A stretch of DNA of 45,668 nucleotides from a virus: positions 1 to 45,668 of the IMG/VR virus record IMGVR_UViG_3300036792_000249; one strand, written 5' to 3'. Below are positions 1 to 45,668 of the stretch, piece by piece (position 1 is the stretch's first letter; every line of letters starts with the position of its first letter). The notes beneath the pieces were generated by a model. It had not been told where the DNA came from. It saw only the letters and a list, made by a program, of their open reading frames with translations, and ran no database searches. The position numbers and the translations under genes are program-made.

Positions 1-165
1 TAGCCGTAGCCGTCGCCGTCGCCGTCGCCGTAGCCGTAGCCGTCGCCGTAGCCGTAGCCGTAGCCGTAGCCGTCGCCGTCGCCGTCGCCGTAGCCGTCGC
101 CGTCGCCGTCGCCGTAGCCGTAGCCGTCGCCGTCGCCGTAGCGACCGAAGGTCGTCTGGCTATTT
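1..165. repeat. Left copy of terminal direct repeat
   Basis: Positions 1-165 match 45504-45668 with a single difference (A at 38, C at 45541). The stretch 39-165 is exact for 127 bp. Most of it is a GCCGT(A/C) tract followed by a short unique part. This indicates a circular or circularly permuted genome assembled with an overlap, or real short terminal repeats. The exact overlap of 127 bp equals a common assembler k-mer size, which favours a circular assembly. Confidence 0.9.
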
Positions 166-203
166 TCGCCTAGCGAGCCTACTAACGCAGTTTGTCGTTC
201 CAT
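1..203 (-). CDS. (Tyr/Asp)-Gly repeat protein, N-terminal part (continues across the contig ends)
   Basis: An ATG at 203-201 opens a minus-strand frame starting MERQTALVGSLGENSQTTFG, then Arg, then alternating Tyr-Gly and Asp-Gly pairs. The frame runs off position 1 and, when the ends are joined, continues to a TAA at 45434. The whole protein would be 90 aa: 21 unique residues, 34 (Y/D)G pairs and a final Phe. A GAGGA ribosome site lies 8 nt before the ATG. The start overlaps the last 22 bp of the upstream gene in another frame, as is common in this operon. I know of no family for it. The spacing of Asp and Gly is not the RTX nonapeptide. Tyr-Gly-rich tracts are typical of flexible, phase-separating or surface-adhesive segments, but that is inference. 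Confidence 0.72.
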   Translation of the reverse strand, partial: MERQTALVGSLGENSQTTFGRYGDGDGYGYGDGDGDGYGDGDGDGYGYGYGYGDGYGYGDGDGDGYG

Positions 204-469
204 TTGTCGTCCTCGCAGTCGATTACTTGCACAACGGTGAGCTCGTGAAATTTGACTTGGGGCGTCGGGTCTAGAACGGTGTTGGTGAGCGGGCCCTTTG
301 ATGCTAGTTCGCCCAGACCTTTGCTGGTGCCCCAGCGCCTAATCACATTGGCATCGTCGATCACACATTGGGCACCGGTTTGACTGAACCGGCCGATCAT
401 CACCCAACCGCGCTGCAAAATTACGATCTTGATTTTGCTCCCGCCTTCGTAAGTTCCCTTACCTTCCAT
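182..469 (-). CDS. Conserved phage protein of unknown function (95 aa)
   Basis: This small protein has a pattern I recognise from many phage early regions: an N-terminal ILQRGWVMIGRF stretch, then VIRRWGTSKGLGEL, then a C-terminal FHELTVVQVID strand. It may belong to the DUF6948 type, but I am not sure of the number. It looks like a compact mixed alpha/beta domain with no catalytic motif. The ATG follows a strong AAAAGGAGA site, and a promoter lies at 517-545, so this gene has its own transcript start inside the leftward operon. With the next gene it holds six of the seven GATC sites of the window, which may mark it as recently acquired. Confidence 0.8.
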   Translation of the reverse strand: MEGKGTYEGGSKIKIVILQRGWVMIGRFSQTGAQCVIDDANVIRRWGTSKGLGELASKGPLTNTVLDPTPQVKFHELTVVQVIDCEDDKWNDKLR

Positions 470-516
470 ACGGTCTCCTTTTGTTAAAAATGTTAGTTAA
501 TAGTGAGGATATCCTC

Positions 517-545
517 AGTGTACAAGATTGTTATGCTTAAGCCAA
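517..545 (-). promoter_or_regulatory. Leftward sigma70-like promoter before the 95-aa gene
   Basis: On the minus strand TTGGCT (545-540) and TACACT (522-517) are separated by 17 bp. The spacer contains AAGCATAA. A 14-bp perfect palindrome centred on GATATC (504-517) overlaps the -10 edge and start site and could be an operator. Confidence 0.55.
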
Positions 546-560
546 GTTAGGGGCCACGTG

Positions 561-830
561 TCATGTTTCGCCCTCCAGGAGTCGGTCAGTTTCGGCTATG
601 GCTTCGTCTGCCTCCTTAATCACGCGGGCGCCAAGATCCCCCTTGAAGCCTTTTCGCTCGGCCAGATCGCGGCGGCCGGCTACCTCATCGAGTAGGGAAG
701 CGATTTTCGGCGCAAGATGGTCGATCATTTCCTCGGCGGTCGGCCACCGCTTAATCCCGGGGACCATGTGTTCGCCGTCTCTCATACCTACTTCATCTCG
801 TAGCCACGCTCGGATTTCTTCGTCGGTCAT
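561..830 (-). CDS. Hypothetical small helical protein (89 aa)
   Basis: I do not recognise this protein. It is acidic and mostly helical by composition (MTDEEIRAWLRDEV at the start, a long charged helix to the end) and has no cysteine cluster or membrane segment. Its start overlaps the stop of the nuclease-like gene to its right by 4 bp, so the two are probably translationally coupled. It carries three GATC sites (635, 665, 723) in a genome that otherwise nearly lacks them. Confidence 0.7.
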   Translation of the reverse strand: MTDEEIRAWLRDEVGMRDGEHMVPGIKRWPTAEEMIDHLAPKIASLLDEVAGRRDLAERKGFKGDLGARVIKEADEAIAETDRLLEGET

Positions 831-1444
831 TTTTTAGCCTCCTTTGGTTTTTTATATGTGGCGGAGTAGGGACAGCCCTTCCACTGGCATTTGTCGTACC
901 CGTCGGGGACTATGTGGCCGTTTCTACAACGGCGTCCGGGCAATGTGGCGACCGCCGCCGCCGCGTCTGCCGGCGTCTTAATTACGCGCGCAGTGGCCGG
1001 TATCTTTTTGTTGAGCTCGTCAAATACCTCGTCGGGTATGCCCGCCGCTTCATCGACAACTATCTTCATCGACGTGGCCTGAACGGGCTTTGTGAGGTCT
1101 TCGGCGGTGAGCCTCCAATCAAACATTTCCTTGACGATATTGAGGAGGTCGGTGTAGCGCATAATGCACAAATCCTCGCTGTCCATCGGAAATACGACGA
1201 TGGGCGCCTGGCCGACGCTGGCTTTGTCGTTCGCGTCGCGCCACCACTCCTTGAGTTTCAGCGACTCCTGGTTCTTGATTTCGACAGATATGGGCAACTC
1301 GCCGTAGCGGTCGCGGATATCTTCTTTGTGCCAATCGCCGGCACCCGAGCGGGGGTCGCGTTTGACCTCCAGCTTGAGTATGCGGCTGGTGGTTTTTTGA
1401 ATTTTCATCTCATATGCGCGCCCGCGCTCACTTGCTTCGCTCAT
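827..1444 (-). CDS. Putative PD-(D/E)XK nuclease / resolvase-like protein with C-terminal zinc ribbon
   Basis: The 205-aa protein begins with a charged segment. A core follows with RDPRSGAGDWHKEDIRDR and ISVEIKNQESLKLKEWW, where an acidic residue and E-x-K on a predicted strand resemble the PD-(D/E)XK active site found in phage Holliday-junction resolvases. Around residue 170-195 a C-x-N-G-H...C-x-x-x-x-C pattern suggests a zinc ribbon. It sits among recombination genes (Erf, exonuclease), which supports a role in processing DNA branches or ends. The nuclease call rests on motif shape only. Confidence 0.55.
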   Translation of the reverse strand: MSEASERGRAYEMKIQKTTSRILKLEVKRDPRSGAGDWHKEDIRDRYGELPISVEIKNQESLKLKEWWRDANDKASVGQAPIVVFPMDSEDLCIMRYTDLLNIVKEMFDWRLTAEDLTKPVQATSMKIVVDEAAGIPDEVFDELNKKIPATARVIKTPADAAAAVATLPGRRCRNGHIVPDGYDKCQWKGCPYSATYKKPKEAKK

Positions 1445-1655
1445 TTTTAATCTCCCTCCCGTGTTCGCTCAATAAATCGCAGACCTTGAATAGGTCGTCC
1501 TCGGTAAAAACTATCTCGGCGTGTGGGTGTTTGTCGCTCCGTGCTACGAGCGTGAGCCTGTAGTGCTCGGGCAGTAGTTCTTTTATACCAACCAATAGGG
1601 TCTCAATTCGCGGGCGGATTAAGACTAACTGCATTGGTAGAGCTCGTTTGCTCAT
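1428..1655 (-). CDS. Hypothetical protein (75 aa)
   Basis: This is a small basic protein with a beta-alpha look: LVLIRPRIETLLVGIKELL, then RLTLVARSDKHPHAEIVF and a C-terminal helix. I recognise no family. It overlaps the nuclease-like gene by 17 bp downstream and the next gene upstream by 4 bp, so it belongs to the tightly packed leftward operon. Confidence 0.65.
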   Translation of the reverse strand: MSKRALPMQLVLIRPRIETLLVGIKELLPEHYRLTLVARSDKHPHAEIVFTEDDLFKVCDLLSEHGREIKNERSK

Positions 1656-1903
1656 GCTGGTTCCTCCGGCTTAAACTTGTATGTTGCGATAGCAATGGCG
1701 GTTTTCTTGCCATTCTTTCCCCAGCCACCATGTGCAATGCCGGTGCTCTCTGGGACAAGCGTGCCCCTGACACCCAACACATCGTTGTAGAGCTCGAGCG
1801 CCACATCGCGCACGATGGCGTCGGCTTTCTCGCTTGGCATGAGGGTGTCGAGCGTCGAAATGAGCCGGTCAGCCATTGATTGTATCTGTTGGCGTGTTGC
1901 CAT
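1652..1903 (-). CDS. Hypothetical protein (83 aa)
   Basis: The N-terminal half is helical (MATRQQIQSMADRLISTLDTL) and the C-terminal half is glycine/lysine-rich (HGGWGKNGKKTAIAIATYKF). No family is recognised. An AAAGGAC ribosome site stands 5 nt before the ATG, which decides this start even though it overlaps the end of the upstream zinc-finger gene by 35 bp. Confidence 0.65.
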   Translation of the reverse strand: MATRQQIQSMADRLISTLDTLMPSEKADAIVRDVALELYNDVLGVRGTLVPESTGIAHGGWGKNGKKTAIAIATYKFKPEEPA

Positions 1904-2054
1904 GTTTGTCCTTTCTCAACCAGGGCATTTTTATACCGCAGTTGCAGCGGTCGGGGGCTTTAATGCTGTAAGGTTTACCACAATCGTCGCAAATAAGTGG
2001 TGGCTTTGGCCGCGCCTCCTGCTCGGCCAGCTCTTTCTTGGTGGGGCGTTTCAC
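1869..2054 (-). CDS. Small zinc-ribbon-like protein (61 aa, GTG start)
   Basis: The protein has CDDCGKPYSIKAPDRCNCG, a C-x2-C...C-x-C arrangement that suggests one structural zinc site. The GTG start overlaps the upstream stop as GTGA, a classic coupling signal. Function is unknown. Confidence 0.6.
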   Translation of the reverse strand: MKRPTKKELAEQEARPKPPLICDDCGKPYSIKAPDRCNCGIKMPWLRKDKHGNTPTDTING

Positions 2055-2347
2055 GCCTTGCTCTTGGGCTTAAATATCGAACCGGCGTAAGTATTGAGGC
2101 GCTTGAGTTCGTCCTCGGCGTCCGCCGCCGCCTTATCCAGCGCCACCCATTCCTCGGACTCTTGGATAGAGGTGAGCTCATCGTCGATTTCCTCCTCAAT
2201 GCGCGTCACCTCATTCTCGGCGTCCTCAAGCTCCTCATGGAGGTCGGCGAGCTTTTTGGTCTGCATGGCCTCCTGTTGTGCGCGTAGCTCCTCAATTCTG
2301 CCCTCAAGCTCCGCGCGGTGGACGGGCAATTTGTCGGCGAAACTCAT
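2051..2347 (-). CDS. Coiled-coil protein (98 aa)
   Basis: Residues 10-75 are almost all charged and helical with heptad-like spacing (ELEGRIEELRAQQEAM, then long E/D/K-rich stretches), so a coiled coil is the main visible feature. It probably acts as an adaptor or oligomerisation module. It overlaps the HAD gene upstream by 4 bp and couples to the zinc-ribbon gene downstream by GTGA. Confidence 0.7.
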   Translation of the reverse strand: MSFADKLPVHRAELEGRIEELRAQQEAMQTKKLADLHEELEDAENEVTRIEEEIDDELTSIQESEEWVALDKAAADAEDELKRLNTYAGSIFKPKSKA

Positions 2348-2667
2348 AGCTCGGATATCTCCTTAATGGTGGCTTTCCAATCGACGTGCTTGATGGCCTT
2401 GTCGTCGATGTAGGCGTCAGCCTTGGGCTTAATGTTGGTGATTTCGTCCCACGGGCACTGCCAGTATTTGAGCCAAGCCGCCACAGCTTTTTCGCCGCCG
2501 GGCGTTGTGGCCCAGAGTGTGAAAATGATGAGGTAGTAGCCCTTGCGGTGCAGCAGGTTCATGGCCTCAATGGCGCGGGGCATGGGTGGGCCCATTTTGC
2601 GACCCTCGACCGGGTGGTCGATATCGTGCAGCACCCGGTCAAAATCAATCGCTAGGCGCTTGTTCAT
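2344..2667 (-). CDS. HAD-superfamily phosphatase-like protein (107 aa)
   Basis: The protein starts MNKRLAIDFDRVLHD, a HAD motif I with the nucleophile and acid pair D8 and D10. It has a hydrophobic strand with Thr (LIIFTLWA, motif II) and DAYIDDKAI near the end (motif IV acidic pair). Such short phage HAD proteins are thought to dephosphorylate nucleotides or nucleic-acid ends; the substrate here is unknown. The start at 2667 overlaps the upstream stop as ATGA. A longer in-frame extension to 2730 would run through the neighbouring gene and is less likely. Confidence 0.75.
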   Translation of the reverse strand: MNKRLAIDFDRVLHDIDHPVEGRKMGPPMPRAIEAMNLLHRKGYYLIIFTLWATTPGGEKAVAAWLKYWQCPWDEITNIKPKADAYIDDKAIKHVDWKATIKEISEL

Positions 2668-2945
2668 TCGGCAGCCGCCTCCTTGTGCGGCGTTACTTTC
2701 TTGCGACGAATGCCGTGATTGGCGAGCCAAACGTGGTACGGCATTTCCAGCAAGACATTAAGTATCTGGGAAATACGCGGCCGGGTTAGTTCAAACTCGG
2801 CGGCAATATCGTCCAGCTCCTTACATTCGTCAGCCATAGCGAGGAGTTTTGCATAGCCCTCATCGCCGTGCTTCTTTCTAAAGTTATATTCGGTACGAAC
2901 CTTTTTAAGCTCGGCAGCCGACATTTGCTCACTGGGCAAACTCAT
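2664..2945 (-). CDS. Helix-turn-helix protein, sigma-region-4-like (93 aa)
   Basis: The region at about residues 38-65 (ECKELDDIAAEFELTRPRISQIL) fits a helix-turn-helix of the sigma-70 region 4 or Trp-repressor-like kind, with a second helix that would read DNA. A GGGGAGG ribosome site 6 nt before the ATG at 2945 fixes the start, although the frame stays open to 3008. It overlaps the OB-fold gene by 17 bp. It is a candidate regulator within the early operon. Confidence 0.6.
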   Translation of the reverse strand: MSLPSEQMSAAELKKVRTEYNFRKKHGDEGYAKLLAMADECKELDDIAAEFELTRPRISQILNVLLEMPYHVWLANHGIRRKKVTPHKEAAAE

Positions 2946-3504
2946 TTGTACCTCCCCTTGAACTACTATTTTGTTCACCCAGAATGTAGGAAACAAAGGA
3001 GTTCGCATTTGGTTCTATTTGCGCGGCGGTGGCCTGTCCCCGGGCCGTGAGAGACACCGAAAGCTCCAAGGCTTTCATGCGGATATCTACCATTCGGTCG
3101 TTGGCGGGGGTCGGCGCGGCCGGTCGCGGAGTTGGTGCCGGAGCCTGCGTTGGGGTTGCTACAGGGGGTGGGGGAGTCGAGCTTTGTTGTGGTTTTGGCG
3201 ACGTTACTGGTGCTTCGTTGTCAATTCTCAGCTCATCAAGGTTGGTGGGGGGAGCCTCGGCCGTAGTGGTTTCAGCTATGCCCACGATGTTCTTGTACGA
3301 CCTATCGCCGCGCGGCTCAATCTTCACCATGACCGCATTGTGCTGACCCTCCGCGAGCCGTGAGCGCACGAACTCGTCAAAGACCGAGTAAAAATCGTCC
3401 TGCTCGTCGGTAATCGTCCACATGGGCTTGCCCTTGGAGGTAGGCTTTTGCTCGATGCTCTTGATGAAAAGCACCTTGCGAATGGGGGTGATTTTACTTG
3501 GCAT
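2929..3504 (-). CDS. Putative OB-fold single-strand DNA-binding protein (191 aa)
   Basis: The first ~75 residues read as beta strands: IRKVLFIKSIEQKPTSKGKP, then MWTITDEQDDFYSVFDEFV, then VMVKIEPRGDRSYKNIVGI. This resembles compact phage OB-fold ssDNA-binding proteins. A long Pro/Thr/Ala linker (about residues 95-135) separates it from a short helical tail. The architecture of OB domain, disordered linker and tail is typical of SSB proteins, and the gene sits next to the exonuclease and Erf genes. No direct match is possible here, so the call is structural inference. Confidence 0.5.
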   Translation of the reverse strand: MPSKITPIRKVLFIKSIEQKPTSKGKPMWTITDEQDDFYSVFDEFVRSRLAEGQHNAVMVKIEPRGDRSYKNIVGIAETTTAEAPPTNLDELRIDNEAPVTSPKPQQSSTPPPPVATPTQAPAPTPRPAAPTPANDRMVDIRMKALELSVSLTARGQATAAQIEPNANSFVSYILGEQNSSSRGGTNEFAQ

Positions 3505-3706
3505 CGGGCGGCCCCTCCGGCAGGTCGAGGTTTACGCGCTTCATTTCCAGGGACTTTTTGCGGATATCCAATAGATATCTCACAAACATTTCCTCTGGGA
3601 ATGCGGCGGCGTCGAACTCGTCCGCGTGTTCCTCCAGCATTGCCCCATACTGCTCGTCGAACATTGTGGCAGTCTCGCCGGTTAGTTTAATCCATTTGGT
3701 TGCCAT
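3494..3706 (-). CDS. Hypothetical acidic protein (70 aa)
   Basis: A short acidic, helical protein (MATKWIKLTGETATMFDEQY start) with no recognised family. It overlaps the putative SSB gene by 11 bp and follows the exonuclease gene after 11 bp. Confidence 0.65.
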   Translation of the reverse strand: MATKWIKLTGETATMFDEQYGAMLEEHADEFDAAAFPEEMFVRYLLDIRKKSLEMKRVNLDLPEGPPDAK

Positions 3707-3717
3707 TCGGCTCCTTT

Positions 3718-4476
3718 CTAGAGCAAAAGCCCTATGTTTTTATGTGCGCCGTCCCAGCAGGTGCATGGGTACTCGGTTGCTTCGTTAATCTCAGTGATGA
3801 TGTTGTTGGCCCACTCCCACGCAACCGCGAAATCCTGCACAGTGCGGCTTGTTGTGAATGTGGCCACGGCGGGCGTCTTGGGGCCCGGGTTCTTGCGAAC
3901 CACCGTAAAGCCAAAGTCGGCCAGAACGTTGAACTTTTGCCACCAGGCGTACAGGTAGAGCGTGGCTTGGATATCCGTGTCTACTTGGTTCTGGTTCCAG
4001 GCGGCCTTACTGGTTTTGAGGTCGTCGAGCTTTTTCATGCTCACTACCCGGTCAATGACCATCGAGAGGGGCAAGGGGAGTGGGCGGCCGGTTTCTGGGT
4101 GCTTGAGAATGATGCTAATGCGCTCCTCAACCATCGGGTGCCCATCTTTGGCTGTCAGAACCTCGCCGGCGGCCACTGTAGGGTGCTCCAGCTTGCCCGT
4201 ACAGTCACAGGCGCCCGTGTAGTGCTTGATTAGCTCATCATCGCGGACGTCGGTGCCTACGGGCTCGTTATTGGCGTCTAGCAGTACGTTGCCGTAGCGG
4301 TCGCGCCTAAAGTCGCTCTCGAGCCCGCGATGGTAGAGCTCGACCGATTTGTGGTACTCGGTACCGCCCTCAAAGTTGGGGTTGTAAGCGTCGAGCCCCA
4401 GCACATATTGCATATAGAACCCAGCGCGGCAGTACTCCCAGCCCTTGAGTTTTGATTGGCTGATGGCTTTGAGCAT
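3718..4476 (-). CDS. Cas4/RecB-like PD-(D/E)XK exonuclease (252 aa)
   Basis: The motifs appear in family order: a helix with GGTEYHKSVELYH carrying the histidine of motif I, a central strand with an aspartate (LSMVIDRVV), LDDLKTSK giving the D-x-K part, and QATLYLYAWW matching the Q-x-x-x-Y motif IV. Cysteines occur near the N-terminus (EYCRAG) and the C-terminus (CTCW), as in Cas4/AddB proteins with an iron-sulphur cluster, but only three are obviously placed. It probably resects DNA ends. Erf lies two genes upstream, so together they form the recombination module. Confidence 0.8.
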   Translation of the reverse strand: MLKAISQSKLKGWEYCRAGFYMQYVLGLDAYNPNFEGGTEYHKSVELYHRGLESDFRRDRYGNVLLDANNEPVGTDVRDDELIKHYTGACDCTGKLEHPTVAAGEVLTAKDGHPMVEERISIILKHPETGRPLPLPLSMVIDRVVSMKKLDDLKTSKAAWNQNQVDTDIQATLYLYAWWQKFNVLADFGFTVVRKNPGPKTPAVATFTTSRTVQDFAVAWEWANNIITEINEATEYPCTCWDGAHKNIGLLL

Positions 4477-4478
4477 GG

Positions 4479-4712
4479 CTATTTGACCTTTACCGTTATC
4501 TCAAGATATCCCTCGTATCCCTCGGGTGGCACCGGCTTGAGGCTGAAAAACATACCGTTGTGCGCCTCAATGCCGGTGATTTTGAACTTGAGTGGGTTGT
4601 TGCTAATGGTGCGGACGCGCTTGATATCGTCCTTGTGCCAAGCCGGGTTAGCCTCATAGTGCTTTTTGCCCGGCTCGATGGGGGTAGAGAAAACCTGCTC
4701 GTCCTTTCCCAT
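4479..4712 (-). CDS. Hypothetical protein (77 aa)
   Basis: This small protein is probably all-beta (FKITGIEAHNGMFFSLKPV, EGYLEITVKVK at the end). It sits between the exonuclease and Erf genes, overlapping the erf stop by one base, so it may be an accessory of the recombination pair. No family is recognised. Confidence 0.7.
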   Translation of the reverse strand: MGKDEQVFSTPIEPGKKHYEANPAWHKDDIKRVRTISNNPLKFKITGIEAHNGMFFSLKPVPPEGYEGYLEITVKVK

Positions 4713-5479
4713 TACTGTACCTCCGCCTCGGACGCTAGTTGACGCTCAATGGCCGCCTGCATCTTGGCAATGGCGGTGTCGCCCTCCTCGTTGGTGAGCT
4801 TGCCCACGGCCTTTTTGATAACGTCTTTCTCGTAGGTCTCAACGCTGATACCAAGGCGCTTGAGCATTCGGTAAATCATGGCCTCTTTCTGCGAGGTGAT
4901 TACCTTGCCCGGTGCGGCCACGCTGCCACCCTCGGGGGTCTCGGCGTCTGGGTCAATGTCAGCGATGTTAAACAGGCGGATATACATGTTTTTCTGGGCG
5001 ATGGTTGTGGCTTTGTTCGTGCCTTTATCGCCGTAATCGTCACCCTCAGATGTCCAAGGGATATCCAATATATCCTCGGGGTCGGCGATGTTGCAAAACC
5101 GAAAGTTCATCTTGACCACCACCTTAACGCCCTTGGCTACCTCCTGGCCTGCCTTGGCGTCAAAGCCCTGCTTGTTGTGCAGTTTGTGGTCAACGACGCT
5201 CGGAATTACCATCACGCCGTACTTGAGCAAGAGCGGCCGGACAGCGTGCATAATTGCTTGCTGCTCCACGAAGTCGTAATCTTGCTTGTCGTTGTGGCCG
5301 GTCTTTTGGATATCCGGCATTTCCTCGGCTATTTTAAGCAGCTTTTCGCCCAAACTAAGTTTGGAGCCTGCGCTGTCTTTGCTCGCCTTGGCCTTGGCTG
5401 CTTTGGGAGCCTCGGCCGCTGGTGTGGGCGGGGCTTCCTCGGTGGCGGGGGCTACTGGGAGTGTCTCTTGTTCTGCCAT
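4712..5479 (-). CDS. erf: Erf-family single-strand annealing recombinase (255 aa)
   Basis: An Ala/Pro/Lys-rich N-terminus (about 40 residues) precedes the Erf core: IQKTGHNDKQDYDFVEQQAI, then the diagnostic SEGDDYGDKGTNKATTIAQ segment continuing into KNMYIRLFNI at about residues 145-172, and a helical C-terminal domain. Erf proteins anneal complementary single strands, and in P22 they help circularise the infecting genome, which fits a genome with short terminal repeats. The partner exonuclease is at 3718-4476. Confidence 0.88.
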   Translation of the reverse strand: MAEQETLPVAPATEEAPPTPAAEAPKAAKAKASKDSAGSKLSLGEKLLKIAEEMPDIQKTGHNDKQDYDFVEQQAIMHAVRPLLLKYGVMVIPSVVDHKLHNKQGFDAKAGQEVAKGVKVVVKMNFRFCNIADPEDILDIPWTSEGDDYGDKGTNKATTIAQKNMYIRLFNIADIDPDAETPEGGSVAAPGKVITSQKEAMIYRMLKRLGISVETYEKDVIKKAVGKLTNEEGDTAIAKMQAAIERQLASEAEVQ

Positions 5480-5670
5480 TAAATTTCCTTTCTCATGTCC
5501 TCGACATGAACGTTACACGCGTGCTTGGGCTTCTCGGCGTCGGGTGACGGCCAAACTTCCCACGCGGCCAGCCGGTAGCAACTGGCGGCCTCGCATTGTT
5601 TTTGGGGGCGGCGCGTTAGGCCGCCCCCAATTGATGTAGTTTGGTAGCGGGGCAAGCTAGATATCTGCAT
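5479..5670 (-). CDS. Small Cys/His protein (63 aa)
   Basis: The start MQISSLPRYQ overlaps the upstream stop as TGATG, which I prefer over the longer frame to 5727 that lies inside the neighbour. Cysteines and histidines (QCEAASC ... KHACNVHVED) could bind one zinc. The WEVWPSPDAEKP segment resembles small phage proteins of unknown role. Confidence 0.6.
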   Translation of the reverse strand: MQISSLPRYQTTSIGGGLTRRPQKQCEAASCYRLAAWEVWPSPDAEKPKHACNVHVEDMRKEI

Positions 5671-5966
5671 CAAGCGTGCTCCCCGCAACCGTTGCAGTAG
5701 CCGTATACGATGGGCTCGCCACAGCATCTACTCATGGTGTTGGTTCGGGCCGCCCAACACTCGTCAGAGCTGCAGCGAGCGCCCGCGCACCCCGTGTCCT
5801 CATTCCAATTACAGCTCTCGCAGACTGCCGGGCCCGCGGCTGCATTGGTGTCGGCCTCAATGGAGACGACGAGCGCTTGAGCGCCGCAGTGGGGGCAAGG
5901 GTCTTTTAACATTGCTGGTTGGTTTGGAATGGTAGAGAGGTAAGTGGGCAAATCCATGCTAAGCAT
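5670..5966 (-). CDS. Multi-zinc-ribbon protein (98 aa)
   Basis: At least twelve cysteines are arranged as CPHCG, CESC, CAGARCSSDEC and CCGEP/CNGCGEH, consistent with two or three small zinc sites. The start at 5966 is set by a GAGGAGG site 9 nt upstream. It overlaps the acidic gene to its right by 8 bp. Function is unknown, possibly nucleic-acid binding. Confidence 0.65.
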   Translation of the reverse strand: MLSMDLPTYLSTIPNQPAMLKDPCPHCGAQALVVSIEADTNAAAGPAVCESCNWNEDTGCAGARCSSDECWAARTNTMSRCCGEPIVYGYCNGCGEHA

Positions 5967-6162
5967 TTGGTGTGCCCTCCTCATCGGCCCCTAGTTGCTC
6001 GCGCGTGTCGGCTTCCTCAAGTTCGTCCAGAAAATCATCATCGGACAATAGATTTTCCTCGCGCGGCTCGTCCATTGTGGACTCATAGCCGATGGGGTAG
6101 TCCTCAAGCGCGTCGGCCTCAAGGGTCTCATACATTATGTTGCCTGGTCGTTTTGGAGCCAT
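5959..6162 (-). CDS. Acidic hypothetical protein (67 aa)
   Basis: A very acidic protein (DEPREENLLSDDDFLDELEE) with a net negative charge that could mimic DNA. I choose ATG 6162 (MAPKRPG) with GAGG 6 nt upstream. An in-frame TTG at 6174 with an AGGAG site close by is an alternative. No family is recognised. Confidence 0.6.
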   Translation of the reverse strand: MAPKRPGNIMYETLEADALEDYPIGYESTMDEPREENLLSDDDFLDELEEADTREQLGADEEGTPNA

Positions 6163-6223
6163 TTTAAGCCTCAATTCTCCTGTATAACTAATTTATTCAA
6201 TGTAGGTACTCAATAGCGAATAA

Positions 6224-6388
6224 CTATTTTGTACAGTTGATAGGGGTGTTGGTCGAGTAATCCCACGTCTGCCCGTTGAGGTCTGAGCACTTGGGATTGC
6301 TCGGCCAGAGCATGACAACCACCACCAGCAGTCCGGCCATTGTGGCCCAAAAGAGGCGGGGATTCTTGTGGTATTCAAAGAGGTACAT
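6224..6388 (-). CDS. Small single-span membrane protein (54 aa)
   Basis: The frame is too short for a standard 60-codon cut-off but well supported. ATG at 6388 has an AAGGAC site upstream. The product starts MYLFEYHKNPRLFWATMAGL and contains one strong transmembrane helix (AGLLVVVVMLW, residues 18-28), then a Cys-containing polar tail ending NCTK. It could be a small inner-membrane or superinfection-type protein; the role is unknown. Confidence 0.65.
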   Translation of the reverse strand: MYLFEYHKNPRLFWATMAGLLVVVVMLWPSNPKCSDLNGQTWDYSTNTPINCTK

Positions 6389-6522
6389 TGTGGGCGTGTC
6401 CTTATTGTATTACGGTTTTTGTTTGGTCGTGTGGGTTATTGTTGCGATATTGCTTGTGGGCAAAATCCTCCTTTTAATTGCTGCCGGCTTGTGTAGCCGT
6501 TCGGGCCCGGAGGCCCTGACGG

Positions 6523-6750
6523 TCACGCAACGGGGGCGGGGGACTTGGCGGCGATTCGTTTGATGTGGGCCACTACCTCGGGCCAGTCGAAAAAATCCTC
6601 GCCATGCTTGCTACATGAATAGGGCTGATAGTCTGGCTCGACGTGCGGGTATTCGTCCGCTAGGTCGATGGGCTCGCCGGTCTTGGTGACGGGGTAGCTG
6701 TGATACTGCCGCTCGTTATAGCGGATATCCTCAGTGGTGCAACGTTCCAT
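6523..6750 (-). CDS. Hypothetical protein (75 aa)
   Basis: A polar protein with several Tyr and Pro residues (YNERQYHSYPVTKTGEPID) and a CSKHGEDFF segment. No family is recognised. It directly follows the first gene of the leftward operon with no spacing. The 134 bp to its left (6389-6522) hold a good AAAAGGAGG site followed by a 17-codon TTG frame only, so nothing there is called. Confidence 0.65.
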   Translation of the reverse strand: MERCTTEDIRYNERQYHSYPVTKTGEPIDLADEYPHVEPDYQPYSCSKHGEDFFDWPEVVAHIKRIAAKSPAPVA

Positions 6751-7149
6751 TTATTCCTCAATTTCCGCCGCTTCTTGGTAGAGCTCACCAAGAAAGTCAT
6801 GCAATTTATTAGTTAATTTTTCAACCTGGCGATATGTGCGCTCGGCCGTCCGACTGTCTGAATCATAGCCATATTCACCGGCCCAATCTTCAAAGTCGCG
6901 GGCGTTGTGGTAGCCCTCGGCGTCCTGAACCAGAGACCAAAGAACCTCGCTTGCTTTGGGGCGATGGGTGAGAGCTGACCCCATGTGATACTCGGTAGTA
7001 AGCATTTTGTGACCGGGGCGGGAGAGTGTCACCATGTAGTGATGGCCGCCCGGGTAGTCCTTGGCGTCCTCACTAGTTGGCGCCGCCTCGATGCTCTTGG
7101 CGGTGATATCGTGAACCTTGCAGAAGTCGGCGAACGTTGCTGTTTTCAT
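6751..7149 (-). CDS. Conserved phage early protein of unknown function (132 aa)
   Basis: This is the first gene of the leftward operon. It follows a pattern seen in many phages: TFADFCKVHDITAKSIE at the start, a YMVTLSRPGHKMLTTEYHMGS beta region, then EVLWSLVQDAEG and FEDWAGEYGYDSDSRTAERTY before a helical end. I know the family only as a hypothetical phage protein. AAGGATATCC sits before the ATG, and the -10 box is 15 bp upstream. Confidence 0.8.
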   Translation of the reverse strand: MKTATFADFCKVHDITAKSIEAAPTSEDAKDYPGGHHYMVTLSRPGHKMLTTEYHMGSALTHRPKASEVLWSLVQDAEGYHNARDFEDWAGEYGYDSDSRTAERTYRQVEKLTNKLHDFLGELYQEAAEIEE

Positions 7150-7163
7150 TGTGGGATATCCTT

Positions 7164-7193
7164 ATTATAACGTTATAGTGGGTTAATGCTCAA
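7164..7193 (-). promoter_or_regulatory. Main leftward early promoter
   Basis: On the minus strand TTGAGC (7193-7188) and a consensus TATAAT (7169-7164) are separated by 18 bp. The perfect 12-bp palindrome at 7166-7177 overlaps the -10 and spacer, placing a likely operator directly on this promoter. Confidence 0.75.
7166..7177. promoter_or_regulatory. Palindromic operator-like site TATAACGTTATA
   Basis: A perfect 12-bp palindrome overlapping the early leftward promoter. Related copies occur at 7567-7578 (ten central bases), 8004-8015 and 9330-9341 (one base changed) and 12739-12750 (exact). Confidence 0.6.
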
Positions 7194-7575
7194 TGAGCAA
7201 TGCCAGCGTTGAGAAATGGCCCGTGCTATGTACATCTTGCTTGCTCCCTATAAATCTCAATGCTGACACCGCCCATTGATTTGAGTGGTGCGCCCGCGTG
7301 GCCGTATTTTCCCAACGGAATGAGGCGGGCGATATGACGACCTAAGCTATGAGAGCGCACTTTTCGATTGGCTCACCTTGGCGCATTGATGATGGGGCCG
7401 AGGTGTTAAGCTCATTTCTATTCTGTGTCACCATTTACGGCGGCGGTCTGATTTTCAAGGTGTGCGGGGTTTTGTCCGGGAGAGCGAATGGCCTATGCTT
7501 GTGATGTGCCTTGCTTTCCGAACTGAGTCCATCTTCTCACACATTTATTTATTTGTAAAGAGTTTTTATAACGTT

Positions 7576-7947
7576 ATGGTATTAATACCCACAAAGAGGA
7601 TATCCACCAAGCGCTATGCGCGGGCGTTGAGGCGTCACCAAACCGATGCCGAGCGGGCGCTATGGTGTCTCCTATTTATTGGATACCTACCACAAAGAGC
7701 GGTACATGGGTTTGTGCCTGATTTCTACAGTCCTATTTTTTGTGTCACCATTGAGGTGCAAGGGAGTGTGCACAAACTTCGGGACGTGAAGCGGCGGGAC
7801 AAAACCAAACGCCAAGCACTGCGGGCGCGGGGAGTGTACACAATTTATGTCTCAAACACCTATGCCCTAAAAGCACCAATCATCGTCATGGCCGAGGCGT
7901 TAATCACTGGCATTATTTGGAGGCTGTGGATAATGGTACGGCTCTAG
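7576..7947 (+). CDS. DUF559 / Vsr-like endonuclease-family protein (123 aa)
   Basis: The product carries the DUF559 signature: an RRHQTDAERALWCLL helix, then a VHGFVPDFYSPIFCVTIEVQG strand pair in which D, E and Q would make the Vsr/PD-(D/E)XK-type active site, and a C-terminal GVYTIYVSNTYAL strand. Typical members have E-V-D-G where this one has E-V-Q-G. The family is nuclease-like but its role in phages is not settled. The ATG at 7576 overlaps an operator-like palindrome and has no good ribosome site, so the start is uncertain (frame open to 7462). The gene stands alone between divergent modules. Confidence 0.7.
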   Translation: MVLIPTKRISTKRYARALRRHQTDAERALWCLLFIGYLPQRAVHGFVPDFYSPIFCVTIEVQGSVHKLRDVKRRDKTKRQALRARGVYTIYVSNTYALKAPIIVMAEALITGIIWRLWIMVRL

Positions 7948-8331
7948 CCCGTCTCTCGCTTTTTGGGTAATCGCTCAAGCCAGTCCATCGCCTGACCCTG
8001 AGCTATTACGTTATAGCTAAATAAGCCAGTGGGCTAACGATGTATTACGATTATCTATTTATACCTATGCTAAGCCATATTTATTTTTACGAAAAGCAAC
8101 GCGGGCGATAAGACAAGCTCTATGTCATTCCAGTGCTATAGAGAGTGGACCAGTTAATACATTCAAATGCACTAGTAAGTCCATCTGTTTATTTATTGGC
8201 TAGCCTGAGCCTAAATTGTTGGACCAGTTTGAGCACGCGCGGGGCGATGTGGGTGGTTTAATCCAATAACCAATATACCTATACGTCCGCAGTGCCGCAG
8301 GCCGCCCAGTGGTCTCGTTTTGTGTCACAAA
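7948..8331. other. AT-rich intergenic control region
   Basis: There is no gene in this ~380-bp stretch. It holds the operator-like TATTACGTTATA (8004-8015), an AT-rich block (8040-8100), a direct repeat TGGACCAGTT (8148-8157 and 8221-8230), and a TGTGTCAC copy at its right edge. As the AT-rich space next to the rightward module it is a possible origin of replication, but no known initiator sites are visible. Confidence 0.4.
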
Positions 8332-8361
8332 TTGCTCTTGATGTCACCAGGTGTGTATAAT
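8332..8361 (+). promoter_or_regulatory. Rightward promoter before the HTH gene
   Basis: TTGCTC (8332-8337) and TATAAT (8356-8361) are separated by 18 bp. TGTGTCACA (8321) and ATGTCACCA (8341) flank and overlap the -35/spacer, so binding to these motifs would affect this promoter. The leader to the ATG at 8386 is about 18 nt and has no clear Shine-Dalgarno sequence. Confidence 0.65.
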
Positions 8362-8385
8362 CATAAGCAATTAAGCGTAACGTTT

Positions 8386-8997
8386 ATGAGTAACACCGAC
8401 CTTGCAACCCTGATTGCACCTGACCTAGCCAGTGCCCAGCCTCGAAATGGCGTGGGAAGTCCTATTGATGATGAGACGAAGATGGAAGCTATTGTGTCTG
8501 TCGCTGAGCTCATGGAAAAAGGTACGCGCTCAACTGCCGCCATTCAAGAGCACCTAGCCAAGGTGTATCACCTGACCTCACGACCTACGGCTATCAAATA
8601 CCGCAATTTGGCCGCTGCTTTGATTGCTCATGAACACAAACCCATGAACCGCGAGAATATCCGGGCGCTGGAGATTGGCCGTATCACCTATTGGCTTGAA
8701 CGTGTCACCAAACGCATCGAGGAGTTTGAGGAGGACAGACCCACCAAGGACGATGATGACTATTTCAAGTGGCACGACTCCTACGCTAAATTGCTGGGCA
8801 AGTTCAATGACCTAGGGGCGCGGCTTCACGCTATCACCGGCCTAAATGAGCTCACTATTAACAATAACGACCAGCCTAAACGGGTCATATTCATCAGACC
8901 TGGTGACACAATGCCTAAGTCGCACAATGTGTCACCAGATAGCCAAGTGAGTGAGTTGATTGAGGGCGAGGTGTCTGGGCCTGGTGTCACTACCTGA
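8386..8997 (+). CDS. HTH DNA-binding protein, candidate small terminase subunit or regulator (203 aa)
   Basis: Residues about 40-75 (STAAIQEHLAKVYHLTSRPT) form a likely helix-turn-helix. A charged, probably coiled-coil region follows (ITYWLERVTKRIEEFEED) and then a C-terminal strand PKRVIFIRPGDTM. HTH domain, oligomerisation helices and short beta tail is the layout of phage small terminase subunits, which bind packaging sites often located in or near their own gene. Four copies of GTGTCACC-type repeats lie in this gene and many around it, which fits either packaging-site recognition or an autoregulating repressor. The start MSNTDLATL is chosen because it follows the promoter; the frame is open upstream to 8320. 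Confidence 0.55.
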   Translation: MSNTDLATLIAPDLASAQPRNGVGSPIDDETKMEAIVSVAELMEKGTRSTAAIQEHLAKVYHLTSRPTAIKYRNLAAALIAHEHKPMNRENIRALEIGRITYWLERVTKRIEEFEEDRPTKDDDDYFKWHDSYAKLLGKFNDLGARLHAITGLNELTINNNDQPKRVIFIRPGDTMPKSHNVSPDSQVSELIEGEVSGPGVTT

Positions 8998-9545
8998 CCT
9001 AGTGTGCTGCCCACTCATTATATGTATCACCCTATATGCACGACGATGGGGCGAGGACTGGCCGATGTTTTGGACGCAAAAGGCCTAACCCTGCGGGTCC
9101 CATCAGGTTCGCTTGACCACTGACGCCGTATGGAACCAAGTATAGTGTCTAAGCCCACGCTCCAGTCGCAAGCACCCATCAAAACTTTCCGGTGTCACCA
9201 TAGACCAGGCCTGTAGGAATGGGGGTCTCGCGTCGGGCCATAGCCGGCGAAGCCGGCATATAGGACAGGGGCGCCTACACCTCGCCGCCGGCCCAGAAAA
9301 TAAAATGGGGGTGGCTGGGAAGCTGGCACTATAACGTAATAGTTGAGCTTTGGCAGTGGGGCGCGGGCACATTCCGGTGGTCTTGGCGGGCTCGGCCTGT
9401 GCCGGTCGCGTCGCACCTATATGCCTGGGCCTCGCCCGCGGTGACACAAAAACGGCCCGTATGCGCTGCAAGGGGCTCCAAAAAAAATTTCGCGCGGCGC
9501 AAACGCCAAGATACCTATGTATGCGTGCCGGCGTAGTTTGCTCGG
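8998..9545. other. Intergenic region without a supported gene
   Basis: About 550 bp with no convincing coding frame on either strand. It contains TGTATCACC (9024), GTGTCACCA (9192), a complementary copy (9439), the palindromic TATAACGTAATA (9330-9341) and a small GCCGGC hairpin (9243-9257). It follows the putative small terminase gene and may include the packaging or regulatory site. Confidence 0.4.
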
Positions 9546-9716
9546 TTAAACGTTGAGAGAGGAGATGCGCTCAGCCCGGGCTACGGTCTCGTTGGCCGTT
9601 TTCGCCATGGCATTAAAAAGGCCGGGGCGGATTGCCACGGCGACGCGCTTACTACTACTACCATTAACCCGAACCTTGTAGGCTCGCGGGTTTTTGGGGT
9701 TTGGTAGCTGATTCAT
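9546..9716 (-). CDS. Leaderless 56-aa basic protein
   Basis: Minus-strand frame from ATG 9716 to TAA 9546. It starts MNQLPNPKNPRAYKVRVNGS, followed by KRVAVAIRPGLFNAMAKTAN and a helical end. It is basic and small, as expected of a nucleic-acid-binding regulator, but I recognise no family. A near-consensus promoter ends 7 nt before the ATG and there is no ribosome site, so the mRNA would be leaderless, as for some phage repressors. It is transcribed against the rightward genes from inside the control region. Confidence 0.68.
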   Translation of the reverse strand: MNQLPNPKNPRAYKVRVNGSSSKRVAVAIRPGLFNAMAKTANETVARAERISSLNV

Positions 9717-9723
9717 AATTATG

Positions 9724-9753
9724 ATTATGAGGCGTCTGGATATCCGCCGTCAA
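9724..9753 (-). promoter_or_regulatory. Strong leftward promoter, leaderless start
   Basis: TTGACG (9753-9748) and CATAAT (9729-9724) on the minus strand with an 18-bp spacer, which contains GGATATCC. The expected start point falls at or next to the A of the ATG at 9716. Confidence 0.72.
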
Positions 9754-9815
9754 TAGGCTTATGCTAAAGGGGTAAATTTGGAGAGTACAATGCCTCAAAG
9801 AAAAGGAACTATCGT

Positions 9816-9995
9816 ATGGGCCCAATGACACCTCCCGGCGCCAATACTAACTCTGCCGCCCCCGCCCTCAAAAAGGCCTACCAGACCGCCTCGCGCAAGA
9901 AGAAAAAAGACCCCAACGCGGTCGACCAGGGCGCCGTTCGAATGATGCAGCGCAAGGTTGCTGGCGGCCCACCTGCAGGCCCGGGTCAATATTAG
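9816..9995 (+). CDS. Small basic hypothetical protein (59 aa)
   Basis: A short frame with AAAAGGA about 7 nt before the ATG. The protein is rich in Ala, Lys and Pro (MGPMTPPGANTNSAAPALKK, then SRKKKKDP), with no recognised fold. It ends 2 bp before the next gene's start, so the two form a pair. A TACAAT at 9786-9791 may be its -10 box, but no -35 is clear. Confidence 0.6.
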   Translation: MGPMTPPGANTNSAAPALKKAYQTASRKKKKDPNAVDQGAVRMMQRKVAGGPPAGPGQY

Positions 9996-9997
9996 GC

Positions 9998-10264
9998 ATG
10001 AAAGTCCGCGCCTGCTGCAATAACTGCGGGTTTACCGGCGACCACGACCTCCCCTACCGGGCGAAAATCGCCTCGGCCATGATTGATTCCGACACCCGCA
10101 CCACCTCCCAGGAGTCGTCGTTTACGACCGACGGTGGCAAGGAGGTGCCATTTTTGTGCACGAATTGCGGTCGCCCCGACCTCGAGGTGATTTATTGGGG
10201 CGACGGCCCGGGCAAAAAGGCGCCGTTCATTGGTGAGGAATTGCACCGGCTTATTGACGGTTGA
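9998..10264 (+). CDS. Zinc-ribbon protein (88 aa)
   Basis: CCNNCGFTGDHD near the N-terminus and LCTNCGRPDLEVIYWG near residue 55 form two C-x2-C knuckles of one zinc ribbon, with a mixed linker containing several Thr and Ser. Such proteins are common in phages and usually of unknown role. The gene follows the 59-aa gene by 2 bp. Confidence 0.68.
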   Translation: MKVRACCNNCGFTGDHDLPYRAKIASAMIDSDTRTTSQESSFTTDGGKEVPFLCTNCGRPDLEVIYWGDGPGKKAPFIGEELHRLIDG

Positions 10265-10722
10265 CCCCCGCCCGCGCCATAATTAACCATGAGAGAAATG
10301 TCGCCGTAGACCTCCGCTTGCGGAGTGCCGGATAGGGATTGTTACGGTTCCCACTGGCCTCTCCGCTCCTAACGGGGTGGCCATAGCTAGTGGCCCGGAG
10401 TCACGTTTTCGAAACCGCTGGGCGGTAAGTAGAAATCCTGGCAATGATGGGCCGACGGTAATACTAGTGAACCACCGGGGCCGTACACCCCAACGCCCGC
10501 CGAATAACCGCGGCGGGTTTGGCATTTTGTGGTGGGACGACGGTTGTTTCGACCCAACCCGGGGCGTGCGGTTACTCATGCCGCGCCCGCTACCTCACTT
10601 AGTCTGTATCACCAATTTATTCGCTTTGTATACATATTTTATTCAGGTGACACATGTACAAAAGGGCTTGTGTCACCATTCTTTTTGTGCTAATGTGACA
10701 CCAGTAAAAAGGACAGCACAAA
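10265..10722. other. GC-rich, structured intergenic region
   Basis: About 460 bp without a supported gene. Several hairpins can be drawn: CTCCGC/GCGGAG near 10311-10325, CCACTGGCC with GGCC...AGTGG around 10350-10395, GTTT/AAAC at 10405-10415, and CCCGCCG/CGGCGGG near 10496-10517. I find no tRNA or known RNA signature. The right end carries four GTGTCACC-type motifs and a weak promoter (TTGTGT, 17 bp, TAATGT at 10668-10696) for the next operon. Confidence 0.45.
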
Positions 10723-11040
10723 ATGCCAAACCACAACGATGAGGCTCAGGTCGAGGAAATGATTGAGAGCAAAGGCCTCCGCGCCCCGCGGATAAAACCC
10801 GAGGACGTCGACGCCGAAATTGTTGGCGAGGACTACCACATTTTCCCCGGCACCACCGTCACCATCTGCCTCCTCAAATTGAAAAATGGGTTTAGCGTCA
10901 CCGGCGAATCCGCCGCCGCCAGCCCACACAATTTCGACGAGGAGATTGGCCGCACCATCGCCCGCGGCAAAGCGCGCGACAAGATTTGGGCCTTTCTCGG
11001 CTTCCGGCTGCGCGACCAACTCACGGCGGAGGGAGAGTAA
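10723..11040 (+). CDS. Phage gp49/66-family protein (105 aa)
   Basis: The protein matches a widespread phage family (N4 gp49 / Sf6 gp66 type). After a short helical start the core reads YHIFPGTTVTICLLKLKNGF, SVTGESAAASPHNFDEEIG, then a helix with ARDKIWAFLGFRLRDQL. Function is not established; it is usually an accessory or early gene. It heads the rightward accessory operon with AAAAAGGAC upstream of the ATG. Confidence 0.85.
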   Translation: MPNHNDEAQVEEMIESKGLRAPRIKPEDVDAEIVGEDYHIFPGTTVTICLLKLKNGFSVTGESAAASPHNFDEEIGRTIARGKARDKIWAFLGFRLRDQLTAEGE

Positions 11041-11328
11041 TTGGCGGAGCGCGATAGCGAGGAGCCAGTCGACCAAGAGTATTTGCTCGACTCGGTGCAC
11101 ATCAGCCGCCGCACTCTGCGCGACGAGGACTCCACAAAGTTCAGCGATTGGGCTATCGCAAAGTTGCAGCGTCACCTTGGCATTGAAAATCCAAAAAAGC
11201 TGACCGTCGAAAATAAAATCGCGTGGCTCAACTTTTTCCGCGACCGTGACATTGATATCACCCGTAGCGAAGCCGCCCAGCTTGAGGTGTTTCCGCTCGA
11301 GCAAGAAAAATTAGAAAGAGGAGAATAG
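11041..11328 (+). CDS. Hypothetical protein (95 aa, TTG start)
   Basis: The TTG directly follows the previous stop, with a GGAGGGAGAG site just upstream. The protein is helical and charged (DWAIAKLQRHLGIENPKKLT, KIAWLNFFRDRDIDITRSE). No family is recognised. Confidence 0.65.
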   Translation: MAERDSEEPVDQEYLLDSVHISRRTLRDEDSTKFSDWAIAKLQRHLGIENPKKLTVENKIAWLNFFRDRDIDITRSEAAQLEVFPLEQEKLERGE

Positions 11329-11332
11329 TTTA

Positions 11333-11572
11333 ATGCAAAAACCATCAGTCGGGCGCATCGTCCACTACGTTCTGCCTACACCTCACAAACTCGCCGGCGC
11401 TCATTGCGCGGCTATGATTATAGCCGTTGACAATGACGACTCGGTTACTCTCCAGGTAACTAAGCCGGACGGCGAGCAACTTACCACCGTCAATCCGCCC
11501 CACCAAGATTTCGGCGCCGGCACTGCCGCGCACGAGGAATTTGGTAGCTGGCACTGGCCGGAGCGCGTCTAG
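11333..11572 (+). CDS. Phage protein with C-terminal SWHWPE motif (79 aa)
   Basis: It starts MQKPSVGRIVHYVLP, continues with an AAMIIAVDNDDSVTLQVTK beta region and ends FGSWHWPERV. I have seen this pattern (an H-rich start, a beta core and a terminal W-H-W-P-E) in many small phage proteins; it may be a small SH3-like barrel. Function is unknown. Confidence 0.75.
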   Translation: MQKPSVGRIVHYVLPTPHKLAGAHCAAMIIAVDNDDSVTLQVTKPDGEQLTTVNPPHQDFGAGTAAHEEFGSWHWPERV

Positions 11573-11814
11573 TGGATAGCCAGCGCCGCGCACTCGCCAT
11601 GCATGGTATCGACCATGATGATTACGAGGTTTTTCTGTCCAACGATAAGAGCCTCGATGAAGAAACCACCAGCGTCATGGTTCGCCGGATTGGTACCGGC
11701 GAGACTCGAGAAAAAACTATCAATATGTCTCGGCGTCAACTGGCCGAGGAGGGTGATACTACCTACATCGACACCATCGTCGAGCTATGTAAAGAATTGG
11801 AGGCGTCGGAATGA
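11572..11814 (+). CDS. Hypothetical protein (80 aa, GTG start)
   Basis: The GTG overlaps the previous TAG as TAGTG. The protein is polar, with a beta centre (TSVMVRRIGTGETREKTINM) and a C-terminal helix. No family is recognised. It overlaps the next ATG by 4 bp. Confidence 0.6.
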   Translation: MDSQRRALAMHGIDHDDYEVFLSNDKSLDEETTSVMVRRIGTGETREKTINMSRRQLAEEGDTTYIDTIVELCKELEASE

Positions 11815-12068
11815 CGACCACTTGCAACAAAGCCCCGGCCGGCTGGTACTGCACGCGTTCGGCCGGGCACTCCGGCCCTTGCGCCGCGTGGCCGCTCAAG
11901 CCGTCGCCCAGGCAACGATTCCGTAACTGGCTAACCTGTTTTAAGCGCGGGTACCACCGATTTTTCCCGGTGGGCGACACGCTCGGCGGGGACTGGGTGC
12001 GGTGTCAGGATTGTTGGAAGTTAGACGAATATTTACCAAGGGTTCACGAGCCCAAGGGGTACAAATAA
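11811..12068 (+). CDS. Small Cys-rich protein (85 aa)
   Basis: The CNKAPAGWYCTRSAGHSGPC segment (three Cys and one His) resembles a short zinc knuckle common in phage proteins. A second CQDC pair lies near residue 68 after a basic, aromatic stretch. It is coupled to both neighbours by ATGA and TAATG overlaps. Function is unknown. Confidence 0.65.
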   Translation: MTTTCNKAPAGWYCTRSAGHSGPCAAWPLKPSPRQRFRNWLTCFKRGYHRFFPVGDTLGGDWVRCQDCWKLDEYLPRVHEPKGYK

Positions 12069-12367
12069 TGAGAGGGTTCAAGGTTCTGCACCCCCGTTTT
12101 ATTGACCAGTTCGAGCATGACGCCCGCACTCAGGCTCGCTTTCACTTGGTCATGGCTTGGTTCTGGCTCTTTACGATGGTGGCGGCGCCGGCTGCTTTCT
12201 GGCCGCACAATCTCCAAGAGCTTATCCAGTTGCTCATTCTGGAGGTGTCGCTCTACGCGAATTTTGCCACTGAGTTTGGTGCCCTATCGGGCTCCCAGGC
12301 CTCGGAAAAAGCCGACAGAATCGACGTCCACGGCAATGAAGAAGTAAATATTATGGAGTTAAAATAA
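12068..12367 (+). CDS. Two-span small membrane protein (99 aa)
   Basis: The start MRGFKVLHPRF overlaps the preceding stop (TAATG), so I do not use the longer frame from 12002. Two hydrophobic helices are evident: LVMAWFWLFTMVAAPAAF (about residues 28-46) and LIQLLILEVSLYANFATEF (about 54-73). A polar tail follows. The SLYANFATEF region recurs in small membrane proteins of many phages. Its role is unknown. Confidence 0.7.
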   Translation: MRGFKVLHPRFIDQFEHDARTQARFHLVMAWFWLFTMVAAPAAFWPHNLQELIQLLILEVSLYANFATEFGALSGSQASEKADRIDVHGNEEVNIMELK

Positions 12368-12606
12368 TGCAAGAGACACTGATTAGCCGCCTCGACCGAT
12401 TATTCGGCCATGGTTTGGTGTCGTTTTTGCGCGACCCCGAGCACGACACCGTGACGGTGGGGGTCAGTTCTATCGCGCTCGACCGCCACGAAATTTCGCC
12501 CGTCGGTTGGCGCATTGTTATGGGTGCCCGCATTCGCATCAAGACTCTCAAAGAAAAAGACTGGGACGGGTACCTCAATGAAGTCGTTGGAACGGCTGGT
12601 AAATAA
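12367..12606 (+). CDS. Hypothetical protein (79 aa)
   Basis: A mixed alpha/beta small protein (DRLFGHGLVSFLRDPEHDTV, then a beta stretch ending GARIRIKTLKEKDW). No family is recognised. Its start is adjacent to the previous stop, and its end overlaps the next membrane-protein gene by 29 bp. Confidence 0.6.
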   Translation: MQETLISRLDRLFGHGLVSFLRDPEHDTVTVGVSSIALDRHEISPVGWRIVMGARIRIKTLKEKDWDGYLNEVVGTAGK

Positions 12607-12769
12607 AATCATGTTGCTTGGGCTACTCATTACCACTTTCCTATTGGCCCTCGGGCTGCCTGTCATGTACGAGCTCAAGCTCATTCACTACCTCGCATGG
12701 TTCCTCGAACCCATCGCTATCGGACTGTGCCTTAAAGCTATAACGTTATACCGGAGAGCAAAATGGTAG
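12578..12769 (+). CDS. Two-span small membrane protein (63 aa)
   Basis: From ATG 12578 the product has a basic start (MKSLERLVNK) and two hydrophobic helices (IMLLGLLITTFLLALGLPVM and LAWFLEPIAIGLCLKAITL) with a basic end. A start at 12611 is also possible. The exact palindrome TATAACGTTATA lies at its 3' end (12739-12750), just upstream of the J-domain gene. Confidence 0.6.
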   Translation: MKSLERLVNKIMLLGLLITTFLLALGLPVMYELKLIHYLAWFLEPIAIGLCLKAITLYRRAKW

Positions 12770-13338
12770 AAGCATACCCCCTCGCATGGCCGGCTGGGTG
12801 GAAGCGTAGCGGCTCCAAACAGTCCGCCCGCTTCAAGGTCTCGATGGGCGAAGCCGTGCAGCATCTTTATGATGAACTTGACCGACTCGGTGCCACCAAT
12901 ATTGTCGTATCCTCGGACATGCGGGTGAGGTTGGACGGCCGGCCATATGCCGACCAAAAGAAACTCGAGGAGCCCGGCGTCGCCGTGTACTTTACGCTGA
13001 ACGGCCGCCAGCAATGTATCCCGTGCGACAAATGGGATAGCGTCAAAGACAACGTGCGCGCCATTGGTCTGACCGTCGAAGCTCTGCGCGGGCTTGACCG
13101 TTGGGGCGCAAAAGAAATGGTCGACGCTGCTTTTTCTGGCTTCACCGCTTTGCCCGCGGGCGGCGCCTCCGCTTCCGAGAACTGGTGGGACGTTCTGGGT
13201 GTCGACCCCGACGCCACCAGAGATAAAGTGCGAAGTGCCTACCTCAAACTCGCTCAAGAAATGCACCCCGATACCGGCGGAAGTGAGGCCGCGATGTTGC
13301 GCCTCAACAAAGCGTATCAGGAGGGCATGGCCATGTGA
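12763..13338 (+). CDS. J-domain (DnaJ-like) phage protein (191 aa)
   Basis: The C-terminal ~50 residues form a J-domain: ENWWDVLGVDPDATRDKVRS, a helix with AYLKLAQE, then the HPD motif at about residues 168-170 and a closing helix. The N-terminal part (YPLAWPAGWKRS, GVAVYFTLNGRQQCIPCDKW, LRGLDRWGAKEMVDAAFSGF) is a domain found in phage proteins of this architecture. J-domains stimulate Hsp70 ATPase, so it may recruit the host DnaK to a phage target. It is notable beside the GroEL/GroES genes. The operator-like palindrome 12739-12750 is just upstream. Confidence 0.85.
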   Translation: MVEAYPLAWPAGWKRSGSKQSARFKVSMGEAVQHLYDELDRLGATNIVVSSDMRVRLDGRPYADQKKLEEPGVAVYFTLNGRQQCIPCDKWDSVKDNVRAIGLTVEALRGLDRWGAKEMVDAAFSGFTALPAGGASASENWWDVLGVDPDATRDKVRSAYLKLAQEMHPDTGGSEAAMLRLNKAYQEGMAM

Positions 13339-13379
13339 CCCTCAACCTGCACCACAAACTCTAAATTTAAGGAGGAGCT

Positions 13380-13811
13380 ATGCAATTTTTTGCAGCACTC
13401 TCAATCGCATCAGTATTAAGTCTCTTTGGTCTTGGTGGCCACCCCGCCAAGGTCGTTCACACCGCTAGTACCCCTAATTATGAAGTTCCACTCTCGAGTG
13501 TGACTGTGCCTGATGAATGTGCCGGCATGACATTTGACCACGCTTTCCAAGTCCCAGCGGGTGCGTCCTTTACGGGTACCGCCGGTAACGATTTAATCTT
13601 TGCCGGTGATGGCTCGGCCGTTCATGGCGGCGATGGCAACGACTGTATCGTCGTGCAGAATCGTGTGTCAGCCCACGGTGACAATGGCGATGATGTCTTG
13701 GTGGCCCGCGGTTATCAGAACGCTCTCGATGGCGGTGCTGGCAATGACACAGCCTACTACCACTATGGCTCGGACGGCGTTCGTAATATTGAAGTTTTAA
13801 ACCCGCTCTAG
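13380..13811 (+). CDS. Small secreted RTX-like calcium-binding repeat protein (143 aa)
   Basis: AAGGAGGAG precedes the ATG. A hydrophobic N-terminus (MQFFAALSIASVLSLFGLG) looks like a signal peptide. From about residue 60 it has RTX/hemolysin-type repeats: GTAGNDLIFAGDGSAVHGGD, GNDC, GDNGDDVLVARG and DGGAGNDTAYYH, with the G-G-x-G-x-D spacing that binds calcium in a beta roll. Full RTX proteins are far longer. This one is a minimal roll with no C-terminal secretion domain. It may be exported by the host to the surface or act in the virion; that is inference. Confidence 0.75.
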   Translation: MQFFAALSIASVLSLFGLGGHPAKVVHTASTPNYEVPLSSVTVPDECAGMTFDHAFQVPAGASFTGTAGNDLIFAGDGSAVHGGDGNDCIVVQNRVSAHGDNGDDVLVARGYQNALDGGAGNDTAYYHYGSDGVRNIEVLNPL

Positions 13812-13820
13812 GAGTCAATT

Positions 13821-14057
13821 ATGCCAGTCACACCAGATGGTCTCGAGTATGAGCCCGAGTTCCTAGAACTCGACCCGCACAAAGTTTACGTCGCCCTCGT
13901 GCCATTGCGCGCGCTGCCGTACCTGCAAATGGTCGACTATCCCAAAAATGTAGTCGCCGGGTTCGCCAAAGAGACGATTGAGTTTGTGCAGCTCGAGGCC
14001 CTGGTTGACCGGCTTGGCTACCGAATCGTGGAGAAAGACGACCCGAGGTATAAATAA
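13821..14057 (+). CDS. Hypothetical protein (78 aa)
   Basis: A small mixed protein (EFLELDPHKVYVALVPLRAL, then a helix with AGFAKETIEFVQLEALVDRL). No family is recognised. It overlaps the next ATG by one base and shares the operon with the RTX-like gene. Confidence 0.65.
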   Translation: MPVTPDGLEYEPEFLELDPHKVYVALVPLRALPYLQMVDYPKNVVAGFAKETIEFVQLEALVDRLGYRIVEKDDPRYK

Positions 14058-14434
14058 TGAGAAACTCGCACAATCGCTCCGTGCGGCTCCGCTTGGATTT
14101 GCCGATGGAGACGTTGCCCCCAAATTCCGTCAATGCCCTTATCAACGGGCTCCTCTTTCTCTTTTTCACGGACGCTGAGGTGCGGACTAAAATGGGCGAC
14201 GTTGACGGCCGGTTCGTCCACTACGAGCCCGCTGAGCTCAAAACTGATGTGCCCGCGGTGGCCCAGAAACCAGCCAAGGCTCCCCAACCAAGTCCACCTC
14301 CTCAAGAAAGCAAACCTGCACCACTGCCGATTGCACAATCGCCCGCACGTGAAAAGGTGGAAAAACCTGTGGATAGTGTGGAAAAGAAGCAGCCGGCCGA
14401 GACTGGATTATTGGACAGCTTGCGTCTTGGTTGA
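14057..14434 (+). CDS. Hypothetical protein with Pro-rich tail (125 aa)
   Basis: The first ~65 residues could fold (RLRLDLPMETLPPNSVNALI, NGLLFLFFTDAEVRTKMGD). The rest is a disordered Pro/Lys/Gln linker ending in a short helix (TGLLDSLRLG), as in proteins that tether a partner through the last residues. It is the last gene of the accessory operon and is followed by a strong terminator. Confidence 0.65.
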   Translation: MRNSHNRSVRLRLDLPMETLPPNSVNALINGLLFLFFTDAEVRTKMGDVDGRFVHYEPAELKTDVPAVAQKPAKAPQPSPPPQESKPAPLPIAQSPAREKVEKPVDSVEKKQPAETGLLDSLRLG

Positions 14435-14483
14435 TATTATGTAGGCGTGGGTTTTTGTCCTCCTTTTCGCCCCCGGCGAAGCT

Positions 14484-14509
14484 AAAGAAGTCGTAAGACT
14501 TCTTTTTTT
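14484..14509 (+). terminator. Intrinsic terminator of the accessory operon
   Basis: Arms AAAGAAGTC and GACTTCTTT around a GTAA loop, followed directly by a run of T. It separates the accessory genes from the virion block. Confidence 0.9.
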
Positions 14510-14559
14510 GTACAGATAAGCATTACAATTAAGACTGAAACAAAAACTCTAAAACAAAC

Positions 14560-14598
14560 GAAACCGCTCAAGTGGTGGTATTTAGCTTGAGCGGTTTC
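14560..14598. terminator. Second inverted repeat, possible bidirectional terminator
   Basis: A perfect 13-bp inverted repeat (GAAACCGCTCAAG / CTTGAGCGGTTTC) with a 13-nt loop lies 50 bp after the first terminator. It has no long T run, so it may be a weak terminator or an operator for the promoter that follows. Confidence 0.6.
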
Positions 14599-14606
14599 TA
14601 CTTTTG

Positions 14607-14628
14607 GGATATCCTCGTAATATAGACT
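14607..14628 (+). promoter_or_regulatory. Candidate promoter of the virion block
   Basis: GGATATCC (14607-14614) is followed by TAATAT (14618-14623), only 5 nt before the ATG at 14629. No good -35 box is seen. With no ribosome site the first transcript may be leaderless. Confidence 0.4.
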
Positions 14629-15243
14629 ATGGAGTTCGATGTGGGTAAGGAAAGCAAGAAGCAACTCAAGACGCTCATCACCTTTAGCTCGCCAACGGTG
14701 TATGAGAAAGTCTTAGCCGAAGCCAACACATCAGCACTGGCCGAGGCTCTTTTTGCTAGGCATTTTGGGATTGAAATTGAGGGTGACTCGCCCCAAGCCC
14801 AGATGCGCCGCGATGTCCTTGCCAATCTCCCGGGAGAAATGCCGCGTAATCCGGTGGTAGGGACGCCGGCTACCCCGAGTCGACCTGACGACCTCAACGA
14901 TGAGGACGGCCTTATTGAGGACGAAGCCGATGAGCCATTGGAATTACCTGATGTGCCGGCCGAGACCACCGCCCCCACTAACTCGACTACGGCCGAGGTT
15001 GGCGTCGCCAAAGAAACCAAAGTCGAGGAGCCGTTGCCCGACCGTCCCGCCGATTACGTCGTGAATATGACGGGCGGTTTTGAGCCTGTCCAGCCGGGCG
15101 CGACCAGTGTTCCTGTCCACACGCCCCAGGTAGAGAGCAAGCCTGCGCCCCCGCCGCCAGTACTACAAACGGTGGGGGCGCGTTTGTGCCCCAACTGCGG
15201 CAATGACATGGGCAAATCGCCACACTGCCTAATCTGTTTGTAG
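14629..15243 (+). CDS. Acidic protein with C-terminal zinc ribbon, next to terminase (204 aa)
   Basis: The N-terminal ~70 residues are helical (VYEKVLAEANTSALAEALFA), the middle is a long acidic, Pro/Thr-rich linker, and the last ~20 residues read LCPNCGNDMGKSPHCLIC, a single zinc ribbon. It lies directly upstream of the large terminase, a place often held by a small terminase, so it could be a packaging accessory. No family was recognised. A similar C-terminal ribbon occurs in the 86-aa protein at 20115. Confidence 0.65.
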   Translation: MEFDVGKESKKQLKTLITFSSPTVYEKVLAEANTSALAEALFARHFGIEIEGDSPQAQMRRDVLANLPGEMPRNPVVGTPATPSRPDDLNDEDGLIEDEADEPLELPDVPAETTAPTNSTTAEVGVAKETKVEEPLPDRPADYVVNMTGGFEPVQPGATSVPVHTPQVESKPAPPPPVLQTVGARLCPNCGNDMGKSPHCLICL

Positions 15244-15246
15244 CCG

Positions 15247-16836
15247 ATGGAACTCAAAGAGCTACTAGAGCAAGAGGCGGAAACCGCCGAGGAGCTTGAG
15301 GAGGAGGTTGAGGAATTTAAGCTCACCCCCAAGCAGGACGCTTTTGTGTTCGACAAAGCCAAGTTCTCGGGATACGGCGGTGGTGTCGGTAACGGCAAAA
15401 GTTTCTCCGGCTGTATCAAGGCGCACCTCCATTGCGACGAGCAGCCGGGCGCTTTCTTTTTGATTGGTCGCCGCCACGCTACCGACCTGCAAGACTCCAC
15501 GCAAAAAGACTTCCTCGCTCTCTTTGGTGATGAGGGGGTGTTCAGCGAAAAAACCCGCTCGTTCAAATACCCAAATGGCTCCGAGATTATTTTTCGCCAC
15601 CTCGACGACCTCCGCAAACTTACGAACATGAACCTATCTGGATTCTGGATTGACCAGGCTGAGGAGGTATCCGAGGAGGCGTTTGAGTACCTGAACGGTC
15701 GTATCCGGCGCCAGAAAGGGCCACGGGGCCAGATTATCAAACGCCGCGAGGGATTTATTACATTCAACATGGAGGGCCACAACTGGATTTGGCGGCGGTT
15801 CCTCCGAAAACTCGATAAGAACGGGGAGATTTTAAAGAACGCTGCCGACTATAATTTGGTCACTGCTACCTCTCTCGAGAACCCCTACACCCCCCAGGAC
15901 TACAAAGATACGATTTTGGCCATGCCCGAGGAGTGGGTCAAGCGGTTCGTGTACGGCGACTGGGAACAGTTTGCCGGCCAGATTTTCTCCGAGTGGCTGC
16001 CGGCCATTCACGTCGTGCCGGGCTTCCGTATTCCAAACTCGTGGCCGCGATTCCGTACCATCGACCACGGCCAAAACAACCCGACCGCTTGTTTGTGGTG
16101 TGCGGTGGATTATGACGGCAATGTTTACGTCTACCAGGAGTACTACCAGCCAGACGCCCCGGTGAGCCAGCACGTCAGGGCCATTCAGCAAATGAGCATG
16201 ATTGGCCTTACGGGTGGCGGCTACACGATGGACGAGTACGAGGGCACTTATATCGACCCCTCCACCCACGCCAAGACGCGCGAGAAAAATGGCAAAAAAT
16301 TCTCGGTGGCTGATGAATACGCCGAGGCGGGCATTCTGACGATGGGAGCTCAGAATGACGTGCTCGCTGGCATTAACCGCGTCAAGGAATATCTGCGCGT
16401 CAATCCGAAGCGGTGGCACCCCATCAAGACCGACGTTACCGGCGAGCCCATGCAGGGCGCTCCGCGGCTCTTTGTTTTCGAAAGTTGCATCAACCTCATC
16501 GAGGAAATGGGTCAATACAAGTGGAAACCCTTGCGCGTGGGGCTCGAGGAGAATAACCCGGCCGCCCCGGTAAAGCACAAAGACCACGCCGTCGACGCCT
16601 TGCGCTACTTCTTGATGAGTCGGCCAATCAACCCAGCCGAGGCTCAGACGCTCGACCCGCGCCTCCTCAACAACCCGCTCGAGTTGGCCCGGTACTGTGC
16701 CGACATGGGCATTTCAGTCGACGACTTCATCGCCAGCAAGTACGGGGTTGGCAATATGAATAAAATTGGTCACGCAGAATCCGGCATTGGGCACGTTGAC
16801 AGCGGGATTAGCCACCAAGATAGCTTTATTTCGTAG
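15247..16836 (+). CDS. Terminase large subunit (529 aa)
   Basis: The ATPase has a Walker A at residues 44-52 (GGGVGNGKS), a FLIGRRHATDLQDS segment, and a Walker B with catalytic Glu in LSGFWIDQAEEVSEEAF. The C-terminal nuclease domain starts near residue 270 (RTIDHGQNNPTACLWCAVD), where D begins the RNase-H-like active site, and has a later acidic residue in KHKDHAVDALRYF. It translocates DNA into the capsid through the portal encoded two genes downstream. The length is normal for the family. It has no clear ribosome site and starts 3 bp after the previous stop. Confidence 0.95.
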   Translation: MELKELLEQEAETAEELEEEVEEFKLTPKQDAFVFDKAKFSGYGGGVGNGKSFSGCIKAHLHCDEQPGAFFLIGRRHATDLQDSTQKDFLALFGDEGVFSEKTRSFKYPNGSEIIFRHLDDLRKLTNMNLSGFWIDQAEEVSEEAFEYLNGRIRRQKGPRGQIIKRREGFITFNMEGHNWIWRRFLRKLDKNGEILKNAADYNLVTATSLENPYTPQDYKDTILAMPEEWVKRFVYGDWEQFAGQIFSEWLPAIHVVPGFRIPNSWPRFRTIDHGQNNPTACLWCAVDYDGNVYVYQEYYQPDAPVSQHVRAIQQMSMIGLTGGGYTMDEYEGTYIDPSTHAKTREKNGKKFSVADEYAEAGILTMGAQNDVLAGINRVKEYLRVNPKRWHPIKTDVTGEPMQGAPRLFVFESCINLIEEMGQYKWKPLRVGLEENNPAAPVKHKDHAVDALRYFLMSRPINPAEAQTLDPRLLNNPLELARYCADMGISVDDFIASKYGVGNMNKIGHAESGIGHVDSGISHQDSFIS

Positions 16837-16863
16837 TACTTACGCTTTATACTGAGGATATCT

Positions 16864-17160
16864 ATGAGCGAAACCGCAATCAGTCAACTCGTGGCCGGCC
16901 AGGGCGTTACCCACGCCTCCGTTTTGGCGTTTGTCCGCGAGTGCGATACGTCGGTAGCCATTGACATTTTGGACAAATTTAACCAATGGGTTGAGGGGGA
17001 ACGTACTGCCGGCCACCCGGTCGACGAGGACTTGGTAGCCTCGGTGCAGCACGACCTTGAGGTTCACCATCGGCTAACCCCTGAGACTATTATTGGCGCC
17101 CCGCACGCACCCTACATTTCTCTCAATCACACGGAGGACAATCATTTTGGGCGTAACTAA
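16864..17160 (+). CDS. Hypothetical protein (98 aa)
   Basis: A helical acidic protein (VLAFVRECDTSVAIDILDKF) with several His near the C-terminus. No family is recognised. GAGGA stands 5 nt before the ATG. A TATACT at 16848-16853 with CTTACGCT upstream may be a local promoter. Confidence 0.65.
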   Translation: MSETAISQLVAGQGVTHASVLAFVRECDTSVAIDILDKFNQWVEGERTAGHPVDEDLVASVQHDLEVHHRLTPETIIGAPHAPYISLNHTEDNHFGRN

Positions 17161-17533
17161 CCTCTTTGCTCTGGTGTTCGCCGGCATGTTTGTTATGACT
17201 CTGTGCTCGCTCATTGCCCTCGTGCTAGTGGTGCATATGCTGAGTGGCCGCAATATCGAGCTCCCGCGCCCCAATCTCAAACGTATTGTGCGACCTAGCA
17301 GTCCTACGACGACTCCCAGTTTGGTAAAACCCCCCACTGAGAAAACCACTATTGGTGATGAGGAGCCATTGGCCGGCCCGGACGGCGTTACCCATATCGA
17401 CACTGAAAAAAAGACTGAGTACCGCGAACTGAACGAAGTGCCCAAGACTGAGTTGATGGAAGCTGTGGGGCGGTATTTGGGCGGTAAAGACGCTGTGGCG
17501 GCTGCAGTTGATGAGGCGGAGGCTACAGAATAA
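17147..17533 (+). CDS. Single-span membrane protein (128 aa, TTG start)
   Basis: TTG 17147 is chosen because GGAGG lies 9 nt upstream; the frame is open to 17093 without such a site. The product begins MGVTNLFALVFAGMFVMTLC, a strong membrane helix running to about residue 28, and then has a Pro/Thr linker and a short C-terminal helical domain (LMEAVGRYLGGKDAVAAAVD). It sits between terminase and portal; the role is unknown. Confidence 0.6.
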   Translation: MGVTNLFALVFAGMFVMTLCSLIALVLVVHMLSGRNIELPRPNLKRIVRPSSPTTTPSLVKPPTEKTTIGDEEPLAGPDGVTHIDTEKKTEYRELNEVPKTELMEAVGRYLGGKDAVAAAVDEAEATE

Positions 17534-20040
17534 TGGCAGATGGAGCAGGCAAAGTAGACCAAGACGTCGTTGCGGCGGTGGCGGAGAAAACCCGCAACTT
17601 TGGCATTAAGACGCCCCAGCAGCAGAAAGTGGCCGAGATGGCCACCAAAGCTGACAATATTTTCCAGTACTGCCTCCAAGGCCGGCGGCCGTATGAACTC
17701 GAGTGGTTTATCAACGACACGTTTTACCGTGACCGCCAGGTTCTCCGCTACAACGTGAATAATAAAATGCTCGAGCCCATGCCGGCCGAAAAGGCGGTCT
17801 CGCGTATCAACGTCAACAAAGCCAAGCAGCTCACCCGCGGCGTACTGTCGTACCTCACCCGCGAACACCCGATGGTCAATATTATCGCCGGCACCCAAGA
17901 GGACGACGCATTTTCCAAGGCCAAAAAAGAGCAGTACCTCTACGAACACTGGTATGACCACCTCAAACTCAACTCCGTACACAAGAAAGTTGCCGGCCAG
18001 GGCGGCCGCCACGGCATCGCGTGGTCAAAGACGATTTGGAACCAGGACGCCATTGCCCCTACAACTCCGTTTGAAGTGACCGACGCCGACGGGTCAAAGC
18101 GGACGGTGAAAACCCTCAAGGGAGAGGTTTTGGTTTTGGCGTGTGATAACTACTCGGTGTATGCCGACTGGCGCGCTACCTCCAAAGAGGACATGCGCTT
18201 TATTAATGAGGCGTTTCCGCGCACCCTCGGCGAGTTGGCCTCTAACCAGCGCTACGACCAAAACGCTGTCGACCTCATTAGTGCTGACGACAAGAGCAGT
18301 CTATCAACCCTCAAACTCGAATCACTGACGAACGGCGGCGGCCGCACCCCTGAAATGGCTAACCACGCCGACCCCATGCAGCGCACCGTAATTCTCCGCG
18401 AAACCTACGTTAGAGAGTACGACATGGACGTGATGGCGTGGGTAATAAACCTCTACGTCACCACTCAGTCCAATGTTTTGCTCTACAAAGACAAGTGGCC
18501 CATCGACGAATTCCCCTACGAGTACTACCAGACCGATGTTGCCGACCAGTTGTACGAGACCGACGGCGTAATCAAAGACATTCGCGGCCTGCAGCAGGCT
18601 CTCTCCCGCGGCGCCAGCCAGGTTGAGGAAACCATGCAAACGATGGGCAAGATAAACTGGATGATTCCTCGCGGTTCGGGTGTGACCGTTATTACCGACC
18701 GCACGGGCCAGTTCGTTCAGTACAATGCCGCCGCCGGCCAGCCCACGCAGTCTCAGGCGCACGACTTGCCGCACTACACCGAGAGTCATATGAGCAACCT
18801 TGAGCGGTGGATTGACGACATTGGTGGTATCCATGACGCCACCTACGGCAAATTGCCCACCTCCCGGGCCTCGGGCGACTTGGTGCAGGCGCTCCAATCG
18901 GGCGACTCCACCTCACTCGGAATCTACAAGGACAATTTTGCCGACTACATCGCCCGCGAAGCCAAACTCATGTTCAAGACGGCCAAATACCACTATAAGG
19001 GCGACCGCAAGGTTCCGCTCAAGGCCGACAATGGCGCCGGGCAAACCCAATGGGCCACCGTCAAGGCGAGCGACATTGTCCTTGAGGACAGGGTGCGTGT
19101 CCAGGTGGGCACCGGCCTCCCATACGACCAAACTGAGCGGCTAAAATTGGCCGGCGACATGGTTGATAAGAAATGGATTACTCCCGAGCAAGGCCTCAAG
19201 TTGGCCAATATCCGCGCGCTCACCGACGTTATGGGTGACAACCAGCAGGATATCGACCGCCAGATTGAGGAAAACCGCCGCATGATGAAAGGCGAAGAAG
19301 TCGACGACCCCTACATTTTCGAAAATCACGATACTCACATCGAAATTATCGACCAGCTCGGCAAGTCCGACGACTGGTGGGGCTTATCTGATGAGGTCAA
19401 GCAGGCCATTCTCGACCACCGCACCAAGCACATGAAGCTGTCCATTAGCCTCAAGAAGCTCATGGCCTCACTCAACGTTGAGCCCATCAAGCGCTCCGAG
19501 TCACTGATGGTTCGCTCCAGCACGACTAATGACATGACCCCCATCGAAAAGCAGCAATTCTACGAGAAGTTTGGTATCGACTCTGACGCGGCCGAAATCC
19601 AGTTGCGCGGCGGCCTCAACGTGGAGAGCGCGCAAGAGGCGGTGCAGCAGGCCGATAAAGAGAACAATATGCTGGCCCAGGGCTTCCCGTCCAAGGTATC
19701 GCTCACTGACAACCACCTCGTCCACATGGAGGTGCACAACGCCTACATGACGAACACCGATGGAACCCCGAACCCACTATTTGCCACGCTGCCCAAGTCC
19801 GTCCAGAAGATGATGCAAGAGCACATGAGCGACCACCAAATCGCTCTCAAGGCTACTACGCCCGCCCGCGGACTCATGCCCAACAGCGAGACCGGCGACA
19901 GCGTTCCCAACTCGCCCATCAAGACAGCCGGCATGAAAAAGAAGGCCAAAGCCCAGCAGGCCGAGCAGGGCGTTCCGCCCCAGCAGGCGGCCGCCCAAGA
20001 GCAGCAGACCCAGCAAGAGGTTGCGCAGGTTGGCGGCTAG
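17533..20040 (+). CDS. Portal protein, P22-like (835 aa)
   Basis: The order and content fit the large podoviral portal family: an N-terminal helical segment with ELEWFINDTFYRDRQVLRYN, the core strand region RINVNKAKQLTRGVLSYLTR, a wing with DNYSVYADWRATSKEDMRFI, and later helices around GGIHDATYGKLPTSRASGDL. The C-terminal ~80 residues are Gln/Ala-rich and coiled, like the barrel extension of P22 gp1. It forms the ring through which DNA enters and leaves. It follows terminase and precedes scaffold and coat, the normal order. Confidence 0.85.
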   Translation: MADGAGKVDQDVVAAVAEKTRNFGIKTPQQQKVAEMATKADNIFQYCLQGRRPYELEWFINDTFYRDRQVLRYNVNNKMLEPMPAEKAVSRINVNKAKQLTRGVLSYLTREHPMVNIIAGTQEDDAFSKAKKEQYLYEHWYDHLKLNSVHKKVAGQGGRHGIAWSKTIWNQDAIAPTTPFEVTDADGSKRTVKTLKGEVLVLACDNYSVYADWRATSKEDMRFINEAFPRTLGELASNQRYDQNAVDLISADDKSSLSTLKLESLTNGGGRTPEMANHADPMQRTVILRETYVREYDMDVMAWVINLYVTTQSNVLLYKDKWPIDEFPYEYYQTDVADQLYETDGVIKDIRGLQQALSRGASQVEETMQTMGKINWMIPRGSGVTVITDRTGQFVQYNAAAGQPTQSQAHDLPHYTESHMSNLERWIDDIGGIHDATYGKLPTSRASGDLVQALQSGDSTSLGIYKDNFADYIAREAKLMFKTAKYHYKGDRKVPLKADNGAGQTQWATVKASDIVLEDRVRVQVGTGLPYDQTERLKLAGDMVDKKWITPEQGLKLANIRALTDVMGDNQQDIDRQIEENRRMMKGEEVDDPYIFENHDTHIEIIDQLGKSDDWWGLSDEVKQAILDHRTKHMKLSISLKKLMASLNVEPIKRSESLMVRSSTTNDMTPIEKQQFYEKFGIDSDAAEIQLRGGLNVESAQEAVQQADKENNMLAQGFPSKVSLTDNHLVHMEVHNAYMTNTDGTPNPLFATLPKSVQKMMQEHMSDHQIALKATTPARGLMPNSETGDSVPNSPIKTAGMKKKAKAQQAEQGVPPQQAAAQEQQTQQEVAQVGG

Positions 20041-20114
20041 AGATATCCAGCTACTAGACACGCTTATGCTTTGCGTTGATAATAAAGTCATAATATTAGT
20101 AAAGGAGTGAGTAT
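20041..20114 (+). promoter_or_regulatory. Candidate late-region promoter
   Basis: A short AT-rich gap after the portal gene contains GATATCC, CTTATGCTTT and two AT-rich boxes (GATAATAAAG, CATAATATT) before an AAAGGAG site. It may restart transcription for the scaffold and capsid genes. Confidence 0.4.
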
Positions 20115-20375
20115 ATGAGCGGAGAAAATTCGCCCGTCCAACCACTCGACAGCTCAGGTGGCACTGACCCCCGGCTCGCTAACATGTTAGCGGGTTCAAT
20201 GGCGCAAGCCGGTCAACCAGGCGGAATGCCCACCCAGGCGGGTACTCGTGAGGAGAATACTGCGGTGCCCGGGAGTCTCTGCCCCAACTGTAAAAACGGT
20301 TTGGGTAAAGAAGTCGATTTGGTGGACGGTAAATGTTCCGAGTGCGGCTTTGACCGCGCAGAGAGGCTGTACTAA
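20115..20375 (+). CDS. Small protein with C-terminal zinc ribbon (86 aa)
   Basis: Disordered, Gly/Gln-rich N-terminal half, then CPNCKNGLGKEVDLVDGKC and SECGF, a C-x2-C...C-x2-C ribbon. A good AAAGGAG site precedes the ATG. It lies between portal and scaffold, so it may be a minor head or assembly protein. No family was recognised. Confidence 0.7.
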   Translation: MSGENSPVQPLDSSGGTDPRLANMLAGSMAQAGQPGGMPTQAGTREENTAVPGSLCPNCKNGLGKEVDLVDGKCSECGFDRAERLY

Positions 20376-20620
20376 TGAAAAAGGCCAATAGTAACCCTAT
20401 GGGCTCTAAAAGTGTGTCGAGCAAGCCTGATGCAGGCGTTTTGCGTATGATGAGTGCCAAAGTTTCGGGCAACCTGAACAATGGCAACAAAATTGTGCCC
20501 AAGCAAGCCAAGCTCAAGCGCCCGACCGCCGACCGCACGCCCAGCACGTCCCCGATGGCGCCCAAGCCGGCGCCCGTCCCGCCCAACGCCCGGCTTAATC
20601 GCAAGCCGCGCACCCGTTAA
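20375..20620 (+). CDS. Small basic protein (81 aa)
   Basis: Strongly basic and rich in Ser, Pro, Lys and Asn, with no predicted fold and an ending PPNARLNRKPRTR. Such proteins can bind DNA inside the head. It overlaps the preceding stop by one base. Confidence 0.65.
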   Translation: MKKANSNPMGSKSVSSKPDAGVLRMMSAKVSGNLNNGNKIVPKQAKLKRPTADRTPSTSPMAPKPAPVPPNARLNRKPRTR

Positions 20621-20679
20621 TTTCACAATCTGACCGAGGACTATAACCTCATTAAAAAATGAACGAAAGGAGGCCTACG

Positions 20680-21525
20680 ATGGCAGACGCATTGAAAAAT
20701 GCCGACGAAATCAAAGCCGACGCGATGAAAGCACTAGGAGACTCATCAACTCCGCCCGCCCCGACCAATGGTGAACCAGCGGCCCCACCAGCCGAGCCGG
20801 TAGCCGAGTCCGCCGCTCCCGCGGCCACAAAAGAGCCCGACGCACCCAACCCGGCCTCCGATACTCCGCCGGCCAACGAGCCGAAAGAGGGAGACAAAGA
20901 TTGGAAGGTTCCCGGTGAACGCCTGCAAGATGAGGTGAAAAAGCGCAAGGAAGCGGAGGCGAAAGCCGAAGCAGCCGAGACCGCACGCAAAGAGGCAGAG
21001 GCCAAGCTAGAGGCGGCCAACAAGCCCAAAGACCCGGAGAACGAACCCGAGCCCGACGACGAGGGCGATGAGGTTATCCTCAGACCCGAGACTAAGAAAG
21101 CTCTTGAAAAAGAGGGATACGTCAGCAAGGACAAAGTGAGCGAGATTGTCCGGCAAGAAATTGCCGCCGACAGGAAAGCCGCCGAGTCGGCCGCTCAGGC
21201 CAAAGCCGACGTCGCCAATTTATCAGACTGGGCCAAAGAGAAAGGCTACCCCGAATTCAAAGTCGAGGACGTCTTGCCCAAGGCCAAAGAGATGTTTGGT
21301 GAGAATCTTAGTAAGTCCGCTCTCAAAGCCGCGTATATGGAAAAGTATGCCGACGACATTGAGAACGTACTTGTCAAACAAGCTCAAGCCTCTGCAACCG
21401 CACCTACAGCCAGTGCTGAGCGTCCAGGCGGAAGCCCAGGCGTGAAAGCCGCCGACGACCCAAACAAATCGGGAAAGCAAAGAACTCTCGAGAAGATTGG
21501 CGCCGTTGTCGACGAACTGGGGTAA
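20680..21525 (+). CDS. Scaffolding protein (281 aa)
   Basis: A strong AAAGGAGG site points to ATG 20680 (MADALKNADEIKADAM). The protein has a Pro/Ala-rich start, a long Lys/Glu/Ala coiled coil (about residues 80-125), an acidic stretch, and a C-terminal helical region with KAAYMEKYADDIENVLVKQA and KQRTLEKIGAVVDELG. High charge, coiled coil and position directly before the coat gene are the hallmarks of tailed-phage scaffolds, which guide procapsid assembly and then leave. Confidence 0.82.
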   Translation: MADALKNADEIKADAMKALGDSSTPPAPTNGEPAAPPAEPVAESAAPAATKEPDAPNPASDTPPANEPKEGDKDWKVPGERLQDEVKKRKEAEAKAEAAETARKEAEAKLEAANKPKDPENEPEPDDEGDEVILRPETKKALEKEGYVSKDKVSEIVRQEIAADRKAAESAAQAKADVANLSDWAKEKGYPEFKVEDVLPKAKEMFGENLSKSALKAAYMEKYADDIENVLVKQAQASATAPTASAERPGGSPGVKAADDPNKSGKQRTLEKIGAVVDELG

Positions 21526-21565
21526 GTGCACTCACACACTTAAACTTTTGTAAAGGGAATAGACA

Positions 21566-22846
21566 ATGGCTTTCCAAGCCTCAACAGCCACCGTCAACGC
21601 GGTACTCAAGACCGTCTACCCCGGCACGATTGGTGAACAGCTTAACAACGAAGTCGGCCCTTGGGCTGTCATGGAGCCCAAACTTGTGCGGGCTGCCCAG
21701 GGTAAGGGTTTCACCCGCGCTCTGCACGTTGGCCGTAACCAGTCCATTGCCGCGCGGTCAGACTTGCAGCGCCTACCCGGCGCCGGCGTGCAACGTTCAG
21801 TAAACGCAACCATCAACCTAGCGCGTAACTATATCATCGGTCAGTTCACCGGCGGTATCGTGCGCGACTCCTATGATGACAAGGCCGCGTTTGTGAACGT
21901 TATGTACGACGAAATGACGCGCTCACTTACTGACTTCACCAACGACCTTGCCCGCCAGGTGGCCACCGGCCACGCCCGGCTTGCAAAGTTGACTGGTGCG
22001 GCCGCAGGTGTGACCGTCTTGACCGTCGACTCCGTTCTCAACCTGGGCATCAACCAGCGCATTCAAATCTTTAACGGTGCCACCGAGCAGTCGACTCCGG
22101 TGTACTCCATCGCCAACGACACAGGTGGTGCCCTCATCACCAACGTCGACCGCGTGAACAGCCAGATTACGGTGGACTCGGCGCAGACCGCCAGCTCCGG
22201 CGCGTTTATTTATCGGGCGGGCAACTTCGATGGTACGAACGTTGCGGAAACGCAAGGTCTCAAGACCATGATTGCCAACACGGGTACATACTTCGGTATC
22301 AACCGTGCGACCGTGCCCGAGGTGCAGGCCAACGTGTACGACATGGTGAACACCACCACCACGCCGGACAACCTCTTTGAGGACGCCCTGCAAGCCGGTG
22401 AGGACTTGGTGACGATTTGGGGTGGTGACGTTGTAGACCTCTGGTACTACGACTTTGTTACCCGCCGCCGCTACTTGCGCCAGCTCCAAGCTTTGCGCCA
22501 GTACGTCGTCAGCTCGGGCCAGTCGACTCCATCGTTCTCCGGTGGTGCCGCGAGTTCCAAGGACTTCCAGAAAGGTCTGTCAGGCGCCGTGACGTTTAAC
22601 AACGCTCCGGTAATCGCCAGCCGTCGTATTGATGCTAAAACCATCTACGGCCTCAAGACGGACACCTGGGAGGGCTACAAGGCCTCCGAGATTGAGTGGG
22701 TGCCGAATGGTGACGGCACGGGCGGGGTGCTCCACCCATTACTCGCCGCTCAAGGTCTGGACGCGTTTATGTTCGCCTGCAACTTCGATTCGCAGCCGTA
22801 CTGCAACATGCCGTCCAAGAACGTTACGCTAATCAACACCAACTAG
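21566..22846 (+). CDS. Major capsid protein (426 aa)
   Basis: Placed right after the scaffold with its own ribosome site. The sequence has the features of a phage coat: an N-terminal arm with VLKTVYPGTIGEQLNNEVGP, a helix-and-loop region with DSYDDKAAFVNVMYDEMTRS, an inserted beta-rich segment around residues 150-230 (AGVTVLTVDSVLNLGINQRI), and a C-terminal domain ending in YCNMPSKNVTLINTN. I assign it to the HK97-fold coat proteins by position and composition. Confidence 0.85.
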   Translation: MAFQASTATVNAVLKTVYPGTIGEQLNNEVGPWAVMEPKLVRAAQGKGFTRALHVGRNQSIAARSDLQRLPGAGVQRSVNATINLARNYIIGQFTGGIVRDSYDDKAAFVNVMYDEMTRSLTDFTNDLARQVATGHARLAKLTGAAAGVTVLTVDSVLNLGINQRIQIFNGATEQSTPVYSIANDTGGALITNVDRVNSQITVDSAQTASSGAFIYRAGNFDGTNVAETQGLKTMIANTGTYFGINRATVPEVQANVYDMVNTTTTPDNLFEDALQAGEDLVTIWGGDVVDLWYYDFVTRRRYLRQLQALRQYVVSSGQSTPSFSGGAASSKDFQKGLSGAVTFNNAPVIASRRIDAKTIYGLKTDTWEGYKASEIEWVPNGDGTGGVLHPLLAAQGLDAFMFACNFDSQPYCNMPSKNVTLINTN

Positions 22847-22861
22847 CGTTCCGCTCTGCCG

Positions 22862-22889
22862 GGGATACCGACATTCGTGTCGGTATCCC
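22862..22889 (+). terminator. Long hairpin after the capsid gene
   Basis: A perfect 12-bp stem (GGGATACCGACA / TGTCGGTATCCC) with a TTCG loop lies between the coat stop and the next gene. No T run follows, so it more likely lowers read-through or protects the 3' end of the abundant coat mRNA than fully terminates. Confidence 0.7.
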
Positions 22890-22920
22890 AAAGGAGAGCA
22901 GAAAGCATTAAGGAGCCATA

Positions 22921-23265
22921 ATGAGAAACTTTAGAGAGAGCCAAGTAGTCACCCCGCACGCGAGCCAGGCGGAAACCGCTACTTTAAACTCGCCCGCCAT
23001 TAACGTCAGCGGCTTCACCGAGGCGATTGCCTTGCTGAACGTCAGCGCGCGCAGTGGTACCACCCCAACCCTCGACGTCAAGGCTCAGACCTCGTGGGAC
23101 GGTAACGACTGGTACGACCTTGGCTCTGCCTTTACACAGGTGACGGCTCCCGGCTCTAGCATTCTCAAGCTCACCAACATGGGGCCGTACATTCGCTTTG
23201 TCCAGACCATCGGCGGCACAACGCCCTCGTTTACTTATCTGCTAACTTTGGTGCTCAAATCGTGA
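22921..23265 (+). CDS. Virion structural protein, beta-rich (114 aa)
   Basis: An all-beta small protein (VSGFTEAIALLNVSARSGTT, PTLDVKAQTSWDGNDWYDLG, LKLTNMGPYIRFVQTIGGTT) of a type common after coat genes in phages, probably a head decoration or fibre-like domain. It overlaps the next gene through GTGA. Confidence 0.7.
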   Translation: MRNFRESQVVTPHASQAETATLNSPAINVSGFTEAIALLNVSARSGTTPTLDVKAQTSWDGNDWYDLGSAFTQVTAPGSSILKLTNMGPYIRFVQTIGGTTPSFTYLLTLVLKS

Positions 23266-23702
23266 AACGACCTCTCCCAATCAATCCCTACGAGTTTCAG
23301 GAGCGCATTAACGCGTATGCCTCCGATATTGTCATTTTGTGGGACACGACGATTGAGAGATACCAAATTTACCAGACCGTCGAGGCAATCCCGGGCTTTA
23401 CGGTACACGGCATGTCAGCCATGCAGGCGCGCAAGCAGAAGCTCCGCCCCATGTTCACTATCCAAGAGGCTAATGGCGACTTCCGTGACCCGGACGAATC
23501 GGACTTGCAGCGCATCATCGACAGCATCAATAACACGATAAATATGCGTGTCAAGGGCTACCAGCACTTTGCCGACGTCATGGAGAAAGAGGATATTGCC
23601 CGCGAGGAAGCGGTGGCGCCGGGGGTGCAAGACGCAATGCGCTGGGGTGCCGAGGAAATTCATAAAGCCCGCGTTCGCAAGGGCATTTTGGGTATGATGT
23701 AA
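23262..23702 (+). CDS. Conserved virion-region protein (146 aa, GTG start)
   Basis: A mixed alpha/beta protein (IVILWDTTIERYQIYQTVEA, then a helical C-terminus). No function motif is visible. It lies between the coat and head-tail adaptor genes, with start coupled to the previous stop (GTGA). Confidence 0.65.
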   Translation: MKRPLPINPYEFQERINAYASDIVILWDTTIERYQIYQTVEAIPGFTVHGMSAMQARKQKLRPMFTIQEANGDFRDPDESDLQRIIDSINNTINMRVKGYQHFADVMEKEDIAREEAVAPGVQDAMRWGAEEIHKARVRKGILGMM

Positions 23703-23703
23703 A

Positions 23704-24408
23704 ATGTCGACATTTCCAGACCTTATTGACCTCAACGACTACGTTGGCCGCACCCGGTTCCTCATTGACGAGAACTCGGAGAAAAACTTTTCGACCGCTC
23801 AAATCACGCTCTCAATCAATAAAGCCGCGCGCGATACCCAGGACGAAATGCTATCGGCCGCTCCCGAGGCGGGCTGGTTCGAAAAGCCGGCCGAGCTTAA
23901 TGCTACCGGCACGCCGCCGGGCACTGTTGCCACCGTCCAGGAGTACACGTTGCCCAGCGACTTCAAGAGGTTTAAGCGCGTGGCGCACGCCGATACCGAC
24001 ATTCCGCTCGACCCCATCAACTACAACGAGCGATTTATTGACACCTACAGCCCCAACAACGCCTTTATTGGTATGAACCCCGCTCTTAATGTGGGGCCGC
24101 AATTTTACTACATCACCGGCAACGTTATGGGCCTCGTTCCCATACCGCAGGGCGCTTACCGCATCGCCATGCAATACGTTTATATCCCGCCACTTTTGCA
24201 GTTCGGCAACGACGTCAGCGTCATTCCTATCGAGTACCGCGACCTCATGTGTGTGTCAGCGGCGATTGACTGTATTGTCAAAGACGAGGGTGTGCCGGCG
24301 AACCTGGAAACGATGTATGGCCGTGAGCTTGACCGCTTGCGCCGCACCATTGGCGACCGCCAGATACAATTACCACAACAGGTTACGCGAACCGGCCGAA
24401 GCTGGTAA
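23704..24408 (+). CDS. Head-tail adaptor / connector protein (234 aa)
   Basis: Two helices at the start (DYVGRTRFLIDENSEKNFST, AQITLSINKAARDTQDEM), a beta insert (EYTLPSDFKRFKRVAHADTD) and a closing helical part (YRDLMCVSAAIDCIVKDEGV ... LDRLRRTIGDR) match the pattern of podovirus adaptor proteins that bind below the portal. Position and size agree. Confidence 0.72.
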   Translation: MSTFPDLIDLNDYVGRTRFLIDENSEKNFSTAQITLSINKAARDTQDEMLSAAPEAGWFEKPAELNATGTPPGTVATVQEYTLPSDFKRFKRVAHADTDIPLDPINYNERFIDTYSPNNAFIGMNPALNVGPQFYYITGNVMGLVPIPQGAYRIAMQYVYIPPLLQFGNDVSVIPIEYRDLMCVSAAIDCIVKDEGVPANLETMYGRELDRLRRTIGDRQIQLPQQVTRTGRSW

Positions 24409-24434
24409 GATATCCTCATAATAAAGGACATAGC

Positions 24435-25007
24435 ATGGCAGAACCCACACAGCCCAGCGATGAGCAGCCGACCGAAGAACAGCAAGCCGCCGCGGAACAA
24501 AACCGCGACGATTTTATCGAGCAGGGCCTCTCGCTTTTGGCGCAGGCAAAACTCGACGAACTCACCCAGCTCCAGGCCCGTCTCGACGAGCTTCACGCCG
24601 AGGAGACCGAGCTAGTGCAGATTGCCGCCGTCACTCGCGCCGGCGCCGAGGAATTAGCTACGGCCACCGCTGACCTCGAGAAGCGTGAGGAGGCCTTGGC
24701 GGCCGAACGCAAACGTCTCGACAAAGATATTAACGACATGGTGACTGTCCACAAGAACCAGGAAGCCCGTGAGGCCGATATTGCAAAACGCGACAAGACC
24801 TCACTGGCGCGGGAGCAGGCCGCCGATGAGCGTGAGCGTAATCTGGCCACCCGCGAGGCTACCGTGGTCGAGGACGCTAAATATGTGGCCGAGGTTAACA
24901 AAAAGCAGGACGAGCGTGCCGGACTGCTTGAGCGGGGCGAAAAGCGCCTCGAAGAACGCAAGGCAAAGCTCCGCGAGGCCGAGAAAGCCTTATCGCCGAC
25001 GTCTTGA
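24435..25007 (+). CDS. Long coiled-coil protein (190 aa)
   Basis: Almost the whole protein is one charged helix with heptads (ELTQLQARLDELHAEETELV and repeated Glu/Arg/Lys runs), preceded by a Gln/Glu-rich start. Such a rod could be a tail needle, a chaperone or a scaffold. AAAGGA lies before the ATG, and CATAAT at 24417 may be a -10 box. Confidence 0.72.
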   Translation: MAEPTQPSDEQPTEEQQAAAEQNRDDFIEQGLSLLAQAKLDELTQLQARLDELHAEETELVQIAAVTRAGAEELATATADLEKREEALAAERKRLDKDINDMVTVHKNQEAREADIAKRDKTSLAREQAADERERNLATREATVVEDAKYVAEVNKKQDERAGLLERGEKRLEERKAKLREAEKALSPTS

Positions 25008-25051
25008 CGCCGAGCGAGCATAAGCACGATAATAACTCATAAGGATACCTC

Positions 25052-25579
25052 ATGTCGTCAACATTCGCCTGGCAAAGAGACAATGGAGCCGCCACTGGTT
25101 CGCCCACCCACGGGACGACTCGTGGTGCCGCTTCGGTCTCTGACTGGAAAAGCGTAGACGACAATACCACTGCATTTAGCGCGGCCGGCGTTCAGCAAGG
25201 CCTCAATAGTTTTGAGGCTTGGCTCTACGGCAAGTGGACGGGCACCTACAGTAACATTTTTGCTGTGCTTTGGGCCCATACTGCCGGGGCAATGCCGGGC
25301 GGTTCGACGCTCAAGGGCGTTACCCCCGCCACCTACACGACGCCCTCGCAAAGTACCAACTCCAATCTTACGGTTGATATGACGAGCGTAATCTCGATTG
25401 GTTCTGGCCAGTCGGTCAATGTGGGGGCTACGGGCCCCGAGGCCGCCGGCCACGCCGCTTCGACCAACGCCAACCCGGCGTTCACCGACTACTTGGCGAC
25501 TCAGGTGCAGCTTGCCAACAATGCCACGGTGGGTGACTCGCCCGTCATTACGCAGATGGTTCAGTGGAACGAGAACTAG
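25052..25579 (+). CDS. Virion structural protein (175 aa)
   Basis: A Gly/Ser/Thr/Ala-rich beta protein (FAWQRDNGAATGSPTHGTTR, GVTPATYTTPSQSTNSNLTV). The low charge and repeated small residues are typical of tail or decoration proteins. A GAGCATAA element followed by AT-rich boxes at 25016-25035 may be its promoter. Confidence 0.65.
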   Translation: MSSTFAWQRDNGAATGSPTHGTTRGAASVSDWKSVDDNTTAFSAAGVQQGLNSFEAWLYGKWTGTYSNIFAVLWAHTAGAMPGGSTLKGVTPATYTTPSQSTNSNLTVDMTSVISIGSGQSVNVGATGPEAAGHAASTNANPAFTDYLATQVQLANNATVGDSPVITQMVQWNEN

Positions 25580-25582
25580 ATT

Positions 25583-25972
25583 ATGGAAACACAAGACATT
25601 TTTTGCGCCAACGACCAGACGGAGACCGAGCACTCGCTCGAGCTCCAAGGTGGCAGTATTGTCGCCACCTGCCTAGCTAAGGGGTGCGGGCGGATTTTGA
25701 AATTCCCCGACAACGTTACTACAAGCCAATTCCAAGAGTTGATTGCTAAGCACAAACAAGCCAACATGGGGCAAGAAGTAGTTGCGCCCGGCGGCGTCGG
25801 CCCAGCCGATGTGTATGTTGCCCCTAGCGACCATGTGCCGGACTCCGGCCCCAGCGCCCCCCAGGGCCCCGAATTGGGCTCGTTGCTGGCTCCAGCCGAC
25901 CCGGGCGAGCGCGTTGCTGATGATTTGACCCCCGAGGAGCGCAACGCCTGGGAGGCGATGAACAAATCATGA
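25583..25972 (+). CDS. Hypothetical protein with Cys motif and acidic tail (129 aa)
   Basis: The N-terminal half has FCANDQTETEHSLELQGGSI and ATCLAKGCGRILKF, a possible zinc site in a small beta domain. The rest is a Pro/Gly linker ending in an acidic helix (TPEERNAWEAMNKS). It overlaps the next gene by 4 bp. Function is unknown. Confidence 0.65.
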   Translation: METQDIFCANDQTETEHSLELQGGSIVATCLAKGCGRILKFPDNVTTSQFQELIAKHKQANMGQEVVAPGGVGPADVYVAPSDHVPDSGPSAPQGPELGSLLAPADPGERVADDLTPEERNAWEAMNKS

Positions 25973-26430
25973 ACCAGGATACTAACCGCCCCCTCGTACT
26001 CCCGCCCGGAGAGGACGAGTTTGAGGAGCACTTTTTGCGTTTCCTGTTTGTGGCCGAGTTCGAAGATGGCTCCCAGCTCGCCCAGACCCATGAGGACGCT
26101 TCGCAATTCGACCCCTCAAAGAGCGCGTTTTTCGATGTTTTAAAATACTCTGAGTCGAAGAAATTAACCAGATTTCATCTTACTGACAAACTCAACTGGT
26201 ACACCGTCGATTTGCGTGACGGGCTTTTTGAAGTCAATGGCATGGCTTTTGCCGCTCACCCCCAATACTTCGTCCCAAATCCTCCGCTAACCCTCATCTA
26301 TTTCCGAGAGACGCGGGCTGAAAAACTGAACGATGGAACCGAGCGGCATTACGTCAATCGGTATTTCCTCGGGTGGTGGTGTTTGGGCCCAGATGGCGCT
26401 AAAGTCGAACAGACTATTGCCATTAAATAG
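25969..26430 (+). CDS. Hypothetical virion-region protein (153 aa)
   Basis: Mixed strands (FLRFLFVAEFEDGSQLAQTH, NWYTVDLRDGLFEVNGMAFA, NRYFLGWWCLGPDGAKVEQT) suggest a compact beta domain. No family was recognised. It is coupled to the previous gene by ATGA. Confidence 0.65.
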   Translation: MNQDTNRPLVLPPGEDEFEEHFLRFLFVAEFEDGSQLAQTHEDASQFDPSKSAFFDVLKYSESKKLTRFHLTDKLNWYTVDLRDGLFEVNGMAFAAHPQYFVPNPPLTLIYFRETRAEKLNDGTERHYVNRYFLGWWCLGPDGAKVEQTIAIK

Positions 26431-26468
26431 CGATACATACTAGAATAACCATAAGGAGAATCATATAA

Positions 26469-26930
26469 ATGGCAATGAAACGATTTAGCACGACAGGTGC
26501 AGCCGCCGCTTCGGCAACAGCCGCAACAGCCGGCATTGTCAAGGTTGAGGCCACCGCGGCTACTCGCCTTGCAATTTATGAGTGGGACTTCGGTAGTTCC
26601 GCTGGTGCCGCCCCGGTCGACCAGAACTACTTAATCCGCCTCAAGCGTCAGACCACCGCTGGCACCTGGACGGCAGTGACCCCTAGCCCGCTAGACACCG
26701 CCGACGCCGCCGCCGTGGCAGTTGGTGGCCAAACTTCCACCGCCGCCGGTACAGCCGGTGTGACGCTAATGAGCATTGGTGTCAACGCCCGTGCCGGGTT
26801 CCGCTGGGTAGCGATTCCCGACTCTGAGCTCATCGTCCCTGCAACCGCCTCGAACGGTGTAATCATGGAATACGCCGCCGTCTCCGGTGGTACGGACTCC
26901 AACACCGGCGTTATTTTCCATCAGGAGTAA
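26469..26930 (+). CDS. Virion structural protein, decoration-like (153 aa)
   Basis: Ala/Thr-rich, low-charge beta protein (AATRLAIYEWDFGSSAGAAP, NYLIRLKRQTTAGTWTAVTP, ARAGFRWVAIPDSELIVPAT). The pattern resembles small head-decoration or tail-tube-like proteins in environmental phages. It has its own AAGGAG-like site, and a possible -10 box (TACTAGAAT) lies upstream. Confidence 0.65.
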   Translation: MAMKRFSTTGAAAASATAATAGIVKVEATAATRLAIYEWDFGSSAGAAPVDQNYLIRLKRQTTAGTWTAVTPSPLDTADAAAVAVGGQTSTAAGTAGVTLMSIGVNARAGFRWVAIPDSELIVPATASNGVIMEYAAVSGGTDSNTGVIFHQE

Positions 26931-26986
26931 CGCTTCTCGCTCCTCGTTTAAATCGAGGGCTAGTTTAAGAAAGGAAGTCTACGCGA

Positions 26987-27289
26987 GTGAAAGCGTTAGT
27001 ACGACCATCTGGATATTTCTTAACGCACGACGCGTCTGGCCGCCTAATCGAGGGCGAGACGCGTTCTTGCGTGCACTGCGGGTTTACGTGGATTTACAAC
27101 CCCAAGAATTCGTTTGACCGGCATTTGGCCGGTAAAACTCAGCGGCGGGGGACTTGCACCAAGTGCCACGGCCTTGTGTGTGCCCAGGAGTACTGCTTAA
27201 AGCGTGGTTGCAAGCCACTCGAAAAGCAAATTGAGGAGGTCGAAGAAAAGGCGCGACGTAGCCCCGGCGGCGTCTTTGTATTGGAGTAG
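26987..27289 (+). CDS. Zinc-binding protein (100 aa, GTG start)
   Basis: CVHCGFTWIYNPKNSFDRHL, then CTKCHGLVCAQEYCLKRGC give six cysteines and at least two histidines, enough for two zinc sites. AAAGGAA precedes the GTG. A zinc-ribbon gene inside the tail block is unusual; it may be a minor virion or assembly protein. No family was recognised. Confidence 0.65.
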   Translation: MKALVRPSGYFLTHDASGRLIEGETRSCVHCGFTWIYNPKNSFDRHLAGKTQRRGTCTKCHGLVCAQEYCLKRGCKPLEKQIEEVEEKARRSPGGVFVLE

Positions 27290-27292
27290 GCA

Positions 27293-28024
27293 ATGGCTAT
27301 TGCCCTCGACCTGGACTCAAACGCAAACTCAGGCTCTACTACTGTCTCAAGTCTGATTTGGAGCCACACCTGCAGCGGTGCAAACCGCATTCTGTTGGTG
27401 GGCATTGCCTATACCGGCTCGTCGGCCACGATTAGCTCAGTAACCTACAATGGCGTGGCAATGACGGCACTATTCGGCACGCCGATTGCGGCCACCTCAG
27501 CGTTACACGTCCAAATATTTTATTTGCTGGCCCCCGCGACCGGCGCGAACAACATTGTGGTTACGCCAAGCATCACGGCCTCTATTTATGGAGGGGCTGC
27601 ATCATTTACTGGGGTTGACCAGAGCGCTCCGTCCAACACTAACTCGGGAATTGGCACCACTCTAAGCCCAAGCGTTAGCCTCACGACCGTCAACGATAAC
27701 GCTTGGATTTTTGACACGATTGGTATGGCCTCGGCCGTCACGACGCTTACAGCGGGCGGTAGCCAGATACAGGACTTCAATCAGTTTGACGCCACCCCAA
27801 ACCGTACCGGCGCTGGTTCTCACCTCGCTACCACTACCCACGGCGCCTACAGTATGGCTTGGACGGAATCGGGAAGCATCGCCCGCGCCTGGGGTCAAGG
27901 CGTGGTGGAACTCAAACCGGCCGCGGCCGGGGCGCTGGGGCCCGACACCGACCCTGCAATGTACATTCGTAACGCTGGGTGGCCGGCGAATAACAATCGC
28001 AAACCGCTAATCGAGATGTACTAA
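27293..28024 (+). CDS. Beta-rich tail-region protein (243 aa)
   Basis: A long run of strands (ILLVGIAYTGSSATISSVTY, NNIVVTPSITASIYGGAASF, VTTLTAGGSQIQDFNQFDAT) in the style of jelly-roll or concanavalin-like domains found in phage fibre and baseplate proteins. The C-terminus is a short Asn/Pro-rich tail. It may bind carbohydrate, but that is inference. Confidence 0.65.
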   Translation: MAIALDLDSNANSGSTTVSSLIWSHTCSGANRILLVGIAYTGSSATISSVTYNGVAMTALFGTPIAATSALHVQIFYLLAPATGANNIVVTPSITASIYGGAASFTGVDQSAPSNTNSGIGTTLSPSVSLTTVNDNAWIFDTIGMASAVTTLTAGGSQIQDFNQFDATPNRTGAGSHLATTTHGAYSMAWTESGSIARAWGQGVVELKPAAAGALGPDTDPAMYIRNAGWPANNNRKPLIEMY

Positions 28025-28025
28025 A

Positions 28026-29849
28026 ATGAGCGTGCCATTTCGCCAATTCCCGCGTAAGCGCGGGCCGATTTCGCCGTTAGCCTCGGCCGCGCCGTACATC
28101 TCATACTGGAATCAGCCGGTCAACCAACCGCTCAAAGCACGGGTGCCGAAGCGCCAGCAACCGCCGGTGCGTCAATTATTCTATGTTGCCACCATCGTCA
28201 CTTCGAGCTCGACCATTGGCGGCCAGTTCCGCGTTTCACTCAACCCGGCCATTGGTGACGGTTTTGCCGAACCAGTCAATCAGCCTCTCCGCGCACGAGT
28301 TCCCAAGCGTCAGCAACCCCAGCCGCCCAGCCGTCGCTACCTAATTACTACTGCCAACCAAGCGACGATTGGCGGCCAGTTCAGAGTGAGTGAAAATCCA
28401 AGCACCAACCCGGAGAGCTGGAAGCAGTCAGTAAATGAGCCCTTACGTGCTCGCGTGCCCAAACGACAACAACCTCAGCCACCAAGTCGCCACTACCTCA
28501 TAACCACCTCTACGCAAAGCACCATCGGTGGTCAGTTCCGCGTTACCAGCAACCCCGCAGCCAATATGTCGAGTTGGGGGCAACCCGACCAGCAGCCACT
28601 CCGCTCACGCGTGCCAAAGCGTCAAATGCCTCAGTATCCGTCAAAGCGTTTCTTGGTTTCAAGCACCAACTCGAGCACCATTGGCGGCCAGTTTAGAGTT
28701 ACGGCCAACCCGTCGCTAGAACCAGTATGGAAGCAACCAGCAAACCAGCCGCTCAAGGCGCGCGTACCAAAACGGCAGCAACCGCAATATCCGACGCGCC
28801 GGTTCTTGCCGACCACTACTACCAACTCAACGATTGGCGGCCAATTCCGTGTAACCTCAAACCCCGCCGCTAACCCGTCTAGCTGGAAACAACCGGCAAA
28901 TCAGCCTCTCAAAGCCCGAGTCCCCAAGCGACAGCAGCCGTTCGCTATCAATAAGCGATTCCTCGTTACGGGCATAAATCAGTCGACTATCGGTGGCCAG
29001 TTCCGGGTCGCCCAAAATCCGTCACTCGAGCCGATGTGGAAGCAGCCCCCCGGCCAGCCCCTCCGCCACCGTTGGCTCAAGCGCCAGCAACCTCAGCCGC
29101 CCGCCCGCCATTACCTCATTACCACCGCGAACCAATCTACCATTGGTGGCCAGTTCCGAGTGGCGAGTAATCCCTCCCTCAGCCCCTCATGGAAAGCCCT
29201 CACAAACGAGCCCCTACGTGCGCGAGTGCCGAAGCGCCAAATGCCGCAGTACCCCAGCCGCCGGTTCCTCATTACGAACGTAAATCAGTCTACTATCAAT
29301 GGGCAATTCCGCGTCACCAGCAATCCAGGAGGCAACCTATCGAGTTGGGTACACCCAACAAACCAGCCGCTCCGCTCCCGCGTACCCAAGCGCCAAATGC
29401 CGCCTTACCCGTCGTTCCGCTATCTCGTTACGGTGTCGGGTTTGCAGTCGACCATCGGCGGCCAGTTTAGGGTTTTGCTCAGCGTCGGCAAGAATGTGGC
29501 TATCTGGAAACAACCCGTCAATGAGCCCTTGCGCGCCCGAGTCCCCAAGCGACAGCAGCCGTTCGCCGTGGCAAACCGACGGTTCCTCATCACCGCTTAC
29601 GCCCTCAATTCCACGATTGGCGGGCGGTTCACGGTCATTACCCGAGTTACCCCCAGTCGCCCGCATTTCGACTGGATACCGGGATTCCCGGGGCAAGCCG
29701 CCATTTACACCAACGCAACCCCCGGGAACCCTGGCTGGCAGGCGGGCGCTGGCCCGGGCCCAGGCTTCACGCCGGGGGCGGTGCCTGGCGCTCCAAACTG
29801 GACGCCCGGCAGGCAGCCAGACAACGAATGGAACGACACTTACAAATAG
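28026..29849 (+). CDS. RVPKRQ / STIGGQFRV tandem-repeat virion protein (607 aa)
   Basis: Ten repeats of about 50 residues cover residues 32-545. Each contains a basic Pro/Gln part (QPLKARVPKRQQP or close), an aromatic strand (such as RRFLITT) and a conserved STIGGQFRV strand, followed by a variable linker with N-P and often S-W-K-Q-P. Repeat seven has WLKRQ in place of VPKRQ. The last ~60 residues are Gly/Pro/Trp-rich. The gene lies between tail genes, so it is probably a fibre or neck component. The DNA repeats of ~150 bp are clearly related but not identical. I know no named family. Confidence 0.8.
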   Translation: MSVPFRQFPRKRGPISPLASAAPYISYWNQPVNQPLKARVPKRQQPPVRQLFYVATIVTSSSTIGGQFRVSLNPAIGDGFAEPVNQPLRARVPKRQQPQPPSRRYLITTANQATIGGQFRVSENPSTNPESWKQSVNEPLRARVPKRQQPQPPSRHYLITTSTQSTIGGQFRVTSNPAANMSSWGQPDQQPLRSRVPKRQMPQYPSKRFLVSSTNSSTIGGQFRVTANPSLEPVWKQPANQPLKARVPKRQQPQYPTRRFLPTTTTNSTIGGQFRVTSNPAANPSSWKQPANQPLKARVPKRQQPFAINKRFLVTGINQSTIGGQFRVAQNPSLEPMWKQPPGQPLRHRWLKRQQPQPPARHYLITTANQSTIGGQFRVASNPSLSPSWKALTNEPLRARVPKRQMPQYPSRRFLITNVNQSTINGQFRVTSNPGGNLSSWVHPTNQPLRSRVPKRQMPPYPSFRYLVTVSGLQSTIGGQFRVLLSVGKNVAIWKQPVNEPLRARVPKRQQPFAVANRRFLITAYALNSTIGGRFTVITRVTPSRPHFDWIPGFPGQAAIYTNATPGNPGWQAGAGPGPGFTPGAVPGAPNWTPGRQPDNEWNDTYK

Positions 29850-29880
29850 TCAACCCTAAGCGGTATAATGAGGCAAGATT

Positions 29881-31677
29881 ATGGGAACCAGAGGCGCAAC
29901 ACTCACCAAACACGATATCGACCGGCTCCATAAGTTCGACTGGGAGGTCGATGGATTTGCGGGCCTCGATAACTCGAGCGACCCGTCGGCTCTACCTGAC
30001 AATTTTTCGCCCAACTTGCTCAACGTGCTCTACGACCTCACGGGAGCCGTAGAGACCCGCAAGGGCTACACCAAGCTCATTACCAACAGTTTGCCCGGCG
30101 CTATCGTCAATGGCCACCCATTCTACAAGAGTGATGGCACCAAGCTCCTCGTTTTCGCGGTCAACTGCACGAACGCCGGCACTGCGCCCGGGGGAGTCAC
30201 TGGCACCTATCTCTATAAATACGATAATGCGGGTGGCGGCACGCTCATCGGCGGCCCGTACACCATCAATACATTCTGGGATTTCACCACCATTCGCAAC
30301 AACGTCTATGCGGTCAACGGGGTTGATGGGGTATTTCAGTGGGGTGGTAGCGGCAGCTTTATAAACATAAGCACTTTCCCGATTCAGTACATCGAGAATC
30401 GCAAGAACCGTTTGTATGGGGCGAAGCTTAACTCGAGCCTCCTATATTTCACAGACCCCAGCAACTACGGCACCTGGGGTAACTTCATTGAAATAAACAC
30501 CGACGACGGGCAGACCATCACCTCTATCAAAAAGTACTTCGATGATGTGGTGATTTTCAAAACGCAGTCAGTTTGGTACGCCCAGGGTGAGCCCTTGGGT
30601 ACGGGTGCTAGTACCACTCTTGGTAACATTCAAATCCGGCAAGCTGACTCAGAGGTTGGTTGCCCCGCACCGCTCTCCATTCGCAAGATTCGGCAGGGCA
30701 TTCTCATGTGGGTTTGTGAGTCGGGCGTCGCAGTTATGCAAAATTACCATGCCACTATCATTTCTGACAAAATAGAGGCCACATTCAAAAATGACATGAA
30801 TGCCAACTTTATCAGCAAGATTTGGGCAATTTACTCACCCCCGGAAAAGAAGTACATTTTTGGCTATCCATCGGCTTCGAGTTCTACCCCGGACAAAGCC
30901 ATGATGCTCGATATGAGTAACCCCAAAGTCGTTCGCTACGCCACCTGGGACCATTACCCGGGCTCATGCGCTATGCTATTTCGGTTCACGCTTCGTGACT
31001 CGGTGCTCATCGGCCACCCGACCAAGGGCTACATTGTGCAGGCGTTCCAGGGTTATGCCGATATCGCGGGCGATAATGGCACCGCTTCGGCGGGCACCAG
31101 CACCACGCTTTCTGACTCGACGAAAGCCTGGACGACCAACCAATTCGTCGATGCCGACGTTACCATCGTGGCCGGCACCGGCGCGGGGCAGCAGCGCACC
31201 GTCTCCGCTAACAGCGCCACCCAGCTCACGCTCTCGGCCGCCTGGACGACCACGCCAGACGCCACCAGCGTTTACTCTATCGGGGCCTACACCTCATATG
31301 TCGACACTCCCATCGAGGACTTTGGCAAGTCGGCCTATGATAAAAAAGTCAAATACTTCAATCTTTTTTCCGACTCGCACACCAATCAGAACCTCCTGTT
31401 TGGCTACGCTACCGCGTATCAGCAACTCAATTTCAGCACCCAGAAACCGCTCAGCAGCGGCGGCATGGTGTGGGAGGGTGTCGGTAGCCCCGACAAATGG
31501 GGCGCCGTGGGTAAGAAGTGGGGGACGAAAAAGCAGGTGTTTATCCAGTTCGAAGTTGGTGACGCCGACAAGCACTTTCAAGCGCGCTGGGGTAATAATT
31601 TAGCCCTAAACCCTTGGCGTACTTCCAAGTACACCGTTACGCTCAAATTTAAGAAAGTGCGGCCGGACGTTGTATGA
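29881..31677 (+). CDS. Tail hub / stopper, beta-propeller-like protein (598 aa)
   Basis: After an N-terminal segment (NFSPNLLNVLYDLTGAVETR) the protein has propeller-like repeats with aromatic strands (DFTTIRNNVYAVNGVDGVFQ, NRKNRLYGAKLNSSLLYFTD, KKYFDDVVIFKTQSVWYAQG). This follows the P22 gp10-type DNA stabilisation/stopper proteins. A second domain at about 380-470 looks Ig-like. TATAAT at 29864 and GAGG precede the start. Confidence 0.72.
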   Translation: MGTRGATLTKHDIDRLHKFDWEVDGFAGLDNSSDPSALPDNFSPNLLNVLYDLTGAVETRKGYTKLITNSLPGAIVNGHPFYKSDGTKLLVFAVNCTNAGTAPGGVTGTYLYKYDNAGGGTLIGGPYTINTFWDFTTIRNNVYAVNGVDGVFQWGGSGSFINISTFPIQYIENRKNRLYGAKLNSSLLYFTDPSNYGTWGNFIEINTDDGQTITSIKKYFDDVVIFKTQSVWYAQGEPLGTGASTTLGNIQIRQADSEVGCPAPLSIRKIRQGILMWVCESGVAVMQNYHATIISDKIEATFKNDMNANFISKIWAIYSPPEKKYIFGYPSASSSTPDKAMMLDMSNPKVVRYATWDHYPGSCAMLFRFTLRDSVLIGHPTKGYIVQAFQGYADIAGDNGTASAGTSTTLSDSTKAWTTNQFVDADVTIVAGTGAGQQRTVSANSATQLTLSAAWTTTPDATSVYSIGAYTSYVDTPIEDFGKSAYDKKVKYFNLFSDSHTNQNLLFGYATAYQQLNFSTQKPLSSGGMVWEGVGSPDKWGAVGKKWGTKKQVFIQFEVGDADKHFQARWGNNLALNPWRTSKYTVTLKFKKVRPDVV

Positions 31678-32123
31678 GTGGAATAGATACCAACCCGCTC
31701 AGCGAGTCATTTAGCCTTGGGCTCCAGAACCCAGCCAACCGCGCGGGCGACCTCATGGACACCATCAACAGGCAGGCCGACCAACTCGACACGTTCAATG
31801 ACAAACTTTCATTCATCGCCAACGGTCTTTTTTCGTTCTCCTGGGCTGGCGGAGCTGGGGCGTTTGGCGTGCAGAGTTTTCAGCACGGCCTCGGGTATGC
31901 TCCCATCTACCTCGCGTACTACAACCTGTCCACCGATTCGCTCTGGCGGCCATGTGACGACCTCCTGGTGGACAACACTGGGCTCGTAACGTTCGAGGCT
32001 TACTGCAATACCGACACCACCTACGTCACCGGCAACTATAACGCCCTCGTCGCCGGGACTCCGGCCACCGTCACAATCAAGTGGTTTCTACTGCGCGAAC
32101 CAGCCTCGCAGGCGGCAGCATGA
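31674..32123 (+). CDS. Tail fibre-like protein (149 aa)
   Basis: A short N-terminal helix with a coiled segment (LMDTINRQADQLDTFNDKLS) leads into a beta domain with GLGYAPIYLAYYNLSTDSLW and VTIKWFLLREP. The next gene encodes a similar domain (HNLGYVPQFLVYYK), so the two are probably related tail-tip or fibre modules. It is coupled to both neighbours by ATGA overlaps. Confidence 0.65.
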   Translation: MSGIDTNPLSESFSLGLQNPANRAGDLMDTINRQADQLDTFNDKLSFIANGLFSFSWAGGAGAFGVQSFQHGLGYAPIYLAYYNLSTDSLWRPCDDLLVDNTGLVTFEAYCNTDTTYVTGNYNALVAGTPATVTIKWFLLREPASQAAA

Positions 32124-32602
32124 TACAGCCAACCGTTGACCTCACGGGCATTCTCACCCAGGAGGAGCTTGATAACGCCGACCTGGACGCAATTCAGGAG
32201 GAAATTGCACGTCAGAAAAATAAATTTAGCACGCTCGAGTCGCTGAAACTGGCTATTTATAATGACGCCATTTCATCGCCCGGCAACGATGGGGATATCA
32301 TCAATTGGCCATTCACGTTTGCCACAATCCCGCACAATCTTGGGTACGTGCCGCAATTTCTCGTATATTACAAATACCTCAGCGGTGGCTCGACCACCTA
32401 TATCAAACTCCCCATGATACGCTCCGGTGCAGACGGCGGCGCCGGCCCATCGGTGCAACGCAAGATTGGGTACTTTTTTAAAGCTTACGCCGATGCAAAT
32501 AATCTCTATATCGTGGGTGGCGGCGGTTTCACCATCGGTGCCGCCCAGCCGGTGGGGGGTTTTCAGTTCCGCTACTACATCTTTAGCCAACCAAATCAGT
32601 AA
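32120..32602 (+). CDS. Tail fibre-like protein, paralogue of the previous gene (160 aa)
   Basis: The start MIQPTVDLTGILTQEELDNA is fixed by an ATGA overlap. A helical part is followed by IPHNLGYVPQFLVYYKYLSG and a C-terminal strand FQFRYYIFSQP, which parallel the preceding protein. Together they look like duplicated receptor-binding or tip modules. Confidence 0.65.
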   Translation: MIQPTVDLTGILTQEELDNADLDAIQEEIARQKNKFSTLESLKLAIYNDAISSPGNDGDIINWPFTFATIPHNLGYVPQFLVYYKYLSGGSTTYIKLPMIRSGADGGAGPSVQRKIGYFFKAYADANNLYIVGGGGFTIGAAQPVGGFQFRYYIFSQPNQ

Positions 32603-32669
32603 CGATATCCTCGTCCCTATAGCCAAGCATAAGGGGGATATACTAGAATAAGTCAAGAGAGGGCACTAA
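32603..32669 (+). promoter_or_regulatory. Candidate late promoter
   Basis: GATATCC (32604), AAGCATAA (32625-32632) and TATACT (32639-32644) follow each other in 40 bp before the next start. No -35 consensus is present. The element order resembles the regions upstream of 25052 and 38108. Confidence 0.45.
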
Positions 32670-33575
32670 ATGTTATCATTTCCCGTACCAGTTCCGAAAA
32701 ATGGCGACGACTTTGACGCCACGCCGGTAGGGCAAAACCTCACATACTTACTGAACGTGCTCCAAGCATACGACCTGTCGAACGTGTTGGCGGGCTCAGC
32801 TTTGGACACTCTTTTTGCACCCTCGAACTCTCCGCTACAGCGGTTTATTGACGGGTTCCAAAGCTTCGTGGTGAGTGGCGGTCTCCCTAGCGGATTCTCG
32901 ACGCTTAGCTACACAGTGCCGGCAATCATTGGCGCTACATTCCAATCCAACGGCGTGCGTGTAGCCAGCATTACGGGTCAGTCGTTTACGGCCGCTATCA
33001 ACTCCGACACCTACGTCTCGTGTCGCTCCACGGGCGTAATCAATACCCCGCAAGCGGTGGCCAATAACGCTACACCCCCAGCACTCCCGACAGCCGACTC
33101 ACAATGGCTCTGTAAGGTGATATCGAATGGTACTACCATTACCTCAATTCTCGATTTGCGGCAACTCACGCCCCTCGGAGCCGCGGGGTATGTCCAAATT
33201 ACCGGCAATGTGACAACTGCCTCAACCACTACCGTCCAGGCCACCGGGCTCACATTGCCGGTCTACATTTCGGCAGCCCGTCGAATGAAAGTATCATTTT
33301 TCACTAGCTTGCTTTATAACCAGGCGGCGAGTCGCTATTCGACCGTGGAGTTATGGGACGGCCCGGTTGTTTCTGGCACTAAGTTGCAGCAGGGCGATAG
33401 CTTCACCGTCACCGCCAACACGGGTACTCCGGGCAAAATGGAGTGGTCTGGGCCATTAACCACAGGCTGGCATACCTTTAACGTTGGTTTCAGGTCAGAC
33501 GGCGCGGGTGGTGGTACGGCTGGCATTCAGGCCGGCGCCGGCTTGCCCGCCAGCTTACTAGTGGAGACAGACTAA
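32670..33575 (+). CDS. Tail/fibre protein (301 aa)
   Basis: The N-terminal ~70 residues could attach to the tail. The central part has the phage fibre style VVSGGLPSGFSTLSYTVPAI, then TAINSDTYVSC-like strands. The C-terminal part reads as a beta sandwich (STVELWDGPVVSGTKLQQGD, GWHTFNVGFRSDGAGGGTAG). It is a probable receptor-binding or fibre protein. Confidence 0.7.
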   Translation: MLSFPVPVPKNGDDFDATPVGQNLTYLLNVLQAYDLSNVLAGSALDTLFAPSNSPLQRFIDGFQSFVVSGGLPSGFSTLSYTVPAIIGATFQSNGVRVASITGQSFTAAINSDTYVSCRSTGVINTPQAVANNATPPALPTADSQWLCKVISNGTTITSILDLRQLTPLGAAGYVQITGNVTTASTTTVQATGLTLPVYISAARRMKVSFFTSLLYNQAASRYSTVELWDGPVVSGTKLQQGDSFTVTANTGTPGKMEWSGPLTTGWHTFNVGFRSDGAGGGTAGIQAGAGLPASLLVETD

Positions 33576-33579
33576 TCAA

Positions 33580-34308
33580 ATGCCAACAGCAGCCGATTAC
33601 GCCTCAACAGCAAACGCCGTCTACGACCCGCAGGCCGCGGCTGAAAGCGCGACCGCTAAAGGCACACTCGATTCTACCAATGCGTCTCTTGATTCAACCG
33701 ACCGCAGTATTGACCCGTTTTACAACAATGCCAAGGATACTCTCACGACGGCCAAAAATGACGCCGCCGCCAAGTCTGATTTCAACTACACCAATGCCCT
33801 CGAGGGAAATTCCTCGAGCCTCCAAACTAATGACAACAACCGCCAGACCGCCGATTATCTCAAGTCGCTTGGCGGCATAACGACCGAGCAGGCAAATAAA
33901 CACGCCGACGTCGCCACTCAGCGCCAACTCGCCACCAGCAATTACAATACGGCGCTTTCGGCCATTACTTCGAAATACGCGGGTCTCAAATCTGGCTATG
34001 TGGCTGACCAGCTCACCAACGACGCCAACAAAGCATTCCAGCAACGTCTCTCCGACCAAGCCGCCGCCAACGCCCGTCAGGTTGCACAAATAAATGCTTC
34101 AGCTTACAACCAGCCCAAGGCTCCCAGCCCGCAAGAGTCCTTGAACTCGGATATCTACAATTCGCTCAACGGGTTTATGATTCGGCCCAAGGGCTACTCC
34201 GAAAACGTTATTTTGCCCGCGCTCTACAAACAATATGGGGGCACTATCCCGCAGGCCGATATCGCCAAGGCATTCTACGGCGCGCGTAAGTCACTTGGGT
34301 ATGGTTAA
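33580..34308 (+). CDS. Internal virion (ejection) protein, helical (242 aa)
   Basis: A polar helical protein rich in Ala, Asn, Asp, Gln and Ser (YASTANAVYDPQAAAESATA, NNAKDTLTTAKNDAAAKSDF) with little hydrophobic core. Placed directly before the 1251-aa protein, it resembles podoviral internal proteins that leave the head with the DNA. Confidence 0.62.
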   Translation: MPTAADYASTANAVYDPQAAAESATAKGTLDSTNASLDSTDRSIDPFYNNAKDTLTTAKNDAAAKSDFNYTNALEGNSSSLQTNDNNRQTADYLKSLGGITTEQANKHADVATQRQLATSNYNTALSAITSKYAGLKSGYVADQLTNDANKAFQQRLSDQAAANARQVAQINASAYNQPKAPSPQESLNSDIYNSLNGFMIRPKGYSENVILPALYKQYGGTIPQADIAKAFYGARKSLGYG

Positions 34309-34311
34309 AAT

Positions 34312-37300
34312 ATGGGAATTTTCAACTCAGATGGCTCTTTAAGCGCCCCCGTTCATGGTGGGGGTGGTGGCGGCTCAATCGACTGGACAAAGCAGCAGTC
34401 GTACAACGTCTACAACCCTCAGACTGCCAACCAGCACCCCGCGCAGGGGCCGATTTCGTTTGGCACCATCGCTCACAGTTTTCTGGGTGGATTGGCGAAC
34501 GCAGTTACTCACCCCGTGCAGACGGCCGTAGGGATTGGCAAAGGCCTCGTCGATAGCGCGGTGAACGCTGGTAAGACGATAGCGGACTTTCCAGTGGAGG
34601 CCACCCAGGGCTTGTACCATCTCGGCGCCGCCGGGTTCGACGCGCTAGCCGGCAATAAACAGGCGGCCATACAGCACCTCCAGCAACTCAACCAGGATTA
34701 CCAAAAATCTTACATCAACCAAAAATACGGTTCCAAGTATGCCGGCGACACCTCCGGTCTGGGAAATGCCGGGAGTTTTGCGTTGGACATGGCGGGACTC
34801 AAGGGCGGTGGCGCTCTTATTAAAGAGGGCGCAAAAACCGCCGTCGAGGACGGTTTACTCAAAGCCGCCGGCAAGACCGCGGCCAAAGGTGCGGCCGAGG
34901 GCGCCGGGTTCGGTGGGGCATACGGCGTCACCAACGCCGCGCAGCAAAACGACCTGTCGGCGGGGAATATTGCAAAAAACGTTGCCGGCGGGGCCGCAGC
35001 CGGCGCGGTTGGTGGTGCGGCTCTCGGTGGCGGTGGCGCTCTTATTAAGGGTGGCCTTAAAGAGGCGCTGTCCAAATGGACTCAGAACCGCACCGATATG
35101 GCCGCCGCGCACTTGCAGGGGCCACCGCCCGAAATGGTGAATGGGCAACCCGTCCACACACCGCCGCCCGAGCCGATGGCGGGGAGTGATACCCACGTTA
35201 GCCCGGATACAGCCCGCCAAATTGCTCAGCTCAACCACTCCGCACACTCCGTCCAGGTTGGCGGCCTCGCCAAAGACCCGGTGGGTGCCAGCCTCCAAAC
35301 GGCCACGCTCCGCAATGAGGCGGCGCACACGATGGACGCTATTGCTAATGACCGCGCCACCGCCGCCAAGATTGACCCCGCGCAGGCGCACGAGCAATTG
35401 GCTACCGGGAAAGACGCCGCCGCCCTGCACTATCAAGCCGCACAAGACGTGGCCGCCGCCGCCCACCAGGAGTACACCCGAATTGCCCACGACCTGCCGG
35501 CAGAATATACGCGGGCTCCCAAGGCCCCAGCAGAAAAAGCCGCTCCGGTCGACAATGGCCCGGTGGGCAGTGCAAGTGACGTTGCACCCAAGTCAGGCTC
35601 CGTACTCGAGAAAGGCTTTGACAAACTCACTGGCAACAAAGCGCAGGGGCTCGTCAACCCGACGCGCGCCGCCAGCCGAGAGGGGAATGTGGGCCTCGCG
35701 CGCTTGGGTACCGACAACCCCAGCGCCAAACGCCTCGTCACATTCCAAGCCAAGCAAGTGCGCTCCGAGTTCGACAAATTGGCCAAGGGGCTCAACCATG
35801 ACGACATTAACGCCGTCATTGAGGGCGCGACTCCGAAAGACAGTAAAGTCGCCGCGGCTGCCGCATTCTTCAAAGCTCACGCTGACGCCATTGGTGGCCG
35901 TTCGGCTGACGCCCAGCTCATTAAGGGCCAGAAAGAGAATTATTTGCCCCACGTCGCTACGGGACTCGAGAGCAAGCGCGGCGGGAAAGCGGCCGGCCTC
36001 AGCAAGTCCACCCGCTACAATATCGAGCGCCAGAGTATCGAAACGGTGGACGCGCACGGCAATGTGGTCAAAGAGGATAAATACAAGAACCTCGCTGACT
36101 TTGAGGCGGCGGTGAAAAAGATTGACCCCAAGGCTGGCGCCGAGCACAACACGGGCAAATTGCTCGAGCACATGCTCACCACCCAGGGCCACGCTATCGA
36201 GAACGCCAAGACCGTCGAAAAGTTAATGAACACCCGTATGACGGACGGCCGCCCCGCCGCCGCCAAGACGACCGACGCCAACCTTGGCAACCAGAAATTC
36301 AAGGACTATGCGGTTATCGACGGTAAGCTCATTCACCCCGACGCCAAGGCGGTCTACGAGGCAATCAGCCGCACCGGCCGGCTCGACAATCCGTTCCTCA
36401 GCTCGTTCGCCAAGGTCAACTCCTTTGGCAAGCGTTTGGTGACGCTGGCCGGCACAATCCACGCCCACAACATTGCGGTCTCCGCTACCGCCGCGCACGG
36501 CATCGCCCGCACCGTCGCCGCCACGTTTGGCAAAGGGCCCAAGACCGAGGACATTGTGCGGGCGTTGAGCTACGGCCTCAAACTCTCTCGGGCCTCCGAC
36601 GACAACGCGTTCGATGAAATTGGCAAACAAACCGGCCTCCTCGGCAAACTCGATAAAGCCATGAAGCCCGCGGACGAGCTTTTGTTCCACAAATTCGGCG
36701 ACCGCCAAGGTATGATGACGTACCAGACTATCGAGAAAAAGCTACTCAAGAAAGGTCTATCGCCCGACGAGGCCGGCCGGGTGGCGGCGGAGTTTGGCAA
36801 CCAGACGATGCACTTTGTCTCTCAAGACCAAATGAGCGTATCCAGCCGGCAGGCGAGCCAGCTATTTCTCTTTGCCGGCCAATACTTCCGCAACATCTTG
36901 AAAACTGCCACCAATCCCATCGGCATCGGTATCGACCGCACGCTTTCCAAAGAGGGGCAAAAGGCCGAGCAGATGGTGGCCATTCAGCGTGTGGCGCGGC
37001 TATTCGCGTACTCGTTCGTTTCCGCGCAGGCTATCAACCTCGCCACCACTGGCAAATACACCTGGCAGAATGGCAATGGCGACCCCCTCAACCCCGTGTG
37101 GTGGCAGACCAAAGACAAGTACGGCAACGTGAAGCAGTACCGCATCACCAACCACTACGGGCAGCTCAAAGACGTTTTTGGTCTCCTTACCAACCCTATC
37201 GGGGAACTCGGCAATAAGTTGGCACCGGGGGCGCGCGAGGCAATATCGCAGTTCGGCAACCACGACATGTTTACGGGCGACCAAATCGCCAAGTCCAGCG

Positions 37301-38067
37301 ACACTCCGCTCACCCAGGCGTGGGATAGAATGGTGCACGCCGCGTCCAACTTATTCACCCCCGCCGGCGTCAACCTCGCCAGCCCCTCGAAGCAGCCGGG
37401 TCTCGTCCAGGCCGCCAAGTACGCGGGTATCAACTCGAGCTCTACCAAGCCCAACGACAACTTTGACTACGCCAAATCTGCCAGCGATAAAAAGGCGGCC
37501 CAGTCGCTCATCGACGCCTACGGCAAGGGCGACAAATCCAAGTTGGCCGCCATGCAGGCGCTCAAGGCCTCGGGCAATGGCTACTTCGATAAATTCTTTT
37601 CCGCCCACCCCGAGCTCGACCCGACGAGCAAGCAATTCCAGGGCTTCATCGCCAACAACAAAAAAGAGGTGAATGACGGCATCGCCCAGGGCTTTGATGT
37701 GGCCAAGGCAAACGGCACTAGCCTCGCCTACATGCAGTCGGTCAAAGAGTCGGGTTCCACTTACTTCGATAAGTTTTTCAACGCTAACCCGAACCTCGAC
37801 CCCACGAGCAACCAATATGACGGCTCGGGCAGCAAACAGAACGCGCGCCAAAAGTCCGAGGCTAAATACTCTCAAAAGCAAGCCGACTACGCGGCCAAGA
37901 ACGCCAGCAAAAAGACCGGCGGCCACGCCAGCCTCACCACCGTCAGACACTCCACCAAGGCGGTTTCTGCCGGCAAGCCAATCAAGATGAAAATCGTGCG
38001 GGCGCCGAAAAAGCTGGTGGGCAAGGAGTTGATTAAAATGCCAAAAACCAAGAAAATAGGCATCTAA
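34312..38067 (+). CDS. Large internal virion / DNA-ejection protein (1251 aa)
   Basis: The N-terminal third contains Gly/Ala-rich amphipathic stretches such as NIAKNVAGGAAAGAVGGAAL (about 220-240) that could insert in membrane. The middle is helical with YLPHVATGLES and later FSRASDDNAFDE-like segments. The C-terminus carries two related units, SGNGYFDKFFSAHPELDPTS and SGSTYFDKFFNANPNLDPTS, and a Lys-rich end. Size, position before lysis genes and composition match the large ejection proteins of podoviruses. No enzymatic motif is seen. Confidence 0.7.
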   Translation: MGIFNSDGSLSAPVHGGGGGGSIDWTKQQSYNVYNPQTANQHPAQGPISFGTIAHSFLGGLANAVTHPVQTAVGIGKGLVDSAVNAGKTIADFPVEATQGLYHLGAAGFDALAGNKQAAIQHLQQLNQDYQKSYINQKYGSKYAGDTSGLGNAGSFALDMAGLKGGGALIKEGAKTAVEDGLLKAAGKTAAKGAAEGAGFGGAYGVTNAAQQNDLSAGNIAKNVAGGAAAGAVGGAALGGGGALIKGGLKEALSKWTQNRTDMAAAHLQGPPPEMVNGQPVHTPPPEPMAGSDTHVSPDTARQIAQLNHSAHSVQVGGLAKDPVGASLQTATLRNEAAHTMDAIANDRATAAKIDPAQAHEQLATGKDAAALHYQAAQDVAAAAHQEYTRIAHDLPAEYTRAPKAPAEKAAPVDNGPVGSASDVAPKSGSVLEKGFDKLTGNKAQGLVNPTRAASREGNVGLARLGTDNPSAKRLVTFQAKQVRSEFDKLAKGLNHDDINAVIEGATPKDSKVAAAAAFFKAHADAIGGRSADAQLIKGQKENYLPHVATGLESKRGGKAAGLSKSTRYNIERQSIETVDAHGNVVKEDKYKNLADFEAAVKKIDPKAGAEHNTGKLLEHMLTTQGHAIENAKTVEKLMNTRMTDGRPAAAKTTDANLGNQKFKDYAVIDGKLIHPDAKAVYEAISRTGRLDNPFLSSFAKVNSFGKRLVTLAGTIHAHNIAVSATAAHGIARTVAATFGKGPKTEDIVRALSYGLKLSRASDDNAFDEIGKQTGLLGKLDKAMKPADELLFHKFGDRQGMMTYQTIEKKLLKKGLSPDEAGRVAAEFGNQTMHFVSQDQMSVSSRQASQLFLFAGQYFRNILKTATNPIGIGIDRTLSKEGQKAEQMVAIQRVARLFAYSFVSAQAINLATTGKYTWQNGNGDPLNPVWWQTKDKYGNVKQYRITNHYGQLKDVFGLLTNPIGELGNKLAPGAREAISQFGNHDMFTGDQIAKSSDTPLTQAWDRMVHAASNLFTPAGVNLASPSKQPGLVQAAKYAGINSSSTKPNDNFDYAKSASDKKAAQSLIDAYGKGDKSKLAAMQALKASGNGYFDKFFSAHPELDPTSKQFQGFIANNKKEVNDGIAQGFDVAKANGTSLAYMQSVKESGSTYFDKFFNANPNLDPTSNQYDGSGSKQNARQKSEAKYSQKQADYAAKNASKKTGGHASLTTVRHSTKAVSAGKPIKMKIVRAPKKLVGKELIKMPKTKKIGI

Positions 38068-38107
38068 GCATAACCGGATATATAATAATGTCAATTAGGA
38101 GGCCAGA
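38068..38107 (+). promoter_or_regulatory. Candidate promoter of the lysis genes
   Basis: AAGCATAA (38066-38073) is followed after 7 bp by TATAAT (38081-38086), then an AGGAGG site 7 nt before the endolysin ATG. No -35 consensus is seen. Confidence 0.5.
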
Positions 38108-39421
38108 ATGATTTTTAAGCAAGGCGACCCACAGTGGGGTCATTTACCGCTCGGCTACGGGCCGGCAACAATCGCGGAGGCCGGTTGCCTCCTGACCACG
38201 TTCGCGCAGGTGCTTCGGCACTACGGCTACTCGGTTAGCCCGCTCACGTTGAACCAAACACTCAAAGACGCCGGCCGCTGGGTGCAGGGCGACCTGCTTG
38301 CTGACGGCGCCATTTCGGGCCTGTTTGACGGTGTTGCCCTCGTCACCAAGTGGGACTTCACCAACCGCCCGGCCGACCTTTCGGTGCTGACGAATAACGC
38401 CACCGACGAGTACGTCATTGAGATTGATTTCGACCACAACCCCAACGACGGTATCCAGACCCACTTTGTCCGTTTTGTCAGTTGGGACGGACAGAAGCTC
38501 ATCATCGACGACCCCGAGTATGGCAGCGAGGAAAACTTTGCCGACCACTACGGCAACGACCTCGCCACCACTATCCTCAAAATCGTCAAATACACCGGCC
38601 CCGCCGCCAGTGTTGCCGAGCCGCCCGCGCAGGTTGCGCCGCTCACGCCGTTCGCCGGTTCATTTGAGCCGCTGACTGGCACCGCCCACGTCAACAGCCC
38701 ATCGAACGTCCGCACCGGCCCGAGTGTGAATTACCCGACCAATGACGCCCACACCGCCGGCGCCAAACTGCCCATTGGCGACGACTTCACAGTCACCGGC
38801 CAGATTACCAGCACCGAGCCCGGCGGCGACCCGTACAGCGATGGCCGCAACAAGTGGGTTCGCAGCCAGTACGGCAACTGGATTTGGGAAGGCAACTTGA
38901 CCCTCAACGTCCAGGCGGCCAATGGTGGCAGCACTGAGCAAGCAGCCCCCGCAGAACCTGCAGCTCCGGCAGCCGACGCCGATCAAAAGCAGCCGGACAG
39001 CGCCGAGGGCGAACTGGTGATGCTGGGCTACAGCGCGTGGCTCAAGCCGGCGTCCAACGAAACCACCATCAAGCACGAGGGCGCGCCGGTAATCAATCTG
39101 GACACCAACGAGCCCATCGAGGTCGTGCCGATGGAGACCCGCGTTCCGTTCGTAGGCCATAAAAGCGTAAGCGGTGTGAACTACTTTGTTACTCAGCACA
39201 TGCTCGATAACAAGCTCAACCACGGCATCGACGGGCTGAACCTGCAGATGGCCGTGCAGCCGGGCAACGTGCTCACCGCCGATGAAGCCGCCAAGATAGA
39301 GCCGGAGACCGCCAGGGCGGACACCGAAACCACCGTCGCCACCGAAACCCCCACCGTGGGCAAAGTGTGGACGTCCTTGTTCTCGTTCCTCGACAAGCAT
39401 CACCCAAATAATAAGGAGTAG
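38108..39421 (+). CDS. Endolysin: C39-like cysteine peptidase plus SH3b domain (437 aa)
   Basis: The N-terminal domain is papain/C39-like: a Gln near the start (FKQGDPQW), Cys27 in AEAGCLLTTFAQVLRHYGYS, then a strand THFVRFVSWDGQKLIIDDPE with the His and Asp. A Pro/Ala linker leads to an SH3b-like wall-binding domain at about 195-265 (HVNSPSNVRTGPSVNYPT ... NWIWEGNL). A further C-terminal domain of unknown function and a Thr/Glu-rich tail with an amphipathic helix follow. It should cut cell-wall peptides. The putative holin gene is 4 bp downstream. Confidence 0.82.
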   Translation: MIFKQGDPQWGHLPLGYGPATIAEAGCLLTTFAQVLRHYGYSVSPLTLNQTLKDAGRWVQGDLLADGAISGLFDGVALVTKWDFTNRPADLSVLTNNATDEYVIEIDFDHNPNDGIQTHFVRFVSWDGQKLIIDDPEYGSEENFADHYGNDLATTILKIVKYTGPAASVAEPPAQVAPLTPFAGSFEPLTGTAHVNSPSNVRTGPSVNYPTNDAHTAGAKLPIGDDFTVTGQITSTEPGGDPYSDGRNKWVRSQYGNWIWEGNLTLNVQAANGGSTEQAAPAEPAAPAADADQKQPDSAEGELVMLGYSAWLKPASNETTIKHEGAPVINLDTNEPIEVVPMETRVPFVGHKSVSGVNYFVTQHMLDNKLNHGIDGLNLQMAVQPGNVLTADEAAKIEPETARADTETTVATETPTVGKVWTSLFSFLDKHHPNNKE

Positions 39422-39425
39422 CCCC

Positions 39426-39908
39426 ATGTTTCTCGCATTGGCCGGTATCGCGGCCACCATCACACCAAGTCCGAGTCCGTCACCATCATTTACCCCCGAC
39501 CCAACGCCAGTCGCTACGGTTGCCGCTCACGCGGCGGCCGCGGTGACGGCGCACCCGGGGTTCCTCGACGCGCTTAACCAGCTCGCCTCGCACGTTTCGC
39601 AGGCGGACTTGGTTATGGTGGCCGGCGTTGTGGCTGTCGCCCTGCAGGCGTGGCTCAACAAACTCTCGTGGCTGCAACACGAGATTGCCGAAATCCAGGC
39701 GACGCGTCGGTACCTCGTCAGCGTGGCCCTCCCGTTCGCGGGCACCGCCTTGGCGAGTTTCGCCTCCGGCCAGAATGACTTACACCTCGCACCCGCGGTG
39801 TATCTGGTTGGTCAGTTCGTGTTCTACGTCGTCAAGCGTATCCGGGTGGCGACACCCGATACCGTGCCGGCGCCGGCCGACAATCTGCCGCGGACAGCAA
39901 ATCCGTAA
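39426..39908 (+). CDS. Holin-like membrane protein (160 aa)
   Basis: A hydrophobic start, a Pro/Ser/Thr-rich periplasmic-type stretch and then three likely membrane helices: LVMVAGVVAVALQAWL, YLVSVALPFAGTALASF and AVYLVGQFVFYVV. The end is short and polar. Position after the endolysin and size fit a holin. It is the last gene of the rightward block and is followed by two terminators. Confidence 0.72.
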   Translation: MFLALAGIAATITPSPSPSPSFTPDPTPVATVAAHAAAAVTAHPGFLDALNQLASHVSQADLVMVAGVVAVALQAWLNKLSWLQHEIAEIQATRRYLVSVALPFAGTALASFASGQNDLHLAPAVYLVGQFVFYVVKRIRVATPDTVPAPADNLPRTANP

Positions 39909-39926
39909 AAAGCTCCACCTCGCTTC

Positions 39927-39956
39927 AAAAAGCCGCTCCAATGAGGGCGGCTTTTT
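39927..39956 (+). terminator. Intrinsic terminator of the late operon
   Basis: Ten-bp arms AAAAAGCCGC and GCGGCTTTTT with a 10-nt loop. The T run follows the stem and an A run precedes it, so it may work in both directions. Confidence 0.9.
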
Positions 39957-40002
39957 GGTATGCTGGAGGGGCAACAAAACAAACACAACTTTTGTGCAGG
40001 TC

Positions 40003-40034
40003 GCCGGGACACCTACAAAATCCCGGCATTTTTT
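40003..40034 (+). terminator. Second terminator of the late operon
   Basis: GCCGGGA and TCCCGGC arms with an 11-nt loop, followed by ATTTTTT. It lies between the late operon and the convergent leftward gene at 40040. Confidence 0.8.
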
Positions 40035-40039
40035 GTGGG

Positions 40040-40279
40040 CTACGCGGCAGATTTGGTGGGTCGTGGTGGGTAGCGGTGGGTAGGCTTGTGCCAATGGCCC
40101 ACATGCCACGTAACGCAGTCCCAGCAGAGGTAGGCCTGATAATCTAGTTTAGTGCGGTTTGACATCTTAACCGCCTTTTGCCAAGCGTCGAGTTTGGTGC
40201 GTTGGTGCTTGCCGGTGACGGGGCAATGTTTACCGCCGCAGCGACAGTCAATTGGCAAATCTAGTGAGCACCGGCCCAT
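40040..40279 (-). CDS. Zinc-binding phage protein (79 aa)
   Basis: CRCGGKHCPVTGKHQRTKLD and LCWDCVTWHVGHWHKPTHR give two Cys pairs and several His. The ending CVTWHVGHW-type motif is common in small phage zinc proteins of unknown role. The start overlaps the upstream gene by 32 bp. Confidence 0.7.
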   Translation of the reverse strand: MGRCSLDLPIDCRCGGKHCPVTGKHQRTKLDAWQKAVKMSNRTKLDYQAYLCWDCVTWHVGHWHKPTHRYPPRPTKSAA

Positions 40280-40499
40280 CTAGCGGGTGCTTGGTGCGCG
40301 CCTGCTTGGGTCTGGGGAGGTCGCCACCGGGGGAGAGGTTTAAAGTCTGCAGAACCTCGAAGCTGGCCGAGGTATGCAATAGTTTGCGCGCCACCTTGAG
40401 TGATTGGAGATTGGCCTCACGCTTAGTCTCCGCCCACACCGTCACCTCTTGGCGCTCACCGTCGTTGATGTTTTTGAGTTTTACTTTAAACATTGGCAT
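40248..40499 (-). CDS. Hypothetical protein, leaderless start (83 aa)
   Basis: I choose ATG 40499 (MPMFKVKLKNINDGERQEVT). The promoter at 40507-40535 ends 7 nt before it and there is no ribosome site, so translation would be leaderless. ATG 40493 is an alternative. The N-terminal half is a beta/alpha unit (FKVKLKN, VTVWAETKREANLQSLKVAR) similar to small double-stranded-RNA-binding or rhodanese-like folds by pattern only. The tail is Pro/Lys-rich. Confidence 0.65.
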   Translation of the reverse strand: MPMFKVKLKNINDGERQEVTVWAETKREANLQSLKVARKLLHTSASFEVLQTLNLSPGGDLPRPKQARTKHPLDGPVLTRFAN

Positions 40500-40506
40500 A
40501 AGAATT

Positions 40507-40535
40507 ATTTTAGGGGATATCCACTGTTTCCACAA
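40507..40535 (-). promoter_or_regulatory. Leftward promoter, leaderless start
   Basis: TTGTGG (40535-40530), 17-bp spacer, TAAAAT (40512-40507), then 7 nt to the ATG. GGATATCC lies in the spacer, as in the promoter at 9724-9753. Confidence 0.65.
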
Positions 40536-40599
40536 CGTTATCCCCATGTATAGATTTAGCCAAATATCTATGCAAAAGCTGAAATATCTATACATTTTC

Positions 40600-40882
40600 C
40601 CATAGAGCCCCCTTATCCCTCATGTAGGCCAGGCTAGGCCGTAGAGCTCCGTTGGCGGCTATGGTAGTACCCTCAAGTGTTCTCGGACAGGTGTGGCCAG
40701 CTGCACGTTTTGCACCCTCGGCCTGCCGATACTAAGCTTGAATGTGTCTCACGCCCTGGTGAGGTCGCCCGTTGCGGGGGCATTGCAGAGCGGGCACTTG
40801 GCGACTGGCACCAAAGCGTGAGTTGCTGGCCCTTTTCGTTTCCCCGAGATTACCAAAGCTCGGTAGAGTACTACGGGGCCAA
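40600..40882. other. Intergenic region without a supported gene
   Basis: The ~280 bp left of the ncRNA terminator contain a few short hairpins and the tail of a minus-strand frame with a CPLCNAP segment (stop at 40749). There is no start with a ribosome site after the terminator. Nothing else is called here. Confidence 0.35.
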
Positions 40883-41030
40883 GAGAAAAGAGCCCCGGAG
40901 GGCTCATGTTTTCTGCAACGTGTGACTTGGGCACATCATAGCATACCCGATGCCATTGCGTCAACATCGAACCCTTGGGATATTCTCCTGACGGGCCTAA
41001 CGCAATGTAGTCACACGTTGCGAAAGACTT
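40883..41030 (-). ncRNA. Putative structured noncoding RNA with three-way junction (~148 nt)
   Basis: On the minus strand a near-consensus promoter (41037-41066) would start RNA at about 41030. A 12-bp closing stem follows (GCAACGTGTGAC at 41021-41010 with GTCACACGTTGC at 40926-40915). Inside are an 8-bp stem (CATTGCGT 41007-41000 / ACGCAATG 40961-40954) and a shorter stem (GCATC 40953-40949 with GATGTGC 40937-40931, two-base bulge), giving a three-way junction. A terminator hairpin follows at 40890-40905 with a T-rich run. No tRNA, tmRNA or other named RNA is recognised. An alternative is a 72-aa frame starting at 40967, but it reads through the terminator. Confidence 0.6.
40884..40905 (-). 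terminator. Terminator of the putative ncRNA
   Basis: Minus-strand GAGCCC, TCCG loop, GGGCTC, followed by TTTTCTCTT. Confidence 0.75.
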
Positions 41031-41036
41031 AGCATA

Positions 41037-41066
41037 ATCATACTGTTTATGTCTATATAATGTCAA
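41037..41066 (-). promoter_or_regulatory. Near-consensus promoter of the putative ncRNA
   Basis: Exact TTGACA (41066-41061) and TATGAT (41042-41037) on the minus strand with an 18-bp spacer. It is the closest match to sigma-70 consensus seen in the window. Confidence 0.8.
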
Positions 41067-41073
41067 ATCAAAA

Positions 41074-41089
41074 CCCCGCCGAAGCGGGG
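41074..41089 (-). terminator. Insulating terminator upstream of the ncRNA promoter
   Basis: Minus-strand CCCCGC, TTCG loop, GCGGGG, followed by TTTTGATTT. It would stop leftward read-through just before the ncRNA promoter. Confidence 0.65.
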
Positions 41090-41226
41090 GCTCTGGGCTG
41101 GGGGCTAATTGCCCTCGAATCGTTAATCTGCGCATCGTTCCACAATACGGCCATTGGGTGCAGACTCCTTAGCCGCGTTAGCTGGGACACTTTTGTACTG
41201 TCCATTCCGAGCCCGGAACACCCCAA

Positions 41227-41255
41227 TTGTATCACCGCTGGTGGTTGGATATACT
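41227..41255 (+). promoter_or_regulatory. Rightward promoter, leaderless start
   Basis: TTGTAT (41227-41232), 17-bp spacer, TATACT (41250-41255), then 6 nt to the ATG. The -35 box is part of TTGTATCACC, a variant of the repeat motif clustered at 7-10.7 kb. Confidence 0.65.
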
Positions 41256-41261
41256 ATTACC

Positions 41262-41651
41262 ATGAGCACTATGGCCACTCAAACTGAATATCAGAGCTTG
41301 CCGGCCAGAATTCTCGCCCGCGTCAAGGACAAGCCGGGCGAAACTCCCCGCGATTTGGCCTCTTATTTGGAGGCCGATTACAACTCCGTCACCCGCGCCC
41401 TCTCGCGGCTCAATCAGCGTGACAGCCTGTTTGCTATCGACGGGCAATATTTTCCCATCTATGGCGACATGGACGAAATGGTCGCCCGCGCCTTTCATCT
41501 CGAGAAAGTAAAATTTACCCCCGTGCCGGCTTGGCGCCGGTGGTGGCGTAGACTCGGCCGGTTGGCCGGCGCACCGTGGCTTGGCATTCCCGCCACCATC
41601 TACGCCGTCGCTGCCATGCTTGGCTACGGGATAGGGCGATGGCTAACATAA
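41262..41651 (+). CDS. Winged-helix protein with C-terminal membrane segment (129 aa)
   Basis: From the leaderless ATG 41262 the N-terminal ~65 residues form a likely winged helix: LPARILARVKDKPGETPRDL, ASYLEADYNSVTRALSRLNQ, then a wing with SLFAIDGQYFPI. A basic stretch (AWRRWWRRLGRL) precedes a hydrophobic helix (APWLGIPATIYAVAAMLGYG) at the end. A DNA-binding domain fused to a membrane anchor could link DNA to the membrane or sense a membrane state. The DNA-binding call is by pattern. Confidence 0.65.
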   Translation: MSTMATQTEYQSLPARILARVKDKPGETPRDLASYLEADYNSVTRALSRLNQRDSLFAIDGQYFPIYGDMDEMVARAFHLEKVKFTPVPAWRRWWRRLGRLAGAPWLGIPATIYAVAAMLGYGIGRWLT

Positions 41652-41863
41652 ATTGGAACGACGTACATTTTTGGGATTTGACCGTGGCTAACGCAATCGT
41701 CCTGTGGAAAATTTTGCGCGTCGCTCCCGGTCTCATTGCCCGCGCCCTGCCGCCGCTCCTCAAGTTCGTCGCCTCGAGCACTGGCAAATACGCGATAAAC
41801 GACTACCTCGATAAAAAATACCCCAAAAAGGTGCGTAAAAATGGCCGTAGCTCAAGTAACTGA
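41639..41863 (+). CDS. Hypothetical protein (74 aa)
   Basis: MANINWNDVHFWDLTVANAI starts after overlapping the previous stop by 13 bp. It has a hydrophobic or amphipathic middle (VLWKILRVAPGLIARALPPL) and a basic end. It overlaps the resolvase start by 23 bp. No family was recognised. Confidence 0.6.
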   Translation: MANINWNDVHFWDLTVANAIVLWKILRVAPGLIARALPPLLKFVASSTGKYAINDYLDKKYPKKVRKNGRSSSN

Positions 41864-42233
41864 GATTGTCATTTCGTTCACCGACGCCGGCCTGCCGCCC
41901 GGCCTCAATCAAACCAAGGGGCACCATTGGGGTGCCACCACGGGCGAGCGCAAAAAATGGCGTGAGTTGGCGTGTGCCCGGGCCTTGGAGGTCAACCTAC
42001 GGGTGCCACCCACACACCGGGCGCTGGTGCACTGGCACGTTTTCCTCGGCTCTCGCCGCGCGCGCGATGAGGACAATCTGCGTGGTGGTATGAAGCCCGT
42101 GCAGGACGGATTGGTCGACGCCGGCGTCATTCGCGGTGACTCCGTGTGGGACATTGAAACCAAGTACACATTTAGCCCCGACGGGCCGCCCGGATTCATC
42201 ATAGTAGTATCGGAATTAGACCAAGACCGCTAA
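41841..42233 (+). CDS. rusA: RusA-family Holliday junction resolvase (130 aa)
   Basis: The RusA pattern is clear: a beta start (VTEIVISFTDAGLPPGLNQT), WHVFLGSRRARDEDNLRGGM with the catalytic D-x-D-N, then KPVQDGLVDAGVIRGDS with further acidic residues, and a final strand. RusA dimers cut four-way junctions, which helps recombination and prepares branched DNA for packaging. It is in a different operon from erf and the exonuclease. Confidence 0.85.
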   Translation: MAVAQVTEIVISFTDAGLPPGLNQTKGHHWGATTGERKKWRELACARALEVNLRVPPTHRALVHWHVFLGSRRARDEDNLRGGMKPVQDGLVDAGVIRGDSVWDIETKYTFSPDGPPGFIIVVSELDQDR

Positions 42234-42253
42234 CGTCGCACAATTCACGAAAC

Positions 42254-42283
42254 CAAAAAAGCCCCCTATTTTGGAGGGCTCCC
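42254..42283 (-). terminator. Hairpin downstream of rusA
   Basis: AGCCC/GGGCT arms with flanking paired bases. The T run is on the minus strand (TTTTTT), so it is better as a leftward terminator; it may also end the short rightward operon. Confidence 0.5.
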
Positions 42284-42457
42284 TTGGTGTTGGTAAGAAG
42301 TTGATACATTTTGTCGGACGTTTTTGTTTTGCTCCGGTGGTAAGGAGTTGCCCTTAATATAGCGCATATTCGAATTCTTGTCTAGACTTTTTTTCAAAAC
42401 ATTGTATAGTATACAAATTGTATTCAGGCAGTATAAACGTTTTCGTCATTTTGTAAT
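42284..42457. other. AT-rich control region with a palindrome
   Basis: No supported gene. The perfect odd palindrome TTGTATAGTATACAA (42402-42416) is operator-like, and a second TTGTAT follows at 42418. The minus-strand frame here has no start signals. Confidence 0.5.
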
Positions 42458-42486
42458 TTGCATTTTTTAAAAAGGTGTCGTATAAA
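42458..42486 (+). promoter_or_regulatory. Rightward promoter, leaderless start
   Basis: TTGCAT (42458-42463), 17-bp spacer, TATAAA (42481-42486), then 6 nt to the ATG. Confidence 0.7.
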
Positions 42487-42492
42487 AAATGT

Positions 42493-42678
42493 ATGCAAGT
42501 ATTAGTTAAGCCAAAACCTAACGATAAGTTTTTCAAGCTCTCCGCCCGCGAGTCGAGCTTGGTTGCTATGCGCGTGGCCAAAGAGGCCGGGAATGGTGCA
42601 ACTGACTGGCAGGTGTTCCGCGAGTGGACTCAGGCATGGAAGAACCGCAACCGCACCCGCAACCTCACACTTTTATAG
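42493..42678 (+). CDS. Leaderless small basic protein (61 aa)
   Basis: MQVLVKPKPNDKFFKLSARE begins 6 nt after the -10 box with no ribosome site. The rest is helical and basic (LVAMRVAKEAGNGATDWQVF, KNRNRTRNLTLL). No family was recognised; a nucleic-acid-binding regulator is possible. It stands alone and ends before the bidirectional terminator. A GTG 18 nt upstream would include the -10 box, so it is unlikely to be the start. Confidence 0.65.
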   Translation: MQVLVKPKPNDKFFKLSARESSLVAMRVAKEAGNGATDWQVFREWTQAWKNRNRTRNLTLL

Positions 42679-42778
42679 AGTGAATGAGGCGCAAAAACAC
42701 CTCGGGGTGTAGTGAAATTGTCACTAAGCCTGCTCGCTGCGCGAAATAAACGAGCGCGGCGACAATCAAAATAACTAA

Positions 42779-42814
42779 AAAAGCGCGTATCATCTTTCGA
42801 TGGTACGCGCTTTT
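42779..42814. terminator. Bidirectional terminator between the 61-aa gene and groEL
   Basis: A 16-bp stem with one G-T pair (AAAAGCGCGTATCATC / GATGGTACGCGCTTTT) and a TTTC loop. It has T runs on both strands, so it ends the leftward chaperonin operon and the short rightward unit. Confidence 0.9.
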
Positions 42815-42825
42815 GGTTGTCGTGC

Positions 42826-44457
42826 CTAGCGGGGCATGACGGGGGACGGGGGCAGGTCGGCCGGGATATCGACCACCAGCGGGCCCATCGTCATTGCCGT
42901 GCCCGCGATGGAGACGGCGTTTTCGACGGCCTCTTTCGTGACCTTGGAGGGGTCAACGATGCCGGCTTTCTTGAGGTCGACTAGCTTTTCAGGGTCGTAG
43001 ACCGAGAAGCCCCAGCCGAACTTTTTGGACTTTCGCACCTCGGCTCGCATGGATTTACCCTCGTGGCCGGAGTTGTCCATGAGCTGCACAAACGGCTGCT
43101 CGAGGGCATTGAGCAAAATGGTCTCGCCTGGCTCGCCGGTTTTATCCGGGCCGGTCGAGTACTCATCGACCAAGTTGAGGAGAGTGACGCCTCCGCCGGG
43201 CACGATGCCCTGGGCGATTGCAGCTTTTGTCGCAAATACCGCGTCGTCCACGCGAAACTTGCGCTCCTCAATTGCGGTTTCACTGACACCACCAACCTTG
43301 ATGATGGCGACTTTTCCGCTCAATGCAGCCGCGCGCTCCTCAAGTTTCTCCTTGTTGAACTCGGAGTCGGCCTTTTCGGCGCGGTCTTTGAGTGAGTCAA
43401 TCCGGCCTTGGATATCCTCTTTGTCGCCGCCGCCCTCCACGATAACCGTGCTGTCGCGGTCGGCAATGACGGTGTGGGCGTAGCCGAGCATGTCGGGGGT
43501 AGCTTCCGAGAGCTCCATACCTTGCTCGCGGGAAATTACCTTGGCGCCGACGAGAGTGGCGATGTCCTCAAGCATTTCCTTGCGGCGGTCGCCGAATGCG
43601 GGGGCTTTGATGGCGAACGTGGCGTAGGCGCCGGAGAGCTTGTTTTTAACCAGCGTTTCCAGGGCGTCGCCGTCCATGTCCTCACAAATTACAACGATTT
43701 TCTTGTCGCCCTTGAGCTGCGCCAGCTTCTCGAGAATCGGGATTATCTCGGCAACGTTGGAAATGCGTTGGTCAGTCACCAGGACTCTCACATTTTCGAC
43801 CACCGCCCGCATTCGCTTGTTGTCCGTCACCATGTACGGAGTGACGAGGCCGCGGTCAAATTTGTAGCCGTCGACGATTTCGTGGGTGAGCTGGGTGCCC
43901 TGGGATTGCTCCACTGTCACCGAGCCGTCGCCGCCCACCTGCTTCATCACCTCGCTAATGATGTCGGCGATTTCTTTGTCGCCGCCGGCAGAAATGAGGG
44001 CCACTTCGTGCACTTTGGCGGGGTTGTCGTCGATTTTCTCGATGTACTTGGGTAGATATCCCATAACCCGTTCCTTGGCCGCGTCGAGCTGACGCTTGAG
44101 CTGCATGGGGTTGTGGCCGGCGGCGATGAGCTTGTTGGCCTCATTGAGCAAGTGGTAGGCGAGCACGGTAACGGTGGTGGTACCGTCGCCAACGATGTCG
44201 TTGACCTTGCCGGCCGCCAGCCGCATGAGGTCGGCGCCGGTGACTTCGCCCAAGTGCTCATCGTTCTTGTGGGGCAGGTCAATGGAGCGGGCGATGGTTA
44301 CGCCGTCGTGAGTGGCGACGGGGAGTTGGTATTGCGTGTGAATGAGGGTGTTACGCCCCAGCGGGCCCAGACTCGAGCGCACGGGCTCATAAATCTGCTT
44401 GGCGCCGCGCAAGATAATCTCGCGCGCTTCGTTGTCAAAAAATACTTTCTTTGGCAT
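42826..44457 (-). CDS. groEL: GroEL-type chaperonin (543 aa)
   Basis: Full-length group I chaperonin. The equatorial ATP site has SSLGPLGRNT (P-loop-like), D51 in THDGVTIARS, GDGTTT at residues 90-95, the VPGGG motif (GIVPGGGVTLLNL) and an aspartate equal to E. coli D398 in FRVDDAVFATKAA. Apical and intermediate regions are present (YKFDRGLVTPYMVTD, KAPAFGDRRKEMLEDIA). It is divergent: typical LGPKGRN is LGPLGRN, and the C-terminus ends PPSPVMPR without the Gly-Gly-Met tail. It should fold phage proteins with the GroES encoded upstream. GAGGAGG precedes the ATG. Confidence 0.97.
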   Translation of the reverse strand: MPKKVFFDNEAREIILRGAKQIYEPVRSSLGPLGRNTLIHTQYQLPVATHDGVTIARSIDLPHKNDEHLGEVTGADLMRLAAGKVNDIVGDGTTTVTVLAYHLLNEANKLIAAGHNPMQLKRQLDAAKERVMGYLPKYIEKIDDNPAKVHEVALISAGGDKEIADIISEVMKQVGGDGSVTVEQSQGTQLTHEIVDGYKFDRGLVTPYMVTDNKRMRAVVENVRVLVTDQRISNVAEIIPILEKLAQLKGDKKIVVICEDMDGDALETLVKNKLSGAYATFAIKAPAFGDRRKEMLEDIATLVGAKVISREQGMELSEATPDMLGYAHTVIADRDSTVIVEGGGDKEDIQGRIDSLKDRAEKADSEFNKEKLEERAAALSGKVAIIKVGGVSETAIEERKFRVDDAVFATKAAIAQGIVPGGGVTLLNLVDEYSTGPDKTGEPGETILLNALEQPFVQLMDNSGHEGKSMRAEVRKSKKFGWGFSVYDPEKLVDLKKAGIVDPSKVTKEAVENAVSIAGTAMTMGPLVVDIPADLPPSPVMPR

Positions 44458-44676
44458 TTATTCGGCCTCCTCAATGTCGAAATGGTCGACCGCGGCCTCG
44501 CGGCCAATTTTATCCAATAATTTGTCCTCGCCGTAAAACGAGATTACGTCGGCGATATCCACGCTGTCGAGAATGTCGTCGGGGTCGACTTCCTCAATCG
44601 CTACCTCTACCTGATTGTAGGTATGTGGTATGACGTTGGCTTTGCCGGCGTTGAAAGTAAGGTCTATCTTGGCCAT
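44458..44676 (-). CDS. Small conserved protein between groES and groEL (72 aa)
   Basis: A beta start (MAKIDLTFNAGKANVIPHTY) and a helical acidic end (ISFYGEDKLLDKIGREAAVD). The pattern of a hydrophobic-acidic helix with YG-x-D-x-L-L-D-x-I-G is seen in many small phage proteins of unknown role. It has no spacing to either chaperonin gene, so it is made together with them and may be a cofactor or substrate. Confidence 0.72.
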   Translation of the reverse strand: MAKIDLTFNAGKANVIPHTYNQVEVAIEEVDPDDILDSVDIADVISFYGEDKLLDKIGREAAVDHFDIEEAE

Positions 44677-44946
44677 TTACTTTTTCTCCACAATCTTAGT
44701 TAATATGGTCTTTTCCTCCATGATGATGAAGTCCACACCATCGAGGGTGTACTCGTTGCGGTTGAACCGCGGCAGTACAACTAAATCGCCCACCTTGAGG
44801 TGCTTAACGTCGGGGCCGATGGCCTCGACAACACCCTCGGAGGGCTGCTCTTTGCTCGAGCGGGCGAGCTCGATGCCGGCAGCGTTTTTGGGCACCGCCG
44901 GCTCTTTAATGACAACTTGTTCGCCCAGGGGCTCAAGTACGCGCAT
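44677..44946 (-). CDS. groES: GroES-type co-chaperonin (89 aa)
   Basis: Starts MRVLEPLGEQVVIKEPAVPK, as GroES does, followed by a mobile loop segment (KNAAGIELARSSKEQPSEGV) where the usual I-V-L is I-E-L. The core GVVEAIGPDVKHLKVGDLVV is then followed by FNRNEYTLDGVDFIIMEEKT. The length is close to bacterial GroES (about 97 aa). It caps the GroEL ring. The order groES, small gene, groEL keeps the normal cistron order with one insertion. The start overlaps the upstream stop as TAATG. Confidence 0.93.
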   Translation of the reverse strand: MRVLEPLGEQVVIKEPAVPKNAAGIELARSSKEQPSEGVVEAIGPDVKHLKVGDLVVLPRFNRNEYTLDGVDFIIMEEKTILTKIVEKK

Positions 44947-45227
44947 TACATGCCTCTTTCTTTATTAGCGATGAGGAGCCGGGCCTTCACCTTGGCGTTC
45001 ATCAGTTTGTTCTTCCAGTAATTTGCGTCCGCGTGGGCCGCCATAAACTCCGAGGAATGCTCGGAGTGGTGGGCGCGCGTGTACGCTTGGATTAGCTCAA
45101 AGTGGAGCTGAATACCGGCCAAGATATCTAACATCTGCTCGATTTCCAGCTCCTCGATAAGCGACGGGTTGTTAAGGTACTCCGCTAAGGCGGTCTCACT
45201 TTGTGCAATTCGTGCCTCCAGTGTCAT
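44946..45227 (-). CDS. Helical hypothetical protein upstream of groES (93 aa)
   Basis: Start MTLEARIAQSETALAEYLNN is set by an ATGA overlap with the 50-aa gene. The protein is almost all helix with several His in the middle (YTRAHHSEHSSEFMAAHADA) and a basic end. No family was recognised. It is co-transcribed with the chaperonin genes. Confidence 0.65.
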   Translation of the reverse strand: MTLEARIAQSETALAEYLNNPSLIEELEIEQMLDILAGIQLHFELIQAYTRAHHSEHSSEFMAAHADANYWKNKLMNAKVKARLLIANKERGM

Positions 45228-45376
45228 AGGGCGCGAATGTGCGCTAGGGCGTCTGGCAGGCCGAACCACAATACGAGCGCCCAGCCGATGATGTTGCAAG
45301 CCAACGCGGCGGGGCGGAGTTTGTCGAACAGACCTAGAAAGAACCCGGCGGCTACTATTACCAATCCTAGAACCAT
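45224..45376 (-). CDS. Small membrane protein (50 aa)
   Basis: A short frame with AAAGGAG 6 nt before ATG 45376. It has two hydrophobic helices (VLGLVIVAAGFFLGLFDKL and ACNIIGWALVLWFGLPDAL) around a basic loop. It overlaps the next gene by ATGA. Role unknown. Confidence 0.65.
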   Translation of the reverse strand: MVLGLVIVAAGFFLGLFDKLRPAALACNIIGWALVLWFGLPDALAHIRAL

Positions 45377-45393
45377 CTGTTTCTCCTTTGCGA

Positions 45394-45421
45394 CGCGACC
45401 CGAGGATATCCTCGGGTCGCG
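45394..45421. repeat. Perfect 28-bp palindrome centred on GATATC
   Basis: Both strands read the same for 28 bp, with core GAGGATATCCTC and GC-rich arms. In leftward RNA it would form a 12-bp stem with an AUAU loop between the (Y/D)G repeat gene and the membrane-protein gene. No T run follows. Confidence 0.85.
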
Positions 45422-45433
45422 GGGGTTAATATC

Positions 45434-45668
45434 TTAAAAGCCGTAGCCGTAGCCGTCGCCGTAGCCGTAGCCGTAGCCGTCGCCGTCGCCGTAGCCGTAG
45501 CCGTAGCCGTAGCCGTCGCCGTCGCCGTCGCCGTAGCCGTCGCCGTCGCCGTAGCCGTAGCCGTAGCCGTAGCCGTCGCCGTCGCCGTCGCCGTAGCCGT
45601 CGCCGTCGCCGTCGCCGTAGCCGTAGCCGTCGCCGTCGCCGTAGCGACCGAAGGTCGTCTGGCTATTT
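45434..45668 (-). CDS. (Tyr/Asp)-Gly repeat protein, C-terminal part
   Basis: The minus-strand frame is open from the contig end and encodes only Tyr-Gly and Asp-Gly pairs before Phe and a TAA at 45436-45434. It is the downstream part of the gene that starts at 203. Only TAC, GAC and GGC codons are used, so the tract probably arose by recent slippage. At one position the two contig ends differ by Tyr versus Asp, which suggests variation within the population. A perfect 28-bp palindrome and the next leftward gene follow. Confidence 0.72.
   Translation of the reverse strand, partial: NSQTTFGRYGDGDGYGYGDGDGDGYGDGDGDGYGYGYGYGDGDGYGDGDGDGYGYGYGYGDGDGYGYGYGDGYGYGF
45440..45643. repeat. GCCGT(A/C) hexanucleotide tandem tract
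   Basis: There are 34 consecutive 6-bp units GCCGTA or GCCGTC, with only the last base of the unit varying. Part of the tract is repeated at 2-140 because of the contig overlap. On the minus strand each unit reads as Tyr-Gly or Asp-Gly in an open frame. Gain or loss of units would therefore keep the frame and change only protein length. Confidence 0.95.
45504..45668. repeat. Right copy of terminal direct repeat
   Basis: This is the second copy of the 165-bp end repeat, matching 1-165 apart from C at 45541 versus A at 38. Joining the ends gives a circle of about 45,503 bp, although the repeated tract makes the exact length uncertain. Confidence 0.9.

Follow-up and report, generated by a model that had tools for sequence, protein, structure and literature searches.

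Phages that carry GroEL, GroES or both are already known: some possess both genes (PMC7185714), and GroEL has been reported in viruses of marine and soil origin (PMC5332604, PMC8390657). A further case is an operon in a 45,668-base virus record from IMG/VR, labelled 'linear' and analyzed over its full length (hereafter the window), in which an earlier note, made from the letters alone, had recognized a complete GroES-GroEL pair with a small gene between the two. Pfam and PHROG matches corroborate this recognition and place the pair in a gapless leftward operon. In reading order on the minus strand, this comprises a 93-aa gene (45227-44946), for which Pfam and PHROG searches returned no match, followed by groES (44946-44677), the 72-aa gene (44676-44458) and groEL (44457-42826). 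The stop of the 93-aa gene overlaps the groES start (TAATG), and both flanks of the 72-aa gene are formed by a TAAATG junction, so that it indeed abuts groES and groEL with no gap, as had been stated. Given these junctions, the four genes look translationally coupled. The features of the operon are:

42826..44457, minus strand: groEL, a group I chaperonin of 543 aa (PF00118, phrog_5725), ATP-site residues intact
43645..43647, minus strand: codon of GroEL K271 (E. coli V264) in apical helix I, a GroES mobile-loop contact in E. coli (PMC3514286)
44458..44676, minus strand: 72-aa gene between groES and groEL, of a widespread family of small phage proteins (phrog_18028, E = 3.6e-8), a probable passenger
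44677..44946, minus strand: groES, a co-chaperonin of 89 aa with a short roof segment (PF00166, phrog_3188, AlphaFold model)
44866..44874, minus strand: GroES mobile-loop tripeptide I25-E26-L27 (I-V-L in E. coli), E26 being unique among 120 pairs
44946..45227, minus strand: 93-aa gene just upstream of groES, known from its sequence

The ring protein is full-length, with equatorial, intermediate and apical domains. It scores 217.9 bits against the Pfam Cpn60_TCP1 profile (PF00118; cut-off 34.3), covering profile positions 3-482 of 490, matches the PHROG family 'chaperonin groEL' (phrog_5725) with an E-value of 9e-143, and aligns with solved GroELs over residues 1-542. The ATP-site residues singled out earlier, D51 (E. 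coli D52), GDGTTT (90-95) and an equivalent of D398 (here D405), are all in place, as is the equivalent of D495, and the entire catalytic and nucleotide-site set D52, D87, T89-T91, D398 and D495 (E. coli numbers) is present. The altered LGPLGRN stretch is likewise genuine: the residue corresponding to E. coli K34 is L in the window, where 104 other GroELs have K, R or Q. So is the absence of a Gly-Gly-Met tail, the protein ending in DIPADLPPSPVMPR. Several further changes had escaped the earlier note, namely T30S, K51H, N479S, V264K, R268S, R452V, S463K and V464S (E. coli numbers). T30S, K51H and N479S, which along with K34L lie near the nucleotide site, are in contact with the nucleotide pocket, where they could make ATP turnover slower. 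In the substrate- and lid-binding groove, L237, L259, V263 and N265 are kept, whereas Y199L, F204M, L234I, V264K and R268S are changes; V264K and R268S occur in none of the 104 other GroELs, and two phage GroELs, with no GroES found nearby, have Q at 264. At the ring-ring contacts R452V (0/104 others), S463K, V464S and E434K are changed, whereas E461, K105 and A109 are kept. This GroEL is fast-evolving: at 48 of 531 columns its residue occurs in none of the other 119 sequences, and part of its oddity may accordingly be drift.

The lid is also intact, as had been claimed: the 89-aa GroES scores 54.8 bits against Pfam Cpn10 (PF00166; cut-off 21.1) and matches phrog_3188. Its AlphaFold model, built with 18 sequences, has a mean pLDDT of 86.8 and retrieves GroES/Cpn10 chains (1aon, 4pj1, 1wnr) and T4 gp31 (1g31) from the PDB with Foldseek; gp31 is absent from its PDB sequence matches. 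Confidence is lowest over residues 21-30, in keeping with a mobile loop. Together, the profile score and the model identify a Cpn10 beta-barrel with a mobile loop, whose tripeptide keeps I and L and replaces V26 by E. The roof segment is 14 residues long (E. coli has 23, many Bacteroidota 18), and, like the other lids of its clade, this one has no E. coli-type roof hairpin. The hairpin is common in the GroES family though not required, with many bacterial GroES proteins being shorter and gp31 being devoid of it. We consider the GroES-GroEL pair complete and probably functional.

The genome that carries the operon is small, as the earlier note had it. The two ends of the contig overlap by 165 bp (164/165 identical), including 25 bp of non-repeat sequence:

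1..165, no strand: terminal overlap, left copy, a hexanucleotide repeat plus 25 bp of unique sequence, with a 164/165 match to 45504-45668
45504..45668, no strand: terminal overlap, right copy, matching the left copy

On account of this overlap the contig is very likely circle-closing, and the genome is very likely essentially complete at ~45.5 kb. A hexanucleotide array (GCCGTA/GCCGTC) occupies both contig ends (1-142 and 45439-45645). The plus strand encodes the terminase, a P22-like portal, the major head protein (21566-22846) and further virion genes (Pfam/PHROG), and a leftward cluster contains RusA, an exonuclease, an Erf annealing protein and a phosphoheptose-isomerase-like gene. When the genome is drawn as a circle, this leftward cluster terminates in the groE operon, opposite the point where the rightward virion genes end. 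The record has one GroEL and one GroES, with GC3 values (0.77 for groEL, 0.71 for groES) in line with the remaining genes of the phage.

Other features of this genome deserve separate mention. It possesses two different RusA-like Holliday junction resolvases within 45 kb (827-1444 and 41841-42233), and the phosphoheptose-isomerase-like gene lies in the early cluster at 2344-2730 (phrog_1238, E = 2.6e-19). A ~2.8 kb region (7150-9990) with few convincing genes separates the divergent clusters; on visual inspection, the 161-aa frame at 7462-7947 is similar to a small endonuclease, and a PHROG search with it found no match. The palindrome CTATAACGTTATAG has five near-matches (7165-7178, 7566-7579, 8003-8016, 9329-9342 and 12738-12751) against a chance mean of 0.83, a count of five being reached by no shuffle; four of these fall in the gene-poor stretch that separates the two clusters, and the near-matches look like operator sites. 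Words resembling GTGTCACCA with at most one mismatch number 26 in the window versus ~9 expected, with 18 of the 26 within 7026-10703, and are possible iterons or promoter elements.

Where does this chaperonin come from? The GroELs recovered by single-sequence searches, from phages and bacteria alike, reach 45% identity at best; the bacterial ones are 40-45% identical to the window protein, and none among the 80 best loci of a GTDB scan exceeds 45%. An alignment-based search added the GroEL of locus L148 (51-52% identical), and a motif search L229, its near-copy L230, L231 and L232 (47-52%), and L233 (41%), such that the closest relatives, at 52% identity, are all in other phages. GroES adjoins GroEL in all these loci, preceding it in five and following it in L233, with a spacing of 0-15 nt or a short overlap; a single-sequence scan of viral contigs with the window GroES gave no matches. 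Most of the GroELs of this clade share THDG (with E. coli K51 replaced by H), an insertion near residue 62, a TAMTMG-like end and the lack of a Gly-Gly-Met tail. The L148 phage (G042, 3300025407_000057) closes at ~39.7 kb through a 164-bp end overlap (99.4%) and resembles the window in having an 82-aa GroES directly before a GroEL with the THDG, the insertion near residue 62, YHLLNEANKLIAAGHNPM and TAMTMG.LVVDIP motifs; it differs in having no intervening gene and a hydrophobic I26/L264 pair. No match to the window terminase (TerL) was found in its record, which argues for the chaperonin cassette being present in unrelated small phages.

In a quick IQ-TREE phylogeny with a bacterial sample picked by similarity, the window, L148, L229, L231, L232, L233 and MW202497.1 form a seven-row, phage-only set (SH-aLRT 99) that includes none of the sampled bacteria. 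Without MW202497.1, the exact six rows are weakly supported as a clade (32), since this long-branched row, a circular 42.9-kb record in which no GroES was found next to the GroEL, groups with them. Near identity to a bacterial operon, which had been named at the outset as the sign of an artefact, is not seen in this tree. The nearest bacteria in it are Patescibacteria, on long branches and among rows selected by similarity. In another tree, the AR9 chaperonin and a Pseudomonas jumbo-phage protein lie on very long separate branches. A dN/dS of about 0.10 between the L148 and L229 GroELs points to purifying selection in the clade. The same two loci are 87% identical in GroEL versus 38% in GroES; lids that diverge so much faster than rings may be exchanged, and the pairing may not be strict.

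Comparison with other phage systems qualifies the earlier view that such a pair is unusual in a 45-kb podovirus-like genome. Pairs also occur in the ~39.7-kb L148 phage and in MW202566.1 (38,956 bp), where GroEL is preceded by a Cpn10-like protein that is annotated mhsp60 (HMM E = 8e-6), as well as in podoviruses of 60-72.5 kb, Elemovirus and phi38:1; the claim of rarity is therefore to be toned down. Cellulophaga phi38:1 and Calle_2 (podoviruses of 72.5-73 kb) share with the window the order Cpn10, small gene, GroEL and a charged residue 264 with a polar residue 26; their GroEL is about 32% identical, their middle gene unrelated and the sign at 264 opposite. The Flavobacterium phages of Elemovirus (vB_FspP_elemo, ~60 kb) are likewise podovirus-type with adjoining GroEL and GroES, but their GroEL is 30% identical and precedes GroES without a middle gene. 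T4 gp31 is, like the window GroES, a phage-encoded lid without roof loops (PMC6318259); it works with the host GroEL and has a lengthened mobile loop, whereas the window phage brings its own GroEL and the loop of its lid is not lengthened, so that assignment to the gp31 type was rejected. Phage EL gp146, OBP gp246 and AR9 gp228 are also phage-encoded GroEL-like rings (PMC7185714, PMC9598537), but their identity to GroEL is about 22-25% and they function lid-free; the 40-45% identity to bacterial GroELs and the adjacent groES rule out this lid-independent jumbo-phage type for the window.

The phage's own relatives are instructive in a different way. A TerL search yielded 27 viral loci, and GroEL occurs in none of the records behind them. 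Two of these, G001 (45,939 bp, TerL 59% identical) and G002 (42,328 bp, 60%), are the closest complete relatives, their completeness being shown by exact repeats of 127 bp at the ends; they carry neither groES nor groEL. G025 (43,572 bp, TerL 51%) has a lone short-roofed GroES (23387-23641) between the head protein gene and the next tail-region gene and no GroEL, an absence that applies to the record as sequenced since its ends are a low-complexity short tandem repeat; such a lone lid in the head module resembles the T4 gp31 strategy. Another GroES is present in the fragment G008. Capsid and portal proteins across these TerL-related phages are 35-39% identical. Phages of this type can thus live without either gene, and the lid alone or the full pair can be seen as alternative additions.

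The most distinctive trait of the window pair concerns the contact of lid and ring. In the E. coli complex, the GroES loop tripeptide IVL contacts GroEL L234, L237 and V264 (PMC3514286), by analogy with which residues 26 of GroES and 264 of GroEL (E. coli numbering) would meet in the phage complex. We tabulated these two residues in 120 same-locus GroES-GroEL pairs. An oppositely charged combination (E/K) occurs in the window alone; phi38:1 has T/E, a state shared by its near relative Calle_2, both positions are hydrophobic or aromatic in the other pairs, and position 264 is never K, R or D in the 119 pairs other than the window. As a control for fast evolution, we took the columns that are at least 95% hydrophobic in the other sequences (n = 142 in GroEL, n = 22 in GroES): the window is charged at two of the former (264 and the equivalent of A466) and two of the latter (26 and 41). 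By our own count, made for a pattern that was spotted before the test, opposite charges would fall by chance on one of the three contact residues of each partner with a probability of roughly half a percent, and the coincidence of E26 and K264 is suggestive only.

Taken together, these observations identify a real and complete chaperonin system in a phage, of a kind already known, on a divergent phage-only branch and with an unusual charged interface. We consider it quite probable that the phage encodes a self-contained chaperonin of group I, whose lid and ring prefer each other and which folds the phage's own proteins. The short roof and the E26/K264 charges suggest such a preference over the partners of the host. 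A stronger version, that of an orthogonal chaperonin in which an E26-K264 salt bridge replaces the hydrophobic contact and excludes host lids and rings, possibly with a single ring, is one we entertain only tentatively. What we infer here is the assembly into rings, the privacy of the pairing, the substrate and the timing. The GroEL homologue would form one or more heptameric rings and bind an unfolded phage protein; upon ATP binding the ring would be capped by its own GroES heptamer to give a closed folding chamber, and ATP hydrolysis would release lid and substrate. Phage proteins would thereby be folded independently of the host machine, with the capsid or other virion proteins as the most plausible substrates, although relatives whose capsid protein is similar (35-37% identical) do without either gene.

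Alternatively, the operon might be a spare, host-compatible chaperonin, which adds capacity and mixes freely with the host GroES and GroEL, the charge pair being neutral drift. Both proteins do evolve fast, and most contact residues are kept (L237, L259, V263, N265, I25 and L27); yet charges at hydrophobic columns are as few as 2/142 and 2/22 and still fall on one of the three contacts on each side with opposite signs, and phi38:1 independently combines a polar 26 with a charged 264, which leaves this explanation unlikely. Somewhat better placed, though still the lesser possibility, is a single-ring GroEL that has lost its inter-ring contacts and whose own lid closes a one-ring cycle, a reading that bears on the number of rings alone and is compatible with the self-contained chaperonin we favor. 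Three of the four positions that we take to be altered in the classic single-ring mutant (R452, E461, S463 and V464) differ in the window, as R452V, S463K and V464S with E461 kept, and R452V has no counterpart among the 104 others; but K105 and A109 are retained, and other phage GroELs likewise vary at 461-464. Single-ring phage chaperonins do exist in AR9 and OBP (PMC9598537). As for host contamination or a chimeric assembly, the operon lies near the end of a contig labelled linear, but those ends overlap, phage RusA genes flank it on both sides, its codon usage is that of the phage, and neither the GTDB scan nor the phage-only clade offers a close bacterial source. These observations rule out an artefact, to which we assign a negligible probability.

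The 72-aa gene calls for the same weighing, as it was proposed earlier that it may take part in the system. Its zero-gap, translationally coupled position would befit a third working part, be it an adaptor, a substrate or a regulator of the chaperonin, and phi38:1 and Calle_2 too have a gene, of 90 aa, between Cpn10 and GroEL. However, the middle gene of phi38:1 (gp006) is without homology to it, and the 72-aa gene is missing from the clade loci L148, L229, L230, L231, L232 and L233. Nor is there such an intervening gene in ~75 bacterial pairs or in the remaining phage pairs that we examined, the GroES-GroEL gap being too small for one; the exceptions are phi38:1 and Calle_2 with their unrelated gene, and L224 with a distant, doubtful GroES match 368 nt away. 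Its PHROG matches are to small phage proteins (phrog_18028, E = 3.6e-8; phrog_14049, 3.2e-4; phrog_7311, 2.9e-3), and its homologues in Pseudomonas phage CF63a, Vibrio phage 1.232.O and Aeromonas phage 65 have unrelated neighbors that are not chaperonins. A phrog_18028 search of 41 records gave no matches, its controls giving none either; a four-sequence HMM run over the ORFs of most retrieved loci matched the 72-aa gene itself alone; and a single-sequence scan of viral contigs was empty. Modelled alone with AlphaFold, the protein is poorly predicted (pLDDT 46). The homologues without an adjoining chaperonin, the absence from other clade loci and the unrelated gene of phi38:1 all speak against the earlier proposal, and we regard a third working part as very doubtful; the gene is probably a passenger riding on translational coupling.

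With regard to the self-contained chaperonin that we prefer, the opposite charges at E26 and K264 provide a simple two-residue test of the insulation of a phage chaperonin from that of its host, and the pair could serve as an orthogonal chaperonin for laboratory use. At the same time, the related small phages, two complete without either gene, one with a lid only and the window with both lid and ring, furnish a natural comparison for why some phages bring the whole machine.
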